From contig NZ_OY762974.1 in the NCBI RefSeq assembly GCF_963667135.1, positions 4,105,054 through 4,169,053 of the forward strand: 64,000 nt of DNA, in the 5' to 3' direction. Both the position numbers and the translations under genes were made by a program. Shown here one piece after another: positions 1 through 64,000 of the stretch (positions within the stretch are counted from its first letter, which is position 1; the number at the start of each line of letters is the position of its first letter). Below the pieces are notes generated by a model. The model searched no databases and was not told the DNA's origin. It saw only the letters and a list, made by a program, of their open reading frames with translations. This DNA comes from an uncultured Macellibacteroides sp. (lineage in GTDB: Bacteria > Bacteroidota > Bacteroidia > Bacteroidales > Tannerellaceae).

Positions 1-305
1 GAAACAGGAGGAACCACCGAACGCAATGCGCCCCTCGTACACATCAGGGAGTCGGCGTATTCGATAAGCGGTACAATTGACAAATCAAGTCTTTCCAATC
101 CCGAGGTAGGTCCCATTATGTATCCGTGATCGAAAGCCAGCATAACCGTACGTCCTGTAGCCGGATTAAAAATCCGGCTCATTCTGTCCTTAATTCCCCA
201 GTCACAATGATCCAGTCCCTTTAGAAAGTAAGATTGTTTCTGTACAGGGACACCTATTCCGTAATCTTTGTCTTTGTTGGCGATAATGCCATCTAAATCT
301 GCCAT
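1..305 (-). CDS. LsrF-like thiolase/aldolase, N-terminal part (cut by window edge)
   Basis: The frame opens with ATG at 305 and runs off the left edge without a stop, giving about 101 residues. The translation reads MADLDGI, then [20 protein letters not shown], then [12 protein letters not shown] and [14 protein letters not shown]. This closely follows the N-terminus of LsrF (3-hydroxy-5-phosphonooxypentane-2,4-dione thiolase, class I aldolase fold), as I remember it. LsrF transfers an acetyl group from a phosphorylated C5 dione to CoA, releasing acetyl-CoA and dihydroxyacetone phosphate. The catalytic lysine lies beyond the window and cannot be checked. The gene starts 27 bp after dhaL and is the last visible gene of the cluster. 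No lsrK or lsrB is visible, so an AI-2 role is not implied. Another class I aldolase of the DeoC/LacD superfamily with a different substrate is the main alternative. Confidence 0.85.
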
Positions 306-332
306 TTTCTTATAATTAAAATGTAAAAGTTA

Positions 333-947
333 TTATACAGCCTCTGCAAATGCAGCAAACATACATGACCACGAAGTTGCTCCCGAATCTGCATAACCAA
401 TTGACTGCTCTCCGTAGTTACGGGCTCTTCCAAAATTAGCTTTCATCCTGACTGTATCTTCGGCTCCCTTTAAGGCTGCATCCGCAGCAGACAACAGCAA
501 TTCTTTTACATCTGCGGTGTCTGAATTCTGCATCGCCTCAACAGCCGGAATTAAAGCATCCATCATTGTTTTATCACCCTTCTGAGCCTTTGTCTGCTTC
601 TGAACGTTTTCGAGTCCTCCGGCAAACATGGCTTTTACTCCATTTACATCAAGTAAAGAGCCGCTTGCATGATCGCTCATTCCAAGAAAGAAAGCGCCTA
701 GCAACGTACTTGTAGAACCGCTGGTTTGCAGCATTACAGCAAATCCCATATCATTAAGTACCGATTTGAACTCGGTTCCTTTTTCGAGAGGAGTCATTAC
801 GCAAGAAAGAGCCGTAACAATAGCAGTTCCGTGATCACCGTCACCAATAACCGCATCGAGTTTCGAAAATTCGTCTTCCCTAAGCTTTACATGAACCAGC
901 GCGTTACTCATCATCGCTTTAAAAGCGTCTATCGTTAATAATTCCAT
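333..947 (-). CDS. dhaL: Dihydroxyacetone kinase subunit DhaL (nucleotide-binding)
   Basis: This 204-residue protein matches the DhaL/Dak2 family length. Near the N-terminus it has DAVIGDGDHGT, whose aspartates (about D31, D36, D38) coordinate the Mg-nucleotide. It is followed by a segment rich in Gly and Ser (LQTSGSTSTLLGAFFLG) and a C-terminal helical bundle with ARNYGEQSIGYADSGATSW. DhaL supplies the phosphoryl group to the ketose bound by DhaK. It starts 3 bp after the dhaK stop, so the two are almost certainly cotranslated. No DhaM-like PTS subunit is present nearby, so whether the donor is ATP or a PTS-charged nucleotide cannot be told from this window. Pairing with an LsrF-like gene suggests the substrate may be a larger ketose or dione than dihydroxyacetone; that is inference. 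Confidence 0.93.
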   Translation of the reverse strand: MELLTIDAFKAMMSNALVHVKLREDEFSKLDAVIGDGDHGTAIVTALSCVMTPLEKGTEFKSVLNDMGFAVMLQTSGSTSTLLGAFFLGMSDHASGSLLDVNGVKAMFAGGLENVQKQTKAQKGDKTMMDALIPAVEAMQNSDTADVKELLLSAADAALKGAEDTVRMKANFGRARNYGEQSIGYADSGATSWSCMFAAFAEAV

Positions 948-950
948 GTT

Positions 951-1967
951 TTATTTACCTATTGTAACCCAGTAAGGTGCATCTGCACGTTTGTTTTTCA
1001 AATAATCAATGTGATCAGCGTCAAGTCTGGCAATTATCATCTGGAAACCAGCTTGCTCCTGAACGGTAAGGATTTCTTGGATACGGCCTTCCACCACATC
1101 AAATCCCTTTTCCTCCAAAACAAGACATGATTTACGATAAATAATATTCAGTTCCATATGAGTTGTTGCCCCTACTCCATTAATGATAAGCATTAATTTA
1201 TCTCCTGCGGCAGGTTTAAGTTGTTGCAACAACAGGTCTACCATTTGAGAAGCAGTTTCATCGGCCGATACTAATGGCTGGCGTCCACCACCACCTTCTC
1301 CGTGCTGTCCCATACCTATCTCCATAATACCTTCGGGAAGGTCGGTTATGATACCGTTGTTCTGAGGATGTGTGCAAGAACGCATAGCAACAGCAAGAGT
1401 TGCTACATTATCACAGAAACGTTCGCCGATTTCCAATAATTCATCCAATGATTTACCTTCTTCAGCAGCAGCTCCGATAATTTTAAACAAAGGAACGCAA
1501 CCAGCCAATCCGCGACGGTCGTCTTTCGGAGCACCAATCCCGGCGCTTATGTCGTCGTGAGTAAGTAAACGCTTCACCTTGATGCCCACACGTTCGGCAA
1601 GTTGGCAAGCCATGTTGGCACTCATTACATCACCCGAGTGATTTAGAACAACCAACAATATTCCGGCTTCTCTTTTAAACATTTGCAGTGCCTGGAAAAG
1701 ACGCTGTGCTCCTGGTGCGGCAAATATATCGCCTACCACAGAGCAATCAAGCATTCCTTCGCCAACAAAGCCACTTAATGCAGGCTCGTGACCCGATCCG
1801 CCCAAGGTTACAATAGCCACTTTATCTTCGCTTTTTGGATGAACACGAACAACAATGTTCTCGCCACCTAAAGTCACTTTATCTTTATATGCCATTACAT
1901 AGCCTTCCAATAGTTCCTGGGTAATATTTTCCGGATTGTTTATGAATTTTATCTTATTTGCTGACAT
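951..1967 (-). CDS. dhaK: Dihydroxyacetone kinase subunit DhaK (substrate-binding)
   Basis: The 338-residue protein has the DhaK signature LGGSGHEPALSGFVGEGMLD (H60 within GGSGHEP), the acid/base histidine region of the family. It also has H222 in GMGQHGEGGGGRQPL, at the position of the histidine that covalently holds the ketose carbonyl. The GHGE region carries an unusual run of four glycines followed by RQ, compared with the GEPG commonly seen. This may reflect a changed substrate pocket. It lies 23 bp after the VOC gene and 3 bp before dhaL. DhaK-family kinases also act on erythrulose and other C4 ketoses, so the substrate should not be assumed to be dihydroxyacetone. The family assignment is firm; the physiological substrate is unknown. 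Confidence 0.93.
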   Translation of the reverse strand: MSANKIKFINNPENITQELLEGYVMAYKDKVTLGGENIVVRVHPKSEDKVAIVTLGGSGHEPALSGFVGEGMLDCSVVGDIFAAPGAQRLFQALQMFKREAGILLVVLNHSGDVMSANMACQLAERVGIKVKRLLTHDDISAGIGAPKDDRRGLAGCVPLFKIIGAAAEEGKSLDELLEIGERFCDNVATLAVAMRSCTHPQNNGIITDLPEGIMEIGMGQHGEGGGGRQPLVSADETASQMVDLLLQQLKPAAGDKLMLIINGVGATTHMELNIIYRKSCLVLEEKGFDVVEGRIQEILTVQEQAGFQMIIARLDADHIDYLKNKRADAPYWVTIGK

Positions 1968-1990
1968 GTTTGAGTCTCCTTTCGTATGAT

Positions 1991-2305
1991 TTATTTAATT
2001 TCCATTAATTCTATGGCAATACCTTCTTCTTCAATAAAAGCAATGGTAAGGTGTTCGTCGCATACAGCCGGTCCGAAGATTACTTTTTGGCCCTCTAATG
2101 CTGTTGTCAGACAAGGTACAGTGTAAGCGATATGTGCTGTAGTCTGAACAAGTTCCGGAAGACAAGAGCCTTCTTCGAATTTCAGGAACTCGATCTTATT
2201 TTCACTTTTGCTAAAATCGGTTAACCAAACATTCAAGCCTTCGTTTAGTGATGCACCTTCTTTAATGTCATTTACAGGCACTCCAAAATGATTTAATGTT
2301 CTCAT
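1991..2305 (-). CDS. Small VOC-superfamily (glyoxalase-like) protein
   Basis: A 104-residue soluble protein about the length of one VOC module. It begins MRTLNHFGVPVNDI, has a central HIAYTV segment, and ends EEEGIAIELMEIK. These beta-strand segments resemble vicinal-oxygen-chelate proteins, in which paired beta-alpha-beta-beta-beta units bind a metal through His and Glu. Candidate ligands are the His in NHFGV, the His in AHIAY and the Glu in AIELME. It sits directly upstream of dhaK on the same strand, so an epimerase or isomerase role on the sugar-derived intermediate is plausible. I see no signal peptide. The exact activity cannot be read from the sequence. Confidence 0.7.
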   Translation of the reverse strand: MRTLNHFGVPVNDIKEGASLNEGLNVWLTDFSKSENKIEFLKFEEGSCLPELVQTTAHIAYTVPCLTTALEGQKVIFGPAVCDEHLTIAFIEEEGIAIELMEIK

Positions 2306-2337
2306 GATAAGTCAGATTTAAATTAGTATTATTATAA

Positions 2338-4776
2338 TTAGAATTTATTTCTTTGAAAACCCCTGTACGAAACAAGGCCAAGCAGAATAACTACAGCCAG
2401 TATGATATAGAGGTATATGAAAATTCCATGAATATCGTCGTTTTGACCATATGAGTGCATCCCGCTCAACAAATAGTTGACACCAAAGAATGTCATCATC
2501 ACAGATGCAAAGCCAAGAACCGAACCTAGATTCAGAGCCCATTTATTCTTAAATGATTTTACCATATGCATGTGTAGAACAATAGCATAGACAACGACTG
2601 TAATCAGAGCCCATGTTTCTTTCGGGTCCCATCCCCAATATCTTCCCCAAGATTCGTTAGCCCAAACCGCACCCAGGAAAGTACCGATTGTCATAAGTAT
2701 TAGCCCTACCCAAAGAGCCATTTCATTTACTATTGAAAGTTCGCCGACACGGGCCTTTAACATTTCCTTATTCTTTGCCCCTGTTATGCTCATAAGCACA
2801 AGATTAGTTATTCCGATTAAAAAACCGATTCCAAAGAAACCATAAGCCGCTACAATTACTGCCACATGAAACATTAGCCACGGCGATTTAAGAACCGGCA
2901 CAAGTGGATTAATCTGTGGATCCATCCAGTTAAGACCCGATACAAACAGGATAATACCAGCAAAAAGTGTAGCAAGAGCAAATGTCAGCACACTTCGCCG
3001 TCCGAACAAAATACCTGCCAGAACTGTAGCCCAAGCAACGTACACCATTGTCTCGTACGAATTGGACCAGGGAGCATACCCACCGATGTACCAGCGTAAT
3101 CCCATTCCATACATATGATAAATAAAAGCAAGTAATACCAAACCCATTAATGCTTTTGTTCCCCAAAACAACCAACGGATCTTTTTAAACAAAGTAATAA
3201 AGGAGAATAGTAGTAATAACCCTCCCAGACTCAGGTAAAATATTTTTGTAAAACGGAACACTTCCTGTTTGTTGTACTTTATTTCGGAAGCAATCTTTTC
3301 ATGATCTATTTTCAATGTACCGCTTTTTGCATCCTGATACGTACCGATCATACCAAGCACTTCATCTGCTTTACTCCAGTCGCCCGACTTAAAGGCTGCT
3401 TGTACTTCAGACAGATACCAATCCATCACACGGGAAACAAACATGGAGTCTTTTCCTGTAAAAGCAGACAGATCATCTCCCGACGAATACCACTTATGCG
3501 AGGTATCATCTTCTTTAGGAAATAGATTCAACATCTGGCCATTCATTAACTGATGGACAATATTGACCTGTTCATCCAGTTTCAGCAAATCCTTATCAAA
3601 ACGTGATCTTTCGTTTGGCATTTTATTGTATGCCTCTTCGACACCCTCTTGTAATTTATAATTACCATTGGAATCGAACATTTCAATATAAGCACTTTCT
3701 TTTTCAGTGAGATTATAAAAATCGGATAGTTCTTTATTGGATACGGCTATAAAGGGAACCCGCATCCACATTTCTGGCATAGCGAGTAAACTAAGAAGAA
3801 ACTGATCGGAATTAAGGGACCCGATCTTGTCCGATTTGTGTAATTTGCGTAATACCTCTGAGGAGAAAGTATTAACCGGGATCATTCGTCCATTGGACGA
3901 TTGAACCGGTAATGCGCCAAATATTTCGGCGTGATTTTCGTTTACGGCGTACTTTTGAACGGCATCAATCATTTGATTAGAGCCATTTTCAGCATTTATA
4001 GTAAGGGAGAAGCAAAGTAAAACAATAAGCGCCAACACTTTTTTATTCGAGTCAATTAATTCTTTTAAGCGTCGGTTTAGTTTCATAAAACGGGAATTCT
4101 TTCCCAAAAGACTTAGAATTAGTCCTATTAACAAAAGAAAATAACCGGTATAGGTTACATTTCGTCCGGCAACATCCCGGTTAACAGACAATACGGTTCC
4201 CAACTCGTCGGCATCGAAAGAAGCCTGAAAGAAGCGGTAACCTTTCACATCCATCACATTGTTCATATAAACCCTTTCGTGCCGGGTTTTACCATCTACG
4301 TGCACCAATAACTCGCTTTCATAGGACGACGGACTTGATGATCCGGGATAACGGTGAAGATTGAATTTGATAAGTTCAACACTAAAAGGAAGCTTTTTAA
4401 AAGAAGAGGATTCCGACGTATGTATCGCCATAACATTTGTGCTTTCGCCTTCGCGAATATGCATTATACCCTCTTCACCAAACAAATGGGAAATAAGTGC
4501 ACCCAACAGAATAACAATAAAAGCAATATGGGTAACTATCAGCCCCCATTTTTTCTTTTTAAACAAGCCCTTCTTCAATGCCAAAGCAACAAAGTTTACA
4601 ACGAGGAGGAATTGTAATAAAAAGAACAAAGGAGAATAATAAATCATTGCCTTAGCCGCCAGCGTTCCGTGATACTTTTCGATAAAAGTAGCAAGAGCAA
4701 GCCCTCCGGCATAGATCAATAATAAAACTATCGTAGTTACGGCAGAGGATAAAAATCCATTTAAAGATGCTTTCAT
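2338..4776 (-). CDS. ccsBA: Cytochrome c biogenesis protein CcsBA (ResB-CcsA fusion)
   Basis: This 812-residue integral membrane protein carries a ResB/CcsB-like N-terminal half. It has several hydrophobic helices in the first 90 residues and a periplasmic loop, then another helix pair near 205-255. A long soluble segment (about 260-505) follows. The C-terminal CcsA domain has about eight helices and the WWD heme-handling motif (ESWGRYWGWDPKETWALI, about residues 705-722). System II synthases export heme and ligate it to CxxCH motifs of exported cytochromes. Two genes upstream on the same strand encode exported proteins with two CxxCH motifs each, so this synthase probably serves them. It starts 59 bp after the preceding gene, with a hairpin terminator between them, so it may have its own promoter or depend on readthrough. 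Confidence 0.93.
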   Translation of the reverse strand: MKASLNGFLSSAVTTIVLLLIYAGGLALATFIEKYHGTLAAKAMIYYSPLFFLLQFLLVVNFVALALKKGLFKKKKWGLIVTHIAFIVILLGALISHLFGEEGIMHIREGESTNVMAIHTSESSSFKKLPFSVELIKFNLHRYPGSSSPSSYESELLVHVDGKTRHERVYMNNVMDVKGYRFFQASFDADELGTVLSVNRDVAGRNVTYTGYFLLLIGLILSLLGKNSRFMKLNRRLKELIDSNKKVLALIVLLCFSLTINAENGSNQMIDAVQKYAVNENHAEIFGALPVQSSNGRMIPVNTFSSEVLRKLHKSDKIGSLNSDQFLLSLLAMPEMWMRVPFIAVSNKELSDFYNLTEKESAYIEMFDSNGNYKLQEGVEEAYNKMPNERSRFDKDLLKLDEQVNIVHQLMNGQMLNLFPKEDDTSHKWYSSGDDLSAFTGKDSMFVSRVMDWYLSEVQAAFKSGDWSKADEVLGMIGTYQDAKSGTLKIDHEKIASEIKYNKQEVFRFTKIFYLSLGGLLLLFSFITLFKKIRWLFWGTKALMGLVLLAFIYHMYGMGLRWYIGGYAPWSNSYETMVYVAWATVLAGILFGRRSVLTFALATLFAGIILFVSGLNWMDPQINPLVPVLKSPWLMFHVAVIVAAYGFFGIGFLIGITNLVLMSITGAKNKEMLKARVGELSIVNEMALWVGLILMTIGTFLGAVWANESWGRYWGWDPKETWALITVVVYAIVLHMHMVKSFKNKWALNLGSVLGFASVMMTFFGVNYLLSGMHSYGQNDDIHGIFIYLYIILAVVILLGLVSYRGFQRNKF

Positions 4777-4796
4777 TTTATTCGTAAAAATTGAAA

Positions 4797-4826
4797 AGAA
4801 GTGGCAGCACTAAAACTGCCACTTCT
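4797..4826 (-). terminator. Hairpin terminator after the NPCBM/propeller/SUMF1 gene
   Basis: Perfect 11-bp arms (AGAAGTGGCAG at 4797-4807 and its complement at 4816-4826) enclose an 8-nt loop. On the minus strand the stem is followed by a short T-rich run (TTTC, then ATTTTT). It lies 9 bp after the end of the 1325-residue gene and 21 bp before ccsBA, so it splits the cluster into two transcripts or attenuates the distal half. Confidence 0.75.
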
Positions 4827-4834
4827 CTTTATAA

Positions 4835-7800
4835 TTAATCTTCTATAATTACTCTGAATCCAACATTGTGAACACGCTGCCAGGGATAATAAGCCTTACG
4901 CTCGTACGCAGTCGAGAATTTAGGACGGTCAATATAAGAACCACCTCTTACTACCTTATAATCAGAAATGTTCTTCGACTTTTCGTTATAAGGATAAGGC
5001 TGGTAGGACGATCTTGTCCATTCTGCTATATTCCCATGCATACTGTATAGACCAAACGGATTAGCCTTATATTCCTTTGCATTCGATTGAATCATATTTC
5101 CATCATCCACGCATTCCACTTTAGGTAAAAAGCTATAATACTTATACCACGAATTGTCTTTGCTCATTGGCTGCGGATCAATACCGCTAACAGCCATTTT
5201 ATTGAGCTGAACATCCGCAAGGTTTTCGTTTTTACCAAAATCGCTGTTCAGGTTTCCGAACCAGAAATCGGTGTTGCTTCCTGCCCGGCAAGCCCATTCC
5301 CACTGCGCTTCTGTAGGCAAAGTAATGGTAAAACCTGTCTTTTCACTCAGCTTATTGCAATAAGACATGGCATCCTCATAACTTACCCTGATTACAGGCT
5401 GGTGCGGAAGATTGGCGGCATAGCCCGGACGGGTATGATCTTTCCAATGTTGATCCACATAACGACTGTCGTGATCCGGGAAAATTACATTGTACTGAGC
5501 ATTGGTAACTTCAACATCGGCCATCCAGAATGATTTTCCAATTGTAACTTTGGAAACAGGACGGTTGTCGGCATTACCCTGATTGCTACCCATTACAAAC
5601 TGACCTGCAGGTATCCTTACAAAAGTCATTTTTATTCCAGGTGCCAAAACTACCTCTTTGCGGTTTTCCTTTTCATTGGCAAGCATCGCTTTTATCTGAT
5701 CCGGAGCAAAAGGCCAGCCTTTCGCCTTCACTTGCTTTTCTTTTACAGGAGCTTGCTTTTCAGGCATTACAGGTTTGATATCGCCTTTGCCTTTCAAATA
5801 AGCGGCATAAGAGGCAACTTCTGCTTTCCAGTCTACGCCCGCATTATTGTATTTATTGGCAAGTTCGATACGACGTTCAATCTGATTAAAGCCATTCTGA
5901 TTTGTTGCATCAAAGTAACCTTTATCAGGAGCATTGTAGTCAATCCAGTTGTACAAAGATTTCCACTCTGTATCAGTAAGTTTTACATTGTGGTGACCTT
6001 TTTTCAGTATACGGATCAGTTCGCTTGTGCTTGCATAATACTCATACGGCTGCAAAACGATCATGTCCGCTTCCGGTCCCTGACGATGCACAAAAGGATG
6101 TAAATTAAGGTAAGACGTACCATAACCACGTTTGTCTTTCTTCCCACCACGTAAATCAAACGCACTTTTCTCGCCATTGTGACAAGCTATACATGCACGA
6201 TCCAATACAGGTTGAACCTCAAGATCGAATGTAAAAGAACGAACGCCGCCTTCGGGAGTCTTTAATTTTACAGGAGCTTTCGTAGAAGCCATTACCTTTT
6301 TAGGCATTGGAATCTGATTTTGATCTTCATGGCATCCTACACAGGAAACCACTTCGCCGGGCATTCCAGTAAACCAGCTTCGCATCCATTGGATGGCACG
6401 GCCTTCGGAATCTAACGGTTGAATAGAAACCGGGGTATTGGCTGGAATCTTGAACATGACTGATCCATCTTCTTCGACAGGTACAGTCCCCATCAAACGT
6501 TTGATATCCCAGCCGCTTTGAATACCCTGAGCCACATGATCAGACTCTGTTTTAAGGTATGCATATTCGTACCCATGAATTCGCAACGATTTAACCGTGC
6601 CTCTTGGCACACCCCGAAGACCTTCGCCTTCGTATATATCCTGAATAAATATAGTAGATTCCTTTTCCTGAAGTTTTACTCTGTCGGGAATAGCCGGAGG
6701 TGTCGTTGTTTCGCGAACCAAAATAGGGCTGATAAGACCTTCGCCTTCGAATTGAGCCAGACATGTAACATTATCATATACGTCCACCAGATAAATACCC
6801 CACAGAGCATTTGGATCCAATTTGGCTGCAACCAGATAATAAGAGTCATCCAATGGCATTGGCTTTACAAACTGAGGCCATACACCATTTACCAATTCAT
6901 CTTTGATTTCAGGAATAATAGGACGATTACGGAAAGGAATTTCCTGTAACATACCCTCTACCCCTTTGCGAGCTTTTGAAGGGTCAAATAAAATGATTCG
7001 TCCTGAACGTGCAATACCGTGGTGACCTGAAATAATTCCTACAAATGCAGAAGAATGTCCAGGTAATGGTTGGATATCGAACGTACTGTTAGGGAACATA
7101 GCACCACTACCAAACAAGGCTTTATTCTCTGTTCCGTCGGGATTCATATGCATGATAATACGAGAGAAGTAATGGGTAAGGTCTGTATATTCCCATCGGG
7201 TATACATAACACGGCCATTGTGCATAATTACCGGATTCCAGTTTGCATCCTGATCAAAAGTTAAACGTCGGAGACCTTTGTTCTGTGGTGTATAAAGAAC
7301 CATATTTCCTACAGGATCAGATCCGCTTACACAAGGAACACCCTGATAACCTATGTTTGAATTAGCAATGATTCGTCCATCAGGAAGATAAGTTCCATCA
7401 TAGAACTCAAGATCGGGCTCGACTGTTTCAACCAATGGCTTACATCCTGTACCATCCAGTTTTACTTCAAAAACATTCCAGCGCTTGTCTGGCATAATAG
7501 AAGTAAACATAACCCGTTTACCGTCCCAGTGAAGTTTTAAATCGGCTATGGAAGCTGTTTCCTGAGGTTTATAAACCGTACGAATCTTTAAATCGCCACG
7601 CAAATTTGAAAGCTCCACTATCTCCGCGTCAAAACCCTGACGTCGGGTAGATTGTTGGTTACTCCAGTTGTTTGCCTGCGTTCCCAAATCGGGAGCCATT
7701 GCTTTACGGGCTTTCATTCCCAGTTTAAAACGGGTAGCTATCACCTTATCTATGTCGAGCAACGGATTACCAAGCAAAACGGCCCGTTTGAGAGCGATCG

Positions 7801-8812
7801 CTCTTTCTGCACCGGCAATTGCTTTTTCGTCGCCTGTATATATCCCGCTAAATCCTTTATTTACCAACGATTCGAGTTCGTTAAACATCGGTTGATATTT
7901 TGCTGTATCGAAACCTTTACGACTTTTCATATCGTTGAATGCCAGACGTACCGATTCAATATTCAGCCAACCAAGTTCTGATTGAAGTTGAAGAACCTGC
8001 TGCATCTGCTCATAAAGAGACAAATAGCTTCTTATCTGCTGATCGATTCCCTTTTCCGCTTCAATCTGCTTTACCTTTTGAAGGAAGAAAGTACTGTTTT
8101 TAAGGTTATCTGCAAGCTTCAGCACGACCTCTTTCTCGAAAGAAGCATCTTTAGAAGATAACCAGTTTTCCATTCCATCCACATACGCACTGAATGGTTC
8201 AAGTTCGCTTGGATAAAGAGTAAGCAGTTTTTTTGCTTCCTCTTTTGGAAATATATTCAAGACACGAAAAAAGACGCTGCCAACTTTTGATTGATCATCG
8301 ATTCCTACTTCCGCCTCAAAGCGAACATATTCTTTGTTAATATCAAAAACCATCACCCCATTGGCGTGGCATATCATTCCATGATCATACTTCTGTCCGG
8401 AAATGGACAGAGGTGCGTCATATAAGTTTTTATTTCTGGAAACCGAACCAGAACCTGCTACCTCATAGGAAGGAGTCAGTTCGTCCAGCCAAACCTGAGT
8501 ACCATCCGCCTTAATCAGACGGGCATTAGCCCAAACGCCCCAATCCCAGTCGTTTCCGTCTGGTCCTGCGGTTGTAACCAGCACAAGTTTATCCTGACCT
8601 TTAAGTGTGGCCGAAATGGGAGCAGCTTTCATTTTAGCCTTCATCCAGGAAGATTCTACCGGCATGGATGCTTTATCTAACTGCGATCGAAATACTGCCT
8701 TTTGCTTTACAACAGCATCAATCCAGCTGTCTGCTCCTTCTTTTTTCGGCGCAGCCGATACAAAGAAAGAGGCAGACAAAAAGATTGTTAGTAATTTATT
8801 AAAGTTAGCCAT
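4835..8812 (-). CDS. Exported modular redox protein: NPCBM-like, beta-propeller, two c-heme motifs, SUMF1-like domain
   Basis: This 1325-residue protein opens with a signal peptide (hydrophobic to about residue 21, ending FFVSAAPKK). Residues about 70-190 resemble an NPCBM carbohydrate-binding module (GQKYDHGMICHANG, then EVGIDDQ). A helical region (about 200-370) follows, then a PD40/WD40-like propeller from about 430 to 720 (for example HWDGKRVMFTSIMPDKRW). Two CxxCH heme c motifs lie at C824-H828 (CVGCH) and C874-H878 (CIACH). The C-terminus (about 1080-1325) is a SUMF1/formylglycine-generating-enzyme-like fold (IPAGQFVMGSN, LPTEAQWEWACRAGS, GNIAEWT, VVRGGSY). The propeller-plus-heme part recalls the hydrazine synthase alpha-subunit superfamily, but nothing here suggests anammox. 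I infer a periplasmic heme-dependent oxidoreductase or binding protein for a carbohydrate-like ligand. Function is unknown. Confidence 0.85.
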   Translation of the reverse strand: MANFNKLLTIFLSASFFVSAAPKKEGADSWIDAVVKQKAVFRSQLDKASMPVESSWMKAKMKAAPISATLKGQDKLVLVTTAGPDGNDWDWGVWANARLIKADGTQVWLDELTPSYEVAGSGSVSRNKNLYDAPLSISGQKYDHGMICHANGVMVFDINKEYVRFEAEVGIDDQSKVGSVFFRVLNIFPKEEAKKLLTLYPSELEPFSAYVDGMENWLSSKDASFEKEVVLKLADNLKNSTFFLQKVKQIEAEKGIDQQIRSYLSLYEQMQQVLQLQSELGWLNIESVRLAFNDMKSRKGFDTAKYQPMFNELESLVNKGFSGIYTGDEKAIAGAERAIALKRAVLLGNPLLDIDKVIATRFKLGMKARKAMAPDLGTQANNWSNQQSTRRQGFDAEIVELSNLRGDLKIRTVYKPQETASIADLKLHWDGKRVMFTSIMPDKRWNVFEVKLDGTGCKPLVETVEPDLEFYDGTYLPDGRIIANSNIGYQGVPCVSGSDPVGNMVLYTPQNKGLRRLTFDQDANWNPVIMHNGRVMYTRWEYTDLTHYFSRIIMHMNPDGTENKALFGSGAMFPNSTFDIQPLPGHSSAFVGIISGHHGIARSGRIILFDPSKARKGVEGMLQEIPFRNRPIIPEIKDELVNGVWPQFVKPMPLDDSYYLVAAKLDPNALWGIYLVDVYDNVTCLAQFEGEGLISPILVRETTTPPAIPDRVKLQEKESTIFIQDIYEGEGLRGVPRGTVKSLRIHGYEYAYLKTESDHVAQGIQSGWDIKRLMGTVPVEEDGSVMFKIPANTPVSIQPLDSEGRAIQWMRSWFTGMPGEVVSCVGCHEDQNQIPMPKKVMASTKAPVKLKTPEGGVRSFTFDLEVQPVLDRACIACHNGEKSAFDLRGGKKDKRGYGTSYLNLHPFVHRQGPEADMIVLQPYEYYASTSELIRILKKGHHNVKLTDTEWKSLYNWIDYNAPDKGYFDATNQNGFNQIERRIELANKYNNAGVDWKAEVASYAAYLKGKGDIKPVMPEKQAPVKEKQVKAKGWPFAPDQIKAMLANEKENRKEVVLAPGIKMTFVRIPAGQFVMGSNQGNADNRPVSKVTIGKSFWMADVEVTNAQYNVIFPDHDSRYVDQHWKDHTRPGYAANLPHQPVIRVSYEDAMSYCNKLSEKTGFTITLPTEAQWEWACRAGSNTDFWFGNLNSDFGKNENLADVQLNKMAVSGIDPQPMSKDNSWYKYYSFLPKVECVDDGNMIQSNAKEYKANPFGLYSMHGNIAEWTRSSYQPYPYNEKSKNISDYKVVRGGSYIDRPKFSTAYERKAYYPWQRVHNVGFRVIIED

Positions 8813-8843
8813 TATATGTGTTTATGGTATTATAGCTCTGGTA

Positions 8844-9551
8844 TTATAAAGAAGCTTTAGGATTTGTAAAACGCAATCCGGCGTTGTCATGATAAGAAGC
8901 CCATTCTGATACAACAGCACCCTGAGGTCCGGCAATCAGGAAATGGAATGTTTCAATTTTCTTGAGGTTTACCAATTCACCTGCATGTTGTTCTACAAAG
9001 TTCTTGCTTGTTATAAAACCTTTCTGACTATCCGGCAATTTAGGTGCGTTAGGCGTTTCTTCTCCTACAGCCGAAAAATTATAGCACATACCCTTCTGAA
9101 CCATCCACGATTCATACTTGGCAGGATATTTAGTTTTTACGTGAGCATGTTCAGGAATCATCTGGCTGGGAAGCAGATAAATTTCGTGAGCAAAGTATCC
9201 GTGTTCTACATCATTTACCCAAAAGATACCACCCATACCTGTATTCTCGAAATCGCCCAAGCCAAAGTCAGTAACCCACATATCCTTTTCCATAAGAGGG
9301 GTAAACGGAATTCCATAAAACTCGAACATGTCTTTATATGCCTTCATGGCAACTTCTTTGTCAAACTTGCCGTCTTTATAGAAGTCGGCGTTAGTAAATT
9401 TTTTCGCGTAAGTCATTTCCTTATTATTAGTACATACTGAATCTTTACCGCAACAAGTCGAATCTTTTGCATCAGCAGAAGCGTCGCCGGCAGTTTTACC
9501 CGTGCAAGCAACCAATGAACATACAAGTAAGCTCATGGCAAGTGTTTTCAT
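8844..9551 (-). CDS. Cupin-like lipoprotein (sugar-isomerase-like), function unknown
   Basis: From the ATG at 9551 the protein has a lipoprotein signal (MKTLAMSLLVCSLVAC) with the lipidated Cys at residue 16. An in-frame ATG at 9569 would add six residues and is less likely. A short Cys-rich tether (DSTCCGKDSVC) follows. The body, about 200 residues, contains PEHAHVKTKYPAKYESWMV, where H-x-H, Lys and Glu are spaced as in metal-binding cupins of the lyxose-isomerase kind. The end, EWASYHDNAGLRFTNP, also resembles that group. It lies between the NPCBM/propeller gene (31 bp) and the RidA-like gene (51 bp), all on one strand. I infer an outer-surface or periplasmic cupin acting on the same sugar-like compound. 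The cupin assignment is from motif pattern only. Confidence 0.65.
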   Translation of the reverse strand: MKTLAMSLLVCSLVACTGKTAGDASADAKDSTCCGKDSVCTNNKEMTYAKKFTNADFYKDGKFDKEVAMKAYKDMFEFYGIPFTPLMEKDMWVTDFGLGDFENTGMGGIFWVNDVEHGYFAHEIYLLPSQMIPEHAHVKTKYPAKYESWMVQKGMCYNFSAVGEETPNAPKLPDSQKGFITSKNFVEQHAGELVNLKKIETFHFLIAGPQGAVVSEWASYHDNAGLRFTNPKASL

Positions 9552-9602
9552 TTTAAATTCTGTTCTCATTTTGTTTTTAAATGTATTTGTGAATAATTAG
9601 AT

Positions 9603-10700
9603 TCAACACTTTGCTATTCCTTCTATTTCTATCAATAGTTCGTCGCGGCACACATCAGCCCACATATACGAAACAGGAATAGTTAATTTATACGCTTGCA
9701 TCAATTGCTCGGCTTCGTCCACAAATGATTTGTCTTTCAGATAAACCCGCAACATAGAAAGTTCGCCTGTTTTACCAACAAGCTGTGCAATATTCTCCAT
9801 CGTAATTTCAAGTTGTTTGGCTAATCCAATTCCCTTGAGACTCTCCTCACCCCGGATAGCAGCCGTACCTGATATATAGATCAACCCCTTTTCTTTGATT
9901 GTTAAGCGCTTTGCCCGCTCAAATTTGGGAGTAGCCTTTCGGTTATGGCATGCAACAAGAACCTGATCCGAGTAAGCATGAGCCGCAACCTGCAATTTAT
10001 TATCAATCGGACTTGCAGAACAGTCGTCTTGTTTGAAAACTACAGCATCCAGATCGATAACGACACCTCCCCAATGCGCACCAATTCCTGTGGCCGCAGG
10101 GTATCCTTCGGGCCACATTGTCTTTTCATAAAAAGATGCTCGTGCATCATTAAAAGCCTGATAGTTCTGGTATTCGTCACAAAATCCGGTAATCTTTTCA
10201 ATATAATTCCATTGCCTTACAATACTGTTTACAGGAAAGCCTTCTTTAACCAGCAGATCGTTTACCTGAGAGAAAACGTCTGCAGATTGCGCTTCAATAG
10301 TTTTATTGATAAAATCGTCCTGAAATCCTCCGGCAAACAAAAAACGACCTTCCTGATTTTCGAGCACTACATAGGGCAACTCTCCGTTTTCACGATAAGA
10401 AACAACATCTGTTTCGTCTGTCTTATAACTGTGAACCTCCAGAAGCAAAGCTCCACGCAAGGGAGGTTGAGCCACATAACTTACCGAAGGTTGACTTGTT
10501 CCAAAGCAAGTCTTCACCTTATCGCGGATAATGGATCTTCTTTGGTCGTATTCTTCATTTGAAACAGGCATGCCAATAAACACAAGACGAAGAATGTTCT
10601 CGTCTGCAGGTAGCCGAGACAATAATACATCCACCATCTCTGCAAATCCGGCACGTTCAGCAGCACATATTCTATATTTTATTTTATCGCAATAATTCAT
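9603..10700 (-). CDS. RidA/chorismatase-fold (YjgF superfamily) protein
   Basis: The 365-residue protein is about three times the length of RidA. The C-terminal part (about 235-365) is a YjgF-like module: GLIYISGTAAIRGEESLKGI, then LEITMENIAQLV, then MWADVCRDELLIEIEGIA. The last segment resembles the ADVCR-x-DLLVEIEA ending of FkbO/Hyg5-type chorismatases as I recall them. The N-terminal 230 residues form a divergent companion domain without a clear signature; GIGAHWGGVVIDLDAV lies near the domain junction. There is no signal peptide, so it is cytoplasmic. It follows the YVTN/heme gene by 9 bp and precedes the cupin lipoprotein. Chorismate is unlikely to be the substrate in this context; an enamine or enol hydrolase step is a possible role. 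Confidence 0.75.
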   Translation of the reverse strand: MNYCDKIKYRICAAERAGFAEMVDVLLSRLPADENILRLVFIGMPVSNEEYDQRRSIIRDKVKTCFGTSQPSVSYVAQPPLRGALLLEVHSYKTDETDVVSYRENGELPYVVLENQEGRFLFAGGFQDDFINKTIEAQSADVFSQVNDLLVKEGFPVNSIVRQWNYIEKITGFCDEYQNYQAFNDARASFYEKTMWPEGYPAATGIGAHWGGVVIDLDAVVFKQDDCSASPIDNKLQVAAHAYSDQVLVACHNRKATPKFERAKRLTIKEKGLIYISGTAAIRGEESLKGIGLAKQLEITMENIAQLVGKTGELSMLRVYLKDKSFVDEAEQLMQAYKLTIPVSYMWADVCRDELLIEIEGIAKC

Positions 10701-10709
10701 TTTCTGTTC

Positions 10710-12482
10710 TTATAAGGAGTTTACGTACTCCGTTAATGCTTCGATTTCTTTTTTCGACACTTTCTTATCGATTCCGTGCTTTTGCACTTCAAAAACTTCC
10801 TGCATAGTGGCTGCCCGTCCGTTAAACAAATAGGGTGCCGTACGCCATACTTCGATCAGCGTTGGGGTATCCCATCCTTTTTCGAACTCAATGTTCTCGC
10901 CAATTCTATGCATCTTCTGGTCGGTGTAGTAAGGTCCGCTATGGCATTCGCCGCACTGCAGCTTATCAAAAACCTTACGGCCTTCTTTTGCCTTCTCGCT
11001 TAATTCTCCATTTACGAGCAAGGGACTTGGTACGGGACGTAAAGCTTTTAAGTAGGCATCCACACAGACAGCATGTTCTTCTTTTACTTCAAAAAACTGA
11101 ATAAACTTAAACCCGGCCCTAACAGCCCACTCGGCTGTCTCACGTATTCCCGAAATCATACTGGGAGCCGTTACATGCGAATAAAGCATACTCTTGCAGT
11201 TCTTGGAATTTCCTACACCATCGTTCATCAAATCCCAGTTCATTCCATCGGCACGGCCTTCTCCAGGATGACATCCTGTACAAGACTGCCAGCCCTGAAA
11301 GCAATGCGTGGCATCATTAAAGTGCTTTTCGCCGCTGTTTTCCATCGTTTCCTCGCGACCCGGATTCATATCCACAGCTTTAACACTGAGGTTGTCCAAA
11401 TCCACTACATTAAGTATATCGGCAAAATAAGTAGGAATAAGCAGTGTATTACCTTTTAGCAAAAGCAGGCGGGGACCGTTACCTTCAAGTTGTATTCGCT
11501 TGCGCAAACCATACAAAAAATGCAAGTCGTAACTCAGATTTTCTTTATTTGCATAAGCTTCAAACTTCTTCCGCATAGCAGGATGGTCTATCACGCTTAC
11601 TTCATGGGTACCGGAATGGGTAATAAAAAGTCTGGCTTCATTGCAGGCAATACTCCAGACTCCTGCCGCGCCCTTTTCTGGTTCGTCCACCAAAACAGAA
11701 CCCAGGTAAGTTTGTTTAGCCACATCTATTACGCTAAATGCGCTGGTATTCATCCAACCTTGTTGAAGCTGCGACGTAGGAACGGCAAAACGGCCCAGAT
11801 TATGCGATACATACACATACTTTCCGTCGGGAGTAATGCAAATGCCGTTCACAGCATTGCTACCGTTGGCTATCTGAATATCACGCACTTTTTTAAAACT
11901 TTTCATCTCAATAACCGAAACACAGGCTGCAACAACATCCACATCCGCCCGTTGAGCCGGAAGGAAATTGGTTACGAACATGTATTTACCGTCTTTGCTA
12001 ATTACCGCCCCTTTGGGTTCACGCAGTACACGAGTTGTACGTACTACTTTGCGGCTTGCCAGATCTATTTCGGAAACCGTATTCGAAAACTGATTGCATA
12101 CGTAAACATATTTTTTGTCGGCACTCAGCATTGGATAACATGCACCCGATCCAACTGGTATAGAAGATTCTATACGACCGGATTCGAGCAAAAGCACTTG
12201 CAATTTGCCGGTAGACTTAAACGTAGTTACATAGGCTTTGTTGCCATCCACCGTAAGTCCGGTAGGCTCATCATCCAGGGGATACGAACGAACCAGCTTG
12301 CTGCCGTCGGCCGAAAATAAATCCACCCTATTCAGTCCTTTCTGCGATAGCAGCAGCTCCCCCTTGTCTGTCAGCACCATTGCGGTAGAGAAAAACGGAC
12401 GACTACCGGCCATGACGCATAAAGTAAGACAACAAGCCAAACTAATCAGAAAAACTTTTCTTATTAAATATCTCTGTTTCAT
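10710..12482 (-). CDS. Exported YVTN-type beta-propeller with di-heme cytochrome domain
   Basis: The start at 12482 gives 590 residues with a clean signal peptide (KQRYLIRKVFLISLACCLTL) and leaves 10 bp after the iclR stop. A longer frame to 12521 would overlap iclR and add 13 non-signal residues. Residues about 30-375 hold repeated propeller blades of the YVTN/YncE kind (KKYVYVCNQFSNTVSEIDL, GKYMFVTNF, GKYVYVSHN). The C-terminal part has two c-type heme sites, C401-TG-C404-H405 and C510-GE-C513-H514, in a layout like the di-heme peroxidase/MauG superfamily (LFNGRAATMQEV at the end). It should be periplasmic and need CcsBA for maturation. It could be a dehydrogenase, or an electron acceptor for the larger heme protein downstream. 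Substrate unknown. Confidence 0.85.
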   Translation of the reverse strand: MKQRYLIRKVFLISLACCLTLCVMAGSRPFFSTAMVLTDKGELLLSQKGLNRVDLFSADGSKLVRSYPLDDEPTGLTVDGNKAYVTTFKSTGKLQVLLLESGRIESSIPVGSGACYPMLSADKKYVYVCNQFSNTVSEIDLASRKVVRTTRVLREPKGAVISKDGKYMFVTNFLPAQRADVDVVAACVSVIEMKSFKKVRDIQIANGSNAVNGICITPDGKYVYVSHNLGRFAVPTSQLQQGWMNTSAFSVIDVAKQTYLGSVLVDEPEKGAAGVWSIACNEARLFITHSGTHEVSVIDHPAMRKKFEAYANKENLSYDLHFLYGLRKRIQLEGNGPRLLLLKGNTLLIPTYFADILNVVDLDNLSVKAVDMNPGREETMENSGEKHFNDATHCFQGWQSCTGCHPGEGRADGMNWDLMNDGVGNSKNCKSMLYSHVTAPSMISGIRETAEWAVRAGFKFIQFFEVKEEHAVCVDAYLKALRPVPSPLLVNGELSEKAKEGRKVFDKLQCGECHSGPYYTDQKMHRIGENIEFEKGWDTPTLIEVWRTAPYLFNGRAATMQEVFEVQKHGIDKKVSKKEIEALTEYVNSL

Positions 12483-12492
12483 CGTTACTCCA

Positions 12493-13302
12493 TTAAACAT
12501 TCGTAGTACGGATGTACCCAAGTTCTCCCGAAATATTGCGGGCCATATCTTTTATATGCGCTGCCGAAGTACGGATTACCTCTTTCGTAAGACGGTCTTT
12601 CGGTCCCGAAATCCAGATAGCTCCACAGGGATAGCCCGTATAATTAAATATAGGGGCTCCGATACAAATCACACCACCCATTTCTTCTTCGTTATCCATG
12701 GCAATACCTGTTGCACGCACTTTGTCGAGTTCCGCCAGATAAGCATCCCTGGTTGTAATGGTACGGGCATTGTAACGTTCGAACGACATATACGACAGGT
12801 AGCGATCTCTCACTATATTGGGTAGAAAAGCCATAATGGCCTTTCCCGGTGCCGAACAATGAAGTTCGAACGGCTTACCCGGCGAAAGCACAAAACGAAA
12901 TGTATGATTTCCCTGCGCCTGCTCAATAAAAATACCTTTCTCGTTGCCAAGTACTCCGAAACAAGCTGTTTCGCTTACAAGATCGCGCAGATCACGTAAA
13001 CGGGGAACAACAGTTTCGAGCAGATTATGCTCATTAAGCGCCCTGAACCCCAAAGTAAGAAGTTTGCGGGACAACTTATACCGCTTGGCATCCTCGTTAT
13101 ACATAAGATAATCCAGACGAACCAACGTATTGAGAATACGGTAAGCTGTGGTCTGCGAAATATCAAGCGCATCCTTTATGGCCTGCAAGGTATCCCCTTG
13201 AGAACGAAGCGAAAGATATTCCAATACCGCTATCCCTTTTTCGAGATTAGGCACCTTGTAATTATCTTCTCCTTTTTCCATATTTGGATGAGCACTTTCC
13301 AT
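12493..13302 (-). CDS. IclR-family transcriptional regulator
   Basis: The 269-residue protein has an N-terminal winged helix-turn-helix (about 18-80: NLEKGIAVLEYLSLRSQGDT, then ALDISQTTAYRILNTLVRL). The effector-binding domain follows (about 95-260), with the family features GKAIMAFLP, GIAMDNEEEMGGVICIGAPIF and CGAIWISGP. IclR proteins sense small organic acids, sugars or aromatics, usually repressing the adjacent catabolic operon. It is the first gene of the minus-strand cluster, 10 bp ahead of the YVTN/heme gene. It is the obvious local regulator. The inverted repeats just upstream suggest it also controls its own promoter. Confidence 0.92.
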   Translation of the reverse strand: MESAHPNMEKGEDNYKVPNLEKGIAVLEYLSLRSQGDTLQAIKDALDISQTTAYRILNTLVRLDYLMYNEDAKRYKLSRKLLTLGFRALNEHNLLETVVPRLRDLRDLVSETACFGVLGNEKGIFIEQAQGNHTFRFVLSPGKPFELHCSAPGKAIMAFLPNIVRDRYLSYMSFERYNARTITTRDAYLAELDKVRATGIAMDNEEEMGGVICIGAPIFNYTGYPCGAIWISGPKDRLTKEVIRTSAAHIKDMARNISGELGYIRTTNV

Positions 13303-13305
13303 ATT

Positions 13306-13337
13306 TGAAATTATGTTTCAGATTTGAATCAAATATA
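13306..13337 (-). promoter_or_regulatory. Probable iclR operon promoter with overlapping inverted repeats
   Basis: Just upstream of the iclR ATG lie two inverted repeats. One is TGAAA-N5-TTTCA (13306-13320); the other is ATTTGA-N-TCAAAT (13322-13334). On the minus strand TATATTTG (13330-13337) fits the Bacteroidota -7 element TAnnTTTG. It overlaps the second repeat, an arrangement expected for an autoregulated repressor. No good -33 TTTG is visible at the usual distance, so the promoter may be weak or activator-dependent. Confidence 0.45.
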
Positions 13338-13380
13338 AACGCGTAATTCATAAAGACATCAACTTAAGTGTAAAAATAAG

Positions 13381-13983
13381 TTAAGTATGTTTTATAGCAT
13401 ACAGCATCACATTCCCACGCCCAAGGCAAACCAACAAGCCTTCTGTTACAAGCTCATCCAGTTCCTTGAGGGCTTTGTATCTTGTACAGCCTGTAAGTTC
13501 CGAATACATGCGTCGGGAAAGACCAGAGGTAGGATTGTTTTGCAAATAGGCGATTACCCTCTCGCGTCGTTGTTCGGGAGTAAGCGGACTAATTGTCACA
13601 TTTTCTTTACGGGAAAAATGAATATCTCTGAGCTTGGCTGTAAGTGTTTTGGAATTTCTAAAGGTAACATGATGAAAAGAAACCGACTGCGAGCGGATTT
13701 CTTCTGGAGTTTGTACCGGACGACTTTCCAGCGAGAGGGAATAAAACCCGAATCCATCGAGTTCCACATTAAATCCTTCTTTCAACTTATCACTCATCCC
13801 GTCCGAAAACAATTGAAGAGCTCCTTTTAAATCGCCTCGTGTAAAGGTAGAGCCAGCAACGATGGAATCGATAAGCTGGTCGGTCGAGACTGTGCCCCTG
13901 GGTGAAAATCGCGCGTGGAGTGGTTGATCTTCGGTGGCCCCATCGCGACTTGGTGTGCGGTGTAAGGTATATTCTGCGTTCAT
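13381..13983 (-). CDS. HU-like DNA-binding protein with C-terminal winged helix
   Basis: The 200-residue protein begins with a divergent Bacteroidota HU (HU-HIG type) domain. Residues about 10-120 include FSPRGTVSTDQLIDSIVAGS, then DGFGFYSLSLESRPV, then VSFHHVTFRNSKTLTAKL. About 75 C-terminal residues follow (PEQRRERVIAYLQNN, then SRRMYSELTGCTRYKALKELDELVTEGLL, then GRGNVMLYAI). That tail reads as a winged helix-turn-helix, giving two DNA-binding modules in one chain. No signal peptide. It is a single gene, divergent from mutS2. Its leader would contain the palindromic array at 14068-14155 if the promoter at 14169 is used. The role is probably nucleoid-associated or regulatory; the target is unknown. 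Confidence 0.8.
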   Translation of the reverse strand: MNAEYTLHRTPSRDGATEDQPLHARFSPRGTVSTDQLIDSIVAGSTFTRGDLKGALQLFSDGMSDKLKEGFNVELDGFGFYSLSLESRPVQTPEEIRSQSVSFHHVTFRNSKTLTAKLRDIHFSRKENVTISPLTPEQRRERVIAYLQNNPTSGLSRRMYSELTGCTRYKALKELDELVTEGLLVCLGRGNVMLYAIKHT

Positions 13984-14067
13984 TCTATATAAAAATGGTA
14001 TTAGAAAGTAAATAAATCAGATTCAAAGGATACGAAGGTTAGTTATCGTCCAGCTTTACATTATTCC

Positions 14068-14155
14068 GTCCGACGTATGTGACACGAGCGTCCGATATAT
14101 GTCGGACGCTCGTGTCACATACGTCGGACGCTCGGTCAACGATTGTCGGACGGAC
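14068..14155. repeat. Palindromic array of 7-bp blocks with 4-bp spacers (array A)
   Basis: Eight heptamers start every 11 bp at 14068, 14079, 14090, 14101, 14112, 14123, 14134 and 14145. They are GTCCGAC, GTGACAC, GTCCGAT, GTCGGAC, GTGTCAC, GTCGGAC, GGTCAAC and GTCGGAC. Most fit GTNNNAC. The spacers alternate between AT-rich (GTAT, ATAT, ATAC, GATT) and GC-rich (GAGC, GCTC). The first part forms a perfect inverted repeat: 29-nt arms 14067-14095 and 14102-14130, with a 6-nt loop. As RNA it would be a very stable hairpin in the leader of the HU-like gene. Its architecture is shared with the array at 37181-37363. Confidence 0.9.
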
Positions 14156-14168
14156 TAATCTTCGTATG

Positions 14169-14176
14169 CAAAGATA
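14169..14176 (-). promoter_or_regulatory. Probable -7 promoter element for the HU-like gene
   Basis: On the minus strand the sequence reads TATCTTTG, an exact match to the Bacteroidota -7 element TAnnTTTG. No convincing -33 TTTG is present at 19-21 bp. Transcription from here would give a leader of about 180 nt that includes the whole palindromic array. Confidence 0.4.
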
Positions 14177-14351
14177 TTAAAATAGGCGGTAAACAGGGCT
14201 ACTACAAAGCATAAAATTGCATGATAATCCCGAATCCGAATATTTTATGTAATTTTGCCATACCAAAGGGATTACGTGAACAACGGGCATTCTATATCGT
14301 TGTTACTTTCCGGCTGGAAACATAACAGTATAATATAACGTAGCATAAAAG

Positions 14352-16832
14352 GTGATATATCCTCAAAATTTTGAGCAGAAAACAGGCTTCGACAAAGTTC
14401 GTCAGCTTATTAGTGATAAGTGTCTAAGTCCGCTGGGCGTCGAAAGGGTTGCCGACATGGCTTTCGATGCCAGCTTCGACATCGTTACCACCCGACTTAC
14501 TCAAACCGAAGAGTTTGTAAGAATTCTGCACGGAGACAAGGAATTTCCATCTAGTTACTTCTTCGATGTACGCTATTCGCTTAAGCGCATTCGTCCGGAG
14601 GGGACTTATTTGGATGAGAAAGAGCTTTACGACCTGAAACGTTCTCTGCAAACCATAAACGATATTGTACGGTTTTTTCGCCCTACCGGCGGCGATTCCG
14701 AAGAGATTCTCTATCCAGCTCTTACATCACTGGCAGGAGATGTGCTTGTTTTTCCGCAGTTGGTTAGTAAAATAGATGGTATTCTTGATAAATACGGACG
14801 GGTAAAAGACAATGCTTCGCAGATATTGATGCAAATTCGCCGGGAGATGACCCTCACTATGAGCAGTATCTCCAAGAGTCTGCAGTCCATCTTGCGCGCC
14901 GCACAATCCGAAGGCGTAGTGGATAAGGACGTAACTCCCACCATGCGCGACGGGCGATTGGTTATTCCTGTTGCTCCGGGTTTTAAAAGAAAGATTAAGG
15001 GAATTGTACACGACGAATCGGCCAGCGGAAAGACAGTCTTTATTGAGCCAGCCGAAGTAGTAGAAGCCAACAACCGCATACGCGAACTGGAAGGCGACGA
15101 GCGCCGTGAGATTATCCGCATTCTTACCGAGTTTACGAACCTTGTCAGGCCGATGGTTCCCGATATACTCTATTCCTACGAGTTTATGGCCGAGATAGAT
15201 TTTATTCGTGCCAAAGCTCTTTTTGCTGAACAAATAAAGGCGATAAAACCCATTGTGGAAGATAAACAGCAGGTAGACTGGGCGCGTGCTATTCATCCCC
15301 TACTCTATCTTTCGCTGCAAAAGCAACACAAAGAGGTAGTACCGCTGGATATTGAGCTAAATACGGAGAAAAGGATTCTGATTATCTCCGGGCCCAATGC
15401 GGGGGGTAAATCTGTTTGCCTTAAAACTGTAGGTATCTTGCAGTACATGCTGCAGTGCGGGTTGCTTATTCCTATACACGAAAGTTCGCGGACAGGTTTG
15501 TTCGAAAGCATTTTTATAGATATCGGCGACGAACAATCTATCGAAAACGACCTCAGTACCTATAGTTCGCATCTTACAAACATGAAGTATTTTGTGCGCA
15601 ATTGCGACAGCAAAACAATTATACTGATAGACGAATTTGGTAGCGGCACGGAACCTCAAATCGGTGGAGCCATTGCCGAAGCGCTCCTTGATCGCTTTAA
15701 CCGGAACGAAAGCTACGGGGTTATCACTACACACTACCAAAACTTAAAGCATTTTGCCGAAGACACCCCGGGTATTGTAAACGGAGCCATGTTGTACGAC
15801 AGGCATCTGATGCAACCACTTTTTAAGCTTTCAATCGGAAACCCCGGAAGTTCGTTTGCCGTGGAGATTGCCCGTAAAATCGGATTACCGGAGGAAGTAA
15901 TTGCCGAAGCCTCAGCTAAAGTGGGTTCCGACTATATCGATATGGATAAATACCTGCAAGATATTGTGCGCGACAAGCGTTACTGGGAAAGCAAACGACA
16001 GAATATCCGTCAGCAGGAAAAGAAACTGGAAGATATTACCACCCGCTATCAGCAGGATTTAGAGGAGGTAAACAAACAACGAAAAGAAATCATGCGCACT
16101 GCCAGAGCAGAAGCTCAGCGCATCATGTCCGAGGCAAATGCCAAGATAGAGAATACTATCCGCGAAATAAAAGAGGCTCAGGCCGAAAAAGAAAGAACCC
16201 GTATGGCACGAAAGGCGCTCGACGAGTTCAAGGAATCGGTTCTGGCTCAGGATGATGCCAATGATGCCATCGCCATGAAAATGGCCAAGCTAAAGGAAAG
16301 GCAGGATAAGAAAAAACAAAAGCAGCCCGGGCAGCCCCTTGTCAAACCTCAGTTTAACCGCGAGGTGATTGAAACCGGCGACAGCGTAAGGCTGAATGGA
16401 CAGACTACAGCGGGAACTGTGCTCGAAGTAAACGGAAAGCAAGCTACGGTTGCCTTTGGTATGATAAAAAGCACCGTTAAACTGGAACAACTCGAAAAGG
16501 TAAGCAAGAATCAACTAAAGAAGGAGATTCAGAAAAGCACCTTTATTAGTTCGCAGACAGCCGATGATATGCACGAAAAAAAGCTTACCTTCCGGCAGGA
16601 AATTGATGTAAGAGGAATGCGGGGCGACGAAGCGCTGCAGACTGTGGTTTACTTTATTGATGATGCCATTCAGGTAGGTGTTGCCAGAGTACGGATTCTG
16701 CACGGGACAGGCACCGGGGCCCTTAGGCAAATTATCAGAGATTACCTGAAAACTGTACCAGGTGTTCATACATTCCGAGACGAACACGTTCAGTTTGGTG
16801 GAAGTGGTATTACGGTTGTCGAGTTAGAATAA
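14352..16832 (+). CDS. mutS2: MutS2-type DNA-binding ATPase/endonuclease
   Basis: The 826-residue protein starts at a GTG (MIYPQNFEQKTGFDKVRQLI), which matches the usual N-terminus of the family. After the MutS core and clamp region comes the ATPase with Walker A GPNAGGKS (about residue 347), the Walker B stretch IILIDEFGSGTEP, and TTHYQNLKHFAE. A long charged coiled coil follows (about 530-660), then a KOW-like linker. The C-terminal Smr domain has DVRGMRGDEAL and LHGTGTGALRQIIRDYL, the nuclease-associated motif. MutS2 lacks the mismatch-recognition domain of MutS. It acts in suppressing recombination and, in some bacteria, in rescuing collided ribosomes. It is followed 12 bp later by corA. 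Confidence 0.96.
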   Translation: MIYPQNFEQKTGFDKVRQLISDKCLSPLGVERVADMAFDASFDIVTTRLTQTEEFVRILHGDKEFPSSYFFDVRYSLKRIRPEGTYLDEKELYDLKRSLQTINDIVRFFRPTGGDSEEILYPALTSLAGDVLVFPQLVSKIDGILDKYGRVKDNASQILMQIRREMTLTMSSISKSLQSILRAAQSEGVVDKDVTPTMRDGRLVIPVAPGFKRKIKGIVHDESASGKTVFIEPAEVVEANNRIRELEGDERREIIRILTEFTNLVRPMVPDILYSYEFMAEIDFIRAKALFAEQIKAIKPIVEDKQQVDWARAIHPLLYLSLQKQHKEVVPLDIELNTEKRILIISGPNAGGKSVCLKTVGILQYMLQCGLLIPIHESSRTGLFESIFIDIGDEQSIENDLSTYSSHLTNMKYFVRNCDSKTIILIDEFGSGTEPQIGGAIAEALLDRFNRNESYGVITTHYQNLKHFAEDTPGIVNGAMLYDRHLMQPLFKLSIGNPGSSFAVEIARKIGLPEEVIAEASAKVGSDYIDMDKYLQDIVRDKRYWESKRQNIRQQEKKLEDITTRYQQDLEEVNKQRKEIMRTARAEAQRIMSEANAKIENTIREIKEAQAEKERTRMARKALDEFKESVLAQDDANDAIAMKMAKLKERQDKKKQKQPGQPLVKPQFNREVIETGDSVRLNGQTTAGTVLEVNGKQATVAFGMIKSTVKLEQLEKVSKNQLKKEIQKSTFISSQTADDMHEKKLTFRQEIDVRGMRGDEALQTVVYFIDDAIQVGVARVRILHGTGTGALRQIIRDYLKTVPGVHTFRDEHVQFGGSGITVVELE

Positions 16833-16844
16833 ACAGCATAAATT

Positions 16845-17918
16845 ATGAAAAACCGGATCAAGACACACAGCAAAAAAAGGGGAAGCAACCGCCGCCTTTC
16901 CGAAAATTACATGTATACCGGCGAACTGGAAACGAAAACAGGCATCCGGTTGGTTCAGTATAATTCGGGAATGCTGGAGGTAAAGGACATTACAAGTCTC
17001 ACGTCCTTTACGCCCCTTGTAAGTAAAAAGTGCGTGAGTTGGATTCACGTAACAGGACTTACCGATGCCGCGCAGGTAACTTCGCTTGTAAAAGAGTTTG
17101 GTTTGCATAATTTGGATGCCAAGGATATATTAACGCCCGAGCATGTGGTTAAGATAGACGTTTTTGAGAATCATGCACTTATCATTCTTAACGACTGTTA
17201 TTACGACACGAATAACGAGCTGCATAGAGAACATTTAAGTTTGATTCTGACCAATGATACGGTAATTTCGTTTACCGAAAGCAACAATCCACTTTTCGAT
17301 GCGACCTTAAATGCCTTGCAAAGTAATTTGTTGGGCATTTGCACAAGGAAAGCAGACACCCTGCTTGCCTTCTTATTAAACCACGTTACGGTAAGTCTGG
17401 TCGACTCGGCATCCCGTATCGAAGACATGCTGGAAGATTTGGAAGAAGAATTATTGGATATCAAAGGAAATCGGATCAATTTTGGAGAAACAATCCAAGG
17501 AAAAAGGCGCGAATACATGATGATTAAAAAGAGTGTTTTGCCGTTGAAAGAGCAGTTTAACAAACTGTTATTGTCCAACAATCCGCTTATCAATAAAGAT
17601 ACGCTCCCCCTGTTTCGTGATGCAAACGATCAGTTGCAATACGTAACCCAAAGCATGGAAGGTTGTCGTGAAATAATATCATCACTGGTAGACCTTTACA
17701 TTTCCAACAACGACCTTCGGATGAACGCCATAATGAAACGGCTCACAGTAATGTCTACTATATTCATTCCCCTTACTTTCCTTGCAGGTGTATGGGGAAT
17801 GAACTTCAGACTTATGCCCGAACTAAGCTGGGAATATGGTTATCTGATTGCCTGGGGCGTTATGATTCTTACAGGACTTCTCACTTGGCTTTACATGAAG
17901 CGGAAGGATTGGTACTGA
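16845..17918 (+). CDS. corA: CorA-family magnesium/cobalt transporter
   Basis: The 357-residue protein has a large cytoplasmic alpha/beta domain and a long helix (about 170-290). Two C-terminal transmembrane helices follow, with the selectivity motif GMN in FLAGVWGMNFRLMPEL between them (about 315) and a basic tail (YMKRKDWY). This is the pentameric Mg2+ channel architecture. It lies 12 bp after mutS2 on the same strand. Its last 38 bp overlap tail-to-tail with the convergent glycosyltransferase gene, so no terminator separates them. Confidence 0.95.
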   Translation: MKNRIKTHSKKRGSNRRLSENYMYTGELETKTGIRLVQYNSGMLEVKDITSLTSFTPLVSKKCVSWIHVTGLTDAAQVTSLVKEFGLHNLDAKDILTPEHVVKIDVFENHALIILNDCYYDTNNELHREHLSLILTNDTVISFTESNNPLFDATLNALQSNLLGICTRKADTLLAFLLNHVTVSLVDSASRIEDMLEDLEEELLDIKGNRINFGETIQGKRREYMMIKKSVLPLKEQFNKLLLSNNPLINKDTLPLFRDANDQLQYVTQSMEGCREIISSLVDLYISNNDLRMNAIMKRLTVMSTIFIPLTFLAGVWGMNFRLMPELSWEYGYLIAWGVMILTGLLTWLYMKRKDWY

Positions 17919-18846
17919 TATTCTTTGTGGCATCGACAATGTATTCGGGACGATTTTTTACTTCATCAAACAAAATACCTATATATTGGCCCAATACTCC
18001 AACGGTAAGTAACTGAACTCCACCAAAGAAAACAACAGCGATCATTAAGGAAGTCCATCCGGTTTCCGCATTGCTAAATCCATATATTTTACCAATTGTA
18101 AACCAGATAGCCAGCAAAATACCTATTAACACGGTCGTAAAACCAAGTCCGGTAGCCATCTTAAGAGGTTTCTTCGAAAAGTATAACAACGCGTTAGAAG
18201 CAAACGTGAACATTTTACTTAATGGATACTTGGTTTCACCTGCAATACGCGCATTCCGTTCGTAATAGAAAGGAATCTGCTTAAAACCAACCCAGCTAAT
18301 AAGTCCACGGATATATTTTCCATGCTCTTTAAACCGGTCGAATTCATTCATCACTTTGCGGTCAATCAGACGGAAATCGCCTGTATCGACGGGAAAGGCT
18401 ACCTCACTCATACGATTTAAAAACCGATAAAACATACGGGAAGTCAGCAACTTGAAATTGTTTTCTCCCTCACGGCTTTTGCGTACGCAAAACACCACAT
18501 TGGCTTCTTCCTCTTCCTGCAACCGAAGAATGTCGGGTATAAGTTCGGGAGGATCCTGCATGTCGGCATCCAAAATGATGGCCAACTCCGATTCACAATA
18601 ATGAATACCAGCCGTAACTGCGGGCTGGTGACCAAAATTTCGTGAGAAATGGATTACTTTAACGTCCGGATCCGATACCGAAATCGCATCAAGTATCGAA
18701 CGGGTTGCATCGCGGCTTCCGTCATTAATATAAATAATTTCGGCTGGATAAGGAAGCTTACTTACAACCAGCTTCGTACGTCGGTACGACTCTGCAAGAA
18801 CAGCTTCTTCGTTGTAACAAGGTACAATGATTGAGAGTTTTTTCAT
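17881..18846 (-). CDS. Family 2 glycosyltransferase, GtrB/DPM1-like, with two membrane helices
   Basis: The 321-residue protein starts KKLSIIVPCYNEEAVLAESY, the GT-A nucleotide-sugar fold. It has INDGSRDATRSIL, the metal site LDADMQDPPEL, and DTGDFRLIDRKVMNEF. Two C-terminal transmembrane helices (about 230-290: ATGLGFTTVLIGILLAIWF, then AVVFFGGVQLLTVGVLGQYIGI) are typical of GtrB/polyprenyl-phosphate glucosyl- or mannosyl-transferases. Such enzymes charge undecaprenyl phosphate with a single sugar on the cytoplasmic face. The next upstream gene, 5 bp away, is a GtrA-family flippase, supporting this. The sugar and the final glycosylation target are not evident. Confidence 0.92.
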   Translation of the reverse strand: MKKLSIIVPCYNEEAVLAESYRRTKLVVSKLPYPAEIIYINDGSRDATRSILDAISVSDPDVKVIHFSRNFGHQPAVTAGIHYCESELAIILDADMQDPPELIPDILRLQEEEEANVVFCVRKSREGENNFKLLTSRMFYRFLNRMSEVAFPVDTGDFRLIDRKVMNEFDRFKEHGKYIRGLISWVGFKQIPFYYERNARIAGETKYPLSKMFTFASNALLYFSKKPLKMATGLGFTTVLIGILLAIWFTIGKIYGFSNAETGWTSLMIAVVFFGGVQLLTVGVLGQYIGILFDEVKNRPEYIVDATKNISTNPSASCKAK

Positions 18847-18851
18847 TCCCG

Positions 18852-19229
18852 CTAAGCTTTGAATGTATAGTATTTATTCATGATAAAATTAATCACCGTA
18901 TAAAATGCCATCGCCAGCAACTGGTTAAAATAAGAATCGATGGTAAGGTGTTTATTCAGGTAAAGCAACAACCCCAACTGCATGAGGTAGCATATACCAA
19001 ATACCACACCAAAACGAACAGCACCACGGGTCCACCCAATAGAGCTCTTAAACGTCCATTTTTTATTCAAAACAAAACTATTCAATACTCCTGCAGCATA
19101 CCCGGTTATGTTTGATAAAACATCCGAACATCCTGCCATTTTCATCATTACCCATATAACAACTGCTGTAATCAGTGTGTTACTCACACCTACAACGCCG
19201 TATCTAATGGCTTGCTTTAACGTTTCCAT
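18852..19229 (-). CDS. GtrA-family polyprenyl-phosphate-sugar flippase
   Basis: This 125-residue membrane protein has four hydrophobic helices (for example RYGVVGVSNTLITAVVIWVM, then NITGYAAGVLNSFVLNKKWTF, then FGVVFGICYLMQLGLLLYL). The FVLNKKWTF and NKYYTF segments are typical of GtrA. It probably flips the lipid-linked sugar made by the adjacent GtrB-like enzyme. Its first 26 bp overlap the end of the upstream hypothetical gene, so the three genes form one transcription unit. Confidence 0.9.
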   Translation of the reverse strand: METLKQAIRYGVVGVSNTLITAVVIWVMMKMAGCSDVLSNITGYAAGVLNSFVLNKKWTFKSSIGWTRGAVRFGVVFGICYLMQLGLLLYLNKHLTIDSYFNQLLAMAFYTVINFIMNKYYTFKA

Positions 19230-19953
19230 TCCTATCTATAATAGCTGTTATTTCATCCTCAGACAGCTCCTTTACATTTGTTACCGTGTACACTTGCGAT
19301 AAAAAGTTACCAAATTGGTTGCACTCTGCAATTGTTGCATCCAACAGAGCCTTTATATCCGTACGAATTGGTAACAAAAAAAGCAGTACAGCATACCTGT
19401 CCTTTATATCCATCCGCTCGATTTCGCAATCGGCTTTTTCCAGATAAAAGGCAAATTCGCGTTCAATATTCTGACGCTGGTACGCTTCAAAAGGTTTTTT
19501 ATCTGCTGCCTGTAAGAGTACAAAGAAACGAAGTTTTTCGTTCTTTCCACCCAATCCGGTAGAAATATATATCTGTTTTTCTTCAGAAAGTTCAGACTCA
19601 AGGGTAATACGACTCTCCATAAGCGCTAAATGAGCCCAGTCTTTTAATGTTGAATCTGGCGACTGCACATATTTTTCGAGCGCCCTATAGGCTTTCACAT
19701 TATGGGAAATGGCCAGGCGGGTAAGCGCAAACTTCTTATTCTCGTCGGTTACATCCGGCTCGGAAAGCCATCCGTCAAGTAATTCGAATTCGTCTTCATC
19801 AATCGGCCTCGCATTCTGTTTCATCCTGTCCGAATACTTAAAGTATTCAACCTGGCGTTCAACGGGCACACGTTCTTCCAAAATATGGAAATGCCCTTGC
19901 ATCGCTTTGAACGAATCGTGAAACTTTTTAAACATATCATCCTTTTCATTCAT
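19204..19953 (-). CDS. Conserved-looking hypothetical protein, mostly helical
   Basis: I do not recognise the family. The start at ATG 19953 (MNEKDDMFKKFHDSFKAM) gives 249 residues; an upstream in-frame start at 19992 would place the gene too near its promoter. The protein is soluble, acidic and predicted largely helical. It has repeated helix pairs (FALTRLAISHNVKAYRALEK, then LKDWAHLALMESRITLESEL) reminiscent of HEAT-like repeats. There are no transmembrane segments and no catalytic motif that I can name. It is the first gene of the unit with gtrA and gtrB and has a good promoter at 20000-20029. Confidence 0.75.
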   Translation of the reverse strand: MNEKDDMFKKFHDSFKAMQGHFHILEERVPVERQVEYFKYSDRMKQNARPIDEDEFELLDGWLSEPDVTDENKKFALTRLAISHNVKAYRALEKYVQSPDSTLKDWAHLALMESRITLESELSEEKQIYISTGLGGKNEKLRFFVLLQAADKKPFEAYQRQNIEREFAFYLEKADCEIERMDIKDRYAVLLFLLPIRTDIKALLDATIAECNQFGNFLSQVYTVTNVKELSEDEITAIIDRNGNVKASH

Positions 19954-19999
19954 ACGCCACTTTATTTTGTATTCATTTAGAGAACAAACCAAACTTACG

Positions 20000-20029
20000 C
20001 AAAGTTATGCTAATTTCGCTAAAAAACAA
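20000..20029 (-). promoter_or_regulatory. Promoter of the hypothetical-gtrA-gtrB unit
   Basis: On the minus strand the -7 element TAACTTTG (20000-20007) lies 19 bp downstream of a TTG -33 element (20027-20029). This matches the Bacteroidota consensus TTTG-N19-21-TAnnTTTG. It is back-to-back with the feoB promoter. Confidence 0.7.
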
Positions 20030-20093
20030 CTTTTCCATACATTCGCCCGTCTGTATAAGGGACGATTTACCGGTAAAATACCTACTAATCGGT

Positions 20094-20125
20094 ATTGATA
20101 CGAACTAATTTTAGGTTTACCTTTG
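20094..20125 (+). promoter_or_regulatory. Promoter of the feoA-feoB fusion gene
   Basis: A -33 ATTG (20094-20097) and a -7 TACCTTTG (20118-20125) are separated by 20 bp, an excellent Bacteroidota promoter. It places transcription start near 20131 and so excludes any translation start upstream of it. No Fur box could be read with confidence. Confidence 0.75.
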
Positions 20126-20142
20126 CAACAGATATAAGATAT

Positions 20143-22629
20143 ATGAGATTATCAGAACTTAGTACAGGCGAAAAAGGGGTAATTGTAAAGGTAATGGGAC
20201 GCGGAGCTTTCCGTAAACGCATTATCGAAATGGGATTCATCCGTGGTAAAATTGTAGATGTAATCCAGAATGCTCCTTTAAAAGATCCTATTCACTATAA
20301 AGTAATGGGATATGATGTATCGCTCCGACGGAGCGATGCCGCCTTGATCGAGGTGGTAAGCGAAACCGAATTTGCCAGCGTGCACAAGCCTGCGCAACAG
20401 CTTGCCGGCATTCCATCGGATAATTACGGACTTCCGTCTGATAACGACCTCGAGGCGCTCGCCTTAGACAAAGGTAAAATCATAAATGTAGCCCTTATCG
20501 GGAATCCTAACTGTGGTAAAACATCTCTCTTTAATTTTGCTTCAGGTTCGCACGAACATGTGGGCAATTACAGCGGTGTTACGGTTGATGCCAAGGAAGG
20601 TATATTTACGCAGAATGGTTATACATTTCGGATAGTTGACCTTCCGGGCACGTACTCTTTGTCTGCTTATACTCCCGAAGAGTTGTATGTACGACGCCAC
20701 CTGATACAAGAGCAGCCTGATGTGGTTATAAATGTAGTTGACGCATCCAATCTGGAACGTAACCTATACCTTACCACTCAGCTTATCGACATGGATGTAC
20801 GGATGGTGATTGCGCTGAATATGTATGACGATCTGGAAAAAAGCGGTAACAAATTCGACCACGAATCGCTGGCGAAAATGATTGGAGCACCTATCATTCC
20901 CACGATAAGCAAAACCGGATTTGGCATTGAGAATCTTTTCGACCGGGTTATTTCTGTATACGAGGAAACCGACCCTATACTCCGGCATGTTCATATAAAC
21001 TATGGAGATACTATCGAAAAGAATATAAACTCTTTGCGTAAAATGCTAAAAAGGAATGGCAACGTTGATAAGACGTTCTCTAAACGTTACCTGGCCATCA
21101 AATTACTTGAAAACGACAAGGAAGTACAACAATACGTAAAAGGATTGCCTGAAACAAAGTCTATTCTTGAAGCCTGCGATCTGTACTCGCAGCAACTGGA
21201 AGAGATGCTGAAGGAAGATGCCGAAACGGCTATTACTAACGCGCGTTACGGGTACATATCGGGGGCGTTACGTGAAACTTTTGTTGCAAACAAAATAAAG
21301 GAAGTTAGCAGTACCCAGATTATCGATCTTTTTGTAACTCACAAGGTACTTGGTTTCCCTATCTTTATTTTTTTTATGTGGTTTATGTTCGAAGCCACCT
21401 TCAAGCTGGGAGAATATCCTATGCTATGGATTGAATGGGGTGTAGAACAAATAGGCAATTTTGCACGTAACTTTATGCCCGAAGGTCCTCTTAAGGACTT
21501 GCTGGTAGACGGCATTATCGGCGGTGTTGGGGGTGTGATTGTCTTCCTTCCCAATATCCTTATTTTATACCTCTTTATTTCCTTTATGGAAGATTCGGGA
21601 TATATGGCACGTGCAGCCTTTATTATGGATAAGATTATGCACAAGATGGGACTTCACGGCAAATCCTTTATTCCTCTTGTTATGGGATTTGGATGCAATG
21701 TACCTGCGATTATGGCCACAAGAACCATCGAAAGCCGGAATAGCCGCATGATCACCATGCTGATCAATCCTCTTATGAGCTGCAGTGCGCGGCTTCCTGT
21801 ATATGTACTCCTTACCGGAGCCTTTTTTGCAGAGAATGCCAGTACGGTTTTATTGATTATGTATTCGTCGGGTATTATGCTGGCAGTCGTCATGGCAAAA
21901 CTTTTCAAACGTTTTCTTTTCAGCAAAGAAGATATTCCTTTTGTTATGGAACTTCCTCCCTATCGAATGCCTACAAGCAAATCGATTCTGATTCATATGT
22001 GGGAAAAGGCCAAGCAATACCTGCATAAGATGGGTGGTATTATTTTGGTTGCGTCCATATTAATCTGGTTCCTCGGGTACTTCCCCAGAGAAACAGAACA
22101 AGGCAAGGTGTTTGATGCCAAAATAGAGAAGGTTCAAAACAGCACATTGCCGTCGGAAACTAAAAATGAATCGATCGCCGAACTGAGTAGACTTAAAAAC
22201 ATGGAACATCAGCAGAACTCCTACATCGGACGAATCGGACAGGCAATTCAACCGGCATTAGCTCCACTGGGATTCGACTGGAAAATCAGCGTCAGTCTTC
22301 TTTCCGGAATGGCAGCCAAAGAAGTAGTCGTAAGCACCCTAAGCGTTTTATATACAGGAGACTCGGAAAACAGTCAGAGTCTGCAGAGTAGACTTCAATC
22401 GGACAAGGATAAAGAGGGTAATCCTGTATTCTCTCCGTTGGTTGCTCTTAGTATGATGCTATTTGTGCTTATTTATTTTCCGTGTGTAGCCACAGTTACC
22501 GCTATTGTAAATGAGTCTAAGTCGTGGAAATGGGGCGCCTTTGTAATTATATACACCTGTACGCTAGCCTGGCTGGTATCATTTGTTGTTTATCAACTTG
22601 GAACTATTTTCATAAACCTCTTTATTTAA
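20143..22629 (+). CDS. feoB: Ferrous iron transporter FeoA-FeoB fusion
   Basis: From the ATG at 20143 (MRLSELSTGEKGVIVKVMG) the protein is 828 residues; an in-frame TTG at 20095 lies in the promoter and is rejected. Residues about 1-75 are a FeoA SH3-like domain. The G protein domain follows (about 125-300) with G1 GNPNCGKT, G2 Thr in GVTVDAKEG, G3 DLPGTYSL and G4 NMYD. The membrane part has the two Gate regions (ARAAFIMDKIMHKMG, then NVPAIMATRTIESR, then MAAKEVVVSTLSVLYTG) and about eight to ten helices. It imports Fe2+ across the inner membrane. FeoA fused to FeoB is common in Bacteroidota. A Cys-rich FeoB partner gene lies 1.1 kb downstream. Confidence 0.96.
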   Translation: MRLSELSTGEKGVIVKVMGRGAFRKRIIEMGFIRGKIVDVIQNAPLKDPIHYKVMGYDVSLRRSDAALIEVVSETEFASVHKPAQQLAGIPSDNYGLPSDNDLEALALDKGKIINVALIGNPNCGKTSLFNFASGSHEHVGNYSGVTVDAKEGIFTQNGYTFRIVDLPGTYSLSAYTPEELYVRRHLIQEQPDVVINVVDASNLERNLYLTTQLIDMDVRMVIALNMYDDLEKSGNKFDHESLAKMIGAPIIPTISKTGFGIENLFDRVISVYEETDPILRHVHINYGDTIEKNINSLRKMLKRNGNVDKTFSKRYLAIKLLENDKEVQQYVKGLPETKSILEACDLYSQQLEEMLKEDAETAITNARYGYISGALRETFVANKIKEVSSTQIIDLFVTHKVLGFPIFIFFMWFMFEATFKLGEYPMLWIEWGVEQIGNFARNFMPEGPLKDLLVDGIIGGVGGVIVFLPNILILYLFISFMEDSGYMARAAFIMDKIMHKMGLHGKSFIPLVMGFGCNVPAIMATRTIESRNSRMITMLINPLMSCSARLPVYVLLTGAFFAENASTVLLIMYSSGIMLAVVMAKLFKRFLFSKEDIPFVMELPPYRMPTSKSILIHMWEKAKQYLHKMGGIILVASILIWFLGYFPRETEQGKVFDAKIEKVQNSTLPSETKNESIAELSRLKNMEHQQNSYIGRIGQAIQPALAPLGFDWKISVSLLSGMAAKEVVVSTLSVLYTGDSENSQSLQSRLQSDKDKEGNPVFSPLVALSMMLFVLIYFPCVATVTAIVNESKSWKWGAFVIIYTCTLAWLVSFVVYQLGTIFINLFI

Positions 22630-22635
22630 AACAAG

Positions 22636-23622
22636 ATGGACAAGAATCGTATTCACTGGGGAATTATTGGTTGTGGCGACGTTACAGAAAAGAAAAGTGG
22701 TCCGGCTTTTTATACCTTGCCTCATACAAAGCTGACTGCCGTAATGCGCCGGGATGCTGCAAAAGCAGCCGATTATGCAAAACGACACAACGTTAGCAAT
22801 TGGTACGACAATGCTGTTGATTTAATAAACGACCCAGAAGTTGAGGCAATTTATATCGCTAGCCCTCCCGATAGCCATGCAGAGCTAACCATCATGGCAT
22901 TGGAAAAAGGCAAGCCGGTATACGTTGAAAAGCCGATGGCACTAACGTATCTGCAATGTAAGGAAATGATTGAAGCTTCCGAAAAATTTCAGATACCTCT
23001 TTACGTGGCATACTATAGAAGAGAACAGCCCTACTTCCTTAAAGTTAAAGAGCTGCTTGATAATGGCATAATTGGAGATCCTAAGCACGTTTCCCTGCGT
23101 TTAGTACGCGAGCCCCTACCCTGCGACACCTCAGCAATTAAACCATGGCGACTGGACTTCAGTAAGTCCGGCGGGGGATATTTTGCCGACATGGGATCTC
23201 ATCAGCTTGATATGCTGATGTTTCTTTTTGGGACCATCGAAAGTCAACAGTCTTTTGTTACGAACAAAGGACATCTTTACGAAACAGAAGATTACGTAAG
23301 TTCTATATTTCAATTCAAATCAGGAGTAAGCGCTCAAGCCTTGTGGTATTTTACAGCGCCGAAGGGGATATACGATGATTATGTTGAAGTTGTTGGAACA
23401 AAAGGAACCTTGCGTTTTTCTATATTCGACATGACTCCCATTGTCGTAAAAACAGCGAATGAAGTCAGGTATGATGTAGGAAAACCAGCTATTGTGGAAG
23501 CTCCAATGATTAGCCGCGTAAGCACCGAACTGCTTGAAGGTAGCTATCAGACCCAAGGGTTGCGGGATGCTGCCGAAGTAACCCGGTTGATCGAAGAAAT
23601 TCTATCCCCCTACTATGCATAA
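22636..23622 (+). CDS. Gfo/Idh/MocA-family NAD(P)-dependent oxidoreductase
   Basis: The 328-residue protein has a Rossmann N-terminus (RIHWGIIGCGDVTEKKSGPA) and the family motif EKPMALTYLQC (about residue 95). The C-terminal beta-sheet domain includes DMGSHQLDMLMFLFG, whose His is the usual catalytic-site residue. Members oxidise or reduce sugars, inositols and similar polyols. It begins 6 bp after the feoB stop and precedes the Cys-rich gene, so it is cotranscribed with iron-uptake genes. I see no functional reason for this in the sequence. Substrate not predictable. Confidence 0.9.
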   Translation: MDKNRIHWGIIGCGDVTEKKSGPAFYTLPHTKLTAVMRRDAAKAADYAKRHNVSNWYDNAVDLINDPEVEAIYIASPPDSHAELTIMALEKGKPVYVEKPMALTYLQCKEMIEASEKFQIPLYVAYYRREQPYFLKVKELLDNGIIGDPKHVSLRLVREPLPCDTSAIKPWRLDFSKSGGGYFADMGSHQLDMLMFLFGTIESQQSFVTNKGHLYETEDYVSSIFQFKSGVSAQALWYFTAPKGIYDDYVEVVGTKGTLRFSIFDMTPIVVKTANEVRYDVGKPAIVEAPMISRVSTELLEGSYQTQGLRDAAEVTRLIEEILSPYYA

Positions 23623-23718
23623 ATAGCCTACAGATTGGATGAATTTTCAATTTTAAACTTCTATGATAAAACCACCTGATTGTTTTTAATGTTATATAAT
23701 TCAAAAAGGGAAAAGTAT

Positions 23719-23895
23719 ATGTGGCAAGAAATAGCAATAATAATAATTGGGATCCTTACAGTTCTCTATGTAGGTTGGAAAATTTACAAGATGCTTACAA
23801 CACCCAAGGATCCGGACAACCCTTGCTCTGGTTGCAGTGGTTGTTCTCTCAAAGACCAAATAAAAACAAAAAAAGAATGCAGCACAGCGCATTGA
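23719..23895 (+). CDS. FeoB-associated Cys-rich membrane protein
   Basis: From the ATG at 23719 this is a 58-residue protein. It has one N-terminal transmembrane helix (MWQEIAIIIIGILTVLYVGW) and a short tail with CSGCSGCSL and a further Cys near the end. This matches the small Cys-rich proteins that commonly follow feoB in Bacteroidota and may hold or pass on iron. An ATG at 23680 would add 13 polar residues ahead of the helix and is less likely. It lies 96 bp after the oxidoreductase gene and ends 16 bp before a strong terminator. Confidence 0.85.
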   Translation: MWQEIAIIIIGILTVLYVGWKIYKMLTTPKDPDNPCSGCSGCSLKDQIKTKKECSTAH

Positions 23896-23911
23896 ACAGA
23901 ATAAATATTGT

Positions 23912-23980
23912 ATATATAAAAAAGAAGAAAGATAGTAATCGCTTGTCAAGTGTTTACTATCTTTCTTCTTTTTTATATAT
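23912..23980. terminator. Bidirectional hairpin terminator between the feo unit and ugd
   Basis: Perfect 27-nt arms (23912-23938 and 23954-23980) enclose a 15-nt loop. The core AAGAAGAAAGATAGTAA pairs fully, and the stem ends in A/T runs that give a U-run on either strand. It serves the convergent feo unit (plus) and ugd (minus). Confidence 0.93.
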
Positions 23981-24000
23981 TTAGTCAGGCTACTAAAATA

Positions 24001-25314
24001 TCATCGGCCAATACAATAGTAAGTAAAGCCATTCTCTGCTAGTTCCGACTTATCATAAATATTACGACCATCAATTACCAATGGAACCCGCATCAATTTC
24101 TTTATTGCGTTCCATGAGGGCATTCTGAATTCTTTCCATTCGGTAACCAACACAAGGGCATCCGCATCAACAACCGAATCATATATGTCTTTTGCATACA
24201 AAACCTTACCATCTATTCTGCGCTGCGCCTCAACCATGGCAATTGGATCGTATGCCGTTACCTCGCATCCAGCCTCAACCATTTTATCAATAAGCACCAA
24301 AGAAGGAGCTTCTCGCATATCATCAGTTTCCGGTTTAAAAGCCAGCCCCCACAAAGCTATCTTTTTCCCTTCCAGATCACCGTTAAAATGCTTATACAAC
24401 TTTTGGAACAATATGGTTTTCTGCATTTCGTTTACATCTTCCACTGCCTGCAAAATACGCATAGGATAACCATTGTCAACGCCGGTTCTAACCAAAGCCT
24501 TCACATCCTTAGGAAAACAGGAACCTCCATAACCACAGCCCGGATATAAAAAACGACTACCAATACGCTCATCCGTTCCAATTCCTTTTCGCACCATATT
24601 TACATCGGCACCTATAATCTCACAAAGGTTTGCAATATCATTCATAAAGCTGATACGCGTAGCCAACATAGCATTGGCAGCATATTTAGTCATTTCCGCA
24701 GAAGGAACATCCATGTAAATCACACGGAAATTATTTAACAGAAACGGTCTGTATAACTTAGACATCAAAGCTTCTGCCCTTTCAGATTCAACCCCCACTA
24801 CTACCCGATCCGGACTCATAAAATCGCTGATAGCTGTTCCCTCTTTCAGGAACTCAGGATTGGAGGCAATATCAAAAGAAAGATCAACACCCCGTAAGTC
24901 CAGCTCATGCTGAATAGTTTGTTTAATAATCTGAGCAGTACCAACCGGTACGGTGCTTTTAGTTACCACCAACAAATATTTTGTCATATACCGTCCAATT
25001 GTCCGGGCTACATCAAGAACGTATTTAAGATCGGCACTACCATCTTCATCAGGAGGAGTACCAACAGCACTAAACAATACCTCAACATCATTAAGGCACT
25101 CTTTAAGTTCTGTCGTAAAATGAAGACGTTCGGCCTGAACATTACGCCGCACCATCTCTTCGAGTCCTGGCTCGTATATTGGAATTATTCCTTTCTTAAG
25201 ATTATCGATTTTACGTGAATCAATATCAACACAATATACCTCTGTTCCCATCTCGGCAAAACAAGTTCCTGTTACCAAGCCAACATAACCAGTTCCAACT
25301 ATTGCTACCTTCAT
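24001..25314 (-). CDS. ugd: UDP-glucose 6-dehydrogenase
   Basis: The 437-residue protein has the NAD-binding start KVAIVGTGYVGLVTGTCFAE. It has the catalytic-Cys motif FLYPGCGYGGSCFPKDVKAL (about residues 255-275) and C-terminal UDP-binding KIALWGLAFKPETDDMREAP. It oxidises UDP-glucose to UDP-glucuronate in two NAD-dependent steps, giving a precursor for acidic surface polysaccharide. It lies at the distal end of the polysaccharide locus, separated from it by the plus-strand acyltransferase/SGNH pair, so it has its own promoter or was joined to the locus later. Confidence 0.96.
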   Translation of the reverse strand: MKVAIVGTGYVGLVTGTCFAEMGTEVYCVDIDSRKIDNLKKGIIPIYEPGLEEMVRRNVQAERLHFTTELKECLNDVEVLFSAVGTPPDEDGSADLKYVLDVARTIGRYMTKYLLVVTKSTVPVGTAQIIKQTIQHELDLRGVDLSFDIASNPEFLKEGTAISDFMSPDRVVVGVESERAEALMSKLYRPFLLNNFRVIYMDVPSAEMTKYAANAMLATRISFMNDIANLCEIIGADVNMVRKGIGTDERIGSRFLYPGCGYGGSCFPKDVKALVRTGVDNGYPMRILQAVEDVNEMQKTILFQKLYKHFNGDLEGKKIALWGLAFKPETDDMREAPSLVLIDKMVEAGCEVTAYDPIAMVEAQRRIDGKVLYAKDIYDSVVDADALVLVTEWKEFRMPSWNAIKKLMRVPLVIDGRNIYDKSELAENGFTYYCIGR

Positions 25315-25399
25315 AAGCTTAATCTAATTAGTAAAGTCGTGCGAATGTAATACAATTTTATGGTACATTTACGTTATTATATGAAAAAACATTTCAGAC

Positions 25400-26563
25400 A
25401 TGGGTAAAGAAAAAATTGCAAATATTTCTGTAATATCTTTAGATACATTAGGATTTATAAGAATTATTGCTGCAATTACTGTAATGCTTGGACACACCTA
25501 TTGGTTAATTGAACAATATGCCCCCGAAATATATATAAAAGGTATACTTCAATCTAAAATAATATGTTCAGACCTTTTCTTTATAATATCAGGGATGTCT
25601 CTTACAAAGCTCTATTCAAACAAAATTGCCAACAACAACATAAGCTTAGGTAAGTTCATTACATTTCGACTATCGAAGTTATATCCATTACTCCTTTTCT
25701 TTCTGCCTTTCTGCATATACTTATTTATTGGGAATGGTATAAATCTTGAACCTACAAGGCATATACTTACACTTATATCACCTTACTTATTTCTAGACGC
25801 CTGGTTGCCGGAATTTTATTACTCTTACGTTGGTCCTTCATGGGTTATTAGCGCATTCCTTATATGCTACATCGTTTTTTATTACTATTGCAAGCATCTT
25901 CAATCATTTTTTAAGAAACGCCTTACCTTTATGCTAGTTTTGATCATTGCATTCTCAATGTTACTATCGGCGTGGGGGTCAATTTACATTGAAAGCCCTG
26001 TAGTAGAAGGAGTGATTCATAAAAATCCAATAGCAAAACTTCCTCAGTTTTTCATGGGAGTTTTCCTTGCCTACTTGGCTGAGAAAAATTTCAAAACCAA
26101 TAAAATTCATATTTTAGGATCTTTAATCATTATAACCATAATTCTGGGGCTAGTAATAGCTGACTATAAATTTTCGTGGAGAGTTTTAATTACACCCTTT
26201 ATAGGCATTATTATCTATTCATTAGCAACCAATCCTAAACTAAGCTTATTGTTCGATAATGAAAAAAATAAAGAATATTCAAACAGTAGCTTACCTTTAT
26301 TCCTACTCCATTGGGTTATTCTTTGGGGCTATGTATTGATTTTGAGACTTTATGAAGGATACCAACTAACCGGATTGTCTGATTTAAATCTATTTATTAC
26401 GACATCATACCAAATAAAAGACCCGGTAAGTCCATTCTGGGGATACTGTATCATGCTTATTATATCAATTTACTGTTCCAAAATATTGTATCTTAAATAT
26501 ATAAACCCAATCTCTCTTTACATAAGGAGTTATTACGATCGAAGACATCCAGTAGTTATATGA
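25400..26563 (+). CDS. Acyltransferase family 3 (membrane O-acyltransferase)
   Basis: The 387-residue protein has about ten hydrophobic helices. The start of the Acyl_transf_3 fold, LGFIRIIAAITVMLGHTYWL, carries the conserved His in GH, with SDLFFIISGMSLTKLYSNKI after it. Such enzymes move acetyl or other acyl groups onto sugars at the cell envelope. The gene is markedly AT-rich, like the polysaccharide locus around it. It overlaps the SGNH hydrolase gene by 4 bp (ATGA), so the pair is translationally coupled. It probably decorates the polysaccharide made by the neighbouring minus-strand genes. Confidence 0.9.
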   Translation: MGKEKIANISVISLDTLGFIRIIAAITVMLGHTYWLIEQYAPEIYIKGILQSKIICSDLFFIISGMSLTKLYSNKIANNNISLGKFITFRLSKLYPLLLFFLPFCIYLFIGNGINLEPTRHILTLISPYLFLDAWLPEFYYSYVGPSWVISAFLICYIVFYYYCKHLQSFFKKRLTFMLVLIIAFSMLLSAWGSIYIESPVVEGVIHKNPIAKLPQFFMGVFLAYLAEKNFKTNKIHILGSLIIITIILGLVIADYKFSWRVLITPFIGIIIYSLATNPKLSLLFDNEKNKEYSNSSLPLFLLHWVILWGYVLILRLYEGYQLTGLSDLNLFITTSYQIKDPVSPFWGYCIMLIISIYCSKILYLKYINPISLYIRSYYDRRHPVVI

Positions 26564-27192
26564 GAAATATTTTAATGCTATCAATCCTTTTTATGCTATT
26601 ATTTAATTGTTGTGACAAGGTTACAGATCCGGGAAACCAAAATTCGGATCCTTTAATTTTATTCACTGGAAGTTCGACAATAGCCATGTGGAAAAATCTC
26701 AATTCATATTTTGTTAATTTCAATATTAATAATTCAGGAATCTCTGGAAGTACAACAGAAACTATGATAAAAGAAAAAGAAAAAATGATATTTTCATACA
26801 ACCCCTCTTTTATCGTGATGTATGCCGGGGAGAACGATTTGCTTTCAATTAGCCTTGACGAACTAAAAAGCAACATGGACTATTTAGTAGAAGAAATTCA
26901 ATCTCGCCTTCCAAACACTCAGTTATTAATCCTTTCTTTAAAGCCAAGCCCCTACAGAAGATCTAAACATCCTGAGTTTATTAAAGCAAATTATTTCTAC
27001 AAAGAATATGCCTCAAAATATTCTAATATTCATTTCGTAGACATCTGGAATCCGATGATAAATCAAGATAATAGTATCAACGGTATCTACTTTATGAAAG
27101 ACAGTTTACATCTTTCCGACCAGGGATATGATTTAATATCTGAACTTACGTTAAACAAAATATTGTCTATTCAGCAAACTCAGGAAAACTGA
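26560..27192 (+). CDS. SGNH/GDSL-hydrolase lipoprotein
   Basis: The 210-residue protein has a lipoprotein signal (RNILMLSILFMLLFNCCDK) with Cys17 or Cys18 as the lipidated residue. SGNH blocks are visible: FTGSSTIAMW (block I Ser), NNSGISGSTTE (block II Gly), AGENDLLS (block III Asn) and DSLHLSDQGYD (block V Asp and His). It should sit on the periplasmic or outer face and act as an esterase or transferase on acylated sugars. Coupling with the acyltransferase suggests they work as a pair, one moving the acyl group across the membrane and the other placing or removing it. It ends 4 bp before the convergent glycosyltransferase. Confidence 0.88.
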   Translation: MRNILMLSILFMLLFNCCDKVTDPGNQNSDPLILFTGSSTIAMWKNLNSYFVNFNINNSGISGSTTETMIKEKEKMIFSYNPSFIVMYAGENDLLSISLDELKSNMDYLVEEIQSRLPNTQLLILSLKPSPYRRSKHPEFIKANYFYKEYASKYSNIHFVDIWNPMINQDNSINGIYFMKDSLHLSDQGYDLISELTLNKILSIQQTQEN

Positions 27193-27196
27193 CTAT

Positions 27197-28306
27197 TTAC
27201 ATACCTGCATACGCTTTGATAAATAATTCTTCATAGCTATCAACTATCTGTTTCCATGAATAACTATCCTTAATTATTCTCAGGTTATCCTGTTTCATCT
27301 GTAGAATCTTCCTCTCGTATCCACAATCATAGGTCAACATTAAAGACGAAACATCTTCTTTTGAAGTAAAATATAAAGCATTATCAGCGCAAACAGAACG
27401 ATTAAATTCGTTATCATGAGCAACGATAAAAGTCTGACATGCCATAGCTTCCAGTAAAGAAGGATTTGTCCCTCCAACAGAATGGCCATGAAAATAGATA
27501 CGTGCGTTATGTCTTAAACTATCCAAAGACTTTTTGTCGTATATACTTCCAACAAAACGAATGGAAGTGTTCGAATATTTTTGTTTCAGATAGAGACCAT
27601 ATTTGTTCTCAAAGTTACCAATAACAATAAATGGTCGGTCTATATACCGGGAAATTAGATAGCCATCAAGGATCGTTTCAATGTTGTTCTCCGGCTCAAG
27701 ACGTGCTATCAAAAGATAAAAGTCTTGTTCTTTCAGAGAATAAGACTGCAAATAAGAGGGATCAACTTCGTTTACCGGTTCTGCACCATAAGGTATAAAG
27801 GTTGAATTCGTATTGAAAACCTTGCGATAATAATTCTGTATACCTAAATTGTCGGATACAAGATAATGCGATTTTTCAACTGCAATTTTTTCTAACTGCT
27901 TAATAAGCCATCTGGTTGGTCTGTTCCATTTGCTTCTCATCCATTCCAATCCATCCATGTTGGTTATCAAAACAGGATTCCCGCGACCGTTCATAAGATA
28001 ATAAGATGGGGCATTACTGTGATAGCCACATTCAAGAATAATATCAAAATTCAACTGAAGAGCATCTTTTAAGCACAAAAAATCATATACAAAATTAGCG
28101 GAAGCTCCCATCCACTCCTCTGGACTATAAATATAACGGATAGCAACTCCATTAAAGCTCTTTTCAGGATAAATATGAAAATGAGGGTTGTATACAGTAA
28201 CATCATGACCTTTTTTCACAAGACCTACAGAAAGAAACTCAGCAAATTGTTCGAATCCACCATAATTATTGGGTATTCCTCTGGTTCCTAAAATGGCTAT
28301 TTTCAT
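27197..28306 (-). CDS. Glycosyltransferase with DUF1972 N-terminus (rhamnosyltransferase-like)
   Basis: The 369-residue GT-B enzyme begins KIAILGTRGIPNNYGGFEQF, the hallmark of DUF1972 glycosyltransferases. Its C-terminal GT1 domain has LLIARLEPENNIETILDGYL and HGHSVGGTNPSLLEAMACQT, with the donor-binding acidic patch. Relatives transfer rhamnose or related deoxysugars in polysaccharide repeat-unit assembly. It is the last gene of the minus-strand polysaccharide operon, 2 bp after the previous glycosyltransferase. No terminator is visible before the convergent SGNH gene. Confidence 0.9.
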   Translation of the reverse strand: MKIAILGTRGIPNNYGGFEQFAEFLSVGLVKKGHDVTVYNPHFHIYPEKSFNGVAIRYIYSPEEWMGASANFVYDFLCLKDALQLNFDIILECGYHSNAPSYYLMNGRGNPVLITNMDGLEWMRSKWNRPTRWLIKQLEKIAVEKSHYLVSDNLGIQNYYRKVFNTNSTFIPYGAEPVNEVDPSYLQSYSLKEQDFYLLIARLEPENNIETILDGYLISRYIDRPFIVIGNFENKYGLYLKQKYSNTSIRFVGSIYDKKSLDSLRHNARIYFHGHSVGGTNPSLLEAMACQTFIVAHDNEFNRSVCADNALYFTSKEDVSSLMLTYDCGYERKILQMKQDNLRIIKDSYSWKQIVDSYEELFIKAYAGM

Positions 28307-28308
28307 AT

Positions 28309-29376
28309 CTATTCTATTCTTTTTAACTGTTCATCAATTTGTTTTATCATTTCCTCTTCACTAAATTTAAAGGATTTGATTCTCGCATTTGCAGAAAATT
28401 GGGCATACTTCCCTGACTCTAATATATAACGTATCTTTTCACTCAATTCGTCTATATTTCTTGAATCTATTCGAAATCCTGACATATCATCATCTACCAA
28501 TTCCAAAGGACCTCCTACCGGCGGACAAATCACAGGGATACCATACGCCATTGCCTCGAGGATAGTTAAACCAAATGTCTCAACACAGAGCGATGGAATT
28601 GACAGATTCAATAAAAGCGATGCTTCTCTAAAAAACGGATGAACATCCCTTTGTGATGGTAAAATCTCAAGATTTGGGGGGACCGTATCAAAAAACGAAT
28701 TTATTCCCTTTTGATCGCAGTTAACAATGAGCCTGAAACGATATTGAGGTAATCTTGATGCTAATAAAATAAATTGTCTCAAGCCCTTATATTCTTTCAA
28801 AGATGAAATCATTAAAATATTTCCAGTATTGCTTGTTTCATGTTTCATTAATGCCAGTTCCGAAAATGAAGCTGGTAAAGCATTGTAAACAACAGCTGTT
28901 CGGTTCAAATTCTCAGCATATTGTTTCTGAACATATTGAGATACAAAGAATGTGAAAGACGAAAGGTTTCTCCACATCCTAAAATACACTTTATGAAGCA
29001 AATTAGGTTTCACATATACCTCATGTACATGATAAACCACTGGTATCCTACGTAATTTTGCAGCATATGCGGGAGCAAAAGGGCAAATTGTATTGATGTA
29101 AAAAATAACATCATTTTTTTTAAATTGAAATGAAGCGATAAACATATATAGCTGAGCATAAACCAGCCTTAATAAGGTAAGAAACCTGTTGGATGTCCAT
29201 TTATATGAAAACTGATGATATTTTACACCTTCTATTCCAGAAAGAAAACCTTCAGTGTTAGATGTGAATAATTCTACAGCATATCCTCTTGCCTGTAATC
29301 CACGAATAACCATAGACAATACCTGTGGACTCCCGCTAATATCGTTGTAGAGATGAAAGAAAATTATTTTTTTCAT
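28309..29376 (-). CDS. Family 4 glycosyltransferase
   Basis: The 355-residue GT-B enzyme starts KKIIFFHLYNDISGSPQVL and has a C-terminal GT1 domain with ILMISSLKEYKGLRQFILLA and VETFGLTILEAMAYGIPVIC. In the latter the E-x7-E motif binds the nucleotide sugar. It should add one sugar of the repeat unit on the cytoplasmic side. It lies 11 bp after the GT2 gene and 2 bp before the DUF1972 gene. Donor and linkage cannot be read. Confidence 0.9.
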   Translation of the reverse strand: MKKIIFFHLYNDISGSPQVLSMVIRGLQARGYAVELFTSNTEGFLSGIEGVKYHQFSYKWTSNRFLTLLRLVYAQLYMFIASFQFKKNDVIFYINTICPFAPAYAAKLRRIPVVYHVHEVYVKPNLLHKVYFRMWRNLSSFTFFVSQYVQKQYAENLNRTAVVYNALPASFSELALMKHETSNTGNILMISSLKEYKGLRQFILLASRLPQYRFRLIVNCDQKGINSFFDTVPPNLEILPSQRDVHPFFREASLLLNLSIPSLCVETFGLTILEAMAYGIPVICPPVGGPLELVDDDMSGFRIDSRNIDELSEKIRYILESGKYAQFSANARIKSFKFSEEEMIKQIDEQLKRIE

Positions 29377-29387
29377 TTTTTAATTTC

Positions 29388-30152
29388 TTATTTATGTTGC
29401 AGTATCCTACGGACATGTAATCGGAACAAGAAAAAATAAAATTCCGACAATTTGCGGCAAATCAAATACTTACTTTTTAACCAACTATTTGAATTGTAGG
29501 TATTGCATATTTTACATGTTTCGTAAATGGCGGCGTTACTAAAACTTACTCCTCCAAACTCCATATTAGCTATAATTTCGTCAAGAAAAAAAGCTGCTAA
29601 TTTATCCTTCTTCCTCATTAACAGTTCGTAATCTGCACATATTTTATATGAAGTATTAAACAGTCCGACTTGTTTAAATAATGATCTGTTATGTAACGAT
29701 GCAACATGAGCAACAGTCATTTTATCACGAAATTCGTTCCACTTCCACCCTTTTCCAATCACTTTTAGAAAATGATCATTTTCATCCAGGTAATTAACTT
29801 TGGCAGATATATAATCGAAAGAATTTATTTCTACAGAAGAAATTAATTCTATATACTTTTCTAATGCATTAGAAAGTAACCGGTCATCAGCTCCTAAAAA
29901 CATTATCCAATCACCTTTAGCTGCTTTAATTCCTTTGTTCCATGCATCATAAAGGCCATTATCTTTTTCACTTAAAACATAGTCTATATCGGAACTATAT
30001 GAATTAATAACAGAAAGTGTTTCATCTGTAGAACCTCCATCAATAATGATCAGCTCTACTTCAGAATTTTTCTGCGAAACAATACTATCGAGACATCGGT
30101 TCAATGTCTTGCTGGCATTGTAAGTCGCTATTATTATGCTTATTTTCATCAT
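29388..30152 (-). CDS. Family 2 glycosyltransferase
   Basis: The GT-A enzyme of about 254 residues starts MMKISIIIATYNASKTLNRC and has IIDGGSTDETLSVI and FLGADDRLLSNA (the DxD-like metal site). It is soluble apart from a basic C-terminus. ATGs at 30152 or 30149 fit the family start; one at 30161 is also possible. The gene overlaps the end of the upstream polymerase gene by about 65 bp, a long overlap for this genome. It belongs to the repeat-unit assembly set. Confidence 0.9.
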   Translation of the reverse strand: MMKISIIIATYNASKTLNRCLDSIVSQKNSEVELIIIDGGSTDETLSVINSYSSDIDYVLSEKDNGLYDAWNKGIKAAKGDWIMFLGADDRLLSNALEKYIELISSVEINSFDYISAKVNYLDENDHFLKVIGKGWKWNEFRDKMTVAHVASLHNRSLFKQVGLFNTSYKICADYELLMRKKDKLAAFFLDEIIANMEFGGVSFSNAAIYETCKICNTYNSNSWLKSKYLICRKLSEFYFFLFRLHVRRILQHK

Positions 30153-31359
30153 ATTCGGCATTTGTACATATTAATTCATATAAAAAACCAATAAACAAAA
30201 TCAGATAAAATGACTCCCCGCTAAAAAAACCGTTTACAACCAACGTTGTAAAATAAACGGCAAGAACTGAAGCGATCAAAAGAATAAAAGCACTTTTATT
30301 TTCTCCTGATACTTTTATTTTCCTACGGGTCTTAATGAAGAGATTAATGGCAAAATAGAGAAGTATTGATATACCTAATAATCCCGTTTTAACCATTACA
30401 TAAGCAAATCCATTATGTAAAATAGGAATATAATTCAATTCAATGCCAGGCAACAATAACTCCATTTCAAGATAAACCAGTTTACCAAAACCAAAACCTG
30501 CTATTTTTTGCAAAAGCGATCCTTGCATCATTGAATTATATGCTTCAAACAATTCATAAGCACGCCAGTTATTAATTACAGAATCATAACCATCAAACTC
30601 CTGAACAAACATTTCATTTAATGAATTTCTCAATTTTTCAGCAACAAAACCATCTCCATTAATCATCTGATAGATAATGAAGGCAAGTATTATAAGAACT
30701 CCTGAGAACAGAATAACTCCAATTTTCTTATATTTGGATACAAACGAATAAAACAAATACAGCAAAATAAAAATTAAAAAAGAGAAGTAATAGACTCTGG
30801 AAGAAAAGTAATAAAGTACAGCACTATTTAGAAGTATAATGCCGAGAAGCAAATAGTGATTCTGAATCACTTTAAAAATCTCCTTATAGTAAAAAATACT
30901 GAAGAAAAGTGCTAGCATAGGAATGGGAGTACCTGTACCAATCGAATATCTTGTATCGTATGTATCAGAAACAAACACCGATCCAAATTGGAATGTTGCC
31001 TGGAGTAAATAATACAACGAATATATCGAGCCAAATGTCACAAAAAGGACCATTAACTTAGATAAGGATAGTTTTTTGCAAAGTATTACTCCAAATAAGA
31101 AAGACAATATCGGCGTCGAAAAGTAGACATAATCACGGATAATATCTATACGTTTAAACCCCGTACCAAGTCTCGTTCCAATAATCAGTAACAATACAAG
31201 AGGAAACAACACCTTATATCTTCCAATACTCAACTCACCGGTAAATATAAAATATCCAACAACAGCAACAGATAGGAAGTACGACAAAAACTGAAATTGG
31301 TATCCAAAAACAGCAATAACAAACAGCACCAGTATCAGTATTAATTTGTCTATTTTCAT
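30085..31359 (-). CDS. O-antigen/capsule polymerase-like membrane protein (Wzy-like)
   Basis: The 424-residue protein has about ten to twelve transmembrane helices from residue 5 onward. A large periplasmic loop (about 230-310, with SLNEMFVQEFDGYDSVINNW) carries ILHNGFAYVMVKTGLLGISI after it, a feature of O-antigen ligase/polymerase proteins. It is very AT-rich. By position between wzx and the glycosyltransferases it is the likely Wzy polymerase, linking repeat units in the periplasm. Sequence alone cannot separate polymerase from ligase. Confidence 0.8.
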   Translation of the reverse strand: MKIDKLILILVLFVIAVFGYQFQFLSYFLSVAVVGYFIFTGELSIGRYKVLFPLVLLLIIGTRLGTGFKRIDIIRDYVYFSTPILSFLFGVILCKKLSLSKLMVLFVTFGSIYSLYYLLQATFQFGSVFVSDTYDTRYSIGTGTPIPMLALFFSIFYYKEIFKVIQNHYLLLGIILLNSAVLYYFSSRVYYFSFLIFILLYLFYSFVSKYKKIGVILFSGVLIILAFIIYQMINGDGFVAEKLRNSLNEMFVQEFDGYDSVINNWRAYELFEAYNSMMQGSLLQKIAGFGFGKLVYLEMELLLPGIELNYIPILHNGFAYVMVKTGLLGISILLYFAINLFIKTRRKIKVSGENKSAFILLIASVLAVYFTTLVVNGFFSGESFYLILFIGFLYELICTNAEYDENKHNNSDLQCQQDIEPMSR

Positions 31360-31384
31360 ATTAATTAATTATTGAGCAACTATA

Positions 31385-32683
31385 TTATTTATATGAATTC
31401 ATTCTCTTTAGTACCTTATAGGTAAGATAAGGCCCAAATATTACTCCATATGAGTTTGCAAAAAACATGGTAAATACAACCCCCAATACTCCAAAGGTTG
31501 GAAGTAATAATGTACTAACCGGATATAAAAGAATAGCAAAAACAAGCACTATTACAAGCTGCAAGTTAAGATAGCGGCTTGTTCCATTTAAAAAATAGAT
31601 AAAGATAGAACCCAGATTACTAAAGACAGAAAATAAAAGCAAAGACAATGGCAAAAAGGATGGAATTGGAAGCTCTTGATTCAGCCATATTCTAAAACTA
31701 AATGGCAAAATAATCCACATGACAACTCCTATAATACTTACCCCTATCCACGAGATAAAAAGTTGAATAAATCCATGCTTTAGTTGTTTATAATTGTCTT
31801 TTGCATACGAATCAGTAAAGAAACTCCAGTACGGAGTTAATATCAGCGTAAAAATGGTAACAATTACATTAAAGTATTTGTATACAAGACTAAAAACAGA
31901 TACATCTTCAGGTCCTACAAATTTTAGGATTATTATATTACTTCCCTGCAAAATAATCAGTGCTGATAATTGAATCAGAAAAAACCGCACACCTAAATTC
32001 AACAATTTATTACTTACCTCTTTGTTATAAAATTTTAGAGATGGCTTTAATAAAGCATACTTAGTATTAAAAGCATAGATAGATACTATTACCGAAATGA
32101 GCAATGTAGGTACAGTAATAATTAGGGAAAGGTTAAAAAGATCACCATCCAGATTTCTTCTAAGTAAAAAAAGCAATAAAAGAGAACACAATACGCCTGT
32201 GCAGTCAATTAAAGATGATAAAGCAGGTTTTTGATCTGCCAGAAAAATAGAATTAATCAATTTTGTAATTAGCTGCAACGATGTTGTAATTATTAGAAGT
32301 GACAACACACACCTTAAATTCGGAATGGAGATATCACTAATATTAAAAAAGGAAGCAATATCTACATAATGAACAAAAGGTAATCCAATAAATATCAAAA
32401 ACAAAGAGATACAAAAAACAATCAAATAAGAGGAACTGATTAATTGTTTGTTCTTTTCCTGATTCCCTGTGGCTTTATTCACTGCAAAAAGATTTCTCAT
32501 TCCGTTACCCAATCCAAGGTCAAAAAAGCTCAGCCAGGATATGGTTGTGTATAGCGTTATCCAAACTCCGTAGATTTTTGCAGACAATAAATCTAAAGTA
32601 ACGGAGATTACGATAAAGTTAGACAATAAAAGAATTCCTTTTGCACCAAATAGCCATAGTATGTCCGTTTGAATCTTTTGCAT
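31385..32683 (-). CDS. Polysaccharide repeat-unit flippase (Wzx-like)
   Basis: The 432-residue protein has twelve or more hydrophobic helices spread along its length and starts QKIQTDILWLFGAKGILLLS. The FFDLGLGNGMRNLFAVNKA segment after the first two helices is typical of the MOP/polysaccharide exporter family. It would flip undecaprenyl-linked repeat units. Its ATG overlaps the stop codon of the upstream glycosyltransferase by one base (TGATG), which indicates coupled translation. Confidence 0.9.
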   Translation of the reverse strand: MQKIQTDILWLFGAKGILLLSNFIVISVTLDLLSAKIYGVWITLYTTISWLSFFDLGLGNGMRNLFAVNKATGNQEKNKQLISSSYLIVFCISLFLIFIGLPFVHYVDIASFFNISDISIPNLRCVLSLLIITTSLQLITKLINSIFLADQKPALSSLIDCTGVLCSLLLLFLLRRNLDGDLFNLSLIITVPTLLISVIVSIYAFNTKYALLKPSLKFYNKEVSNKLLNLGVRFFLIQLSALIILQGSNIIILKFVGPEDVSVFSLVYKYFNVIVTIFTLILTPYWSFFTDSYAKDNYKQLKHGFIQLFISWIGVSIIGVVMWIILPFSFRIWLNQELPIPSFLPLSLLLFSVFSNLGSIFIYFLNGTSRYLNLQLVIVLVFAILLYPVSTLLLPTFGVLGVVFTMFFANSYGVIFGPYLTYKVLKRMNSYK

Positions 32684-33615
32684 CAGGCTATAATTTTTAT
32701 CGTATCATGAATAAGCATCCATCGGTTTACCCAAGTATGATTTTTCTTCAATGTACTATAATTCATCTCAACCAACGATTCATATTTTTGAATTTGATTT
32801 ATTATCTCCATAACTTGATTCAACGGATCATTTGAATCAAGTTCTATTACAGGATTATAACCAAATATAGAGATCAGCTCGGCAGGTGCTTTTCCAACCA
32901 ATACACATTTTGAAGCCATGGACTGAAAATATCTGTTCGTTACAGTTTCTAATCCTCCAGATTCAACAGGATGGGTTATCGATTTGGGAAAACAAACTGA
33001 TATTTTAGAATCAGCAAATCCTTTCTTTAGTAAATCCTGTGTAGGGAATATGAGACTTCCGGCTTCCTTTTGATATAGATAATTAATATTACTATTGGTC
33101 ATCAGAGCTGTGTGCAATACATCATAACGCCTTCCAAGCTGCAAAACGTCAATCGTTCGGTCTGCTAGGGGTTTAAATTCATACTCTTCAACCTTACAGG
33201 CTTCCGGACAAAAACAAACCTGCGTTTCAGAAAACCGTTTTTGTAATTGAATAGCCGCCTGAGATGATGAAACGAACAACACATTTATTTTTAAATGTTT
33301 TACTATCCGTTCAATCTGATCATACTTCGCTGGCCATGCATCGAATAAATACAAAACTCTAAATTTTGATTTATTTAAAACATCAACACCAGGAATAGAA
33401 TCGATACCCATCGCAATACTTAAGCATATTTTGTCATTTCCATTAAATACTGGTATAGAAGTACATTGCAAAAATTTCAGCAATATTTTATCCATAAACT
33501 TACTTGTGCGAATAAATTGTCCCACCTGTAATTCATGCAACGTACTTATAAATTCATCCGACACATAGAGTGCAACGTGATCAAATTTACTTATCTGAGG
33601 TATGAGAATACTCAT
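32683..33615 (-). CDS. Putative glycosyltransferase (GT-B, group 1-like)
   Basis: Starting at ATG 33615 (MSILIPQISKFDHVALYVSD) the protein is 310 residues and begins 4 bp after the wzc-like stop. An in-frame start at 33648 would overlap that gene. The C-terminal part has QLGRRYDVLHTALMTNSN and ESGGLETVTNRYFQSMASKC, which resemble the donor-binding half of GT-B enzymes of the CgeB/group 1 kind. The N-terminal half is divergent. Position between export and flippase genes supports a role in repeat-unit assembly. Confidence 0.72.
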   Translation of the reverse strand: MSILIPQISKFDHVALYVSDEFISTLHELQVGQFIRTSKFMDKILLKFLQCTSIPVFNGNDKICLSIAMGIDSIPGVDVLNKSKFRVLYLFDAWPAKYDQIERIVKHLKINVLFVSSSQAAIQLQKRFSETQVCFCPEACKVEEYEFKPLADRTIDVLQLGRRYDVLHTALMTNSNINYLYQKEAGSLIFPTQDLLKKGFADSKISVCFPKSITHPVESGGLETVTNRYFQSMASKCVLVGKAPAELISIFGYNPVIELDSNDPLNQVMEIINQIQKYESLVEMNYSTLKKNHTWVNRWMLIHDTIKIIA

Positions 33616-33619
33616 AAGT

Positions 33620-35197
33620 TTAATTTTTAACCAATACTTTATAGGCAATGATCACAATAGGAATAAAAAAGGCGATGATCAAAGCTATGGAAAATACAAA
33701 CAAAGGATTTGGTTTAACAGGATCGAGCAAACTATAAGCAGCATCAATGATTTGGGCTCTGGGCATCGATCTGGCCATTGTCATGGCATTTTCTTCTTTT
33801 TGCTGCAGCAGAAAAAGATACAATTCGGACTTAACCATCTGCTGACGTTTAATATCCAGAAATTTACGCTCCTGAGTTGGCATGCCTCCTATCCGCGCGT
33901 TAAATTCCTTTTCCTGCTTCTTCAGATCATTTCTAGCCACATCGAATCCAGCCTTAATACTCTTAAAAGTTTCCAGCACATTTTGACGTAAAACCTCAAT
34001 TTGCTTATTCAACATCAGAACTGCAGGATTATCACCTTTGGTGGTCTGTAATAATTTAGCCCGTTCCAAAAGAAAATTATTATATTGCTGCAATCCTTCC
34101 GCTGCTGTCTTTTCTGTTATACCTAAATTCAAAGGAGCTAAAGCATATCTGTTTTCGGGAGCTTTCAAAAAGTCTTCAATTAATTGCACTGTAGCATATT
34201 GGATCTCCGAATCGATTAGCTTTTCTTTAAAGTCTCCATTTTTCTCCAGCAAAATTTTTGCTTCCACTTCAATGTCCGTAAGGTTGTTAACTTTTTTGAA
34301 TTCTTCAATCTCGCGCTCCACATTTTCCAAATCTCGAGTATTTAATTCGATTCGTTCTTGCAGGAAATCGGCAGTACGTTGGGCCGAAATATTCTTTTGA
34401 TCAATTCCCCTGTCATTATAGAGAGCCACAATCTTATTAAGAAAGTCTTTCCCCCTCTGAACATTGGTTTCTTCAATTGACAGATAAATGCCATTGGCTT
34501 TTTTCTCAGCAATTTTAATTATAAGATTTTTAAGAAATTTTTCAGCTGTGTAATCATAACCCAAGAAAGATATCTTCAAGTTATCAAAAGTTTTAGGCGA
34601 GAAAAAGGAAGTCGCCTCAAACCGGAAAGTTCCATATTCCGTTTGCAGATTATAAGGAAACCCGGAAACAGTTATATCTGCAATCTTTCCCCAGCCTTCT
34701 TTTGCAACTATACGAACTTTCCCGGAACCAGACTGAGTAAGCTTGAAAGTCAGCTTATTCTTTAAAAAAGAAGAAGCTATACTGTCTGAAAATACAATTT
34801 GAATCGGAGTATTGTTATAATAATCCTTCTTTTTCACAAAATCGGTAGAAGTATAGGAAACATTAAGCTTTAGTTCTTTGACAACATCTTTCACAAGTGA
34901 ATACGAATTCATAAGCAACAGTTCGTCGTCTACATTACCTGCCCCACCACTTAGAAATCCCCCAAACGAAAAGCCCTTTAACATGGACGACATACCAGCA
35001 TTACTCTTTTCGGCTTCATCTTTTATCAGAACATTCGCCTGGATTTGATAAACCGGCGTTGTTATGTATATGTATACGACGGATAATGCAAAACATAATA
35101 ACAATAACGCAAAGAAACTGTATTTGTATTTTTTAATATCTTTCTTCGTTAACGAAGATAATACTGTTTCAATTTTAGTAGATGAAAAGTTACCCAT
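33620..35197 (-). CDS. Polysaccharide co-polymerase, Wzz/GumC family (no kinase domain)
   Basis: The 525-residue protein has a transmembrane helix near the N-terminus (about 24-50, FFALLLLCFALSVVYIYITT). A periplasmic Wzz domain follows, with long coiled-coil helices (about 270-440). A second helix comes at the C-terminus (about 495-520), preceded by the proline-rich LLDPVKPNPLFVFS. It ends at 525, so the BY-kinase domain of Wzc is absent and no separate kinase lies next to it. It should set chain length and couple polymerisation to the Wza-like exporter 28 bp upstream. Confidence 0.93.
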   Translation of the reverse strand: MGNFSSTKIETVLSSLTKKDIKKYKYSFFALLLLCFALSVVYIYITTPVYQIQANVLIKDEAEKSNAGMSSMLKGFSFGGFLSGGAGNVDDELLLMNSYSLVKDVVKELKLNVSYTSTDFVKKKDYYNNTPIQIVFSDSIASSFLKNKLTFKLTQSGSGKVRIVAKEGWGKIADITVSGFPYNLQTEYGTFRFEATSFFSPKTFDNLKISFLGYDYTAEKFLKNLIIKIAEKKANGIYLSIEETNVQRGKDFLNKIVALYNDRGIDQKNISAQRTADFLQERIELNTRDLENVEREIEEFKKVNNLTDIEVEAKILLEKNGDFKEKLIDSEIQYATVQLIEDFLKAPENRYALAPLNLGITEKTAAEGLQQYNNFLLERAKLLQTTKGDNPAVLMLNKQIEVLRQNVLETFKSIKAGFDVARNDLKKQEKEFNARIGGMPTQERKFLDIKRQQMVKSELYLFLLQQKEENAMTMARSMPRAQIIDAAYSLLDPVKPNPLFVFSIALIIAFFIPIVIIAYKVLVKN

Positions 35198-35225
35198 CTT
35201 ATGAATAATTTGAATATGATGACTC

Positions 35226-36053
35226 TTATTTATTAACTGCTATTATAGAAACGATAACACTTGCAATTACTGAAATTGATGAAGTTATTGCAGTTATTAC
35301 AGAAAGGTCAACCTGATCGGTTTGGCTATACCGTGATTGTTTTTTCCTTTTATCGTTAGGCTCTACATATACAATATCGTTTTGTTGCAGATAGAAATAA
35401 GGAGAAGAGAAAAAATCGGACTTGGTAAGATCGAAAGTAACCACTTCTTGCTTTCCGTTATTGTCGCGAATTACCTTAACGTTTTCCCTATTACCATAAA
35501 TAGTTAAATCGTTTGCCATTCCTATGGCATCCAGAACAGTTACTCTGTCAGAATTAACAGGATAGCTTCCGGGTTTCAATACTTCGCCAATAACAGTCAC
35601 CTTATAGTTAATAATCTGGATATTAACAATTGGGTCCTTCACCAGCTCAGAAATTTTATTTTGTAGTAAGTCAACTGCTTCTCTTTTTGTTTTTTCTGCC
35701 AATTGAACTTTTCCGATCACTGGAAAGTTGATAGAGCCGTCCGAATCAACCGTGTACGTTTGCATAGCCTGAGAAGATCCGATTTCTTTTGTTCCATTAA
35801 ACATTTGTTCCGTTTGTTTAGCAAATGTTACTACCGGCAGGTTAAATGGAGCCACTGCAGCTGGATCCAATGCCGAAACTGTAATAGTAAGTAAATCGCC
35901 GGTGCAGATTTTTGGTACATACTGATTATACTCAAGCGCTGCTGGTTTTTTATTTGGATCATCTAAATCCTGAAAATAAGTAATACCTTTTGGTGCGGAA
36001 CATGCACAAAGCAAATAGAGGAACAAGGCCAATGGGACAAATTTCAATTTCAT
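35226..36053 (-). CDS. Outer-membrane polysaccharide export lipoprotein (Wza-like)
   Basis: The 275-residue lipoprotein has signal KLKFVPLALFLYLLCACSAP with the lipobox LCAC. It then has the polysaccharide export domain (about 45-125, ICTGDLLTITVSALDP, INFPVIGKVQLAEKTKREAV). A SLBB-like domain follows (GEVLKPGSYPVNSDRVTVLD), and a hydrophobic C-terminal helix (about 250-272) that could cross the outer membrane as in Wza. It is the first gene of the minus-strand polysaccharide operon. I see no strong -7/-33 promoter in the 92 bp upstream. Confidence 0.93.
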   Translation of the reverse strand: MKLKFVPLALFLYLLCACSAPKGITYFQDLDDPNKKPAALEYNQYVPKICTGDLLTITVSALDPAAVAPFNLPVVTFAKQTEQMFNGTKEIGSSQAMQTYTVDSDGSINFPVIGKVQLAEKTKREAVDLLQNKISELVKDPIVNIQIINYKVTVIGEVLKPGSYPVNSDRVTVLDAIGMANDLTIYGNRENVKVIRDNNGKQEVVTFDLTKSDFFSSPYFYLQQNDIVYVEPNDKRKKQSRYSQTDQVDLSVITAITSSISVIASVIVSIIAVNK

Positions 36054-36145
36054 ATCAGTTCGTTTATTTTATCGAATTAATCGTATTTCAATAAAAGGTT
36101 ATTTAATAAAATTTACCTTTTTACATCCTATATAACGATGCTATA

Positions 36146-37093
36146 ATGGATATATTGCTGCAGAGAAAACTAATTTTAGCACTTGGGGATATAGAGATTC
36201 GTGAATTAATCCGTACATTTGTACAAAAGAAAACGTATATGGTTGAAATAGGCAAATATAACACGCTTAAGATTGTTAAAGACTTAGATTTCGGGGTGTA
36301 TTTAGATGGTGGCGACGACTTGGAAATTTTACTTCCTGCCCGCTATGTTCCAAAGAATGTTAAGCCCGGAGACGAAGTCGAAGTGTTTATTTATCATGAT
36401 AATGAAGGCCGGATTATTGCTACGACTGCTAAACCTTTGGCTGTTGTTGGCGAATTCCAGTGGATGGAAGTAAAGTCGGTTAACGAGATGGGGGCCTTCC
36501 TTGAATGGGGATTAATGAAGGATTTGCTGGTGCCATTCCGTGAACAAAAAATGCCTATGCGCGAAGGTAAATGGTATCTCGTGTATGTTCACCTTGATCA
36601 CGTAACCAATCGCATTGTGGCATCTGCGCGTATCGACAAGTTCCTCGACAATGTTCCTCCCGTGTATGAATTTAATCAGCAAGTAGATTTACTTGTAGCC
36701 GACGAAACAGAAATTGGCTATAAAGTAATTATTAATAATTTACATTGGGGACTTATTTACCACAATGAAATCTATCGCAGACTGGAAAGAGGCGAACATC
36801 TAAAAGGGTATATAAAAGAAGTTCGCGAAGACGAAAAAATTGACGTGAGTCTTACTCGTTTAGGATATGATAAAGTTCAAGGTATTACCGGAACAATTAT
36901 GGATTCACTGAGAGCTCATAATGGGTTTTTAGCTGTTCACGACAAATCGCCCGCCGAAGAAATCTATTCTCTTTTTGGCTGCAGCAAAAAAAGCTTCAAA
37001 CAAGCCGTAGGTGCTTTGTATAAAAAGAAGATCATCAGCATTGAACCTGATGGAATCCGTCTAATTCAAACAGAAGATAATACAGCGGAATAA
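36146..37093 (+). CDS. cvfB: S1-domain RNA-binding protein, CvfB family
   Basis: The 315-residue protein has tandem S1-like OB folds: VKDLDFGVYLDGGDDLEILL near 45-65, LPARYVPKNVKPGDEVEVFI after it, and EMGAFLEWGLMKDLLVPFRE around 115-135. A third S1-like region lies at about 155-225, and a C-terminal winged helix ends in SLFGCSKKSFKQAVGALYKK. This is the CvfB/YitL order of domains. CvfB binds RNA and affects virulence-gene expression in Firmicutes; the role in Bacteroidota is unclear. Monocistronic, divergent from wza. Confidence 0.92.
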   Translation: MDILLQRKLILALGDIEIRELIRTFVQKKTYMVEIGKYNTLKIVKDLDFGVYLDGGDDLEILLPARYVPKNVKPGDEVEVFIYHDNEGRIIATTAKPLAVVGEFQWMEVKSVNEMGAFLEWGLMKDLLVPFREQKMPMREGKWYLVYVHLDHVTNRIVASARIDKFLDNVPPVYEFNQQVDLLVADETEIGYKVIINNLHWGLIYHNEIYRRLERGEHLKGYIKEVREDEKIDVSLTRLGYDKVQGITGTIMDSLRAHNGFLAVHDKSPAEEIYSLFGCSKKSFKQAVGALYKKKIISIEPDGIRLIQTEDNTAE

Positions 37094-37096
37094 CCC

Positions 37097-37110
37097 GGAA
37101 CAATTGTTCC
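37097..37110. repeat. Perfect 14-bp palindrome after cvfB
   Basis: GGAACAATTGTTCC lies 3 bp after the cvfB stop and is followed by a T-rich stretch (CTTTGTGTTTT). It may act as a weak terminator for cvfB or as a protein-binding site. Confidence 0.5.
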
Positions 37111-37180
37111 CTTTGTGTTTTATAACTTTGCCTTCTATTAAGTAGCTTCAACACAATAGTGATCTATTCTTTTTAATACG

Positions 37181-37363
37181 AACAAGTATTCGTTTGTCAT
37201 ATGTACACTTTGCGTTTGTCAATTGTCAAACGTAAGGTATTCATATGTTGACTTTGCGTTTGACATATGGCAAACGAATACTTGTTCGTAGTCCCGGGGT
37301 TAGTTTATAATAGTGTTTGAGTTAGTTCGTTATAGTATTAGGAATAGTTTGTCATAGTTAGTA
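37181..37363. repeat. Array of 7-bp blocks with 4-bp spacers, with nested palindromes (array B)
   Basis: Blocks start every 11 bp from 37181. Among them are GTTTGTC (37192), GTACACT (37203), GTTTGTC (37214), GTCAAAC (37225), GTTGACT (37247), GTTTGAC (37258) and GGCAAAC (37269). Spacers are mostly AT-rich (ATAT, AATT, ATAT) alternating with TTGC. Arms 37177-37204 and 37263-37290 are inverted repeats (27 of 28 bases pair). A second palindrome, with two mismatches, sits inside at 37213-37232. The same register continues as AGTTTAT (37302), AGTTCGT (37324) and AGTTTGT (37346), 22 bp apart. The architecture matches array A at 14068-14155, but the block letters differ. Confidence 0.85.
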
Positions 37364-37454
37364 TTCTTGTAGCCCTTTATATCCCAACAATTATGGCGAT
37401 TCTGATTAAAAAGAGTAAAGTTCCGCTTATAAGATTATTTTTTGGCTTGTGAGA

Positions 37455-37495
37455 GGTGACAGATGCAGTGACAGATGATAAGCCCATCTGTCACC
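37455..37495. repeat. Hairpin with a duplicated left arm (GTGACAGATG)
   Basis: GTGACAGATG occurs at 37456-37465 and again at 37468-37477. Its complement CATCTGTCAC is at 37485-37494. Either left copy can pair with the right arm: the first adds one G:C pair, the second leaves a 7-nt loop. The two pairings are mutually exclusive. Confidence 0.7.
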
Positions 37496-37578
37496 AGTTA
37501 GACAACAGCTTATGAGCGGTTTACGATCAAAAGGTGTTAGATGAGAGATCTTTTTCGAAAATATTCATACTAAGAAAA

Positions 37579-37607
37579 AAAGAGGACACCTTCAAGGCAT
37601 CCTCTTT
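37579..37607 (-). terminator. lepA terminator
   Basis: Arms AAAGAGGA (37579-37586) and TCCTCTTT (37600-37607) pair, with further pairing inside (CCTT with AAGG). On the minus strand the stem is followed by a run of Ts. It lies 10 bp beyond the lepA stop. Confidence 0.8.
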
Positions 37608-37617
37608 CTCTATTTTA

Positions 37618-39405
37618 TTAATCGAGCTTCAATACAGCAAGGAAGGCTTTTTGCGGAACTTCCACTGTACCAATCTGTTTCATTCGTTTCTTTCCTTCTT
37701 TCTGTTTTTCCAACAGCTTTCGCTTACGGGAGATATCACCTCCGTAACACTTGGCGGTAACGTCTTTTCGTACTGCCTTTATGGTTTCACGGGCAATAAT
37801 CTTTGCTCCTACAGCTGCCTGTATGGCAATATCAAACTGTTGTCTGGGAATTAATTCTTTTAGCTTTTCGCACATGCGCCGACCAAAAGTAACACTGTTG
37901 TCTACGTGAGTCAAAGTAGACAACGCATCAACAGGTTCTCCGTTCAGCAAAATATCAAGTTTCGCCAGCTTAGACTCTCTGAAATCGTGAATATGGTAAT
38001 CGAACGAAGCATATCCTTTCGAAATACTCTTCAACTTATCGTAAAAGTCGATAACGATTTCACCCAAAGGCAGATCGTAATGAATCTCAATACGGTCGCC
38101 CGATATATATTCCTGTCTCAGAAGAATACCCCGCTTACCCAGACAAAGTGTCATAATCGGACCAATATAGGCTGTATTCGTAATAACGGATGCTCTGATA
38201 TAAGGTTCCTCAATACGATCAATCAGCGTGGGGTCTGGTAAACCTGCCGGATTATGAACTTCTGTACAATTTCCTTTCCGATCGTACACTTTGTACGACA
38301 CGTTAGGAACAGTTGTAATAACATCCATATTAAATTCGCGATCCAGACGTTCCTGAATAATTTCCATATGCAGTAAACCCAGGAAACCACAGCGAAAACC
38401 AAAACCCAAAGCAGCAGAACTTTCAGGCTGAAAGGTCAACGAAGCATCATTAAGCTGAAGTTTCTCAAGCGATGAACGAAGGTTCTCGAAATCTTCGCTA
38501 TCAATAGGATACACTCCTGCAAACACCATTGGCTTCACTTCTTCGAAACCTGCAATTCCCTGAGTAGCCGGACGTTTAACATGCGTAATAGTATCCCCTA
38601 CCTTTACTTCTTTAGAGGTTTTGATCCCGGATATAATATATCCCACATCCCCTGTACGTATTTCGTCACGTGGAGACGGAGTAAGTTTAAGAACTCCAAT
38701 TTCATCGGCTTCGTATTCTTTTCCGGTAGCAATAAACTTAACCGAATCACCTTTTCGAACAACTCCGTTAACAACTTTAAAGTAAGCAATAATTCCTCGG
38801 AAAGAATTAAATACCGAGTCGAAAATAAGACATTGCAACGGAGCTTCAGGATCTCCTTTTGGAGCTGGAACCCGTTCGATAATGTGTTCCAGAATCGTAT
38901 AGACACCTTCGCCGGTCTTTCCGCTTGCACGGATTATGTCTTCTCTTTTACATCCTAATAGTTCAATAATCTGATCTTCTACTTCGTCGGGCATAGCACT
39001 GGCAAGGTCGATCTTATTAAGAACAGGAATAATTTCGAGATCGTGTTCGATAGCCATGTACAGGTTCGATATAGTCTGAGCCTGTATTCCCTGAGCTGCA
39101 TCAACAATAAGCAATGCGCCTTCGCATGCAGCAATAGAGCGGGAAACTTCATACGAGAAATCGACATGCCCCGGTGTGTCAATAAGATTCAGAATATACT
39201 CTTCATCTTTATAGGTATACTTCATTTGAATGGCATGACTTTTTATTGTTATGCCACGCTCTCGTTCCAGATCCATATCATCAAGCACCTGGGCTTGCAT
39301 ATCTTTGCCTTCAACGGTCTTGGTATACTCAAGCAAACGATCGGCCAGGGTGCTCTTGCCATGGTCTATATGAGCAATAATACAGAAATTGCGGATATTT
39401 TTCAT
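37618..39405 (-). CDS. lepA: Elongation factor 4 (LepA), ribosome back-translocase GTPase
   Basis: The 595-residue protein has the GTPase start [23 protein letters not shown] (G1). G2 is [10 protein letters not shown]3 is [12 protein letters not shown] and G4 is NKID. The EF-G-like domains II, III and V follow. The LepA-specific C-terminal domain ends [18 protein letters not shown]-like (here [20 protein letters not shown]). Length and motifs match LepA throughout. It binds stalled or mistranslocated ribosomes. Single-gene unit with a -7 element at 39428-39435 and a terminator. Confidence 0.97.
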
Positions 39406-39427
39406 TCGCCAATATTTTTTACGTATG

Positions 39428-39435
39428 CAAAGATA
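39428..39435 (-). promoter_or_regulatory. Probable -7 promoter element for lepA
   Basis: On the minus strand TATCTTTG matches TAnnTTTG, 23 bp upstream of the lepA ATG. At the -33 position (19 bp spacing) the sequence is TATG, a poor match, so the call rests on the -7 box. Confidence 0.45.
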
Positions 39436-39490
39436 GAGAATTTACACAAATTTTCATACATTTGGCATACCATTTGTACAAATACATACT

Positions 39491-41662
39491 ATGACAGTAC
39501 AAGAAATAAATAAAGCCTATTACCGCATTGAAGGCTCTCTTAATAGTAAAGAACTAAAAAATGCGTTCGAGTTGATGCAGAACCTTATTTACGAAAGTAA
39601 AGAATATTCATTGCAAGACAGACTTACAGAGTTACACGATACATATAAATACATGCTCCGCTATCGGGTAGAAGGAATGAAAGACCCTATGCAGACTCAG
39701 ATATACAATAATCTTCTGGCTTCATCCTATGAATTGGCAGACGACCTGAATATGAAACTTCTACAGAAACTTTCGCCTGTTATCTTCTTTGATCGCAAAC
39801 GTATTTCCGCTTATCTTTCGTCCGCCCCGTATACTCAGTTGCATAAAGAACTTTCAACGGCTCACGAAGTCGAAGATCATAAGCAGTTCGATGCTTTGCT
39901 GCAACATCTTTTCAACCGGGTGTGGTTATCAGAAAGAATTTCGCCCGAAGAACTGTCGGATTTAAGAGGGATAATAGCCGACAAAACGCTACCCTACCCG
40001 GTTAGCTGTCAGATTGTTTCGGCCTTGTTTATGGGGATTCAAACCATGTTTGACGACGAGAAGGTATTGCTTCTTTGCGATATTGCGGCATCCGACAAGG
40101 ATGAAATTCGGATACGCGCATTTATTGCCATCCTGATCACCTTGTATTTATACAAAAAACGACTTAATTATTACCCTGCTATACAGAACCGTCTGGAAGC
40201 ATTGTCTGAGCGTCCTGATTTTGTAAAAGAAATAAGGACTATTATTCTTCGCTTTATCCTTTCCCGTGAAACAGAAAAGATAACACAAAAGCTACAGAAC
40301 GAAATCATTCCCGAAATGATGAAGATGAGTCCTAAGCTTAATAAAAAAATCAATCTGCAGGACTTTACGATAGATCAGTTGGGCGACGAAATGAATCCTG
40401 ATTGGCAGAATATGCTTGAGAATAGTGAGCTGGGCGATAAAATGAAAGAATTTTCTGAACTTCAGATGGAAGGGGCCGATGTGATGCATTCCTCTTTTAT
40501 TCATCTTAAAAGCTTTCCCTTCTTCAACGAAATTGGAAACTGGTTCTTGCCGTTTACTCCGCACCATTCAGTTTTCGCAAATCACTTCGGAACAGGATCC
40601 GATATTGACAAAATATTGGACACAATGGCTATTTCGTCTTTCATGTGCAATTCGGATAAGTATTCGCTCTATTTCAGCATCATGCAACTGCCGGAACAAC
40701 AACGAAAGATGATGCTTGCCCAGTTTGACAGTCAGACTGTTGAAATGATTCAGCAACGAAAGGAAGAATTCATGCCCGAGGGCAAGAACGTCGAATACAT
40801 TGCTGGTCAGTATATTCAGGATTTATACCGGTTCTTTAAAATACACCCTCGCCATCTTGATTACAGGGATATCTTTACTTTGCCTTTGGATTTTCATAAT
40901 CTTTCCACGATTAAGCCATTTTTGTCTGACAAGGAAAGTTTAACAACCATTGCGGAGTATTACCTTCGGAAAGGGTACATTGAGGATGCTCTCACTGTTT
41001 TTGAGCGTTTGTCCAATACCAATCCGGACAATGAGGAGCTTTATCAAAAGATAGGCTATTGCAAACAAATGAAGGGAGATGTGCAAGGAGCTCTTGAAGC
41101 CTATTTGCATGCCGATTTATTGAATAGCGACAGTAAATGGGTAATCCGTAGAATTGCCGGCTGTTACAGAGCTTTAAAGCAACCAGAAAAAGCGCTGAGT
41201 TACTATCACCGGTATGAAGCTTTAAGTCCCGACAATCTTTCTGTAACTATCAGTATCGGTCATTGCCATCTTGAACTGAAAAATTACAGCGAAGCGCTAA
41301 AGTGTTATTTTAAGGTAGAATATCTTGATAGCAATAATCACAAAACCTGGCGTCCAATCGCCTGGTGTTCCTTCCTGACAGGTAAATACGATCAAGCGCG
41401 TAATTACTATAATAAAATAATGGGAATGAATCCTACCATACAAGACATTCTGAATGCCGGGCATACGGAATGGGCTTTACAAAACATGAAAGGGACAATC
41501 AATTTCTATAAAAAAGCAATTGAAACGGACGAAGGCGATTTTAATAAATTCATGGAACAGTTTACACAGGATATACCAGATCTCCTTGCTGCTGGCATCG
41601 AAGAACAGGAAATCCCTTTGCTTCTCGACGAGTTAAAATACAGTCTTGATGGTATTCTATAA
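39491..41662 (+). CDS. Large TPR-repeat protein, function unknown
   Basis: The 723-residue protein is soluble and almost wholly helical, with no signal peptide. The N-terminal 470 residues have no motif I can name. From about 475 to 680 there are tandem tetratricopeptide repeats (YYLRKGYIEDALTVFERLSN, then KMKGD-like spacing, then YRALKQPEKALSYYHRYEAL, then LKNYSEALKCYFKVEYLD, then LTGKYDQARNYYNKIMGMNP). Such repeats bind partner proteins. It is divergent from lepA and ends inside a strong bidirectional terminator shared with fmt. Probably a cytoplasmic scaffold; the specific role is unknown. Confidence 0.88.
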   Translation: MTVQEINKAYYRIEGSLNSKELKNAFELMQNLIYESKEYSLQDRLTELHDTYKYMLRYRVEGMKDPMQTQIYNNLLASSYELADDLNMKLLQKLSPVIFFDRKRISAYLSSAPYTQLHKELSTAHEVEDHKQFDALLQHLFNRVWLSERISPEELSDLRGIIADKTLPYPVSCQIVSALFMGIQTMFDDEKVLLLCDIAASDKDEIRIRAFIAILITLYLYKKRLNYYPAIQNRLEALSERPDFVKEIRTIILRFILSRETEKITQKLQNEIIPEMMKMSPKLNKKINLQDFTIDQLGDEMNPDWQNMLENSELGDKMKEFSELQMEGADVMHSSFIHLKSFPFFNEIGNWFLPFTPHHSVFANHFGTGSDIDKILDTMAISSFMCNSDKYSLYFSIMQLPEQQRKMMLAQFDSQTVEMIQQRKEEFMPEGKNVEYIAGQYIQDLYRFFKIHPRHLDYRDIFTLPLDFHNLSTIKPFLSDKESLTTIAEYYLRKGYIEDALTVFERLSNTNPDNEELYQKIGYCKQMKGDVQGALEAYLHADLLNSDSKWVIRRIAGCYRALKQPEKALSYYHRYEALSPDNLSVTISIGHCHLELKNYSEALKCYFKVEYLDSNNHKTWRPIAWCSFLTGKYDQARNYYNKIMGMNPTIQDILNAGHTEWALQNMKGTINFYKKAIETDEGDFNKFMEQFTQDIPDLLAAGIEEQEIPLLLDELKYSLDGIL

Positions 41663-41711
41663 TAAAATAAAGAGGTAGTCCTGTAAAGACTACCTCTTTA
41701 TTTTATTATAG
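41657..41711. terminator. Bidirectional terminator between the TPR gene and fmt
   Basis: Perfect 24-nt arms (41657-41680 and 41688-41711) enclose the 7-nt loop CTGTAAA. The core AAAGAGGTAGTC is GC-containing and flanked by A/T tracts on both sides. The left arm includes the stop codon of the TPR gene. Confidence 0.93.
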
Positions 41712-41737
41712 TACGTTTGTTCGTTTGAGTCGGAAAC

Positions 41738-42712
41738 TCACTCAATTGTAAAATACTCCGTTAACTTGAATCCGTTCAGAAAGTCTGTTACAACCATTCG
41801 TTTCTTTCCTGCAAGCTGAACAGCATGTAAACGAACAAACCCTCCTTGAGCTGCAACATCTACAAAATTTTTGGAATCCGTACGAATACTCCCGAATGGC
41901 AATACATGCGATTCGACTATTTTTTCTGTTTGGAATACTTTCAACACCATCTTCTCGCCAGTAGAAGCAACCAATTCTGTCCACGCTCCGGGATAAGGTG
42001 ACAAACCTCTAACAAAATCATATACCTGTTTTACAGATAAACTCCAGTTTATACGGCATGTATCTTTAAAGATTTTAGGCGCAGCCCGCAATTCGGAGCT
42101 ATTAGTATAAAAAGATTCCTGAGGAACAGCATCAGCTTTACCTTCTATAATAAGATCGACAGTCTTTAAAACAAGACTTGCTCCCATAGTCATCAATGAA
42201 TCATGCACTATCTCTGCATCATCCGTATCTGCAATAGGTAATCTTTGCTGAAGGATAATTTTACCTGTATCAATCTCGTGAGTAAGAAAAAAGGTTGTAG
42301 CTCCGGTTTCTGCATCACCATTAATCACTGCCCAATTGATCGGGGCGGCACCTCTGTATTGCGGAAGCAAGGAGGCGTGTAAATTAAAAGTTCCCAGACG
42401 TGGCATATTCCATACAATCTCTGGCAGCATTCTGAAAGCAACCACAATTTGTAAGTCGGCGTTCAGGGCTTTTAGCTCATTTATAAATGTTTCCTCTTTT
42501 AATTTTTCGGGCTGTAAAACAGGAAGTCCCTGCGAAACGGCATACTGCTTTACCGGACTAGCCTGCAAAGTACTACCATGTCTGCCAATGGGTTTATCGG
42601 GCATGGTAACCACTCCTACTACATTATACCCTCCTTCTACAAGGGATTTCAGGCTCTCGACGGCAAAATCCGGAGTACCCATATATACAATTCGCAATGT
42701 TGTTTTGTCCAT
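41738..42712 (-). CDS. fmt: Methionyl-tRNA formyltransferase
   Basis: The 324-residue protein has the N-terminal formyltransferase fold (RIVYMGTPDFAVESLKSLVE), the active-site region FNLHASLLPQYRGAAPINWA with the catalytic Asn and His, and THEIDTGKIILQQ. The C-terminal OB-like domain binds tRNA (FVRGLSPYPGAWTEL). It formylates the methionine on initiator tRNA using 10-formyl-THF. An initiator tRNA gene lies at 57438 in the same window. fmt is 4 bp after the chloride channel gene in the tsaC-wcaJ-clc-fmt unit. Confidence 0.97.
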   Translation of the reverse strand: MDKTTLRIVYMGTPDFAVESLKSLVEGGYNVVGVVTMPDKPIGRHGSTLQASPVKQYAVSQGLPVLQPEKLKEETFINELKALNADLQIVVAFRMLPEIVWNMPRLGTFNLHASLLPQYRGAAPINWAVINGDAETGATTFFLTHEIDTGKIILQQRLPIADTDDAEIVHDSLMTMGASLVLKTVDLIIEGKADAVPQESFYTNSSELRAAPKIFKDTCRINWSLSVKQVYDFVRGLSPYPGAWTELVASTGEKMVLKVFQTEKIVESHVLPFGSIRTDSKNFVDVAAQGGFVRLHAVQLAGKKRMVVTDFLNGFKLTEYFTIE

Positions 42713-42716
42713 TTTA

Positions 42717-44501
42717 TTAATCTCCTGAAAAGTTTTCTACCAACACTTCGCGGTAAGAATTGAATATCTTCGACTTGGAAACAAATCCAATATAGTGACC
42801 TTCCATATCTACAACAGGTAAGTTCCATGCTTTGGTATCGTCAAAAATCCGCATAATCTGTTCCATAGACTTATCGATGGAAATCCGGGCTGGGGCTGAT
42901 ACCATAAATTTGGAAACATGAAACCGTTCATAAAGTTCCGGACGAAACATTATATTCCGGATATTATCCAGTGAAACAATGCCTAGCAATACCCCTTTAG
43001 CATCAACAACGGGGAAAGCATTTCGGCTACTTCGTGCAATTACTTTAACCAGATCGCCCAAACTCATTTCAGGATTTACCTGTTCAAAGTCCTTTTCAAT
43101 TACCTGATCCATCTTTAAAAGGGTTAATACAGCCCGGTCTTTATGATGGGTTAAAAGTTCTCCTTTCTGTGCCAATCGCATAGAATAAATGCTATGAGGT
43201 TCAAACATCAGAATCGTGATGTATGCACTTATCGACACAATCATTAACGGAAGAAATAAATCATACCCTCCGGTAAGTTCCGCGATAAGGAATACTCCGG
43301 TAAGAGGTGCATGCATTATAGCAGACATAACTCCTGCCATACCCAGCAGAGCGAAGTTCTTCTCAGAAAGATACATTGTAAAAGGCAGGTAATTAGATGC
43401 ATGAGAGAAAATAAAACCAGCAATACATCCCATATATAAACTGGGAGCAAATAGCCCCCCCGAACCTCCTCCGCCGTTTGTAGCACTAGACGCAAACACT
43501 TTAAATAGCAATATCAATGAAAGAAATATAATGATTCCCCAATAAGACCCCGACAAACCGGAAAAGAGGGTATTATCCATCATATCCAAAAACTGGCCGT
43601 TCAATAACATACCTATTGTATCATATCCTTCCCCATAAAGCGGAGGAAAAAGGAAAATAAGTATACTCAGCATCATTCCTCCAAGTAAGAATTTTTTCCA
43701 GAATGTTCCAAGCTTCCTATATTTACCTTCTATGTTATTCATAACACGGGTAACATACAATGAAACTAACCCACAAAAAATACCAAGCAGCAATACATAA
43801 GGTATACGGCCAATTTCAAAAACTTCTGTTTGAGAAAACTTAAACATTGCATCCGTTCCTGTAAAAATATAAGAGACTGTTGCCGCTGTTACCGATGAAA
43901 TAAGAAGAGGAAGTACGGATGTCATTGTTAAATCCAACATTAATACTTCTATAACGAATACAAGCCCGGCAATGGGCGCTTTAAAAATACCAGCGATTGC
44001 TCCTGCAGCCCCACATCCGACAAGCAGCATAAGGGTTTTCTGCTCAAGGCGAAACAATCGTCCTAAATTAGATCCTATAGCCGCTCCCGTAAGTACGATA
44101 GGAGCCTCAGCCCCAACTGACCCTCCAAAACCAATTGTAACAGAACTGGCAACCAGCGACGACCATGTGTTGTGAGGCTTAATACGGCTTTTCCGTTGGG
44201 AGATTGCATAAAGAATTTTAGTTACCCCATGACTTATATCGTCCCGAACTATATACTTTACAAATAAACCTGCCAACAAAATACCAACAACCGGATACAA
44301 AAGCAGCATATAATTTACTTCGCCAGATTGAAATCCTCCGGTAAGCATCTGTTGTATAAGGTGAATGAGTTGTTTTAGTACTATCGCAGAGACTGCCGTA
44401 CAAATGCCCACGAGAAAACTTACTATCAAAATAAAGTTTTTCTCTTTTATACGTTTTTCGCGCCACAATAAAATCCTGTAAAACAAACCTTCTTTTGCCA
44501 T
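42717..44501 (-). CDS. ClC-family chloride channel/antiporter with C-terminal CBS pair
   Basis: The 594-residue protein has the ClC membrane core with GSVGAEAPIVLTGAAIGSN (anion path, with the gating Glu retained in GAEAP), GIFKAPIAGLVFVIEVLM and GGGSGGLFAPSLYMG. Two CBS domains follow from about 450 (VIARSSRNAFPVVDAKGVLL, then DTKAWNLPVVDMEGHYIGFV), which usually bind adenine nucleotides. It moves chloride, with or without proton exchange. It sits 1 bp after the sugar transferase and 4 bp before fmt. Confidence 0.95.
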   Translation of the reverse strand: MAKEGLFYRILLWREKRIKEKNFILIVSFLVGICTAVSAIVLKQLIHLIQQMLTGGFQSGEVNYMLLLYPVVGILLAGLFVKYIVRDDISHGVTKILYAISQRKSRIKPHNTWSSLVASSVTIGFGGSVGAEAPIVLTGAAIGSNLGRLFRLEQKTLMLLVGCGAAGAIAGIFKAPIAGLVFVIEVLMLDLTMTSVLPLLISSVTAATVSYIFTGTDAMFKFSQTEVFEIGRIPYVLLLGIFCGLVSLYVTRVMNNIEGKYRKLGTFWKKFLLGGMMLSILIFLFPPLYGEGYDTIGMLLNGQFLDMMDNTLFSGLSGSYWGIIIFLSLILLFKVFASSATNGGGGSGGLFAPSLYMGCIAGFIFSHASNYLPFTMYLSEKNFALLGMAGVMSAIMHAPLTGVFLIAELTGGYDLFLPLMIVSISAYITILMFEPHSIYSMRLAQKGELLTHHKDRAVLTLLKMDQVIEKDFEQVNPEMSLGDLVKVIARSSRNAFPVVDAKGVLLGIVSLDNIRNIMFRPELYERFHVSKFMVSAPARISIDKSMEQIMRIFDDTKAWNLPVVDMEGHYIGFVSKSKIFNSYREVLVENFSGD

Positions 44502-44502
44502 T

Positions 44503-45861
44503 TTAAATCCCTTTTCCGGTAAACACCGTTCTTATTGTATAAATTAATATCGTTAAATCTAAAATCAGGGACATATTTTCATAGTACAATATATCATACT
44601 GAAGTCTTTCAATCATTTTGTCAACATCACTTGCATATCCATACTTAACCATACCCCATGATGTGATTCCTGGTCTTACGTTGTGCAATAAATAATAAAA
44701 CGGGGCTTTCTTTACTATTTTATCAATATAATATTTTCGCTCCGGTCTAGGTCCGACAATAGACATATCTCCTTTTAATACATTCCAGAACTGAGGTAAC
44801 TCATCCAATCTGTACTTTCGCATGAATCGGCCGAAAGGGGTAATTCGTGCGTCATCGTCGCTAGACAACAAGGGACCGTTCAATTCGGCACCTTCGTACA
44901 TTGTCCTGAATTTATATATATTGAAAGGCTTTCCCATATAACCGATCCGCTCCTGTTTAAATAAAACAGGGCCCGGCGAATCCTTCTTAACACGGAAAGC
45001 AATATATAAATAAAGAGGCGTTAATAACAAAACAGCAAAAGCTGAGAATACGTAATCAAGAGTTCTTTTAATATTTTTTTCTGCTTCCGAAAAATTGTTA
45101 TCGGTTACATCCACTAACGGAACTCCAATCAGGGTTTTAACTTTTACACCCGATATCATATTTGCTTTATCTACCAATACCTTGATTGGCAAATTATAAT
45201 GATAAAGGGAATAAAGAATTTGCAATCGTCTTTCGTTATCATGAGACTCTATGGCGACTACCAGCTCATCCACCGTCGCTTTTTCCATAAAGGATGCTAC
45301 CTGCGAGCTTTCGTCTTCGTTTACCGTACCCACAATATCATACCCCATCGAATATAAGCTTCTTGCCACTTTTTTAGCTTTGGATCCCGATCCGATAATT
45401 AATATACGAAGAGCCCATTCTCTGTTTTTAATTTTAGCGATGCCCGAAAGTGTTATCAGTAAACGAGGCACATAAGTTAAAACGAATTGAAGCCCAAGTA
45501 AGGCAAAGAATAGCTTGTAATAAATAACAAAGGAATGAGGTAAATCATTCAGCAATACAGCAAAAAAGACAATTACAACGCCAATTATTACGGTAAGCGC
45601 TGTTGAAAGAAATTCGGTAAGTCTGGATTTTCCAAAAGGCTTATTGTAATACCCTGAAAAGTAAAACAAAATAAGCCATCCAACCGGAATTAAAGCCCAG
45701 CCTTGCAGTACATGAGAATCGAGAAGAAATTGCTCAAGGGAATGGTATCCCTGATAAATTCCAACCTCATCATAGCGTAGCAAGTTAAAAAGCAACCATG
45801 CCAGCAATGCAGACAGAAAGTCTGAAATAATATATTTAAGGGTCTGCCTGCTTTTATTCAT
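44503..45861 (-). CDS. Undecaprenyl-phosphate sugar-phosphotransferase (WcaJ/WbaP-like)
   Basis: The 452-residue protein has about four N-terminal helices (residues 10-120), a CoA-binding-like Rossmann region (ALRILIIGSGSKAKKVARSL), a helix near 270-290, and the catalytic C-terminal domain. The last has FKQERIGYMGKPFNIYKFRT, KYRLDELPQFWNVLKGDMSI and VGPRPERKYYIDKI, the family signatures. It transfers a sugar-1-phosphate to undecaprenyl phosphate and starts each repeat unit. It is the only initiating enzyme in the window, 8 kb from the polysaccharide locus. Its ATG overlaps the tsaC stop by one base (TAATG). Confidence 0.94.
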   Translation of the reverse strand: MNKSRQTLKYIISDFLSALLAWLLFNLLRYDEVGIYQGYHSLEQFLLDSHVLQGWALIPVGWLILFYFSGYYNKPFGKSRLTEFLSTALTVIIGVVIVFFAVLLNDLPHSFVIYYKLFFALLGLQFVLTYVPRLLITLSGIAKIKNREWALRILIIGSGSKAKKVARSLYSMGYDIVGTVNEDESSQVASFMEKATVDELVVAIESHDNERRLQILYSLYHYNLPIKVLVDKANMISGVKVKTLIGVPLVDVTDNNFSEAEKNIKRTLDYVFSAFAVLLLTPLYLYIAFRVKKDSPGPVLFKQERIGYMGKPFNIYKFRTMYEGAELNGPLLSSDDDARITPFGRFMRKYRLDELPQFWNVLKGDMSIVGPRPERKYYIDKIVKKAPFYYLLHNVRPGITSWGMVKYGYASDVDKMIERLQYDILYYENMSLILDLTILIYTIRTVFTGKGI

Positions 45862-46421
45862 TATCTGATTACCTGAACAACACCTCCATCACCCAATTTA
45901 ATGATTCCTGAAGGATTTGACTTAATCTTTTCATCTTGCCGGTAGTTTACAATATAATCTACACCAGACTTAATTTCTTCCGATATCTCGTGGAAATTTG
46001 CAGGCGAAGTTTGACCACTTATATTGGCTGAAGTCGAAACGAGCGGTTTACGAAAGCGTTCGCAAAGCGATCTTGAGAAAGGTTCGCTGGTAATACGTAT
46101 TCCGACACTCCCATCTTCTGCAAGTAAATTTGTTGCAAGATTTTTTGCTTTCGGGTAAATTATAGTCAGCGGTCTATCAGCTACATCAATTAAATCCCAC
46201 GCAATCTCAGGAACCCGGGAAACATAGATATTAAGCTTCGCCGAATTATCTGTTAGAACAAGCATTGCTTTATTATCAACCCGACGCTTTAGTTCGTATA
46301 TTTTTTTTACTGCCTCCTCATTAGTAGCATCGCATCCAATGCCCCATACTGTATCTGTAGGATAAAGAATTATCCCCCCTGCCTGCAAAACCTCACAAGC
46401 TTTTTTTATTTCTTCTACCAT
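45861..46421 (-). CDS. tsaC: L-threonylcarbamoyladenylate synthase (TsaC/Sua5 family)
   Basis: From ATG 46421 (MVEEIKKACEVLQAGGIILY) the protein is 186 residues, which fits the family start; an upstream in-frame ATG at 46457 would add 12 unusual residues. It has PTDTVWGIGCDATNEEAV, KRRVDNKAMLVLTDN and VGIRITSEPFSRSLCERFRK, then PLVSTSANISGQTSP. It makes threonylcarbamoyl-AMP for t6A37 modification of ANN-decoding tRNAs. It is the first gene of the unit with wcaJ, clc and fmt. Confidence 0.94.
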   Translation of the reverse strand: MVEEIKKACEVLQAGGIILYPTDTVWGIGCDATNEEAVKKIYELKRRVDNKAMLVLTDNSAKLNIYVSRVPEIAWDLIDVADRPLTIIYPKAKNLATNLLAEDGSVGIRITSEPFSRSLCERFRKPLVSTSANISGQTSPANFHEISEEIKSGVDYIVNYRQDEKIKSNPSGIIKLGDGGVVQVIR

Positions 46422-46495
46422 AGTACTACTTAATATTCTTACAAATTTACAAATCATTCTTATACTTCAAAGTAAAAATGATAAGATTATTAAAA

Positions 46496-46537
46496 AAGCC
46501 TCCTCACTCAACCATCAAATGGTGAACAAGGAGGCTT
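46496..46537 (-). terminator. Terminator of the M13 peptidase gene
   Basis: Arms AAGCCTCCT (46496-46504) and AGGAGGCTT (46529-46537) are perfectly paired, with an inner stem ACCAT/ATGGT. On the minus strand a run of six Ts follows the stem. It lies 19 bp after the peptidase stop. Confidence 0.85.
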
Positions 46538-46555
46538 CCTGTAACATCTTATTTA

Positions 46556-48592
46556 TTACCAAATTACCACACGTTCCTGAGGTGTCATAAACATCGGATC
46601 TTTGTCTGTAATGCTAAATGCTTTATAGAAGTCTTCAACATTGCGTAAAGCGGCATTTACTCTCCACTTTCCCAAACTATGCGGATCTATTTTTGTTAAG
46701 CGCAAAATCTCTTCGTTGCGTACATTCTGGCCCCACAAGGCTGCGTATCCAAGGAAGAAACGCTGAGACGCAGTAAAACCATCTATAGCCGCAGGTTCTT
46801 TTCCTTGCAAACTATTCTTTAGTGCTGTATATGAAACAAGCAAGCCTCCCTGATCAGCAATATTTTCTCCCAATGTAAAACGGCCATTGGCATGCACAGA
46901 ATCCAACACCAAAATAGTATCGTATTGTTTAACCAACACATCTGCACGTTCTGTAAAACGCTTTGCGTCTTCCGGTGTCCACCAATCCTGCAAATTACCA
47001 TCCTTGTCATAATTACGTCCCTGATCATCAAATCCATGTGTCATTTCGTGTCCGATTACCACACCTATTGCCCCATAATTTACGGCATCATCGGCATCCA
47101 GGTTGAAAAAAGGAGGTTGAAGAATGGCAGCCGGAAAACAAATTTCGTTAGTAGTTGGGTTATAGTAGGCGTTTACAGTTTGGGGACTCATATGCCAACG
47201 AGCTTTGTCGACTGGTTTACCTGCGTCTGCAAGGTAGTATTCCATATCAAAGACATTGGAACGAACTACATTTGCCCAATAAGAATCTCCTTTAATTTCG
47301 AGCTTGCTATAATCGCGCCATTTATCGGGGTAACCAATCTTTACAGTAAATGCGGCTAGTTTTTCCTGAGCTTTTACTTTAGTGACATCACTCATCCAGT
47401 CTAATCCGTTTATTCTTTCTCCCAAAGCCTTTTGTAAATCACCCACCATCGTAAGCATTTTTTCCTTAGCTACCGGAGGAAAATATTTTTCTACATAAAG
47501 TTGTCCAACTGCTTCCGACAAGGCTGTATTTGTTGTTTCTAGAGCTCTTTTCCAGCGAGGTTGCTGCTCTTGCTTGCCAGACATTGTTTTTCCAAAGAAA
47601 TTAAATGAAGCAGTATAAAAATCGTCGTTTAGATAGGAAGCCGCACTATTCAGCAAGTTGAACGACAAATAATATTTTTGTTCTTCGAGTGTAGTCTTCT
47701 TCATTAAATCGCTTAGACCTTTGTAAAAAGAAGCCTGCTTGACATCAAGTTCAGGAATGTTTTTAAGACCCATTGTTCCGAAATAGGCCTCCCAATCCAA
47801 TAAATCGTACGAAGTTTTGAAAGATTCGAGCGAAATCTTATTGTAATTCTTCTGAGAATCACGCAAATCTTCGCGGGTAAATGAAACAGTTGCGATACCT
47901 GTTTCAATTTTAAGAACCGCATCAGCTGCAGTCTTCGCCTGATCTGTTGTATATCCTGCCAGAGTAAACAATTGATTAACATATAATTTATATGCTTCTC
48001 TAATATTTTTTGTATCTGCATCATCCAATAAATAATAGTCACGGTCGCCCATAGCAATTCCTGACTGGTAAAGTTGAACAATATTCATTGAACTGTTCTT
48101 TTCGTCAGCACCTACATACAACGAAAAGTAAGGACTCATTCCTTCTTTCTGCATGGTAGCAACCATTTTGGACAAATCAGCCTTTCCTTTAATTGACTGA
48201 ATAGACGACAGCTGATCTTTAACCGGAGAAATTCCATCGGCATTCAGTTTCACGCTATCCAATCCCATTGTATAGAATGTTCCGATTTTACTGGCAACAC
48301 TTCCAGGCTCATGCTTCTCTTTACCAAGAGATTCTATTAGATCCTTAAGCTGTTCCTGATTCACTTCCCTCAGTTTATCAAAAGAGCCATAACGTGCATA
48401 CTCTGGTTTTAACGGGTTTTGCTTAATCCATCCTCCGCAAGCGTACTGATAGAAATTACTACCTGGAGAAACGGTTGTGTCAAGGTTTGCAAGATTAATG
48501 GCAGGGACCTTTGATGTATCCTTGGAAGGAGTAGTACATCCTGCAGCGGAGACCAGTCCGGCAATCAGAGAAAGAGCAATCATCTTTTTCAT
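46556..48592 (-). CDS. pepO: M13-family (neprilysin-like) zinc metallopeptidase lipoprotein
   Basis: The 678-residue protein has a lipoprotein signal (KKMIALSLIAGLVSAAGC, lipid on Cys19). The M13 N-terminal domain follows (FYQYACGGWIKQNPLKPEYA). The catalytic domain has HExxH at H515-H519 (VIGHEMTHGFDDQGR) and E576 in GENIADQGG, the third zinc ligand. It ends with the M13 C-terminal motif VIW, similar to the usual CxxW/VW ending. It should sit in the periplasm or outer membrane and cleave short peptides. Monocistronic with its own terminator. Confidence 0.96.
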   Translation of the reverse strand: MKKMIALSLIAGLVSAAGCTTPSKDTSKVPAINLANLDTTVSPGSNFYQYACGGWIKQNPLKPEYARYGSFDKLREVNQEQLKDLIESLGKEKHEPGSVASKIGTFYTMGLDSVKLNADGISPVKDQLSSIQSIKGKADLSKMVATMQKEGMSPYFSLYVGADEKNSSMNIVQLYQSGIAMGDRDYYLLDDADTKNIREAYKLYVNQLFTLAGYTTDQAKTAADAVLKIETGIATVSFTREDLRDSQKNYNKISLESFKTSYDLLDWEAYFGTMGLKNIPELDVKQASFYKGLSDLMKKTTLEEQKYYLSFNLLNSAASYLNDDFYTASFNFFGKTMSGKQEQQPRWKRALETTNTALSEAVGQLYVEKYFPPVAKEKMLTMVGDLQKALGERINGLDWMSDVTKVKAQEKLAAFTVKIGYPDKWRDYSKLEIKGDSYWANVVRSNVFDMEYYLADAGKPVDKARWHMSPQTVNAYYNPTTNEICFPAAILQPPFFNLDADDAVNYGAIGVVIGHEMTHGFDDQGRNYDKDGNLQDWWTPEDAKRFTERADVLVKQYDTILVLDSVHANGRFTLGENIADQGGLLVSYTALKNSLQGKEPAAIDGFTASQRFFLGYAALWGQNVRNEEILRLTKIDPHSLGKWRVNAALRNVEDFYKAFSITDKDPMFMTPQERVVIW

Positions 48593-48649
48593 TTTGTATT
48601 TACTGATTTTTAAGAAAAGAATTAAAATAAAAGAGAAGTAACTAAAAAA

Positions 48650-48682
48650 GTCCCGCCATTCTACGAATGCAAACGGCAGGAC
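48650..48682 (-). terminator. Terminator of the nucleotidyltransferase gene
   Basis: GTCCCGCC (48650-48657) pairs with GGCAGGAC (48675-48682) with one G-U pair in the transcript. The minus-strand stem is followed by TTTTTT. It is 20 bp after the gene stop. Confidence 0.75.
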
Positions 48683-48702
48683 CCTATGAGGGATATTCTT
48701 AT

Positions 48703-49605
48703 TTAGAACAACTTTGCAGGATATTCGCCAGCATCAACCAAAGCCTGAATTTTATCAACCACGCTTTGACGATCGTCGGCATAAGTAACGCCAAACCATT
48801 TTGAAGTTGTATCCAACACTTTCACTGTAGCTGTACCATTATTTACAAGCTCATTAACCATTAAAGGAATAAAATATTCACTTTTCAGGTTACTCATATT
48901 CTTTGTAAGGAAATCAGCAAAGAAATCTTCCGAATACTTGAAATAATCGGGAGTAAATCCCCACATATTCATTGAAACAGGTGTGTTGTCTGCAATAGTA
49001 ACCACTTCATTGTTTTCATCTTTAAACTGAACCTTACCATCGATCCGCTCGATAGCAGTACGTTCAACAACTGTGGTAAGAAAACCATCGGCATTCGTTC
49101 CGCAAACACCACGGGCTACAGATCCGCTTTCGCTCAATGTATTTCCCACGCGGTAACCCACCATGCAATATTCATTTTGTTTTCCTGTCATCGCAGAAAG
49201 CTCTTTACCAAGAACTTCAAAGCTATCGCGACCATAGAAATCATCCGCATTAATTACAGCAAATGGTTCTTTAATCACATCTTTGCCCATCAAAACTGCA
49301 TGATTTGTACCCCATGGCTTTTCACGACCTTCAGGACATGTAAAACCTGCAGGCAGGTTATCAAGTTCCTGAAATACCACTTCAACAGGAATATGGTTTT
49401 CATATTTTGAAATAATTTTCTCACGAAAATCTTTTTCAAACGTTTTACGGATAACAAAAACTAATTTACCGAATCCTCCACGAATGGCGTCATAGATAGA
49501 ATAATCCATGATCGTTTCACCATTGGGACCCAGTCCGTCTAGTTGTTTTAATCCGCCGTAACGGCTGCCCATGCCGGCAGCAAGAACAAATAAAGTAGGT
49601 TTCAT
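48703..49605 (-). CDS. Sugar-phosphate nucleotidyltransferase
   Basis: From ATG 49605 (MKPTLFVLAAGMGSRYGGLK) the protein is 300 residues. The start holds the nucleotide-binding G-x-G-x-R loop, with LKQLDGLGPNGETIMDYSIY after it. A substrate/metal site (PFAVINADDFYG) lies near residue 110. It is the NTP-transferase fold that activates hexose phosphates to NDP-sugars. The exact NDP-sugar product is not evident, and the second-half sequence is not that of RmlA or GalU. It may feed the polysaccharide locus. An in-frame upstream start at 49635 is unlikely, because it adds ten residues ahead of the beta-strand. Confidence 0.88.
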   Translation of the reverse strand: MKPTLFVLAAGMGSRYGGLKQLDGLGPNGETIMDYSIYDAIRGGFGKLVFVIRKTFEKDFREKIISKYENHIPVEVVFQELDNLPAGFTCPEGREKPWGTNHAVLMGKDVIKEPFAVINADDFYGRDSFEVLGKELSAMTGKQNEYCMVGYRVGNTLSESGSVARGVCGTNADGFLTTVVERTAIERIDGKVQFKDENNEVVTIADNTPVSMNMWGFTPDYFKYSEDFFADFLTKNMSNLKSEYFIPLMVNELVNNGTATVKVLDTTSKWFGVTYADDRQSVVDKIQALVDAGEYPAKLF

Positions 49606-49646
49606 TGAAATATTAATTTTTAAAGTGATGTCCAAGATTATCGATG

Positions 49647-49654
49647 CAAAGGTA
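49647..49654 (-). promoter_or_regulatory. -7 promoter element for the nucleotidyltransferase gene
   Basis: On the minus strand TACCTTTG, an exact TAnnTTTG match, lies 41 bp upstream of the gene start. No clear -33 TTTG at the right distance. Confidence 0.5.
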
Positions 49655-49730
49655 TATAAAAAATACTTTTTCTACCTTATTAGAAACATTTTATTAGCAA
49701 TCGGCAACATGGACTTACACCAGACTGATA

Positions 49731-51269
49731 CTATTTTACTTCCAGAGTTACAATTGCCCCTGCTGGAATAACAACCTTCACAGAACCCTTTTCCATTTTA
49801 ATCCCCGTAAAATCTTTTACCAATACAGCAGATGGGTTATCAAAGGTATTATAGTCATTTATATGTAAAGAAGATAAAATACGACCTGTTACCGAAGAAA
49901 CACGGAAATCTTGCAGACCGAAAGTTACCTCTTGCGGTTGATCAACATCAACATTTGCCAAAGAGATATGAATCGCTCCGGATTTATCCTTCGATGCTGT
50001 GGCGCTAAGCAATGGAACTTCTCTGTTATCACGTACGCTTATCTTGTTACAAATAATATCCATAGGCAGATAGGTTGCATCCTGATGCACACTATACATT
50101 TCAAAAACGTAATAGGTAGGAGTTAATACCATTTGTTTTCCTTTAGTAAGAATCATTGACTGCAGCACATTAACAACCTGAGCAATATTCGTCATTTTTA
50201 TGCGATCTGTATATTTATGAAATACGTTGAGCGTTAAAGCAGCAACCATTGCATCACGCATTGTATTCTGCTGGAACAAATGACCTCTTACTGTACCCGG
50301 TTCTTCGTCCCACCATGTTCCCCACTCATCAACCATCAGTCCTATATTCTTTTTAGGATCGTACTTATCCATGATAGCTATATGTTTTTTAACAACATCT
50401 TCTATCTCAAGGCATTTTCCCATGGTCCAGTAAAAATCTTCTTTATTAAACTCTGTAGCTGAACCTTTACTACCATCCCATCCGGTTACGGTATAATAAT
50501 GAAGTGAAAGACCATCCATCCGTCCTCCCACTTGTTTCATTAAAGTTTCCGTCCAACTATAATCATAATCGCTGGCGCCACTAGCTATTTTAAACAATTT
50601 ATTCCCATCATAATTCCGGCAATAGGTAGAATAACGGCGATACAAATCAGAATAATATTCAGGTCGCATGCTTCCGCCACACCCCCAGCTTTCGTTTCCA
50701 ACTCCCCAGAACTTCACATTCCAAGCCTTGTCTCTGCCATTTTTTCTACGTAAATTAGCCATGGGGCTATCGCCTTCCGAAGTTATATATTCTACCCACT
50801 TCGCCATTTCTTCAACGCTTCCGCTTCCTACATTGGCACTTACGTAAGGTTCGCAACCTAACAATTCGCAGAGATTTAAAAATTCGTGCGTACCAAAACT
50901 ATTATCTTCAATGGTTCCTCCCCAGTTATTATTAACCATCTTTGGCCTATTTTCAAGCGGTCCGATGCCATCCATCCAATGATATTCGTCGGCAAAACAT
51001 CCTCCTGGCCAGCGAAGGTTGGGTATATGTATTTTTTTCAACGCGTTAAGAACATCTGTACGATATCCTTTCGTATTAGGTATATCAGATTTTTCTCCAA
51101 CCCAAAGGCCTCCATAAATACAAGAACCTAGATGTTCGGCAAACTGACCATAAATATGTTTGCTAATTGTTTGGTCTCCCCTATCGGGATAAATTTGGAT
51201 AGAAGCATTGTGCTGAGCAAATAAAGGCAGAAAAGCCGCTAGCATAAAGGCAGTTAAAATCTTTTTCAT
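49731..51269 (-). CDS. Alpha-L-arabinofuranosidase, glycoside hydrolase family 51
   Basis: The 512-residue protein has a signal peptide ([18 protein letters not shown]). The GH51 barrel follows, with [20 protein letters not shown] and [20 protein letters not shown]. The acid/base Glu is in [14 protein letters not shown] (about residue 190), and the nucleophile is in [20 protein letters not shown] (about residue 315). A C-terminal beta-sandwich completes the family architecture. It releases arabinofuranose from plant polysaccharides such as arabinan and arabinoxylan, in the periplasm or at the surface. No SusC/SusD pair is nearby, so it is not part of an evident polysaccharide utilization locus in this window. 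Confidence 0.95.
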
Positions 51270-51368
51270 AAATTAAACTATTGTAGTTGTTTTAATAATA
51301 TTATCCGGTTATTGAAACAAACATAGTTAATATATTCTATTCATTCTACTAATTCAATGACAAATAAT

Positions 51369-51376
51369 TATCTTTG
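51369..51376 (+). promoter_or_regulatory. -7 promoter element for the PPIase pair
   Basis: TATCTTTG lies 22 bp upstream of the first PPIase ATG. No good -33 match. Confidence 0.45.
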
Positions 51377-51398
51377 TTAGCAAAAAATAAGTAAATCT

Positions 51399-52070
51399 AT
51401 GAAAAAAATAGTAATTTCATTATTCTTATGTTTTTCTGTCTTAAGCATTTACACTGCAGTCGGACAGGAAAAGGAAACGTTGGTTCAAATTGATACCGAT
51501 ATGGGCAAGATTAAGGTTAAGCTTTACAATGAAACCCCTCAGCACAGGGATAATTTCATCAAGCTTGTCAAAGAATCACGCTACGATGGATTACTATTCC
51601 ACCGCATTATCAAACAGTTTATGGTTCAGGGTGGTGATGTTACTTCTAAAAATGCACCGATCGATTCGCTGCTAGGTAATGGCGATCTGGGATATACTGT
51701 TCCGGCAGAGATTGTCTACCCTAAATACTTTCATAAACGTGGAGCTTTGTGTGCTGCGCGAACAGGAGACGAAGAGAATCCCGAAAGAGCTTCATCAAGC
51801 TCGCAGTTCTATATTGTAACAGGAAAATTCTTTACCGACATGGAGCTGGATAAAAAAGAAAAAGAAGAAGGAATAACTTTTACTCCTGAGCAACGTGAAG
51901 CTTATAAAGTTGAAGGAGGCGCGCCTCATCTGGATAATAAGTATACAGTTTTCGGCGAAGTAGTAAAAGGTCAAAATATTGTAGATGAAATGCAGTTGGT
52001 ACAAACCAATGAAAAAGACCGCCCGCTGAAAAACATCAAGATTAAGTCTATAAGAATCGTCGAAAAATAA
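51399..52070 (+). CDS. Cyclophilin-type peptidyl-prolyl isomerase, exported
   Basis: The 223-residue protein has a signal peptide (KKIVISLFLCFSVLSIYTAV, cut before about residue 24). The cyclophilin core follows with FHRIIKQFMVQGGDVTS (catalytic Arg and QGGD) and ASSSSQFYIVTGKFF (substrate pocket). VFGEVVKGQNIVDEM closes the domain. It catalyses proline cis-trans isomerisation of exported proteins. It is followed 14 bp later by a cytoplasmic-looking paralog. Confidence 0.94.
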   Translation: MKKIVISLFLCFSVLSIYTAVGQEKETLVQIDTDMGKIKVKLYNETPQHRDNFIKLVKESRYDGLLFHRIIKQFMVQGGDVTSKNAPIDSLLGNGDLGYTVPAEIVYPKYFHKRGALCAARTGDEENPERASSSSQFYIVTGKFFTDMELDKKEKEEGITFTPEQREAYKVEGGAPHLDNKYTVFGEVVKGQNIVDEMQLVQTNEKDRPLKNIKIKSIRIVEK

Positions 52071-52084
52071 ATAAACAAGTAAAC

Positions 52085-52849
52085 ATGGAACAGCAAACAA
52101 CCGAAACTCAAATTCGTATGCAAACGAATTTAGGACCGATTACATTAAAATTATATAACGAAACGCCTCTACACAGAGACAATTTTATCAAACTAGTAAA
52201 AAAAGGTCAATACGAAGGATTGCTCTTTCACCGTGTTATTAAGGGATTTATGATTCAGGGAGGTGATGTTACATCAAAAAACGCACCGATAAACAAGCAA
52301 TTGGGAGCCGGTGATTTAGGTTATACTGTGCCCGCAGAATTTGTATACCCCCGCTATTTTCATAAACTTGGAGCGTTATGCGCTGCCCGTACAGGCGATG
52401 ATGGAAATCCTGAAAAGGCATCCTCTGCTTCTCAGTTCTATATTGTTACTGGGAAAGTTTATACTGAACCCGAACTGAAACAACTTGAAAAGCAAAAAGA
52501 AAGTCGCTTAAAACAATCAATTTTCAATCGTTTGCAAATTGAAAACAAAGATGTAATAAAGCAATATTATAAGACCGGGGATAAAGATAGTCTGGCTATT
52601 ATGCGTGATACGCTTATCGGAAAAACTGAAATTGAAACAGAGAAAAGAAAAAATGAAGCCGTTTTCACACCCGAACAATATGCTGCATATACTACTGTCG
52701 GAGGCGTTCCTTTCCTGGACAACGAGTATACAGTGTATGGAGAAGTAACAGAAGGTCTTGACATTGTTAATAAAATTCAAAGAACAAAAACCAATTCATC
52801 CGATCGGCCTCTCGAGAATATTATTATTGAATCAGTTGTAATTATATAA
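52085..52849 (+). CDS. Cyclophilin-type peptidyl-prolyl isomerase, cytoplasmic
   Basis: The 254-residue protein lacks a signal peptide (MEQQTTETQIRMQTNLGP). It shares with its upstream neighbour the active site FHRVIKGFMIQGGDVTSKNA and ASSASQFYIVTGK. It carries an extra charged helical insertion of about 40 residues (about 140-190, QKESRLKQSIFNRLQIENKD), while the rest of the domain aligns with the first copy. The two are a tandem duplication, one exported and one not. It precedes the MATE gene by 12 bp. Confidence 0.94.
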   Translation: MEQQTTETQIRMQTNLGPITLKLYNETPLHRDNFIKLVKKGQYEGLLFHRVIKGFMIQGGDVTSKNAPINKQLGAGDLGYTVPAEFVYPRYFHKLGALCAARTGDDGNPEKASSASQFYIVTGKVYTEPELKQLEKQKESRLKQSIFNRLQIENKDVIKQYYKTGDKDSLAIMRDTLIGKTEIETEKRKNEAVFTPEQYAAYTTVGGVPFLDNEYTVYGEVTEGLDIVNKIQRTKTNSSDRPLENIIIESVVII

Positions 52850-52861
52850 ATATAAACAGAT

Positions 52862-54217
52862 TTGAAATTATCAAATAGGCTGCCTGCAAACTACAGGCAG
52901 CATTATTTACATACTTTAAAGCTTGGAATCCCCATCATGCTAGGGCAGTTGGGGATTATTCTTGTAGGATTTGCAGACAATATCATGGTTGGGCAACACA
53001 GCGCTGACGAATTGGCTGCTGCATCGTTTGTAAACAATTTCTTTAATCTTGCCTTTATCTTTGGAATGGGATTCGCTTACGGCCTCACTCCTATTATTGG
53101 CGAACTGTTTGCAAAAAGGGATTTTGATAAATCGGCCGAAACTTTCAAGAACAGTATTGTAATCAACTTGATTATCGGAGTGCTTATAAGCCTTTGCATG
53201 CTTATTCTGCTACTGAATATCGGTGTATTGAACCAACCAGAAGAGCTGATGCCTTACATTATCCCCTATTATGTATTGAATCTGATCTCTATTCTGTTTG
53301 TTATGTTGTTCAATTCCTTTAAACAGTTCAGCGATGGTACAACCGATACGATGACCCCCATGTGGATTATGCTCGGGACAAATCTACTGAACATCATAGG
53401 AAACTACATCCTGATTTACGGAAAACTGGGAGCGCCTGAACTGGGACTAACCGGGGCAGGTATTTCGACACTTATAAGCCGTATCGCAGCGGTTATTATT
53501 TTTGCATGCATCTTTGCGCAACATTCACGGTTCAAAAAATTTAGAATAGGTTTTAAAACCGGGAAGATAAACAAACAGACTATTTCCTGGCTGGTGAGAA
53601 TGGGGTTTCCTGTGGCTTTACAGTTGGGCGTGGAAACAGCCTCTTTCAGTTTAAGTGTAATAATGATGGGATGGCTTGGCAAAACGGCTTTGGCGGCTCA
53701 TCAGGTGGTTGGGGTTGTTACTACCCTCGGATTTATGGTCTATTATGGGATTGCGGCAGCCATAACCATCAGAGTCAGTAATTTCAGAGGACAGGACGAC
53801 TGGAAGAATGTACGACACGCATCCTTTGCCGGGCTACATTTAATACTTGCTACTGCCTTACTGGTGGTTTTCTTTTTGTTTGCGGTTCGTAACTCAATCG
53901 GATACCTTTTTACTTCGGATATAGCTATTGTGGAACTTGCCGCGCTATTGATGTATCCTGTTATAATTTATCAGTTTGGAGATGGACTTCAAATACTTTT
54001 TGCCAATGCTTTACGCGGTATAGCTGATGTCAGGTATATGGCATGGATGGCCTTTGTGTGTCACTTTTGTATTGCATTGCCCATCGGATATATTTGTGGG
54101 TTTGTTTTCAAATGGGGAGCCATTGGCGTATGGTGTGGCTTTCCTTTGAGTTTAACATTACTGGGAATTATTCTCTGGACTCGCTTCAACAAACTTACCA
54201 AGGGGAGAGCAAGATAA
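52862..54217 (+). CDS. MATE-family multidrug/sodium efflux transporter
   Basis: The 451-residue protein has twelve hydrophobic helices in two halves (KLGIPIMLGQLGIILVGFAD, then AASFVNNFFNLAFIFGMGFA, and the second half from about 230 with GFPVALQLGVETASFSLSVI). It starts with TTG at 52862; no nearer ATG gives a full first helix, so the TTG is favoured. It exports cationic drugs or metabolites by Na+ or H+ exchange. It lies 12 bp after the PPIase pair and is probably cotranscribed with it. Confidence 0.94.
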   Translation: MKLSNRLPANYRQHYLHTLKLGIPIMLGQLGIILVGFADNIMVGQHSADELAAASFVNNFFNLAFIFGMGFAYGLTPIIGELFAKRDFDKSAETFKNSIVINLIIGVLISLCMLILLLNIGVLNQPEELMPYIIPYYVLNLISILFVMLFNSFKQFSDGTTDTMTPMWIMLGTNLLNIIGNYILIYGKLGAPELGLTGAGISTLISRIAAVIIFACIFAQHSRFKKFRIGFKTGKINKQTISWLVRMGFPVALQLGVETASFSLSVIMMGWLGKTALAAHQVVGVVTTLGFMVYYGIAAAITIRVSNFRGQDDWKNVRHASFAGLHLILATALLVVFFLFAVRNSIGYLFTSDIAIVELAALLMYPVIIYQFGDGLQILFANALRGIADVRYMAWMAFVCHFCIALPIGYICGFVFKWGAIGVWCGFPLSLTLLGIILWTRFNKLTKGRAR

Positions 54218-54257
54218 ATTAAAAGGCAAACAATTGCTTGTACAAATAAATAGATAC

Positions 54258-54293
54258 AAAAAGAGGATTCCGTTACTTTGGAATCCTCTTTTT
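54258..54293. terminator. Bidirectional terminator between MATE and rluA
   Basis: Perfect 14-nt arms AAAAAGAGGATTCC (54258-54271) and complement (54280-54293) enclose an 8-nt loop. The A and T tracts give U-runs on either strand. It serves the convergent MATE and RluA genes. Confidence 0.92.
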
Positions 54294-54296
54294 ATT

Positions 54297-54977
54297 TTAA
54301 TCTGATAATGATGCTGTAATACCTTTCCAAAGCGAATCATCGGGAACAGCTGCAATAATCTCAATAGGTTGCTTGGATACCGGATGAATAAATTGTGCCT
54401 TTCTGGCGTGAAGACTTATTCCTCCATCCTTATTTGATCGTTCGGATCCATATTTCAAATCGCCTTTAATCGGGCAACCCATCTTAGCCAACTGACACCT
54501 TATCTGGTGATGGCGACCGGTTTTTAAATCAATCTCCAACAAGTAGTAATTATCCGATTTAGCAAGGAGCTTGTAATGCAAAATAGCCTTCTTAGCTTCT
54601 GGTTTCTCTTCGGCATAAGCATAACTTTTATTTTGCTTTTCGTTCCTTACTAACCAATGTTCCAATGTACCCTCTTCGGTTGGGGGACAATTTTTAACAA
54701 TAGCCCAATAGGTCTTCTTTATTTCGCCGGTTCGAAACATTTCGTTTAGCCTGGCAAGCGCCTTGCTTGTTTTAGCAAACAGCACCAACCCCGACACCGG
54801 ACGATCCAACCGATGAGCAACACCCACGAAGACATTTCCAGGTTTACAATACTTTTCTTTAATCCATACTTTAAGCATGTCAGAAAGAGGTGTATCCCCG
54901 GTTTTATCTCCCTGAACGATTTCCCGACAGGTTTTATTTACAGCAATCAGATGATTATCTTCGTAAATTACTTCCAT
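54297..54977 (-). CDS. RluA-family RNA pseudouridine synthase
   Basis: The 226-residue protein lacks the S4 domain and has the family motifs AHRLDRPVSGLVLFAKTSKA (catalytic Asp in HRLDRPVSG, about residue 57), LKTGRHHQIRCQLAKMGCPI and GDLKYGSERS. The short form fits RluA/TruC-like enzymes that isomerise uridine in rRNA or tRNA; the site is not predictable. It starts 1 bp after the fabG stop, so it is the last gene of the TetR-KAS-fabG unit. Confidence 0.92.
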   Translation of the reverse strand: MEVIYEDNHLIAVNKTCREIVQGDKTGDTPLSDMLKVWIKEKYCKPGNVFVGVAHRLDRPVSGLVLFAKTSKALARLNEMFRTGEIKKTYWAIVKNCPPTEEGTLEHWLVRNEKQNKSYAYAEEKPEAKKAILHYKLLAKSDNYYLLEIDLKTGRHHQIRCQLAKMGCPIKGDLKYGSERSNKDGGISLHARKAQFIHPVSKQPIEIIAAVPDDSLWKGITASLSD

Positions 54978-54978
54978 A

Positions 54979-55725
54979 TTACATATTCATTCCACCGCAA
55001 CAATGGATGACCTGACCACTTACATAAGAAGACAAGTCGGAAGCCAGGAACGTAGCTACATTAGCAACATCCTCGGGCGTACCGCCGCGACGAAGAGGAA
55101 TACTTTTAGCCCATTCTGCTTTTACTTCTTCAGTCAAGGCTGCAGTCATATCTGTAATGATGAATCCCGGAGCAATACAATTAGCGCGGATACCACGAGA
55201 ACCTACTTCTTTAGCTATACTCTTGGCCAAACCAATCATTCCCGCCTTAGAAGCCGAATAGTTACACTGTCCGGCATTTCCTGAAACACCAACAACAGAG
55301 CTCATATTAATAATACTTCCTGCTTTTTGTTTCATCATAACCGGGGTAATGGCATGAACAAAATTGAAGGCAGACTTTAGGTTTACGTTAATCACCATAT
55401 CCCATTGTTGTTCGGTCATTCGCATCATTAATCCGTCGCGGGTAATACCGGCATTGTTAACAAGCACATCCACACGTCCGAAGTCCTTAACAATTTCAGC
55501 AACCACATTGTGTGTATCTTCAAAGTTCGCAGCATTAGAAGCATATCCCTTTACTTTAACACCCAATGCAGCAATTTCTTTTTCTGTTGCCAGAACATTC
55601 TCGTCAATTACTAAGTCTGTAAATGCGATTGAAGCACCTTCTGCAGCAAATTTCAATGCAATGGCTTTTCCAATACCACGAGCAGCACCGGTAACGATAG
55701 CTACTTTACCTTCCAATAATTTCAT
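54979..55725 (-). CDS. fabG: 3-oxoacyl-[ACP] reductase
   Basis: The 248-residue short-chain dehydrogenase starts KLLEGKVAIVTGAARGIGKA (NAD(P)-binding TGxxxGIG). It has NNAGITRDGLMMRM, then SSVVGVSGNAGQCNYSASKA with the catalytic Ser, Tyr and Lys (Y-x-x-x-K), and ends VSGQVIHCCGGMNM. Length and motifs match FabG, which reduces 3-oxoacyl-ACP in fatty-acid elongation. It follows the KAS III gene by 19 bp. Confidence 0.94.
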   Translation of the reverse strand: MKLLEGKVAIVTGAARGIGKAIALKFAAEGASIAFTDLVIDENVLATEKEIAALGVKVKGYASNAANFEDTHNVVAEIVKDFGRVDVLVNNAGITRDGLMMRMTEQQWDMVINVNLKSAFNFVHAITPVMMKQKAGSIINMSSVVGVSGNAGQCNYSASKAGMIGLAKSIAKEVGSRGIRANCIAPGFIITDMTAALTEEVKAEWAKSIPLRRGGTPEDVANVATFLASDLSSYVSGQVIHCCGGMNM

Positions 55726-55744
55726 AACGGTTTAATTTATATAT

Positions 55745-56689
55745 TTAACATTTTATCAGACATGAGCCGGCAGAGTATCCTCCACCAAAAACAGTAAGAA
55801 CAATTAAGTCTCCTGTTTTAAAATTCGCATCGTTCTGGGCATAAACCAATGCTGTACTTACAGACCCGGTATTTCCAAGTTCCTCGATATTGGTAAGAAG
55901 CTTCTCTTCCGGAATATCGAGTTGTCTTGCAATATTGGACATAATACGCATGTTTGCCTGATGTCCAATAAAATACGTAAGATCATTAACCGTGTACCCG
56001 TTTCGTCCCAATAAATAAGTTGCATTCTTAGGCATATAAGTACATGCCTGAATAAATACATCCTTACCGTGAGGCATGGATATACCGCCATCATAAGGAC
56101 GAAGCATAACCCCTTCGGGTCCATTTCCAATATGACCCAATCCTTCGGTATATATTTCCAAAATCTTCGGATCTTTTTCTGTTACAGCCTCTTTTGAAAT
56201 AAAAAAAGCAGCGGCAGCATCACCCCACAGGTGACCGGCTTTTGGATCATGCTCATTGCTGTAAGCCGAGTTCTTATCGGCAGAAATAATCAATGCCTTT
56301 GTTGCTTTACCCATGGCAAAGTAACCTTCAACGACCTCAAGAGCATTAATAAATGAAGAACAAGCAGAAGAAAGATACAATACTTTTGCATTTTGAATAT
56401 TGAACGCCTGTTGTGCTACGTGTCCCGCAGTCGCAACTGTGTCGTAAGGAGAATAAGAGGCCGAAATGATTAAGTCGACTTCTGTAATATCGTATGGTAG
56501 TTTTGGTAAGGCATTTTTAACAGCCTCCATTCCCATCGTTGTAACATTCTCCTCCGGTTTTGCCTTTGAGCGCGTAAGAATACCTGTACGCTGATATATC
56601 CACTCACTTGTTAATCCATTAACCTTGTAAAAATATGAATTATCTACCCTCTCTTCGGGCACATAAAACCCAGTTGCATTAATAAACAT
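55745..56689 (-). CDS. 3-oxoacyl-ACP synthase III (FabH-like)
   Basis: The 314-residue thiolase-fold protein has the catalytic Cys at C110 (LYLSSACSSFINALEV). The His is in FIGHQANMRIMSNIARQ and the Asn in ELGNTGSVSTALVYAQ, the complete FabH triad. The N-terminus (INATGFYVPEERVDNSYFYK) is that of KAS III. It starts fatty-acid chains from acyl-CoA and malonyl-ACP. Sitting with a TetR gene and fabG, it may be a second, regulated copy rather than the main fabH. That depends on genes outside the window. Confidence 0.92.
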   Translation of the reverse strand: MFINATGFYVPEERVDNSYFYKVNGLTSEWIYQRTGILTRSKAKPEENVTTMGMEAVKNALPKLPYDITEVDLIISASYSPYDTVATAGHVAQQAFNIQNAKVLYLSSACSSFINALEVVEGYFAMGKATKALIISADKNSAYSNEHDPKAGHLWGDAAAAFFISKEAVTEKDPKILEIYTEGLGHIGNGPEGVMLRPYDGGISMPHGKDVFIQACTYMPKNATYLLGRNGYTVNDLTYFIGHQANMRIMSNIARQLDIPEEKLLTNIEELGNTGSVSTALVYAQNDANFKTGDLIVLTVFGGGYSAGSCLIKC

Positions 56690-56699
56690 GTTCCTTAGT

Positions 56700-57293
56700 T
56701 TACTTTATCTTAATACCATTAAAAATTAGATTCATCACATTATCCTTGCGTTTCAAGCGTTGTGATACGTTATCTCCCATTAATCCTCTGATATATGGAA
56801 CTTCGAGTCCTTTAAACGCATGATGAAGAACAACGGCTGTGATATGGGTATCGGGCATTTGAAATATTCCCTGGGATACGCCTTCATTAAGAATTCCTTC
56901 GATAATCTCTGTTTCCCGTATATCGAAGTTCTTTCGCACCTTTTCAACTCTCCATATATCTCTAAAGAAAGTTGCTTTAAGCGTTCCGTTCCGGAACACC
57001 AACGCTTTGATAGCATCCAAACGAGTATAAATAAACGTAATCATTTTCTCGTCGGCAGGAATATCTTTACTTGCAACATTCAGTAATGTTTTGTAAAGAG
57101 TAGACAGTTCGGACTCAACCACAGCCATATAAATCTCGTTCTTACTCTTGAAATACGTATATAATGTACGTCTTCCTTTGCGAGATGCTTGTGCAATATC
57201 ATTCATTGTCGTATTGTCTACTCCTGAGCGAGCAAACAATTGTCTGGCCACATCCACTAACATGTCACGTGTTTTTGAAACTGTAATCGGCAT
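56700..57293 (-). CDS. TetR-family transcriptional regulator
   Basis: From ATG 57293 (MPITVSKTRDMLVDVARQLF) the protein is 197 residues; an in-frame ATG at 57326 would add 11 residues without HTH character. The N-terminal HTH is evident (ARSGVDNTTMNDIAQASRKG, then RTLYTYFKSKNEIYMAVVES). The C-terminal ligand-binding helices are divergent. It is the first gene of a unit with a KAS III and fabG, 10 bp ahead. It is likely a fatty-acid responsive regulator of that unit; this is inference from context. Confidence 0.92.
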   Translation of the reverse strand: MPITVSKTRDMLVDVARQLFARSGVDNTTMNDIAQASRKGRRTLYTYFKSKNEIYMAVVESELSTLYKTLLNVASKDIPADEKMITFIYTRLDAIKALVFRNGTLKATFFRDIWRVEKVRKNFDIRETEIIEGILNEGVSQGIFQMPDTHITAVVLHHAFKGLEVPYIRGLMGDNVSQRLKRKDNVMNLIFNGIKIK

Positions 57294-57380
57294 CGTATTG
57301 CACATTTTTGTTGAAACTGTGCGCAAAGTACCTAAAAAAGATTGTATTTACCAAGGATATTAAAAAAAACTTGCAATTAA

Positions 57381-57411
57381 TTTGTTTTGCAAAGAATATT
57401 CAATACCTTTG
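57381..57411 (+). promoter_or_regulatory. Promoter of the initiator tRNA
   Basis: -33 TTTG (57381-57384) and -7 TACCTTTG (57404-57411) are separated by 19 bp, a textbook Bacteroidota promoter. It lies 27 bp upstream of the tRNA. Confidence 0.88.
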
Positions 57412-57437
57412 CACCCGTTATCAAATAACAAACATAT

Positions 57438-57509
<72 letters not shown>

Positions 57510-57514
57510 CATAT

Positions 57515-57547
57515 AAAAGATTCTTAGGTTATACCTGAGAATCTTTT
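57515..57547 (+). terminator. Terminator of the initiator tRNA
   Basis: Arms AAAAGATTCTTAGGT (57515-57529) and ACCTGAGAATCTTTT (57533-57547) pair with one G-U and enclose the 3-nt loop TAT. A run of Ts follows. It is 5 bp after the tRNA. Confidence 0.88.
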
Positions 57548-57572
57548 TTTTTGATTTAATCCACCATAAAAA

Positions 57573-57609
57573 TATCCCCATAAGCGCATTTTTTACACCT
57601 ATGGGGATA
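57573..57609 (-). terminator. metH terminator
   Basis: Arms TATCCCCATA (57573-57582) and TATGGGGATA (57600-57609) pair perfectly around a 17-nt loop. On the minus strand TTTTT follows the stem. It is 20 bp after the metH stop. Confidence 0.82.
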
Positions 57610-57629
57610 CAGAACAAAAATAAATAAAC

Positions 57630-60600
57630 TTATAGCGTAATATTTCGTCCCAACATCTTACGAATATCCTTTTCAGTTAAACCTCTGCGAGCAGCGTAAT
57701 CCTCCATCTGCTCTTTGTCAATACTCCCTATCTGGAAATAATTCGATGTAGGATGGATAAAAAAGAGTCCACTTACTGTAGCAGTAGGTGCCATGGCTCC
57801 GTTTTCGGTAAGCTTCACTCCTATTTGAGACATATCAAGCAACTCGTCGAGGGTAAAATTCTGAAGTTGGTCGGGTAACGATGGGTAACCAATTGCCGGA
57901 CGGATACCCTGATACCTTACTCTGTAAAGGTCGGCTATACTTAATGATTCATCTGACGCATACCCCCAATATTCTTTTCGCACCTTCTCGTGCAGGTATT
58001 CGGTTGCAGCCTCTGCCATACGGTCTGTAAGAGATTGTAAAAGCATAGCCTTATACGTATCGCCTTCTTCATCAAACTTTTTCTGCAAGTAATCGGCTCC
58101 AGCACCTGCCGTAACTACAAAAGCACCTACATAGTCGGTTCGTCCTTCAGAAACAGGCATTACGTAATCGGCAAGCGACTTATAAATCCCGTCCTCTCTC
58201 TTGGCCTGCTGACGAAGCATCGGGAATTTAACGCCATTAACAATAACCGTATCGCCATCGCTGTTTGCCGGGAAAAATCCGTAGGTTGCCTTTACAAACT
58301 CAGCTTTTATTTCAACCAGATAGTCCAGTAAACGTACAGCATCCTTATACAACTGCATTGCTTCCGCCGCTTTGGATCTGTCGGCTTCAGGAAATTCCGC
58401 CAACCAAGATGCCCGACATGAATCGCATCCATGCAGTTTTGTAATCTCAGAAAAACGGCCATTCAACTTCCACGCGCTAAAAAAGAATGTCCAGTGAATA
58501 TAAGGGATAATTTCTTCGACAGGAATATAAGGAATTACCTGAACACCTTGCTGATTTGGAACAGCAGGTTTGTAGCTTTTCCAGTCGATTGGCACAGGAT
58601 TAGCCCGCGCTTCCGACAAAGAAACCAACACCTCTTTCTTTGCAGCAAAAGATTGTCGCAAGTCCTCATAGTCGCTGTTTAATTGAGCAACAAAAGCTTC
58701 ACGTGTATCTTTGTTGGCAAATTTGGAAGCTATGATAGGATTCTGAGAAGCATCTAACACGTGAATAACCGGATGACTATAGTGTGGCGCAATCTTCAGA
58801 GCCGTATGTAACCTGGAAGTTGTAGCACCTCCAACCATCATTGGAATGGAAAGTCCTGCTTTCTCCATCTCTGCAGCCACATGTGCCATCTCTTCCAACG
58901 AAGGAGTGATAAGGCCGCTAAGACAAACAAAGTCTGGCTTTTCCTCGATAGCCTTCTTTATGATTACATCAGCAGGAACCATTACGCCCAAATCTATTAC
59001 TTCATAATTATTACAAGCCAATACAATGGAAACGATATTCTTTCCAATGTCGTGAACGTCTCCCTTTACGGTTGCAAATACAACCTTACCAGCCTTAGAA
59101 GCACCTCCTGCCACTTTTTCGGACTCGATAGCCGGTTGTAGTATGGCAACAGCTTTTTTCATAGTACGGGCTGTTTTTACCACCTGAGGAAGAAACATTT
59201 TTCCGGCACCGAATAAATCGCCTACAATATTCATTCCTTTCATCAAAGGTCCGTCAATAATATCAACGGCTTTAGGATAGAAGCTCAACGCTTCCTGCAA
59301 ATCAGTTTCCAAATGGTCTCCAATTCCCTTGACCAACGCATGAACTAATCGATCTTCGAGTGAATCTTCCCGCCAGGCTTCGTGCTTTTCTTCAACAGCG
59401 CCTTCTTTTTCAACTTTAAGGTTCTGCACATAATTGATAAGCTCTTCCATTGCTTCAGGACGGCGATTAAGAATGGCATCTTCAGCCAACAAACGGAATT
59501 TGGGTTCTATATCTTCATAGCTAACAGCTTCCGAAGCATTCACAATGCCCATATCCATACCTTTTCCAATGGCATGATACAGGAAGATAGCATGCATCGC
59601 TTCGCGTACATAATTATTTCCTCTGAAAGAGAAAGACAAATTACTTATCCCCCCGCTCACTCTAGCTCCCGGGAGATTCTTCTTTATCCATTCCACAGCC
59701 TGAATAAAGTCGAGTCCATATCCGTTATGTTCTTCCATACCGGTTGCAATGGCAAGCACATTGGGATCAAAGATTATATCATGCGGATTAAAATCGAGTT
59801 TATCGATCAAAAGATGATAAGCACGGCTGCACACCTCTTTCTTTCGTTCAAAAGAATCGGCTTGCCCCTTTTCATCGAAGGCCATTATAACAGCTGCTGC
59901 GCCCAATTGTTTTACACGGGCGGCATGAGCCAAAAACTCGGCTTCACCCTCTTTGAGACTAATAGAGTTAACGATACTTTTCCCTTGAACACATTCTAAT
60001 CCCTTTTCCAAAACTTCCCATTTAGATGAATCTATCATCAAAGGGACTTTGGCAATATCAGGTTCGGCAGCGATAAGATTCAGGAAAGTAACCATCTCTT
60101 TGGCTCCATCAAGCATCCCATCGTCCATGTTAATATCAATAATCTGTGCACCGTCCTCCACTTGCTTACGGGCAATGGTAAGAGCCTCCTCATAATTGCC
60201 CTCTTTAATCAAGCGGAGAAATTTACGTGATCCGGCCACATTACAGCGCTCGCCAATATTTACAAAATTATTCTCTGGCTTTACCTCCAGCAACTCAAGC
60301 CCCGACAGCCACAAACAATCTGGCTTTGGAGCCGGCTTACGAGGCTTTGCATTTTTTACTAATTCGGGATAACGGGCAATATGGTCGGGAGTTGTACCAC
60401 AGCATCCGCCAATTATATTTACCAACTGTTCGTCTATAAACGGTTTTACATGACCAGCCATTGTTTCGGGCGTTTCATCGTAATCGCCTAAACTATTGGG
60501 AAGACCTGCATTTGGATAGGCACTTACATAACAAGGAGCAAATTTTGCAAGCTCCTGGAGGTAAGGCTTCATATCTGCGGCCCCAAAAGAACAGTTCAAT

Positions 60601-61325
60601 CCTATGCTAACAATATTTGTATGTTGTACTGATGCCAGAAAAGCCATCAAAGTCTGACCCGAAAGGGTACGCCCTCCTTGTCCGGCTAAGGTTAGCGACA
60701 ACATTATTGGTAAATCTTTTTGTTTTTCCTTAAGAACAACTTCGGCAGCTTCTAATCCTGCTTTTGCATTCAGGGTATCGAATGTTGTTTCAAAAAGAAT
60801 GATATCTACCCCTCCTTCTATAAGCGCTTCTACCTGTTCCTTGTAAACGTTATATAAATCCTGGTAGCTTACGGCACGATAAGCAGGGTTACTAACATCC
60901 GGACTCATTGAAGCGGTTTTATTTGTCGGCCCTACAGATCCCGCTACAAAAACTGTTTTATCGGGATGTTTCTGCATAAAAGCATCCGCTACTTCACGGG
61001 CTATTTTAGCGGCACCAATATTTATCTCACGTACGTACGTCTGCATACCATACTCCGACATCGAAATACCGTTTGCATTGAATGTATTTGTAGAAAAGAT
61101 ATCAGCTCCGGCATCGAGATACTGACGGTGAATTGTCTTAATAATTTCCGGTTGAGTAACCGAAAGCATATCGTTGTTTCCCTTAACCTGACCGGGAATA
61201 TCTGCAAAGCGCTGACCGCGGTAATCGGTCTCGTTAAGTCGGTAACCCTGAATCATCGTACCCATTCCTCCGTCGAGGATAAGAATGCGCTCTTCCAGGA
61301 GACGTAAAAAAGTTTGCTTATCCAT
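57630..61325 (-). CDS. metH: Cobalamin-dependent methionine synthase
   Basis: The 1231-residue protein has all four MetH modules. The homocysteine domain (1-330) has zinc Cys residues in GLNCSFGAAD and NIIGGCCGTTPDHIARY. The folate domain (about 350-620) has NIGERCNVAGSRKF and MIDSSKWEVLEKGL. The cobalamin domain has TVKGDVHDIGKNIVSIVLAC (axial His in DxHxxG). The C-terminal AdoMet reactivation domain has RPAIGYPSLPDQL. It makes methionine from homocysteine and 5-methyl-THF. The 61 bp upstream is too short for a cobalamin riboswitch, so control must come from further upstream. Confidence 0.98.
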   Translation of the reverse strand: MDKQTFLRLLEERILILDGGMGTMIQGYRLNETDYRGQRFADIPGQVKGNNDMLSVTQPEIIKTIHRQYLDAGADIFSTNTFNANGISMSEYGMQTYVREINIGAAKIAREVADAFMQKHPDKTVFVAGSVGPTNKTASMSPDVSNPAYRAVSYQDLYNVYKEQVEALIEGGVDIILFETTFDTLNAKAGLEAAEVVLKEKQKDLPIMLSLTLAGQGGRTLSGQTLMAFLASVQHTNIVSIGLNCSFGAADMKPYLQELAKFAPCYVSAYPNAGLPNSLGDYDETPETMAGHVKPFIDEQLVNIIGGCCGTTPDHIARYPELVKNAKPRKPAPKPDCLWLSGLELLEVKPENNFVNIGERCNVAGSRKFLRLIKEGNYEEALTIARKQVEDGAQIIDINMDDGMLDGAKEMVTFLNLIAAEPDIAKVPLMIDSSKWEVLEKGLECVQGKSIVNSISLKEGEAEFLAHAARVKQLGAAAVIMAFDEKGQADSFERKKEVCSRAYHLLIDKLDFNPHDIIFDPNVLAIATGMEEHNGYGLDFIQAVEWIKKNLPGARVSGGISNLSFSFRGNNYVREAMHAIFLYHAIGKGMDMGIVNASEAVSYEDIEPKFRLLAEDAILNRRPEAMEELINYVQNLKVEKEGAVEEKHEAWREDSLEDRLVHALVKGIGDHLETDLQEALSFYPKAVDIIDGPLMKGMNIVGDLFGAGKMFLPQVVKTARTMKKAVAILQPAIESEKVAGGASKAGKVVFATVKGDVHDIGKNIVSIVLACNNYEVIDLGVMVPADVIIKKAIEEKPDFVCLSGLITPSLEEMAHVAAEMEKAGLSIPMMVGGATTSRLHTALKIAPHYSHPVIHVLDASQNPIIASKFANKDTREAFVAQLNSDYEDLRQSFAAKKEVLVSLSEARANPVPIDWKSYKPAVPNQQGVQVIPYIPVEEIIPYIHWTFFFSAWKLNGRFSEITKLHGCDSCRASWLAEFPEADRSKAAEAMQLYKDAVRLLDYLVEIKAEFVKATYGFFPANSDGDTVIVNGVKFPMLRQQAKREDGIYKSLADYVMPVSEGRTDYVGAFVVTAGAGADYLQKKFDEEGDTYKAMLLQSLTDRMAEAATEYLHEKVRKEYWGYASDESLSIADLYRVRYQGIRPAIGYPSLPDQLQNFTLDELLDMSQIGVKLTENGAMAPTATVSGLFFIHPTSNYFQIGSIDKEQMEDYAARRGLTEKDIRKMLGRNITL

Positions 61326-61386
61326 ATGTTGCTTTAATTTTTATCAAGGTATGTTTCATTCCATAAGCAGAAACAAATAAGGCTTT

Positions 61387-62343
61387 TTACCCGTTCACAG
61401 GTCTCTTAATAACATTACGAGTATAAATAATGTTGTATAAACGTCTCATCCATACAACAAGAATGGCAAATAGCAACCTCGTTCCTAAAATCCAGATAGC
61501 TGGTATGCCGATAGCAACGAAAATTATCGTATCCTCGAGCAACGAGTGTGATATTGCCAGATGATGATTCAACAAGTGCCCCTCCTTTAATGAAAGCTTT
61601 TTCAATTCCATTTGCTCCACCATTATCGCTCCGCCATAAGCTAGTCCAACCACGTTTCCAACCAACCAGAGGAATGCGGCATTTTCAGGAAGCCCGAAAA
61701 GCTTCATAAGTGGTGTAAATATATTTGAAAGCTTTTGCATCAACTTAAATTCATTCAACAAATTATGCAAAACCATCAGACCAGTCACAATCAGCAGGAT
61801 AGAAACAATAACCTTCATGGAACTTGTTATCCACAGCACCAGAACATCTATAATATTTGCATTTTGCACAGCACTAAGACTTGCTCCGACTGTCTTATCA
61901 GCCCAATCAGGCATCACAAGGTTGAGCACAAAAGCAATTACAAAACTCATAACCACCCGAAGAACTGTCATTCCCCAGAAAGAAGAACCTGTTTTTGCCT
62001 GTATGGACGATTCAACGATAAGATTATGAGAAATCAGACACATTATCGCAAGAATAGTTGCTTCACGCAATCCTAACGACATAGAAGTGATTAATGCTAT
62101 TGGAGCATATAGCGGACCAAATGCACTTGTAAGAAAAATGATAGCAGTTTCGCCGGGTAGCCCTACAAGAGAAAAAAGCGGTGACAAAAAACCTGATATT
62201 TCTGCAAGCCAGCCTGAATAATCAAGCAATCTGACCAATAAAGAAATAGGTAAAATAATTTTTAAAAGCCAGATGCAAGTTCTGACAGACTTAGGCAATG
62301 CATCCTTAACACAGTGCCATACTCTTTCGGCGCTTCTATCCAT
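61387..62343 (-). CDS. Nucleoside-recognition (Gate) domain membrane protein
   Basis: The 318-residue membrane protein has about eight helices, with Gate-domain features (TAIIFLTSAFGPLYAPIALI, then NAAFLWLVGNVVGLAYGGAI). This family includes nucleoside transporter-like and spore-maturation-like proteins, but substrates are mostly unknown. It is 2 bp after smpB, so the two are cotranscribed, and 61 bp ahead of metH. Confidence 0.85.
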   Translation of the reverse strand: MDRSAERVWHCVKDALPKSVRTCIWLLKIILPISLLVRLLDYSGWLAEISGFLSPLFSLVGLPGETAIIFLTSAFGPLYAPIALITSMSLGLREATILAIMCLISHNLIVESSIQAKTGSSFWGMTVLRVVMSFVIAFVLNLVMPDWADKTVGASLSAVQNANIIDVLVLWITSSMKVIVSILLIVTGLMVLHNLLNEFKLMQKLSNIFTPLMKLFGLPENAAFLWLVGNVVGLAYGGAIMVEQMELKKLSLKEGHLLNHHLAISHSLLEDTIIFVAIGIPAIWILGTRLLFAILVVWMRRLYNIIYTRNVIKRPVNG

Positions 62344-62345
62344 TC

Positions 62346-62807
62346 TTATCTTTTAAATGCACGGTCCATCTCGCGCTTGTCTTCCTTCTCTTTTATAGAG
62401 TGACGTTTATCGTACTCTTTTTTACCTTTTGCAATGGCTATAACAACTTTTGCCAACCCTTTTTCATTAAGAAACAGTCTGATCGGTACAATGGTAAAAC
62501 CAGTAGTCTTTGAAGCTCCCTCTATCTTACGTAATTCCTTACGGTTTAGCAACAACTTTCTGTCCCTGCGGGCAATATGGTTGTTATAAGTTCCATAAAA
62601 ATATTCGGCGATATACATGTTTTTCACCCATAACTCCCCTTTTTCTAGGATACAAAAGGTATCCACAAGACTTGCTTTTCCTAACCGAATCGATTTTATC
62701 TCGGTTCCGGTAAGTACAATACCTGCCGTATACGTATCAAGCAACTCAAAATCGAAAGTTGCCCGCTTGTTTTTTATCTGGATGTTATTACTTATTTTTT
62801 CTTTCAT
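62346..62807 (-). CDS. smpB: SsrA-binding protein SmpB
   Basis: The 153-residue protein matches SmpB along its length: [54 protein letters not shown], and the basic tail [20 protein letters not shown]. It binds tmRNA and rescues stalled ribosomes. The ssrA gene is not in this window. It lies 10 bp after the Yip1-like gene. Confidence 0.97.
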
Positions 62808-62817
62808 TTTCTTTTAA

Positions 62818-63393
62818 TTATTCAAAACGTAAACCCGGCATTAACATCGAAAGAACAAAATCAATAACTATTGGTGCAAGGATAATAACCGCCGATACGA
62901 CTCCAACGAATTTTAATCTAACAGGTTCATCAACCTCCATATAAGGTCCGGACCCCTCCCAAACGATATATACTGTATAAAGAATAAATATCCTTAGAAA
63001 AAAGAATTCAGGCAACAACATTAAAATTATAGACAGAGCATACACAAGAGACGATGAATAGCCTACAAAACGTTGCCATTGTTTCATATCTTTTATTCTC
63101 TTGAACATACTCAACCATAGTTCATTTAACACATACGCTGCAAGATAAAATCCTCCAAAATATGACACCAATGTCTTGATCGATGATTTTAAAGCAAGCT
63201 CAACATCAAATTCTTTTCTTGTAAACAACACTCCTAAAAAAGCGGACAATGTTACTAATCCAATCAGTGGATAAATAAACCGAGATAGGAAGTCTTCCTC
63301 TTTGTTCTCTTTTAGGGAAAGCATTTCCCACGCCTTTGCAGGCTGAGAAACAATTAGTATTACTAATTTTATTATCTCCTTATACATCTTCAC
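62818..63393 (-). CDS. Yip1-like membrane protein
   Basis: The 191-residue protein has about five hydrophobic helices, from about residue 37 (FIYPLIGLVTLSAFLGVLFT) to the C-terminus (GVVSAVIILAPIVIDFVLSM). It resembles the Yip1-domain proteins of Bacteroidota that precede smpB. No catalytic motif is visible. It is the first gene of the smpB unit. Confidence 0.75.
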   Translation of the reverse strand: MKMYKEIIKLVILIVSQPAKAWEMLSLKENKEEDFLSRFIYPLIGLVTLSAFLGVLFTRKEFDVELALKSSIKTLVSYFGGFYLAAYVLNELWLSMFKRIKDMKQWQRFVGYSSSLVYALSIILMLLPEFFFLRIFILYTVYIVWEGSGPYMEVDEPVRLKFVGVVSAVIILAPIVIDFVLSMLMPGLRFE

Positions 63394-63409
63394 ATTTCTA
63401 ATTGAAAGA

Positions 63410-63417
63410 CAAAAGTA
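63410..63417 (-). promoter_or_regulatory. -7 promoter element for the Yip1-smpB unit
   Basis: On the minus strand TACTTTTG, an exact TAnnTTTG match, is 16 bp upstream of the first gene. No good -33. Confidence 0.45.
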
Positions 63418-63507
63418 TAAAAATAAGGGATAACTTCTACTATCCTACTGCTTTTTATAATAGAAATAGATCCAAAGTGCCCTAAAATAAATAATCTAAT
63501 AAAAAAA

Positions 63508-63531
63508 GAGAGTTACAGTTAAGTAACTCCC
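63508..63531 (-). terminator. Terminator of the gene at the right edge
   Basis: GAGAGTTAC (63508-63516) pairs with GTAACTCCC (63523-63531) with one G-U. On the minus strand a run of Ts follows. It is 25 bp after the stop of the right-edge gene. Confidence 0.75.
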
Positions 63532-63555
63532 TTTCGTGTATCAATTTTTATTAAA

Positions 63556-64000
63556 TTAATTGCTTGTTCCCAATATGGCACTCACGTTCCACGTGATTCT
63601 ATCTGTGGAAGAAGTTAAAAAGGTGCTATCTGAATTAATAGTACTAATGTATTTAATTTTAAAACTAAACTCAGTATTACCTAAACTCTTTTCTTTTGTG
63701 GCAGCATATTGCATAATACTTTTTACGTTAAAAGCATTTACATGATATGGAGTTACTTCCGGAGCTTTTCCATCTTTCGTTTTTTGACATGTTAAATACA
63801 GGTTGTAAGTGCGGTATCCATCAACAACCTTAACCTCTTCATTCGGATTAAAAGACAGTTGATAAGCATTCTCTTGTGCTGTTTGTTCCTTATGCTGCGA
63901 ATAAATAAAAAGTCTGTTGCTAATATATGTCAATGAAGGAATGTCGTAAATTACCTGTTCTTTATCTTTCAATTTAAGCGAATCCGAGGTATTAATGGCA
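63556..64000 (-). CDS. Unrecognised protein, C-terminal part (cut by window edge)
   Basis: The frame has no stop up to the window edge, so at least 148 C-terminal residues are present and the start lies outside. I do not recognise the family. The visible part is polar and predicted rich in beta strands (DIPSLTYISNRLFIYSQHKE, then GYRTYNLYLTCQKTKDG, then STDRITWNVSAILGTSN). It has no transmembrane segment or catalytic motif. A secreted or surface protein is possible; without the N-terminus this cannot be checked. Confidence 0.7.
   Translation of the reverse strand, partial: AINTSDSLKLKDKEQVIYDIPSLTYISNRLFIYSQHKEQTAQENAYQLSFNPNEEVKVVDGYRTYNLYLTCQKTKDGKAPEVTPYHVNAFNVKSIMQYAATKEKSLGNTEFSFKIKYISTINSDSTFLTSSTDRITWNVSAILGTSN

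Follow-up and report, generated by a model that had tools for sequence, protein, structure and literature searches.

A conserved Bacteroidales operon encodes hydrazine-synthase-like heme proteins beside DhaKL- and LsrF-type enzymes

Genes and features of the locus

We analysed a 64,000-nucleotide stretch of DNA (the window) from an uncultured Macellibacteroides sp. As the earlier note had reported, ten minus-strand genes beginning with iclR cross its edge, and a terminator-like hairpin lies near position 4797. The domain assignments proposed there agree with Pfam and NCBIfam; the VOC-like protein and the lipoprotein have no family match in these collections.

13296..13333, minus strand: conserved double operator-like element, TTTGATTCAAATCTGAAA at 13316-13333 and TTTCAAATATGGAAA at 13296-13310
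12493..13302, minus strand: IclR-family regulator (PF01614, 2.7e-38; PF09339, 1.5e-9)
10710..12521, minus strand: hydrazine-synthase beta-gamma-like fusion, 603 aa, exported (signal peptide by eye), two CxxCH
9603..10700, minus strand: chorismatase-like protein (FkbO/Hyg5, Rid superfamily; PF21168, 1.9e-13)
8844..9569, minus strand: lipoprotein, D-lyxose/D-mannose isomerase cupin family by profile matches to 7nzo and 2y0o; lipobox LVAC by eye
4835..8812, minus strand: hydrazine-synthase alpha-like protein, 1325 aa, exported (signal peptide by eye), two CxxCH
4794..4829, minus strand: terminator-like hairpin in the gap between the alpha-like gene and ccsBA
2338..4776, minus strand: CcsBA (ResB-CcsA fusion), cytochrome c synthase (PF01578, 1.1e-40; PF05140, 2e-23)
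1991..2305, minus strand: small VOC-like protein with invariant H6, E39, H58 and E99
951..1967, minus strand: DhaK-type ketose kinase subunit (PF02733, 5.8e-95)
333..947, minus strand: DhaL-type kinase subunit (PF02734, 4.9e-37)
1..305, minus strand: N-terminal part of the LsrF thiolase (whole gene L002:12481-13359, 292 aa)

The beta-gamma-like gene probably starts at 12482 rather than at 12521. Outside the window (L002), lsrF is followed on the same strand by genes for an exported propeller protein (294 aa), an SSS symporter (627 aa, Na+) and a GH130 protein (337 aa). Among the operon genes we saw neither a soluble cytochrome nor a quinone-linked partner.

The best NCBIfam model for the regulator is BhcR (168.6 bits, cut-off 350). 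TTTCAAATATGGAAA overlaps the iclR start codon, and the operator-like element is the sole match in the window at up to three mismatches (0.26 expected). Of 46 regions around the called iclR start, 18 (the window and 17 of 45 loci) contain TTTGANTCAAA and 28 lack an exact match; across the 1,573,023 bases of all 80 loci it occurs 22 times. Twelve-mers were common to up to 24 of the 46 iclR-start regions, compared with at most three in shuffles. IclR would control the operon locally, through the double site at its own start. In relatives, gaps of 20-200 bases between the alpha-like gene and ccsBA contain a perfect stem of at least eight pairs in 14 of 40 cases, and in 1 of 40 after shuffling.

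Heme proteins and partners of the exported half

The 603-aa and 1325-aa proteins are homologues of the beta-gamma and alpha parts of hydrazine synthase (HZS), respectively; they had earlier been described as two exported heme proteins with propellers, and their HZS-type identity had been missed. Both the HZS architecture (alpha plus beta-gamma, with an HZS chain as the top fold match of each protein) and the HZS heme pattern (two c-type motifs in the alpha-like protein, two in the gamma-like part) are present. For the beta-gamma-like protein, Foldseek placed 5c2v_B first (E = 3.9e-22, TM 0.84 on target). Profile searches ranked the plain propeller 1l0q (1.9e-31) ahead of 5c2v_B (4.8e-22) and 5c2v_C (2.3e-19), and that this propeller is the best PDB sequence match counts against the HZS-complex reading. 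The NF052342 model matched at 1.5e-26 (92.8 bits, cut-off 1250), and all 59 beta-gamma-like members carry two CxxCH motifs. The gamma half of the predicted model is of low confidence, and the gamma assignment rests on sequence.

The alpha-like protein contains PF18582 (8.8e-38), NPCBM (5.9e-27) and FGE (7.9e-45) domains. A fold search with its core returned 5c2v_A first (E = 1.7e-19 over 745 columns), the next non-HZS structure being TolB (4.1e-7), and in the profile search 5c2v_A (2.5e-10) was accompanied by a single other match at E = 0.2. Two CxxCH motifs occur in 80 of 82 alpha-like pieces; the exceptions, in L036 and L077, are N-terminal fragments of split ORFs. The FGE-like domain lacks the C-terminal cysteine pair, which we take to be the catalytic pair of formylglycine-generating enzyme: in the window, this 1325-residue protein has no Cys after residue 1234.

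Tyr591 of HZS alpha, a ligand of heme alpha-I according to the available text of PMC12758564 and PMC12607021, is not kept, since its position (CxxCH His + 4) holds Asn or Ser in 29 of 29 sequences. Gamma Cys165, which makes a third heme bond in HZS, and gamma Asp168, both of which the 5c2v_C alignment (chain position + 39 = published number) places at window residues 467-468, are not kept either: there is no Cys or Asp in residues 462-471 of 24/24 sequences. Gamma His144 falls in a stretch absent here in this alignment, and H449 lies nearby in 23 of 24 sequences. With several of the residues absent to which a key part in hydrazine chemistry has been ascribed, the heme pair looks like a repurposed HZS-type complex; the two proteins presumably form one complex.

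We consider it very improbable that this complex serves NO defence or nitrogen metabolism, by reducing NO or by joining nitrogen species in the manner of anammox. The overall architecture and the four heme motifs match HZS, the host has NrfA, and H449 could replace His144. Against this stand the loss of alpha Tyr591 and gamma Cys165 and Asp168 (numbering as in the accessible parts of PMC12758564 and PMC12607021), the sugar-type enzymes encoded by the conserved neighbours, and the position of nrfA close to another CcsA-like gene, ~337 kb from the operon. A PF13447 search (hydrazine dehydrogenase/HAO) of the same genome gave no match; the control likewise gave none.

The lipoprotein belongs, as judged from profile matches (7nzo, 1.8e-16; 2y0o, 2.6e-12), to the D-lyxose/D-mannose isomerase family, with isomerase activity predicted; it has no Pfam or NCBIfam match. 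H141, H143, E153 and H209, presumably the metal-site residues of that family, are invariant in 20 sequences. The lipoprotein gene accompanies the beta-gamma gene in 45 of 46 flank-complete loci, is missing from all five that lack beta-gamma, and belongs to the exported core. The chorismatase-like protein matched 5ag3 (4.1e-33) and scored 97.5 bits against TIGR04444 (cut-off 325), with no signal peptide by eye; CcsBA reached 180.9 bits against TIGR03144 (cut-off 187.6).

A reductive or peroxidase role for the heme complex, with the sugar route merely supplying electrons or repairing damage, would draw on the relationship of the gamma part to MauG and cytochrome c peroxidase, whose models gave weak matches under their cut-offs. 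However, the core partner gene encodes a sugar-isomerase-family lipoprotein, and the recurrent gene clusters of the loci include no catalase or peroxidase family, so that we hold this role to be unlikely.

Cytoplasmic enzymes, conservation and a possible route

The operon LsrF is, on the strength of its scores, a true LsrF. It reached 445.4 bits against NF006081 (equivalog cut-off 297), which fits the thiolytic cleavage proposed earlier, and 428 bits against the profile of E. coli LsrF (3gkf), with the next family at 138. Identity to the Klebsiella and Salmonella enzymes is 57.8% and 57.1%. K204, invariant in 20 sequences, lies in a KTYY motif aligned with 3gkf, at what we take to be the position of the Schiff-base lysine of E. 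coli LsrF.

DhaK aligned to the DhaK structures 3ct4 and 1uoe and retains the GxGxH histidine; H222, H60 and D113, presumably substrate-binding positions, are invariant in 18 sequences. It scored 276.1 bits against the DHA kinase equivalog TIGR02363 (cut-off 406.25) and is therefore classed as a DhaK-type kinase rather than as DHA kinase. DhaL, at 131 bits, is likewise under the equivalog cut-off of TIGR02365 (138.3). The VOC-like protein has no Pfam or NCBIfam match and gave weak glyoxalase matches (best 3hdp, E = 0.013); its four residues listed above are invariant in 20/20 sequences. A DhaKL-type kinase occupies the place of LsrK beside LsrF, and the small VOC-like protein perhaps stands in place of LsrG.

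P-HPD is formally 5-deoxy-2,4-pentodiulose 1-phosphate, and from established chemistry and inference its free form should have a -CO-CH2OH end, the end that DhaK-type kinases bind. LsrF converts P-HPD to DHAP and acetyl-CoA, according to the accessible parts of PMC6410053 and PMC7168661. The cytoplasmic half could serve AI-2 (DPD) catabolism, with DhaKL for LsrK and VOC for LsrG, and the exported half could act to capture, interconvert or produce DPD-like furanones rather than to oxidise a common sugar. LsrF exceeds its equivalog cut-off and is nearest to the E. coli enzyme, and a glyoxalase-type 1,2-shift would fit the LsrG step. A LuxS search of the host gave no match (the control matched in 5 of 14), so the host would then consume AI-2 made by others. 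Yet the window's operon genes include no LsrB/LsrACD-type importer, DPD lacks a -CO-CH2OH end until isomerised, and AI-2 needs neither a heme oxidase nor an aldose isomerase; we judge AI-2 catabolism distinctly unlikely.

The operon is conserved in Bacteroidales and also occurs on plasmids of a Cytophagales species, nine of the genes lying together on Aureibacter plasmid pAT4. We fetched 80 relatives, of which 51 were testable (at least 4.5 kb before and at least 7 kb after the alpha-like gene). The beta-gamma gene is accompanied by at least three of VOC, DhaK, DhaL and LsrF in 35 of these 51 loci, including one (L033) that is 98-100% identical to the window and therefore not independent. The gene set is no chance grouping but one conserved unit. 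Both refuting conditions named in the earlier note fail, as the neighbourhood recurs in many genomes and the halves flanking the hairpin stand together in 35 of the 51 testable loci. These halves are nevertheless separable: the exported half stands alone in 11 of the 51 loci, which makes the LsrF end dispensable. LsrF and DhaK had no match in any of these 11 genomes, seven of which are MAGs and may be incomplete.

Among 218 genomes drawn over Bacteroidales, full-strength LsrF was found in seven, all with the beta-gamma gene (Fisher 8.5e-12, not corrected for kinship). Such one-way dependence, in which LsrF genomes have beta-gamma and the exported half can stand alone, is expected if the cytoplasmic steps use the exported product. 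Two unrelated adjacent modules, an exported heme system and a DhaKL-LsrF detoxification unit, would explain the hairpin between the halves in the window and some relatives, the 11 loci with the exported half alone, and the rearranged gene order in Rikenellaceae, B. nordii and B. neonati. But the rearranged loci, and Aureibacter too, still hold the gene set together, and full-strength LsrF never occurs without the beta-gamma gene among the 218 genomes, which makes this arrangement quite improbable in our view. LsrF distances track those of the other genes least well (rho 0.47-0.68), and LsrF has therefore been exchanged between loci; the remaining operon genes may co-vary simply through species kinship.

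A sugar-like substrate, as suggested earlier, fits the exported D-lyxose-isomerase-type cupin and the GH130 and transporter genes of some loci. These follow the operon in some Tannerellaceae; no transporter is common to all loci. We favour, at somewhat less than an even chance, a two-stage route in which an exported heme complex and isomerase yield a diketo sugar for DhaKL and then LsrF. Outside the cytoplasm, the 603-aa and 1325-aa proteins would make up a tetraheme complex of HZS architecture, with a CcsBA of its own for maturation. Together with the D-lyxose-isomerase-type lipoprotein, this complex would convert a small sugar, with a (deoxy)pentose or similar compound the likeliest candidate, to a diketo sugar by isomerisation and two-electron oxidation. 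After import, this product would be rearranged by the glyoxalase-like VOC protein, perhaps also by the chorismatase-like protein, and phosphorylated by DhaKL at its -CO-CH2OH end. LsrF and CoA would then split the product into dihydroxyacetone phosphate and an acyl-CoA; should LsrF act here on its AI-2 pathway substrate, the acyl-CoA would be acetyl-CoA. For this route we infer the substrate, redox direction, electron partner, transport and order of the cytoplasmic steps. Points against it are the loci with the exported half alone, the exchange of LsrF between loci, the DhaK and DhaL scores under their cut-offs, the lack of a confident family match for VOC, of an electron partner in the operon and of a shared transporter, and the low-confidence gamma model. 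Stated more broadly, and with much the same confidence, gut Bacteroidales may oxidise an extracytoplasmic sugar, deoxysugar or AI-2-like furanone with an HZS-type tetraheme complex, coupled to DhaKL-VOC-LsrF thiolysis.

The alpha/beta-gamma pair is found in cultured P. distasonis, P. goldsteinii, P. gordonii, B. salyersiae, B. clarus and B. fluxus, all presumably of gut origin. An HZS-type pair thus occurs in cultured species, beside sugar-type enzymes with recognisable reactions, which makes its use and origin testable genetically in ordinary anaerobes. The operon suggests a second, undescribed use of HZS-type heme machinery and points to an unrecognised gut carbon source or signal. If the route is correct, it would be new to catabolism and would give a member of the HZS superfamily outside anammox its first physiological role; gut Bacteroidales would then use an HZS-type tetraheme complex, for many years regarded as peculiar to anammox bacteria.

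Comparison with known systems

As in anammox HZS (5c2v), the alpha fold extends over most of the length, with a beta propeller, a gamma diheme domain recognised at the sequence level, and two CxxCH motifs each in alpha and gamma; beta-gamma lies upstream of alpha, which is the anammox order in the available text of PMC12758564. Unlike there, beta and gamma are fused, alpha has NPCBM and FGE-like additions, alpha Tyr591 and gamma Cys165 and Asp168 are not kept, and the operon partners are sugar-type enzymes. The accessible part of PMC12758564 reports a beta-gamma fusion in Scalindua japonica as well, and describes HZS homologues of clades I-IV, predicted proteins that have lost residues, in Planctomycetota, Desulfobacterota and a few other groups; for Bacteroidota it mentions beta-gamma homologues alone, and no top structural match of HZS alpha in it had another confirmed function. 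Like these homologues, the present pair comprises alpha and a fused beta-gamma encoded together, with key HZS residues lost. In contrast, clades I-III are described there with alpha upstream of beta-gamma and with FG-GAP genes, and clade I with extra hemes, none of which is seen here.

The lipoprotein shares the cupin and His/Glu pattern of D-lyxose/D-mannose isomerases (7nzo, 2y0o) and differs from them in being exported. The chorismatase-like protein aligns with FkbO/Hyg5 chorismatases in its C-terminal part (profile positions 152-362 of 364) but scores far under the family cut-off. Relative to the Lsr pathway (LsrK-LsrG-LsrF), the operon has an LsrF ortholog preceded by a kinase and a possible isomerase; here, however, DhaKL and VOC replace LsrK and LsrG, the Lsr transporter is missing from the operon, and an exported heme complex is present. 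In the DHAP shunt for 5-deoxypentoses, as far as PMC10986504 and PMC12632272 are available, a 5-deoxypentose is converted to DHAP and a two-carbon unit (PMC10986504), as in our proposal; the shunt gives an aldehyde, whereas our proposal has thiolysis yield an acyl-CoA and involves an isomerase-type protein that is exported.

The operon and its heme proteins

The window genome is complete (4.46 Mb), and the ten minus-strand genes reported in the earlier note were all as described there. On L002, the fetched DNA that runs past the window edge, the operon continues with an LsrF of 292 aa, then an exported propeller with domain PF22701, a symporter of the sodium:solute type (PF00474) and a GH130 protein (PF04041):

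Window 1-305 plus L002:12481-13359, minus strand (window): LsrF, the whole gene being completed on L002

In L033, a MAG contig labelled Parabacteroides sp., each of the 13 operon genes was 98-100% identical to the window in its best segments, so the window's host is this organism or one very near to it. Intergenic gaps are short, with medians of 6-64 bases between usual neighbours.

The window operon is a variant of the hydrazine-synthase (HZS) superfamily tied to a putative sugar-type catabolism. The 1325-aa alpha-like protein combines NPCBM and FGE-like domains with the HZS alpha middle domain (PF18582, 8.8e-38), and the top NCBIfam model for the 603-aa protein was the HZS beta-gamma fusion (1.5e-26), at 92.8 bits far under its cut-off of 1250. 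Searched against the PDB, a beta-gamma profile of 24 relatives found the plain propeller 1l0q first (1.9e-31), followed by 5c2v_B (4.8e-22) and 5c2v_C (2.3e-19) of hydrazine synthase, while a profile of the alpha core matched 5c2v_A at 2.5e-10 over the whole sequence, single stretches being weaker, with a sole other match at E 0.2. Structure prediction agreed: the alpha-core AlphaFold model (pLDDT 70.6, pTM 0.67) aligned with 5c2v_A across 745 columns (E 1.7e-19, TM 0.57/0.51), the next fold being TolB (4.1e-7), and the first fold match of the beta-gamma model (pLDDT 72.9) was 5c2v_B (TM 0.84 on target). The gamma half of the latter model is of low confidence, so its fold is uninformative on the gamma pocket.

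When the whole 1325-aa protein was compared with the PDB, the FGE-like domain dominated and HZS was absent among the matches listed. In the public records of relatives (L147-L149), alpha-like proteins are called SUMF1/EgtB/PvdO nonheme iron enzymes and beta-gamma-like proteins YncE family or c-type cytochromes, names that hide the kinship with hydrazine synthase. We rejected an FGE/EgtB-type enzyme, the identity given by the public name of the alpha-like protein, as the FGE-like domain has no cysteine pair and forms just one part of the protein, at its C-terminus. In eight loci (L059, L065, L067, L069, L108, L109, L111 and L112), the alpha-like ORFs align with the window protein only from roughly its residue 182-273 onward; by sequence, they appear to be missing the NPCBM part.

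Key residues of HZS are given in the accessible parts of PMC12758564 and PMC12607021. Alpha Tyr591 lies four residues past the CxxCH histidine; at the equivalent position, all 29 aligned alpha-like sequences have Asn or Ser. In a pairwise alignment with 5c2v_C, where chain position + 39 reproduces gamma His106, His144 and Cys165, gamma Cys165 and Asp168 face window residues 467-468, and neither Cys nor Asp occurs at residues 462-471 in any of 24 sequences. Gamma His144 falls in a stretch absent from the window beta-gamma protein; a histidine at 449, nearby in 23/24 sequences, may act as its stand-in. Beta-gamma residues C442, W429, M455 and R460 are invariant (24 sequences), as is alpha-like H940 (29 sequences), which might act as the alpha-II heme's second ligand. 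We hold hydrazine synthesis proper to be unlikely, given the lack of conservation at alpha Tyr591, gamma Cys165 and gamma Asp168.

Conservation of the gene set and apparent dependence of its halves

A contig scan with the 1325-aa protein yielded 109 relatives, the best 80 of which were kept as loci; having been chosen by similarity to the alpha-like protein, every locus contains an alpha-like gene. By their titles, these best 80 of 109 were all from Bacteroidales. A gene counted as present when its match reached 35% identity across 30% of the query length or scored above 120 bits. The 51/80 loci whose flanks extend 4.5 kb or more before the alpha gene and 7 kb or more after it formed a flank-complete set. 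In the typical locus, IclR is followed by beta-gamma, chorismatase-like, isomerase-like, alpha, CcsBA, VOC, DhaK, DhaL, LsrF and propeller genes, in that order. Within the flank-complete set, beta-gamma was present in 46 loci and the isomerase-like gene in 45, all within those 46; IclR and CcsBA were each found in 39, the chorismatase-like gene in 34, the propeller in 26, VOC and DhaK in 35 each, and DhaL and LsrF in 36 each.

The neighbourhood, whose conservation in other genomes the earlier note had set as a test, is indeed conserved: the two halves occur together, as beta-gamma with three or more of the cytoplasmic four (VOC, DhaK, DhaL, LsrF), in 35 of the 51 flank-complete loci. Beta-gamma lacked any cytoplasmic gene in 11/51, alpha stood alone in 4/51, and one (L083) lay on a truncated contig; L093 and L100 carry full operons. 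LsrF or DhaK without beta-gamma was seen in 7/80 loci, L083 among them, where the contig always begins less than 5 kb ahead of the alpha-like gene, and genome G515 has its beta-gamma gene on a contig other than G515:C46. A chance neighbourhood was rejected, since the gene set recurs across relatives, and we regard the architecture and linkage of the set as firm.

The set also stays together where the alpha gene has moved behind LsrF, as in Rikenellaceae, B. nordii, B. neonati and another family. Nine of the genes lie on plasmid pAT4 of Aureibacter tunicatorum (Cytophagales), the fetched stretch being without IclR and CcsBA, and pAT2 of the same organism carries the IclR, beta-gamma, chorismatase-like, isomerase-like and alpha genes. 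Plasmid pAT4 (L147) also has a second alpha-like gene, which adjoins two sulfatases and a GH2, and a gene for butyrate kinase close to the DhaK-VOC end. In the P. distasonis record OY725748.1 (L149), an MFS gene replaces the symporter before GH130; this record is labelled a plasmid but has mfd and other chromosome-type genes, and so may be a piece of chromosome.

Alpha-like genes also stand in settings of the glycan-degradation type (L086, L084, L079, L078 and L081). At L086:9869-18406, an alpha-like gene has genes of GH88, GH2 and the alginate-lyase family as neighbours, and L084 and, in part, L079 share these clusters; in L078, SusC/SusD-like genes, recognised by eye, are adjacent. No beta-gamma gene was found in the fetched stretches of L078, L081, L084 and L086.

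Full-strength beta-gamma genes were found in at least 2/395 genomes across the phylum, with partial matches in three more, and in at least 9/218 across the order, the window's own included; these scans, like that for the lipoprotein (218 genomes), scored part of the first-look candidates per genome. LsrF above 500 bits occurred in 7/218 genomes and the lipoprotein above 200 bits in at least 8/218, all among the nine with beta-gamma (Fisher 8.5e-12 and 8.1e-14, respectively, ignoring kinship, with few positives (9/218) of shared ancestry). Excluded from these counts were a weaker LsrF match in G475 (276 bits, two stops), a genome without a beta-gamma gene, and two weak lipoprotein matches (63.6 and 57.7 bits). 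Among the nine beta-gamma genomes, G046 and G601 had no LsrF match, and G601 no lipoprotein match either.

We then considered 14 genomes of loci lacking the cytoplasmic half, a set exclusive of L081, in searches for LsrF and DhaK. Neither was detected at E 1e-20 in 11/11 genomes with the exported half only, seven of which are MAGs, so that gaps are possible, the other four being named strains; both were present elsewhere in the genome in 3/3 with an alpha-only locus. As LsrF above 500 bits was found only in genomes with beta-gamma, and no LsrF or DhaK was detected in the exported-half-only genomes, dependence appears to run one way, with the kinase-thiolase half relying on the exported half.

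Partner proteins, regulation and a proposed route

The lipoprotein belongs to the D-lyxose/D-mannose isomerase cupin family (profile match 7nzo, 1.8e-16), and the chorismatase-like protein aligns with the Hyg5 and FkbO structures at a score far under the family cut-off. The VOC protein keeps H6, E39, H58 and E99 in 20/20 sequences, as expected for a metal site; no family was assigned to it, its best PDB match in a profile search being only E 0.013. DhaK retains the substrate histidine and scores under the DHA-kinase equivalogs, so its substrate may differ.

The window LsrF is a genuine LsrF. It shares 74-82% identity with those of L083, L094, L099, L100, L102 and L106 and 61-69% with those of the other Parabacteroides loci compared, whereas most of its operon neighbours are nearest to Parabacteroides loci; given these conflicting affinities, an exchange of LsrF within the operon seems likely. 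Elsewhere in the same genome (G000:C1:4455426-4458724), NrfA has a second CcsA-like gene close to it, so that both c-heme loci, the operon and that of NrfA, have a synthase gene nearby.

Comparison of loci revealed a shared element at the head of the operon:

Window 13296-13333, minus strand: double element at the iclR start

The sequence TTTGANTCAAA lies near the called iclR start in 18/46 regions (17/45 loci plus the window), with 22 occurrences in all 1.57 Mb of loci and a single match within the window. A strong hairpin occupies the 58-base gap before CcsBA. Among alpha-CcsBA gaps of relatives within L033-L112, 14/40 contain a perfect stem of at least 8 pairs, versus 1/40 after shuffling, and 26/40 contain none; the stem sequences differ. 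Because these differing hairpins occur in loci that keep both genes, the view of the terminator as a module border is weakened, and the hairpin before CcsBA suits partial termination or differential stability better than it does the end of an operon.

P-HPD, the substrate of LsrF, is formally 5-deoxy-2,4-pentodiulose 1-phosphate. In the proposed route, an isomerase would convert a 5-deoxypentose to a 5-deoxypentulose; oxidation of the latter at C4, or a C3 oxidation and then a shift of the glyoxalase type, would give unphosphorylated P-HPD; the -CO-CH2OH end of this compound would suit DhaK, and LsrF would then release DHAP and acetyl-CoA. An AI-2-like substrate, or a hexose derivative freed by the GH130 protein, would be equally conceivable, and non-deoxy diuloses would yield glycolyl- or glyceroyl-CoA instead.

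Comparison with known systems

In the open-licence literature, judged by titles and abstract starts, we found no description of this operon, and none among the matches listed treated LsrF and DhaK as a paired pathway. The same literature gave no description of LsrF with dihydroxyacetone kinase in Bacteroid*, and only unrelated work among the matches listed for 3-keto-glycoside and cytochrome in B. thetaiotaomicron. The accessible part of PMC12758564 notes beta-gamma homologues in Bacteroidota; for co-localised HZS-like pairs it names Planctomycetota, Syntrophobacter, Paludibaculum and (clade I) Opitutus, and a Bacteroidota pair may appear in its supplement. The N-N-forming heme family of PMC12154649 is, from the portion available, a different system that depends on ferredoxin. 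The DHAP and acetyl-CoA proposed as end products of the 5-deoxypentose route parallel the DHAP shunt, as outlined in the available parts of PMC10986504 and PMC12632272.
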